Shown piece after piece: positions 1 through 9,528 of a stretch of 9,528 nucleotides of DNA. The translations under genes and the position numbers were made by a program. Source of the DNA: an uncultured Mollicutes bacterium (GTDB lineage Bacteria > Bacillota_I > Bacilli_A > RFN20 > CAG-826). A model generated the notes under the pieces. It made no database searches. It was not told the DNA's origin and saw only the letters and a list, made by a program, of their open reading frames with translations. How positions within the stretch are numbered: position 1 is the stretch's first letter; each line of letters begins with the position of its first letter. Location: NCBI GenBank assembly GCA_937893635.1, contig CALBGF010000222.1, positions 1 to 9,528 of the forward strand. The letters are read 5' to 3'.

Positions 1-2495
1 GTAAAGTTGTATCCAAATTACAAGAAGTAGAAATTAAAACAGGTAAAGTTGAAAAAATAATTAATACACAAAGAGATATTACAAGTTCCGTATTAGGATT
101 TAATAATGTCAAAAAGACAGACTTAAGCTTTGATGCTATTGTGGATATTATTAAAAGTAGAATTAGTAATCAAGACTGGGATAATGCATTAGATAAAATA
201 TATAAATTAGAAATGCAAAACAAAGATAATGGTGAACTATTATATTTAAAGGCTTTAGCGTTATTAAAAATAGAATCATTACAAGCTTTGACTCCAGGTA
301 AAAATAAGAAATTTGAAGATGGAGAATATAATCAAGCATATTTAAAGAAAATTCTAGAAAACGCTAATAAAGAATTAGGTGAACAAGTATTATCAGAGAC
401 ATGTTTATCAATTGAAAATGTCATAAATAAATTTTCTAATTTAAGAGGATTAGATAAAAACATCGCAACTGATTTTATTGAAGAATATTTTAATATTGGT
501 GTTTATAACTTTTTTCCTTGTATACGTGTCGCTAATTTACTAGTTGACTTAGGAATTCAGCAAGCTAATTATCGTTTATTTAAACTAGGTGATCGATATA
601 ATGAAGATGCAGGGAAATCAAGAAATAATTTAATTCAGTTATTAAAGAACTTAGTGGCTAAATCAAACTTTGAAGATGCACAAAAAGTTATTAATGATCT
701 AGATCAAATGGTAGAAGGAAATGTTACGGTATTAGAATATAAATTATTCGTTAAATATAAAGTACAAACCATTGCGGAATTATTCATGACTGATTTCAAT
801 GATTTTGAAGCATTACAAGATATTTTGCAATACTGCCAAAATGAAGATGAAGTATGCCTTACAGTAAGTGAATGGATTAATAATATTATTAGTGTAATGA
901 GCAAACAAAAACTACCAGAATCTTCTTATATTTCTTTATTTAATCATATTGAAGAAATTATAAAATTTATGCCCGAACAAAAACAACGTAATACTTATCA
1001 AGTAATTGCAAAAGTGGCAAAAAAATTAGGAGTATTCGATTTAGCGACTAAATATTACTTAATAAATATTCAAAATAACGAAAATGATGTTGAGACATAT
1101 TTTGAATTAATTCAATGTGAAAATGAATGTAGATCAGAAGAGGATTTATTAAAAATTACTAATTATATCTCTGATAGTGAATATTATGCTGATTTAATTA
1201 ATGCTTCTAAAAATAATGCAGCTAAATTGCAGTATTATAAAGATTTTCAAACTAAGCAAGCAATGTGTGTAAAAAAGAATAAAGAAAAGCTAGTTTTAGA
1301 AGAAAAACGTAATGAAGAAAGAATAAGAAAAGAAAAAGCTAAACAAGAAGAAGAAAAACAAAAATTAAAAGAAGAGCAACGAAAACGAAGATTGACTAAT
1401 AAAGAAAATCATCAAGACCATATAAGAATTTTTCTTATAGCACTTACTCCAATATTAGTTGCGGCAAGTTTATTCTTCTTATTAACAGATTTTGTTGATA
1501 AAAGTTTTCAATTATCAGTATTAATTTGTTTATTTACAGTTGTATTTAACTTAATATTTGATCAATTAACAAAGCTATCAGGATGTTTTGAAGATGATAA
1601 CATGATATCTTCATTCTACTTAGTTGGTTTTATAAGTTCATATATCGTATTTAAAGAAGATTTTAGTTCTTATGGAATAATGAAATATATATTAATTGGT
1701 ATAGGAGCCTTATTAATAATTTACTTAATTGTTGGTTTCTTTCTTAAGAAAAATTCATTATATAAATTATTTTCTTTAGGAGTTGGATTTGGAACTTGCT
1801 TTAGTTACATATCCGGTAATGCGATTTATATGGGCATTGCTACAGCATTACCATTATTATATTACGCTTTTGATAAAATAACTGTTGATGAAAGGTTCTT
1901 ACCTCAATTAACACCTATTTTAACACCAATTGTATTATTAGCTTCCTATTATTATATTGACTCTAGTAACTTAAATATGAATTTTGGTATTTATAATTAT
2001 TTATTAAATAATCAATATACGGAATATCATAATTTGTTAATCGCGGGAACTTGTATTATTCCTTTAATTGGTGCACCGATAACATTAAATATGTTGCTCG
2101 CTGAAGATGAAGAAAAGATTATATTTGTAATATTAGATGCGTTGATGTTTTTAGTATTTGTAGTTGCTATATTCTTAAATTACATATCAGTAATTACGGA
2201 ATTTGCTTCTAATACATTACCACTAATACTTGCAACATTATCACTAGATTCATTCTTCATTTTACCATTAGTATATGCCATAAATGATGATTTTGAGACA
2301 TATGGAAAAACATCAAAAATTCTTATTATTGTAGCAATTGTTTGTAAATATCTAATTTTTGTTCTTATTTGTGTATTAAATAGCTTATTACCATTCTTAG
2401 GAATATTTGTTGCTAGTGAAATAGGATTTGCAATTGGTCTTGCCATTGCTATAGGTGTAATTTTTGGAATTATTGCTGGAATACTTGGATACTAA
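1..2495 (+). CDS. Large multi-pass membrane protein with TPR-like and coiled-coil cytoplasmic region (5'-truncated)
   Basis: The frame is open from the left edge (first full codon at 3) with no stop before 2493-2495, so about 830 residues are visible and the true start lies outside the window. The GTG at 141 is in frame but has no ribosome binding site and sits inside continuous coding sequence, so it is unlikely to be the start. Order seen: a soluble helical region with TPR-like helix pairs (for example around 141-280 and 1010-1130); a strongly charged Lys/Glu coiled coil at about 1255-1415; then about 12 hydrophobic segments from about 1427 to the C-terminus, ending in a Gly/Ile-rich helix. 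No enzymatic motif was recognised. By analogy with zinc-ribbon/TM proteins next to pspA (YdjG-like), the missing N-terminus might carry a zinc ribbon, but this cannot be seen. It may be a membrane anchor or sensor for the downstream system. It is separated from that operon by 143 bp and may be transcribed separately. Confidence 0.85.
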   Translation, partial: KVVSKLQEVEIKTGKVEKIINTQRDITSSVLGFNNVKKTDLSFDAIVDIIKSRISNQDWDNALDKIYKLEMQNKDNGELLYLKALALLKIESLQALTPGKNKKFEDGEYNQAYLKKILENANKELGEQVLSETCLSIENVINKFSNLRGLDKNIATDFIEEYFNIGVYNFFPCIRVANLLVDLGIQQANYRLFKLGDRYNEDAGKSRNNLIQLLKNLVAKSNFEDAQKVINDLDQMVEGNVTVLEYKLFVKYKVQTIAELFMTDFNDFEALQDILQYCQNEDEVCLTVSEWINNIISVMSKQKLPESSYISLFNHIEEIIKFMPEQKQRNTYQVIAKVAKKLGVFDLATKYYLINIQNNENDVETYFELIQCENECRSEEDLLKITNYISDSEYYADLINASKNNAAKLQYYKDFQTKQAMCVKKNKEKLVLEEKRNEERIRKEKAKQEEEKQKLKEEQRKRRLTNKENHQDHIRIFLIALTPILVAASLFFLLTDFVDKSFQLSVLICLFTVVFNLIFDQLTKLSGCFEDDNMISSFYLVGFISSYIVFKEDFSSYGIMKYILIGIGALLIIYLIVGFFLKKNSLYKLFSLGVGFGTCFSYISGNAIYMGIATALPLLYYAFDKITVDERFLPQLTPILTPIVLLASYYYIDSSNLNMNFGIYNYLLNNQYTEYHNLLIAGTCIIPLIGAPITLNMLLAEDEEKIIFVILDALMFLVFVVAIFLNYISVITEFASNTLPLILATLSLDSFFILPLVYAINDDFETYGKTSKILIIVAIVCKYLIFVLICVLNSLLPFLGIFVASEIGFAIGLAIAIGVIFGIIAGILGY

Positions 2496-2507
2496 AAATA
2501 AGTTTTA

Positions 2508-2528
2508 TATATTTTATACTAAAATATA
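2508..2528. repeat. Perfect 9-bp inverted repeat (AT-only arms), just after the first gene's stop
   Basis: Arms TATATTTTA (2508-2516) and TAAAATATA (2520-2528) flank a 3-nt spacer. With one mismatch and one G-T pair, pairing extends outward to about 2503 and 2533. An A-rich stretch, not a T-run, follows on the + strand, so it does not look like a normal intrinsic terminator for the upstream gene. Read on the - strand it would be followed by pyrimidines. It may be an operator or a weak bidirectional transcription end. Confidence 0.5.
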
Positions 2529-2553
2529 AAGAAAAAAATTGCTAATTTTGTAA

Positions 2554-2578
2554 TATAAGTTACTAAATTTAACTTATA
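2554..2578. repeat. Perfect 9-bp inverted repeat, candidate operator
   Basis: Arms TATAAGTTA (2554-2562) and TAACTTATA (2570-2578) are exact reverse complements, separated by 7 nt. The arms overlap both possible -10 elements of the operon. The centre-to-centre distance of the arms (16 bp, about 1.5 helical turns) is compatible with a dimeric helix-turn-helix protein. The HTH protein encoded as the second gene of the operon is the obvious candidate ligand, which is inference only. No T-run follows, so a terminator role is unlikely. Confidence 0.45.
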
Positions 2579-2623
2579 AAGATAATTGGCGCTCATGTAT
2601 GTTTAAATAACATTGTAAAGAAA

Positions 2624-2630
2624 AAGGAGA
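2624..2630 (+). promoter_or_regulatory. Strong ribosome binding site of the first operon gene
   Basis: AAGGAGA lies 8 nt before the ATG at 2639. This fixes the start of the first ESCRT-III-like gene. Confidence 0.8.
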
Positions 2631-2638
2631 GATAAAAT

Positions 2639-3214
2639 ATGGGTTTATTTCAAAGTGCTGAAAAGAAAGAAATGCAAAGAAGATTATTAATTAAACAAAC
2701 GATGAAGAGCATTGAAAAGTATATTGCGGGATTAAATAAGCAATATGAAAGTTATGTTGAAATTGCTAAAGTCGCAAAAATGAAAGGTGCAGATCAACAA
2801 TTCAAATTAGCGGTGTCTGCAATTAGAACTGTCACTAGCCAAAAGCAAAAAGCAGAAGAGATGTTACTTAATATTCAAATAACATCACAAATGCGTGACT
2901 TGACTAAGATGACAAAAGGATTCTTAACAACAATGAATACAATGTCAAAAGATATGATTAAAACAACAAAGAGCATGGACTTTGATAATGTTACTAAGAA
3001 CTTCGAAACAGCTTTAGATAATGTTGAAGTTGCTACGGATAGACTTGACACATTATTAGATTCTTCCAATGATTCTTATGCTTCAATCGCGGATAATTCT
3101 AAGATTAGTAATGATGAAATTGCAAAGATGATTGATTTAGAAATTGCACATCAAGAAAGTGTGTTAAATTCTAATATTGATGCCAAAATGGAAAAATTAA
3201 ATAACAAGAATTAA
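2639..3214 (+). CDS. ESCRT-III/Snf7-like filament protein A
   Basis: A 191-aa, almost entirely helical protein. It opens with MGLF followed by basic residues, as in CHMP3, where the N-terminus inserts into membranes. Residues about 7-80 form a long two-helix hairpin with a basic bias (15 Lys/Arg against 8 Asp/Glu in residues 1-75). Residues about 96-140 give two further helices whose pattern (Met-rich, then KSMDFDNVTKNFE, then a D..L..L run) resembles helices 3-4 of CHMP1-type proteins. Residues 114-191 are acidic (17 Asp/Glu, 7 Lys/Arg). The last helix ends in DAKMEKLNN (181-189), which fits the core of an MIM1 tail ([R/K]-[L/M]-x-x-L). Basic N-half, acidic C-half, length and tail are ESCRT-III hallmarks. 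The start is fixed by AAGGAGA 8 nt upstream. Likely role: membrane-bound polymer remodelled by the MIT-AAA+ protein of the same operon. The alternative is a generic PspA-like coiled coil. Confidence 0.72.
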   Translation: MGLFQSAEKKEMQRRLLIKQTMKSIEKYIAGLNKQYESYVEIAKVAKMKGADQQFKLAVSAIRTVTSQKQKAEEMLLNIQITSQMRDLTKMTKGFLTTMNTMSKDMIKTTKSMDFDNVTKNFETALDNVEVATDRLDTLLDSSNDSYASIADNSKISNDEIAKMIDLEIAHQESVLNSNIDAKMEKLNNKN

Positions 3215-3228
3215 TTTGTGGAGTAGTT

Positions 3229-3747
3229 ATGTCAAAAGAAGAATATGTTAGCGAGTTAAAAGATTATTTATTAAATAAAAAGAAAGAAATTTTAACTCCT
3301 AAAGCTAATTACGCTGATTACGAAAGAGACCTAAAAAAATATATGGTTTTAAATATGCGTAAAAGCAATTTTATAAATGTTTTAAAAAACTTTGAAGAAT
3401 CTTCTGGGTATACACCAACACAAATTTATACTCGAGCTTGGTTAAGCAAAGAAGTATATTATGGATTCTATCATCGCTTAGATTATAATCCAAAAAGAGA
3501 AACATTACTTGCTTTAGCAATTGGCTTACATTTATATGTTGAAGATACAAAAATTTTATTTCAATCATGTGGATATGTGTTTCCATGTACAACCGAAGAC
3601 TATGTTGTAGTCTTCTTCATGGAAAAAGATTTATACGCTAAAGGTAATGCTGTTGATGATTATGAAGACTTAAGTTTTGTTAATGATTTGCTTGAAGCAG
3701 TTAATTGCAAATTATTAGGTAAAAAAAGTAGAGAAAATAAGTTTTAA
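3229..3747 (+). CDS. XRE-like helix-turn-helix protein (macro-domain-associated HTH type)
   Basis: A 172-aa cytoplasmic protein. Residues about 1-45 are charged helix. Residues about 48-118 match the XRE-like HTH pattern that I recall from the C-termini of many Bacillota macro-domain (Appr-1-p processing) proteins: an F..L..F opening, Y..A.LS..VYY near 67-78, the YNPKRETLLALAIGL block at 86-100, and a closing LFQSCGY at 110-116. The C-terminus (about 122-164: D...VFFMEKDLY, then ND.LEAVNCKLLG) also fits that family. No macro domain is present here, so this is the HTH module standing alone with a different N-terminal extension. GTGGAG precedes the ATG by 5 nt, and the gap to the preceding gene is 14 bp, so the two are co-transcribed. 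Probable role: transcriptional regulator of the operon, or a nucleic-acid-binding adaptor. DNA binding is inferred from fold only. Confidence 0.7.
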   Translation: MSKEEYVSELKDYLLNKKKEILTPKANYADYERDLKKYMVLNMRKSNFINVLKNFEESSGYTPTQIYTRAWLSKEVYYGFYHRLDYNPKRETLLALAIGLHLYVEDTKILFQSCGYVFPCTTEDYVVVFFMEKDLYAKGNAVDDYEDLSFVNDLLEAVNCKLLGKKSRENKF

Positions 3748-3770
3748 AATTACAAGGAGTAAATTAAATT

Positions 3771-4580
3771 ATGAAAAAATGTAACGTATGTGGTTGTTAT
3801 CTAGAAGATGGACAAGAACGTTGTCCAATGTGTGGCGCGATTAACGTTAAAGAAGAACCAAAAGAAGAAAAAATTATCAAAGAAGAAATTAAAGAACAAC
3901 GCGTTGAAGAGCCAAGAAATTCCAGTGCTTATAATGCAGAAAGAGTGTTAAGAAGTGTTGTTCGTGTTTCTACTGGTAATAGCGTGGGTACAGGATTTGT
4001 TTATAATGGAAATCTTGTTATTACTAATGCCCATGTTATCTCACAAGTAGATAATAACGGAAATCTTATGATTTCAAGAATCATACGTGCTTCTTTTTCA
4101 GAAAAATATGATCGCACACTTTATTTATTAGAAGTACTTAATATTGATGTTCAAGAAGATGTTGCAATATTAAGATTCGTTGATAATGTTTCATTCCCAT
4201 CTCTTGCTTTAGCGGATCAAAGCAAAGTATCAATGGGAGAAGAAGTATTTACCATTGGCTGTCCATTGGGATTTGATTTCTCTTATGTAAGTGGCCATGT
4301 TTCTAATCCTAATAAAGTTACTGAAGGAAAAGCTCATAAAGTTATTCAAACTGATATTACAGTTAATCATGGTAATTCTGGTGGACCATTATGTAATATG
4401 AATTGTGAAGTTGTTGGTATGGTTTCTTTTAATGAAATCCACCGCTCTAACGATAATATGATTGATACACCAGATGGACCTGCACGATTAACTTTATATA
4501 AACCAATTGATGGTATGAGTTTTGCCGTTACAAGTGATGCAATTAAAGAGTGTTTAAAAATAATGAAAATGTATCGATAG
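3771..4580 (+). CDS. Cytoplasmic zinc-ribbon, trypsin-like (HtrA/DegP-type) serine protease
   Basis: A 269-aa protein. N-terminal zinc ribbon: Cys4/Cys7 and Cys18/Cys21 in CxxC pairs. A charged Lys/Glu linker covers about 27-50. Residues about 58-265 form a chymotrypsin-fold protease domain of the S1C/HtrA kind. The catalytic triad is visible: His88 in TNAHV, Asp130 in EDVAIL, Ser203 in GNSGGPL. The oxyanion-loop region GCPLGF is at 163-168. No signal peptide, no membrane segment and no PDZ domain is present, so unlike classical HtrA it should act in the cytoplasm. AAGGAG (3754-3759) lies 11 nt before the ATG. Within this operon it may trim an ESCRT-like subunit or act as an induced effector. 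The substrate is unknown. The protease call is strong and the biological role is inference. Confidence 0.88.
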   Translation: MKKCNVCGCYLEDGQERCPMCGAINVKEEPKEEKIIKEEIKEQRVEEPRNSSAYNAERVLRSVVRVSTGNSVGTGFVYNGNLVITNAHVISQVDNNGNLMISRIIRASFSEKYDRTLYLLEVLNIDVQEDVAILRFVDNVSFPSLALADQSKVSMGEEVFTIGCPLGFDFSYVSGHVSNPNKVTEGKAHKVIQTDITVNHGNSGGPLCNMNCEVVGMVSFNEIHRSNDNMIDTPDGPARLTLYKPIDGMSFAVTSDAIKECLKIMKMYR

Positions 4581-4584
4581 GAGG
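4579..4584 (+). promoter_or_regulatory. Ribosome binding site overlapping the preceding stop codon
   Basis: AGGAGG shares two bases with the protease stop TAG (4578-4580) and lies 9 nt before the ATG at 4594. It fixes that start and implies translational coupling of the SPFH gene to the protease gene. Confidence 0.75.
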
Positions 4585-4593
4585 AAATTATTT

Positions 4594-5511
4594 ATGTTTT
4601 TATTTAAACCAAAAGAAATTTATATCAAAAGAAAAAACAATTTACTTTTTTATGTAGAAGATTTTTCTAATCAAGATTTAAGAAAAGTTACATTTGCCAT
4701 TGAACGTGACCTTTGTGCTTATGTGGCAGTAAATGGTTATATTCAAAGAAATTTAATGTTACAACCTGGCACTGTCTACAATTTGAAAAAAGAACTAAAA
4801 GGTGAAAATATAAAAATATATGTAATTGATCAAAAACGTCAAAATACAGGATTTACATTTTCTACTGGTGGCTCAATTGATTTATTTTATTCTAAAGAGA
4901 GCAATTATACTTTAAAAGCTGGTTATACCGCCACACTAGAGTTATGCATTGAGGATGGCATTTTATTCCTTGATAAATACAAAGATTTAACACCAGAACA
5001 AGTGAAAGCTAAACTTCAAGAAATGTGCTATACCGAAGGTGTAAAAGCAAATGATGTTTATTTAGGAAATGCTATTAAGCAAGTGTTACAAGCTTATATA
5101 GCTAATGATCATACTTTATATGCTTCACCAACAACATATAACATTAAGGGTATGAGCAATACTTTCCAAGAAAGTGTTATTAAAGAAGTGAATAGAAATT
5201 TAAGTAAGTTTGGTTTTAATTGTATTAATTTTGCTTTCACTTTTAATAGAACTGATGCTGGTGATAAAAAATTAAAAGAATTTAGTGATAAAGAAGGACA
5301 AATTGAAGGCGATCGTTTAGATGAAAAAACACGCGCCATCCGTAAAGAAGATCAACGTGATGATCGTGATTTCCAAATCCAAATGGAAAAAGCAAGTAAC
5401 AAAACAAATGAAGAGCCTGTTCAAGTAGAATGTCCATATTGTCATAAAAAAATATATAAAGATAAAAGTATGAAACACTGCCCATATTGTGGCATGTATA
5501 TAGGAGAATAA
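4594..5511 (+). CDS. SPFH (band-7/flotillin-like) protein with C-terminal zinc ribbon, YdjI-like
   Basis: A 305-aa protein. Residues about 15-220 look like the SPFH domain of the YdjI/'virion core protein-like' group: N-terminal beta-rich region, the segment TGFTFSTGGSIDLFYSKES at 85-103, a following beta strand TATLELCIEDG, then helices and a late strand INFAFTF. A charged helical region follows (about 225-268). The C-terminus is a zinc ribbon with Cys280/Cys283 and Cys296/Cys299 (CPYC...CPYC). SPFH proteins form oligomeric scaffolds at membrane microdomains. This type lacks a long membrane helix, and here only the MFLF start is hydrophobic. In B. subtilis a similar protein, YdjI, is encoded with pspA, an ESCRT-III superfamily member. 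The same association here supports a scaffold or recruiter role for the ESCRT-like proteins. The protein is followed 4 nt later by the next start, whose ribosome binding site lies within this gene. Confidence 0.78.
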   Translation: MFLFKPKEIYIKRKNNLLFYVEDFSNQDLRKVTFAIERDLCAYVAVNGYIQRNLMLQPGTVYNLKKELKGENIKIYVIDQKRQNTGFTFSTGGSIDLFYSKESNYTLKAGYTATLELCIEDGILFLDKYKDLTPEQVKAKLQEMCYTEGVKANDVYLGNAIKQVLQAYIANDHTLYASPTTYNIKGMSNTFQESVIKEVNRNLSKFGFNCINFAFTFNRTDAGDKKLKEFSDKEGQIEGDRLDEKTRAIRKEDQRDDRDFQIQMEKASNKTNEEPVQVECPYCHKKIYKDKSMKHCPYCGMYIGE

Positions 5512-5515
5512 AACT

Positions 5516-6454
5516 ATGTGGCCATTTAAAAATAAAAATCGTGAAGCTAACTTTAAAGAAAAACAACAAATTAGTATGTCAATAGATGGCATCATCCGTA
5601 AAATCGATGATGAGAAAAGATATATAAATGATGAAATTACTTTAGATTCTGTTGAGAATTTAAAAAGAAAATTAGTTAAGATGAGTGATAGTGCTGAATG
5701 CAGCAATTATGGAAAATGTATGGACATTCTTAATTTTATTAAGCAATCATGTTCTGATTTAGTACCACTTTTAAGTGTGTCAAGTAGTAGCGTTGATATG
5801 CAAATGGAATTTATTGCTAATTTAGTCAAAGACTATCAACGTGGCGATTCAATTTATTTACAAAAAAAGTTCAAAGAATTATACAATAAACGTAGTAATT
5901 TATTAGCAAGATTAATTGAAATTGATGAAAGAATAAAAGAAAAAAATGAATATTTACAACAAGTAGCTAAAAGAGCTTTAGCATCCAAAAATAATGCGGT
6001 TGAATATCGTCGTTATATGGACCAAGTTCAAGCCATTAAAGCTGATATTAGCGAATTAGAAATGAATAAAACAAATGCTAGTGATCATTTAGACTTTATT
6101 AACATTGCTGTTTATAAAGTTATTCAAGATCAAACTTATAGCGATAGTGCAAGCATTACCGATTCTACTAGTGAGATTATTAGTAATGCGTTAAATAATA
6201 CTAATCGTACAGCATATCGTGATTTAGAAAAACAAAAACGTCTTAGTGAACAAGTTAGAAAACAACAAACATTTATTAATGACGCAATTAGTTCAAGTGA
6301 CACATTTAGCAAAGCTAATCGTAATATTGCTTCCACTAATGAATATTCTCGTAGCGCTCAAGAAGAAAGAGATGCTAAAACTTTAGGTGTTTCATCAAAT
6401 AAAGGACCAACTCAAGCCGAATTAGATGAACTAGATAAAATCATTCATGGTTAA
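5516..6454 (+). CDS. Divergent, larger ESCRT-III-like coiled-coil protein B
   Basis: A 312-aa, mostly helical, hydrophilic protein. It begins MWPFKNK, a short hydrophobic plus basic N-terminus like those of Snf7/CHMP proteins and of the first operon gene. Residues about 14-105 form an extra helical region not present in the two smaller paralogues. Residues about 112-206 form a long helical hairpin in which the stretch after LQQVAKRALASKNN (147-160), with YRRYMDQVQAIKADISEL, parallels the helix 1-2 turn of the small proteins (A/K-rich turn, then a regular Y..x..Q..aIK repeat). The Ser/Thr/Asn-rich region 207-300 looks flexible. The C-terminus AELDELDKIIHG is an acidic amphipathic helix, a weak MIM-like tail. 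AGGAG (5502-5506) inside the SPFH gene lies 9 nt from the ATG, so the two are coupled. The ESCRT-III membership is less certain than for proteins A and C. Confidence 0.5.
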   Translation: MWPFKNKNREANFKEKQQISMSIDGIIRKIDDEKRYINDEITLDSVENLKRKLVKMSDSAECSNYGKCMDILNFIKQSCSDLVPLLSVSSSSVDMQMEFIANLVKDYQRGDSIYLQKKFKELYNKRSNLLARLIEIDERIKEKNEYLQQVAKRALASKNNAVEYRRYMDQVQAIKADISELEMNKTNASDHLDFINIAVYKVIQDQTYSDSASITDSTSEIISNALNNTNRTAYRDLEKQKRLSEQVRKQQTFINDAISSSDTFSKANRNIASTNEYSRSAQEERDAKTLGVSSNKGPTQAELDELDKIIHG

Positions 6455-6463
6455 GGAGTAATT

Positions 6464-7039
6464 ATGAACAAATTAGATAAAGAATTAGAAAAACAAAGAA
6501 AAATTGATGAAACAAGACAAAACCTTGAAGAATTAGTGGCTAAATATGAAGATAACGAAAAAGAATATATCGCTTTAGCGGCAGAGGCTAAAGCGGATAA
6601 TCGTATGACGGATTATAAACAAACTTTAGTTTACTTAAAAGTTGTTATGGCCCGCAAGGTACAAGCTAAATCAATGCTTCATCAATTTAAATTAATTGAA
6701 TTAAATCGTGATGAAGCTAAAGCATCCAAAGCATTTATGGATAGTATGCTCATTATATCTAAAGAAACTAATAAATTATTTAATGGCATAACTGTACATA
6801 AAGCTACTAAGAATTTACGTAAAATGTCTTCAGATATGGAAAAGAATCAAATGTTAATGACATCATTTTTAGAAACTACTCAAGCATCTTTGGGTAATTT
6901 AGAAGATGAAACAATTATGCCTACTATTGATAAAGAAGTAGAAGAGCGTATTAATCAAGAAGTTGATAAAATTAAAAACAATATTGATAGTACACCTGAT
7001 GATCGTTTACAAGAATTATTAGGAAACACAAAAATATAG
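6464..7039 (+). CDS. ESCRT-III/Snf7-like filament protein C, paralogue of the first operon gene
   Basis: A 191-aa helical protein of exactly the same length as the first operon gene product. The two align by eye over the core: the helix 1-2 turn (YIALAAEAKADNRMTDYKQTL here, YVEIAKVAKMKGADQQFKLAV there) and the helix 3-4 region (KAFMDSMLIISKETNKLF here, KGFLTTMNTMSKDMIKTT there, then KNLRKM against KNFETA). Residues 147-191 are acidic (13 Asp/Glu, 6 Lys/Arg). The tail DDRLQELLGN (179-188) contains the R-L-x-x-L core of an MIM1 motif, the sequence that MIT domains of Vps4 bind in eukaryotic and archaeal ESCRT-III. It lacks the hydrophobic MxxF N-terminus of A and B, so it may be a soluble co-polymer or a late subunit that recruits the ATPase. 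AAGGAG overlapping the previous stop (6453-6458), 5 nt before the ATG, sets the start. Confidence 0.65.
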   Translation: MNKLDKELEKQRKIDETRQNLEELVAKYEDNEKEYIALAAEAKADNRMTDYKQTLVYLKVVMARKVQAKSMLHQFKLIELNRDEAKASKAFMDSMLIISKETNKLFNGITVHKATKNLRKMSSDMEKNQMLMTSFLETTQASLGNLEDETIMPTIDKEVEERINQEVDKIKNNIDSTPDDRLQELLGNTKI

Positions 7040-7047
7040 TAAAAAAA

Positions 7048-7069
7048 GCAAGATAAATAATTGTCTTGC
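7048..7069. repeat. Intercistronic hairpin preceded by an A7 run
   Basis: GCAAGATAA (7048-7056) pairs with TTGTCTTGC (7061-7069), giving a 9-bp stem with one G-T pair and a 4-nt loop. Seven A residues (7041-7047) precede it and no T-run follows. On the + strand it is therefore not a normal terminator. On the - strand it reads as stem-loop plus T7, the layout of an intrinsic terminator that would stop antisense transcription. On the + strand it could protect or end the upstream mRNA 3' end and so set a lower level of the ATPase than of the filament proteins. Confidence 0.5.
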
Positions 7070-7096
7070 AAATCTTTAAAAGGAGAATAATCAAAG

Positions 7097-9439
7097 ATGG
7101 AAGATAAATATAAGTATTATAGTGATGCAAGCAAATATTTAGACTTGGCCGCTAACGCAAAAGATAATAATGTGGATGAATATTTAAGTTACCTTAAAAA
7201 AGCAGCAATTTGCTTATATCAATATGCCAAAATAGAGCATGATCCAGATAAGAAACAAGAAGCAACAAGACGCGCTGATTCAATCTACAATGTTATTAAG
7301 TCATTTAATAGTAATAAACCTCAAACAAATATTTATCCTAACAAAGCAAAAAAAGAAGATGATGAAGATAATGATGAAGAGTCAACTCTTGAAGCTTCAA
7401 AATCTGATACAACGTTTGATGATGTAGTGGGTTTAGATTATGCTAAAGCAATTATTCAAGATGAATTAATCGATCGTTTTAATCCTGTTTATGAAAAATT
7501 ATATGAAGATGTTGCTTTCCCAAGTGGTATTTTACTATTTGGTGTACCAGGAACTGGAAAAACATTATTTGCTCGTGCAGTTGCTGGTGAAATTAAAGCA
7601 CCATTTTATTATAAGTCCGCAAAAGATTTGATTGATAAATATGTTGGTGAAACAGGAAAAAATATTTCCTCACTATTTAATGAATTACGTAAAAATAAAT
7701 TATCCATCTTACTTTTAGATGATTGTGATGAATTATTTGGCGCTCGAAAAGACGATTCACAAAGTTATGAAATCGCAACGGCGAACGCTATACTTCGTGA
7801 AATGGATGGATTTGAAAAACATAAAGATAATGTAGTAATTGTTATTGCTACTACAAACCGTCCTAATGCATTTGATGACGCTATTTTACGTCGTTTTACT
7901 TTAAAAATAAAAATTGATTTACCAAATGAAGAACTTCGTAAAAAGATGATCTTTAACTATACTAAAAACAAAGAAGATTTATCTCCTTTAGATGATGAAA
8001 CAATTGATTACATTGCTTCAAAAACACAATATTTTTCTGGTGCTGATATTAAACATTTATGTGAAGATGCTTTCCGTATTTTAAGAAAGAAAAATAAACC
8101 AAGAGTTATTAATGGTGAAGAAGCTTTACCATTATCAAAAGATGAAATGGTTGAAGCATTATCTCATCGACGTGCAGAAGTAAAACCAGAAGCATTATTA
8201 GCAGTAGAAAAATTTGATGAACTTTATGGTAGTGGTGTAAGAAATGATAAAACAAATAAAACTGTAGAAAAAGAAAATAATGAAGAGATTAAATCTGATG
8301 ATAATAAAGAAGAAAAAAATGATGATAATGCTGATTTAAATTATGAATATCATTATCCAACTTCAGATTTATTAAATAATCCTAATACAGATATTAAAGA
8401 AGATGTTAGTGATTATATTGAAAATTGTTCTAATAAGATTAGCGCTAAATTAAATGAATTTAATGTAAAAGCAGATGTTAATAATGTCGTTATTGGACCA
8501 ACTTTTATTCGTTTTAACTTAAAACTTGGTACAGGTATAGCAATTGCTAATGTTAAAAGATATTTAGAAGATTTAGAGCAAGTTTTACAATGCAAGATTC
8601 GTTTATCTGATGATACCACTAGTGAATTTTTAGGTTTAGAGATTCCTAATCCTAAAAGAAGAATAGTTTCTTTAAAAGAAGTATTAGGTACTAAACTAGA
8701 TAATAATTTTCAAATAGGTTTAGGAAAAAGAGTTGATGATTCTGTTTTCTATTTATCAAATAAAGACTTTACTCATATTCTTATTGGTGGAACCACTAGT
8801 GCTGGCAAATCATCTTTAATTCATTCTATTATTTGTCAACTTGTTATGAATTATTCTCCAAAAGAAATGAAATTTGTTTTAATAGATACTAAACGTGTTG
8901 AATTATCTTATTATAGCGATTTACCACATTTAGCTTGCAATATTGTTAAAACAAAAGATGATGCTTTAGAAAAAATGCAAGCATTAATTAATGAACAAGC
9001 TCGTAGATATGCTTTAATTGAAGAATTCAAATGTCGTAATATTGAAGAATATAATGAAATTTCTAAAAATAAATTACCTTATTTAATTTTAATAATCGAT
9101 GAACTAGCGGAACTTGCTAGTAAAGCATTCCTTGATATGCTATCAACTTTAGCTGCACAAGGACGTGCCGCAGGTATTAAAATTATTGTAGCTACTCAAC
9201 GCCCTTCCGCAGAAGTAATACGTGGTGATGTTAAAGCTAATTTCCCAACTCGTATTGCCTTAACAGTTGCTTCAAGTATTGATTCTAGAATAATTTTGGA
9301 TCATACCGATGCAGAAAAACTTGTTGGTAAAGGGGATATGCTTGTTAGTAATAATAATGAGATTACTAGACTTCAAGCACCATTTGTTACAACTGAGGAA
9401 ATAAAAAGAATAACTAAATTTATTGAAGAGAATAAGTAG
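7097..9439 (+). CDS. MIT-like domain + Vps4-like AAA+ ATPase + FtsK/SpoIIIE DNA translocase fusion
   Basis: A 780-aa soluble protein. Residues about 6-70 form a three-helix segment with MIT-domain spacing (LDLAANAKDNNVDEYL, YLKKAAICLYQYAK, then A.RRADSIYNVIKSF). Acidic linker about 86-100. AAA+ domain about 105-335: TTFDDVVGLDYAK entry, Walker A GVPGTGKT (149-156), pore-loop KYVGE (181-185), Walker B ILLLDD (204-209, Asp in place of the usual Glu), sensor Asn254, Arg fingers 265/266, SGAD (314-317). Residues about 349-380 (MVEALSHRRAEVKPEALLAVEKFDELYG) match the Vps4_C helix of the Vps4/katanin/spastin clade. After an acidic linker (about 381-431), residues 432-780 are the FtsK alpha-beta motor: GTTSAGKSS (565-573), IIDEL (666-670), QGRAAGIKIIVATQRPS (688-704). 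There are no membrane helices and no C-terminal gamma (DNA-orienting) domain. Predicted role: disassemble the ESCRT-like polymers and move DNA. The start follows AAGGAGA (7080-7086) by 10 nt. Confidence 0.85.
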   Translation: MEDKYKYYSDASKYLDLAANAKDNNVDEYLSYLKKAAICLYQYAKIEHDPDKKQEATRRADSIYNVIKSFNSNKPQTNIYPNKAKKEDDEDNDEESTLEASKSDTTFDDVVGLDYAKAIIQDELIDRFNPVYEKLYEDVAFPSGILLFGVPGTGKTLFARAVAGEIKAPFYYKSAKDLIDKYVGETGKNISSLFNELRKNKLSILLLDDCDELFGARKDDSQSYEIATANAILREMDGFEKHKDNVVIVIATTNRPNAFDDAILRRFTLKIKIDLPNEELRKKMIFNYTKNKEDLSPLDDETIDYIASKTQYFSGADIKHLCEDAFRILRKKNKPRVINGEEALPLSKDEMVEALSHRRAEVKPEALLAVEKFDELYGSGVRNDKTNKTVEKENNEEIKSDDNKEEKNDDNADLNYEYHYPTSDLLNNPNTDIKEDVSDYIENCSNKISAKLNEFNVKADVNNVVIGPTFIRFNLKLGTGIAIANVKRYLEDLEQVLQCKIRLSDDTTSEFLGLEIPNPKRRIVSLKEVLGTKLDNNFQIGLGKRVDDSVFYLSNKDFTHILIGGTTSAGKSSLIHSIICQLVMNYSPKEMKFVLIDTKRVELSYYSDLPHLACNIVKTKDDALEKMQALINEQARRYALIEEFKCRNIEEYNEISKNKLPYLILIIDELAELASKAFLDMLSTLAAQGRAAGIKIIVATQRPSAEVIRGDVKANFPTRIALTVASSIDSRIILDHTDAEKLVGKGDMLVSNNNEITRLQAPFVTTEEIKRITKFIEENK

Positions 9440-9452
9440 GTGTAGTTGATAT

Positions 9453-9528
9453 ATGAAGTGCGTAAAATGTAAAACATGCGGGCACGAAAGTATAGTTAAT
9501 GAACAAGATGAATTTTTTAGATGTAGTT
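9453..9528 (+). CDS. N-terminal part of a zinc-ribbon protein (3'-truncated by the window)
   Basis: The ATG at 9453 follows the ATPase stop by 13 nt, with AGGTG (9438-9442) as a weak ribosome binding site and an in-frame TGA at 9447 that excludes an earlier start. The 25 visible residues (starting MKCVKCKTCGHE and ending in FFRCS) have Cys at 3, 6, 9 and 24, the layout of the first half of a TFIIB-type zinc ribbon common at the N-termini of Bacillota membrane-associated proteins. The close spacing suggests it is the next gene of the same operon. It could resemble the missing N-terminus of the membrane protein at the left edge, but nothing beyond the ribbon is visible. Confidence 0.6.
   Translation, partial: MKCVKCKTCGHESIVNEQDEFFRCS

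Follow-up and report, generated by a model that had tools for sequence, protein, structure and literature searches.

A 9,528-nucleotide stretch of DNA from an uncultured Mollicutes bacterium, referred to here as the window, contains a gene that seems to join a Vps4-like ATPase to an FtsK-type DNA motor. The locus raises the question of whether such a chain really exists in bacteria and, if it does, what a protein of this kind might do. In the available text of published accounts, Vps4-driven ESCRT is treated as archaeal and eukaryotic, with occasional transfer of Vps4-like proteins to bacteria (PMC7615534, PMC10936438, PMC11237479). One of these sources describes bacteria, in the portion available, as being without a clear Vps4 homologue (PMC7615534), and another reports a VPS4-like AAA ATPase that was transferred to bacteria, its snf7 partner being displaced by a TPR/6TM gene (PMC11237479).

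Architecture of the fused protein

The gene at 7097..9439 on the plus strand encodes 780 amino acids in one frame. Its ATG sits behind AAAAGGAG, there is no stop inside the 7097-9439 frame, and a scan of the fusion frame between its AAA and FtsK parts (8150-8450) returned zero in-frame starts. The initial annotation had proposed a MIT domain, a Vps4-like AAA module and an FtsK alpha/beta motor on a single chain, and this architecture is confirmed by Pfam, by profiles and by the continuous frame. All parts lie on the plus strand: a MIT-like domain (residues 1-78; 7097..7330) is followed by an AAA module with its lid (residues 103-370; 7403..8206), an acidic low-complexity linker whose length differs among relatives (residues 376-418; 8222..8350), an FtsK alpha domain identified by Pfam (residues 421-518; 8357..8650) and an FtsK beta motor domain that extends to the stop without a gamma domain (8702..9439). 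The Pfam matches to AAA (residues 145-274, E=5e-39), FtsK_alpha (421-518, E=1.2e-15) and FtsK_SpoIIIE (536-704, E=7.7e-35) are all above the curated cut-offs.

The same architecture recurs in databases. A protein search with the fusion gave 2116 matches, and among the 120 listed are eight clusters (P0001-P0008) that match 97-100% of the query's length with identities of 40-98%, all others listed covering <=58%. The alignment of these eight with the window protein runs unbroken, with variation in linker length, and P0007 is the fusion protein at locus L001, in the metagenome-assembled genome (MAG) G001. The initial annotation knew of no described family with this composition, and likewise no prior description was found in the open-licence literature.

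Walker A and Walker B motifs, which the initial annotation had also reported, are present in both ATPase modules. The AAA module has GVPGTGKT (7541-7564) and LLLDD (7709-7723), together with KYVGE (7637-7651), which we take to be a pore loop; the FtsK module has GTTSAGKS (8789-8812) and LIIDE (9086-9103). The Walker B motif of AAA proteins usually carries Glu. At this position the AAA module of the window protein and of P0001-P0005 has Asp-Asp, and that of P0006-P0008 has Asp-Glu; full activity of the AAA ring in the window's clade is consequently uncertain.

Pfam gives no MIT match for the window protein alone, and the MIT-like domain was recognized by profile. This profile, built from 12 N-termini, matches MIT domains of known structure, the best being 2w2u (E=8e-7; deposited as 'hypothetical p60 katanin'), followed by calpain-7 (3.5e-6), VPS4B (6e-4, across the whole profile) and CdvC 4lcb (0.005). 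Designed TPR proteins top the list at 4e-9, but over positions 12-59 only. When the N-terminal regions of two VPS4-type proteins (P0137, P0158) were aligned to it by profile, positions 1-78 were paired with 1-77 at a probability of 87.5, as against 7.5 and 0.1 in two control alignments. The fusion thus has the N-terminal MIT domain that, in the available text of PMC10936438, is the first criterion for Vps4; for the second, an ESCRT neighbourhood, the window offers two Snf7-like genes that score below the Pfam Snf7 cut-off.

The protein resembles two known families and departs from both. With the Vps4/CdvC proteins of archaea and eukaryotes it shares a MIT-like domain, an AAA module and adjoining ESCRT-III-like genes, whereas it is bacterial, carries a C-terminal FtsK motor, has Asp in Walker B and has no Vps4_C domain (PF09336) among 25 of the 29 Pfam families listed for it. 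Vps4_C is weak in the L013 relative (E=0.0015, below the cut-off), and the NCBIfam CdvC equivalog scores 159.8 bits on the fusion, under its 650-bit cut-off. With FtsK/SpoIIIE the protein has in common the alpha and beta motor domains and their Walker motifs, but an N-terminal MIT-AAA module stands where FtsK has its transmembrane anchor, and the gamma domain is missing. Simple hydropathy found no transmembrane-like segment in nine fusions, and FtsK_gamma (PF09397) was matched neither by the window fusion in Pfam nor by any domain listed for P0001-P0008. In PADLOC the window fusion has matches to SspH, IetA, mad8, TRIP13, HerA and BrxF, which apparently reflect shared motor folds and were rejected as evidence of membership in these systems.

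The ESCRT-like operon and its occurrence in other genomes

The fusion gene ends an ESCRT-like operon whose other members, likewise on the plus strand, include a pair of Snf7-like genes and one for an SPFH-like protein. A 784-aa protein (141..2495), in which the N-terminal half is TPR-like by eye and the part from residue 427 on contains nine hydrophobic segments, has profile relatives that adjoin Snf7/MIT-AAA genes in L150 and L151. ESCRT-III/Snf7-like protein 1 (2639..3214; Pfam Snf7 E=5.3e-5, below the cut-off) is followed by a 172-aa protein without family assignment (3229..3747), which has no match in Pfam (E<=0.1), NCBIfam, PADLOC (E<=0.01) or PHROGs, and by a zinc ribbon joined to a trypsin-like serine protease (3771..4580; Trypsin_2 E=1.1e-26) with counterparts in L137, L177, L181, L182 and L183. 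The SPFH-like protein (4594..5511), which has a C-terminal zinc ribbon, was connected by phmmer to L137 and L138; it has no Band_7 match alone, and an iterative profile links it to proteins of L127, L128 and L130, which match Band_7_1. The next gene (5516..6454) encodes a helical protein, probably a coiled coil, that was assigned by position: its own profile search gave zero relatives, and the interval between the SPFH-like and Snf7-like genes holds a gene in other loci too, at 18% identity (alignment A4). ESCRT-III/Snf7-like protein 2 (6464..7039) resembles Snf7-like proteins of L001, L137 and L138, is 21% identical to protein 1 (alignment A2) and has no Pfam Snf7 match alone. Downstream of the fusion, the start of a further plus-strand gene is cut by the window edge (9453..9528); its product, MKCVKCKTCGHESIVNEQDEFFRCS, is zinc-ribbon-like and by eye resembles the zinc-ribbon TIR proteins of L001, L013 and L166. 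Rfam gave no match at the gathering score.

Parts of this arrangement have precedents. The loci of Ravi et al. 2024, in the available text of PMC11237479, likewise place a bacterial VPS4-like AAA beside a TPR + 6TM gene; snf7 is displaced there, whereas the window has Snf7-like genes and a fused FtsK. A zinc-ribbon SPFH gene beside ESCRT-III-family genes is also a feature of archaeal SPFH-containing ESCRT loci (Meth_adaptin) and of bacterial PspA-YdjI, as described in part of PMC10936438, from which the window differs in being a bacterial operon with MIT-AAA and FtsK.

The ESCRT-like core also occurs without FtsK, sporadically in Bacilli and Clostridia. Among 395 genomes of the class to which G001 belongs, a MIT-AAA profile matched 17 at E<=3.5e-75, with a background, presumed to be FtsH, that starts at 2e-67. 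A Snf7-like gene is found in 10 of these 17 genomes and in one of the other 378 (Fisher 9e-15), and the one exception, G091, has a more divergent MIT-AAA at the same locus. In the remaining seven genomes the Snf7-like profile matched nothing, and their AAA proteins include four (~600 aa) that fall inside the bacterial MIT-AAA branch. The Snf7-like profile itself matched 11/395 genomes of the class and 14/279 of the order, two sets that overlap, and 3/391 in the class that includes the Clostridia genome G003. The MIT-AAA-FtsK fusion is rare, being present in 1/279 genomes of the order.

Twenty-four systems, represented by 25 loci (L166 and L183 both come from G091), were compared, and an SPFH-like gene is present in 22 of them; it is missing in L001, a 6.2-kb contig, and in L180. 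Among the neighbours scanned, TIR proteins adjoin the core in L001, L013, L130, L140, L141, L166, L176 and L177. Both L130 and L176 also have BrxL, while L128 has a protein kinase and L028 has RelA/SpoT. BrxL and large TIR proteins directly adjoin the Snf7/MIT-AAA core in L130 (4516-8952) and L176 (3233-7791), and the BrxL of L130 is the only full-length PADLOC match.

Several loci vary in other ways. In L177 (7391-9463), a 690-aa protein with two AAA domains and an AAA_lid_6 match takes the place of the MIT-AAA gene. Genes for proteins of 544 aa (L181, 6158-7792) and 540 aa (L182, 7796-9418) lie between the Snf7-like and MIT-AAA genes, and the 544-aa protein has a Pfam RuvB match and a weak HEPN match. 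In L129, vWA, kinase and phosphatase signalling-like genes were seen by eye around the core (3108-6760 and 11320-14086).

On plasmids, tblastn with the fusion returned 2535 records, none over 80% of the query, and the eight matches listed are to the FtsK half; the Snf7-like protein had no plasmid match. On viral contigs, alignment A1 gave 10 weak matches over residues 143-271, and for the Snf7-FtsK alignment none of the best 80 of 328 loci has a Snf7, MIT-AAA or SPFH profile match.

Attachment of FtsK to several partners

The initial annotation had allowed that relatives might encode the two halves as separate genes, with the fusion an assembly error. By profile, three of the 25 fetched loci contain FtsK, in every case fused, and 22 contain none; a separate FtsK gene was found in no locus, with the contigs of L001, L127, L137 and L138 ending near the core. 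AAA proteins without FtsK do occur in relatives. The fusion partner is MIT-AAA in the window and L001, and in L166, which lies in G091 and thus in the same order as G001, FtsK alpha-beta is fused to a Snf7-like protein (9671-11542). Besides this fusion, L166 encodes Snf7-like and MIT-AAA proteins that are not fused, as well as zinc-ribbon TIR/leucine-rich-repeat proteins, with protease-, SPFH-like and helix-turn-helix genes farther along its region.

A search with the L166 Snf7-FtsK protein found, among 120 matches listed, at least 20 more proteins with both profiles (P0241-P0254, P0266, P0268, P0269, P0271, P0273 and P0275). A further set of 871-908 aa (P0257-P0261, P0263-P0265, P0267, P0270, P0272 and P0274) joins an AAA_lid_6-type AAA to FtsK. 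A MIT domain suspected by eye in the latter was unsupported (probability 8.7). PADLOC matches of the L166 fusion (SspH, mad8, HerA) and of P0257 (SspH, mad8, IetA, HerA, DolB, TRIP13, PDC-M37B) were again set aside as apparently shared motor folds. A phylum search for Snf7-FtsK, at a lax threshold that matched 210/234 genomes, gave no fusion among the matches listed, all of which start at query position >=141. Because relatives also have FtsK on one chain with a Snf7-like protein, the tie between ESCRT and FtsK is wider than was first proposed.

In AAA trees, seven of the nine fusions (near-copies were left out) form one clade (100/98 and 100/99). The AAA proteins of L137 and L138 join it (100/98), the L138 gene being unfused and the L137 gene running off its contig, and in the larger tree the long-branched AAA of L166 does so too (93/98). 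One AAA tree joins bacterial MIT-AAA with two VPS4 rows (99/93); the other, which is unrooted, groups VPS4 with FtsH and Cdc48 and sets them apart from the bacterial rows. Archaeal CdvC is in neither tree. The FtsK trees, drawn with midpoint rooting, took their rows from two of three protein searches and the fetched loci. In the larger one, 36 fused modules (6 MIT-AAA, 21 Snf7-like and 9 AAA_lid_6) split from 29 housekeeping FtsKs (99/98, and 100% of 200 bootstrap trees), of which the 28 checked (all but L092) have a gamma domain. The AAA_lid_6 group is nested inside the Snf7-like group. Since the fused FtsKs form one clade with this nesting, a single FtsK module has apparently been joined to several different proteins, and its fusion to AAA or to a Snf7-like protein suggests that membrane remodelling and DNA movement are genuinely linked.

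Possible role of an ESCRT-linked DNA motor

On balance, the sequence evidence somewhat favours a bacterial ESCRT-type membrane system with a dsDNA motor tied to the ESCRT machinery, most likely with a role in stress or against phage. In such a system, the MIT domain would bind the C-terminal tails of Snf7-like filament proteins and a hexameric AAA ring would remodel the filaments, at a rate that the Walker B Asp could slow in the window's clade. The FtsK alpha-beta ring, also presumably a hexamer, has neither its own membrane anchor nor the sequence-reading gamma domain and would be held at the membrane by ESCRT contact, the MIT domain (in relatives, the Snf7-like domain itself) replacing the anchor; there it would move or remove DNA where the ESCRT-like polymer sits. 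Its FtsK module would descend from a housekeeping FtsK that was joined to a Vps4-like AAA, to a Snf7-like protein and to another AAA. A more tentative reading, a serious possibility short of the expected outcome, is that the DNA motor is an integral part of an ESCRT machine: disassembly by the Vps4-like ring and dsDNA movement by FtsK would be mechanically coupled, in one chain or through an ESCRT-III subunit, and DNA would be cleared or expelled at the site where the membrane is remodelled or cut. The observations cover domains, operon, recurrence and trees; the stacked double ring that the initial annotation imagined is conjectural, as are DNA pumping and membrane scission.

As to the role, the sporadic occurrence and the presence of TIR, BrxL and kinase genes nearby fit stress or defence better than a core function, and envelope stress or anti-phage defence is therefore proposed as most likely, ahead of chromosome clearing. 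The latter would couple ESCRT-type scission to the removal of trapped DNA at a closing septum, in division or sporulation, much like an abscission checkpoint. This is rather unlikely, but FtsK ancestry lends it some weight, as the first FtsK tree places the fused FtsK halves as one clade among the gamma-bearing FtsKs of G001 relatives (92/97), and SpoIIIE mediates both chromosome translocation and septal membrane fission, as described in part of PMC4423119. Against it stand the sporadic distribution, the FtsZ of G001 and G091, the gamma-bearing FtsK of G091 and the absence from the fusion of the gamma domain, which SpoIIIE needs for directional transport according to the available text of PMC4744071. 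A gamma-bearing FtsK is in fact present in 18/21 genomes (G001 and relatives, including G091), and is not found in the MAG G001 itself. Replacement of FtsZ by ESCRT was rejected for G001 and G091, both of which have FtsZ.

It is improbable that the FtsK half is no longer a DNA pump and aids assembly or moves another substrate, which would make the ESCRT link structural only. Such a loss would suit the missing gamma domain and membrane anchor, and FtsK ATPase domains predicted to be inactive do figure among conflict-system effectors, as described in part of Kaur et al. (PMC7159879). Conservation of the motor argues otherwise: the FtsK Walker A, TQRPS and KANF stretches are identical across all nine aligned fusions, and Walker B is DE in seven and EE in P0004 and P0005.

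More improbable again is that the ESCRT reading is wrong: the neighbours would then be helical-hairpin proteins without relation to ESCRT, and the AAA would be a general remodeller of the Cdc48 kind. The Snf7 scores are weak, at 23.4 bits for window protein 1 and 26.9 bits for L028 against a cut-off of 27.3, but Snf7 is nonetheless matched by more members than any other Pfam family (4/14 at E<=0.1, all below the cut-off). By sequence, the Snf7-like profile found no ESCRT-III in the PDB. The ESCRT-III fold proceeds from a long helical hairpin through alpha4 to a C-terminal helix, and an AlphaFold2 model of Snf7-like protein 1 (pLDDT 79) has helices at 7-48, 52-110, 113-149 and 158-190. In Foldseek, CdvB/CdvB2 fill the top five rows for this model, though at E>=0.03, whereas VIA-align places BAR domains above ESCRT-III, whose rows are not above other helical rows. 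The best PDB matches of the AAA part are Cdc48-type chains, but among 60 PDB rows listed CdvC alone extends over the MIT-like region too. The co-occurrence of MIT-AAA and Snf7-like genes and the MIT-like domain itself also speak for ESCRT.

Tails of the Snf7-like proteins were scored with what we take to be the MIM1 consensus. A strict MIM1-like tail is present in 5 of the first 14, none of them from the window, against a mean of 0.047 and a maximum of 2 in shuffles and 0/145 body windows; a further nine tails gave 0/9, so that overall 5/23 have the pattern and 18/23 fail. These nine tails and the four AAA proteins without Snf7-like genes slightly lowered our confidence in the favoured reading, an ESCRT-type system with a tied DNA motor, and with sub-threshold Pfam scores the ESCRT-III assignment is made with moderate confidence. 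An assembly or sequencing artefact that fused two genes is so improbable that it was rejected, given eight other clusters from several sources with the same fusion, one of them placed in a MAG, and the single clade formed by each half in trees.

A bacterial operon that combines a MIT-bearing Vps4-like ATPase with Snf7-like partners would alter the view that Vps4-driven ESCRT belongs to archaea and eukaryotes, and if one partner or the other carries a fused DNA motor, ESCRT and DNA transport would be tied directly and physically. A small bacterial system would then allow tests of how DNA is kept out of the way of membrane scission.
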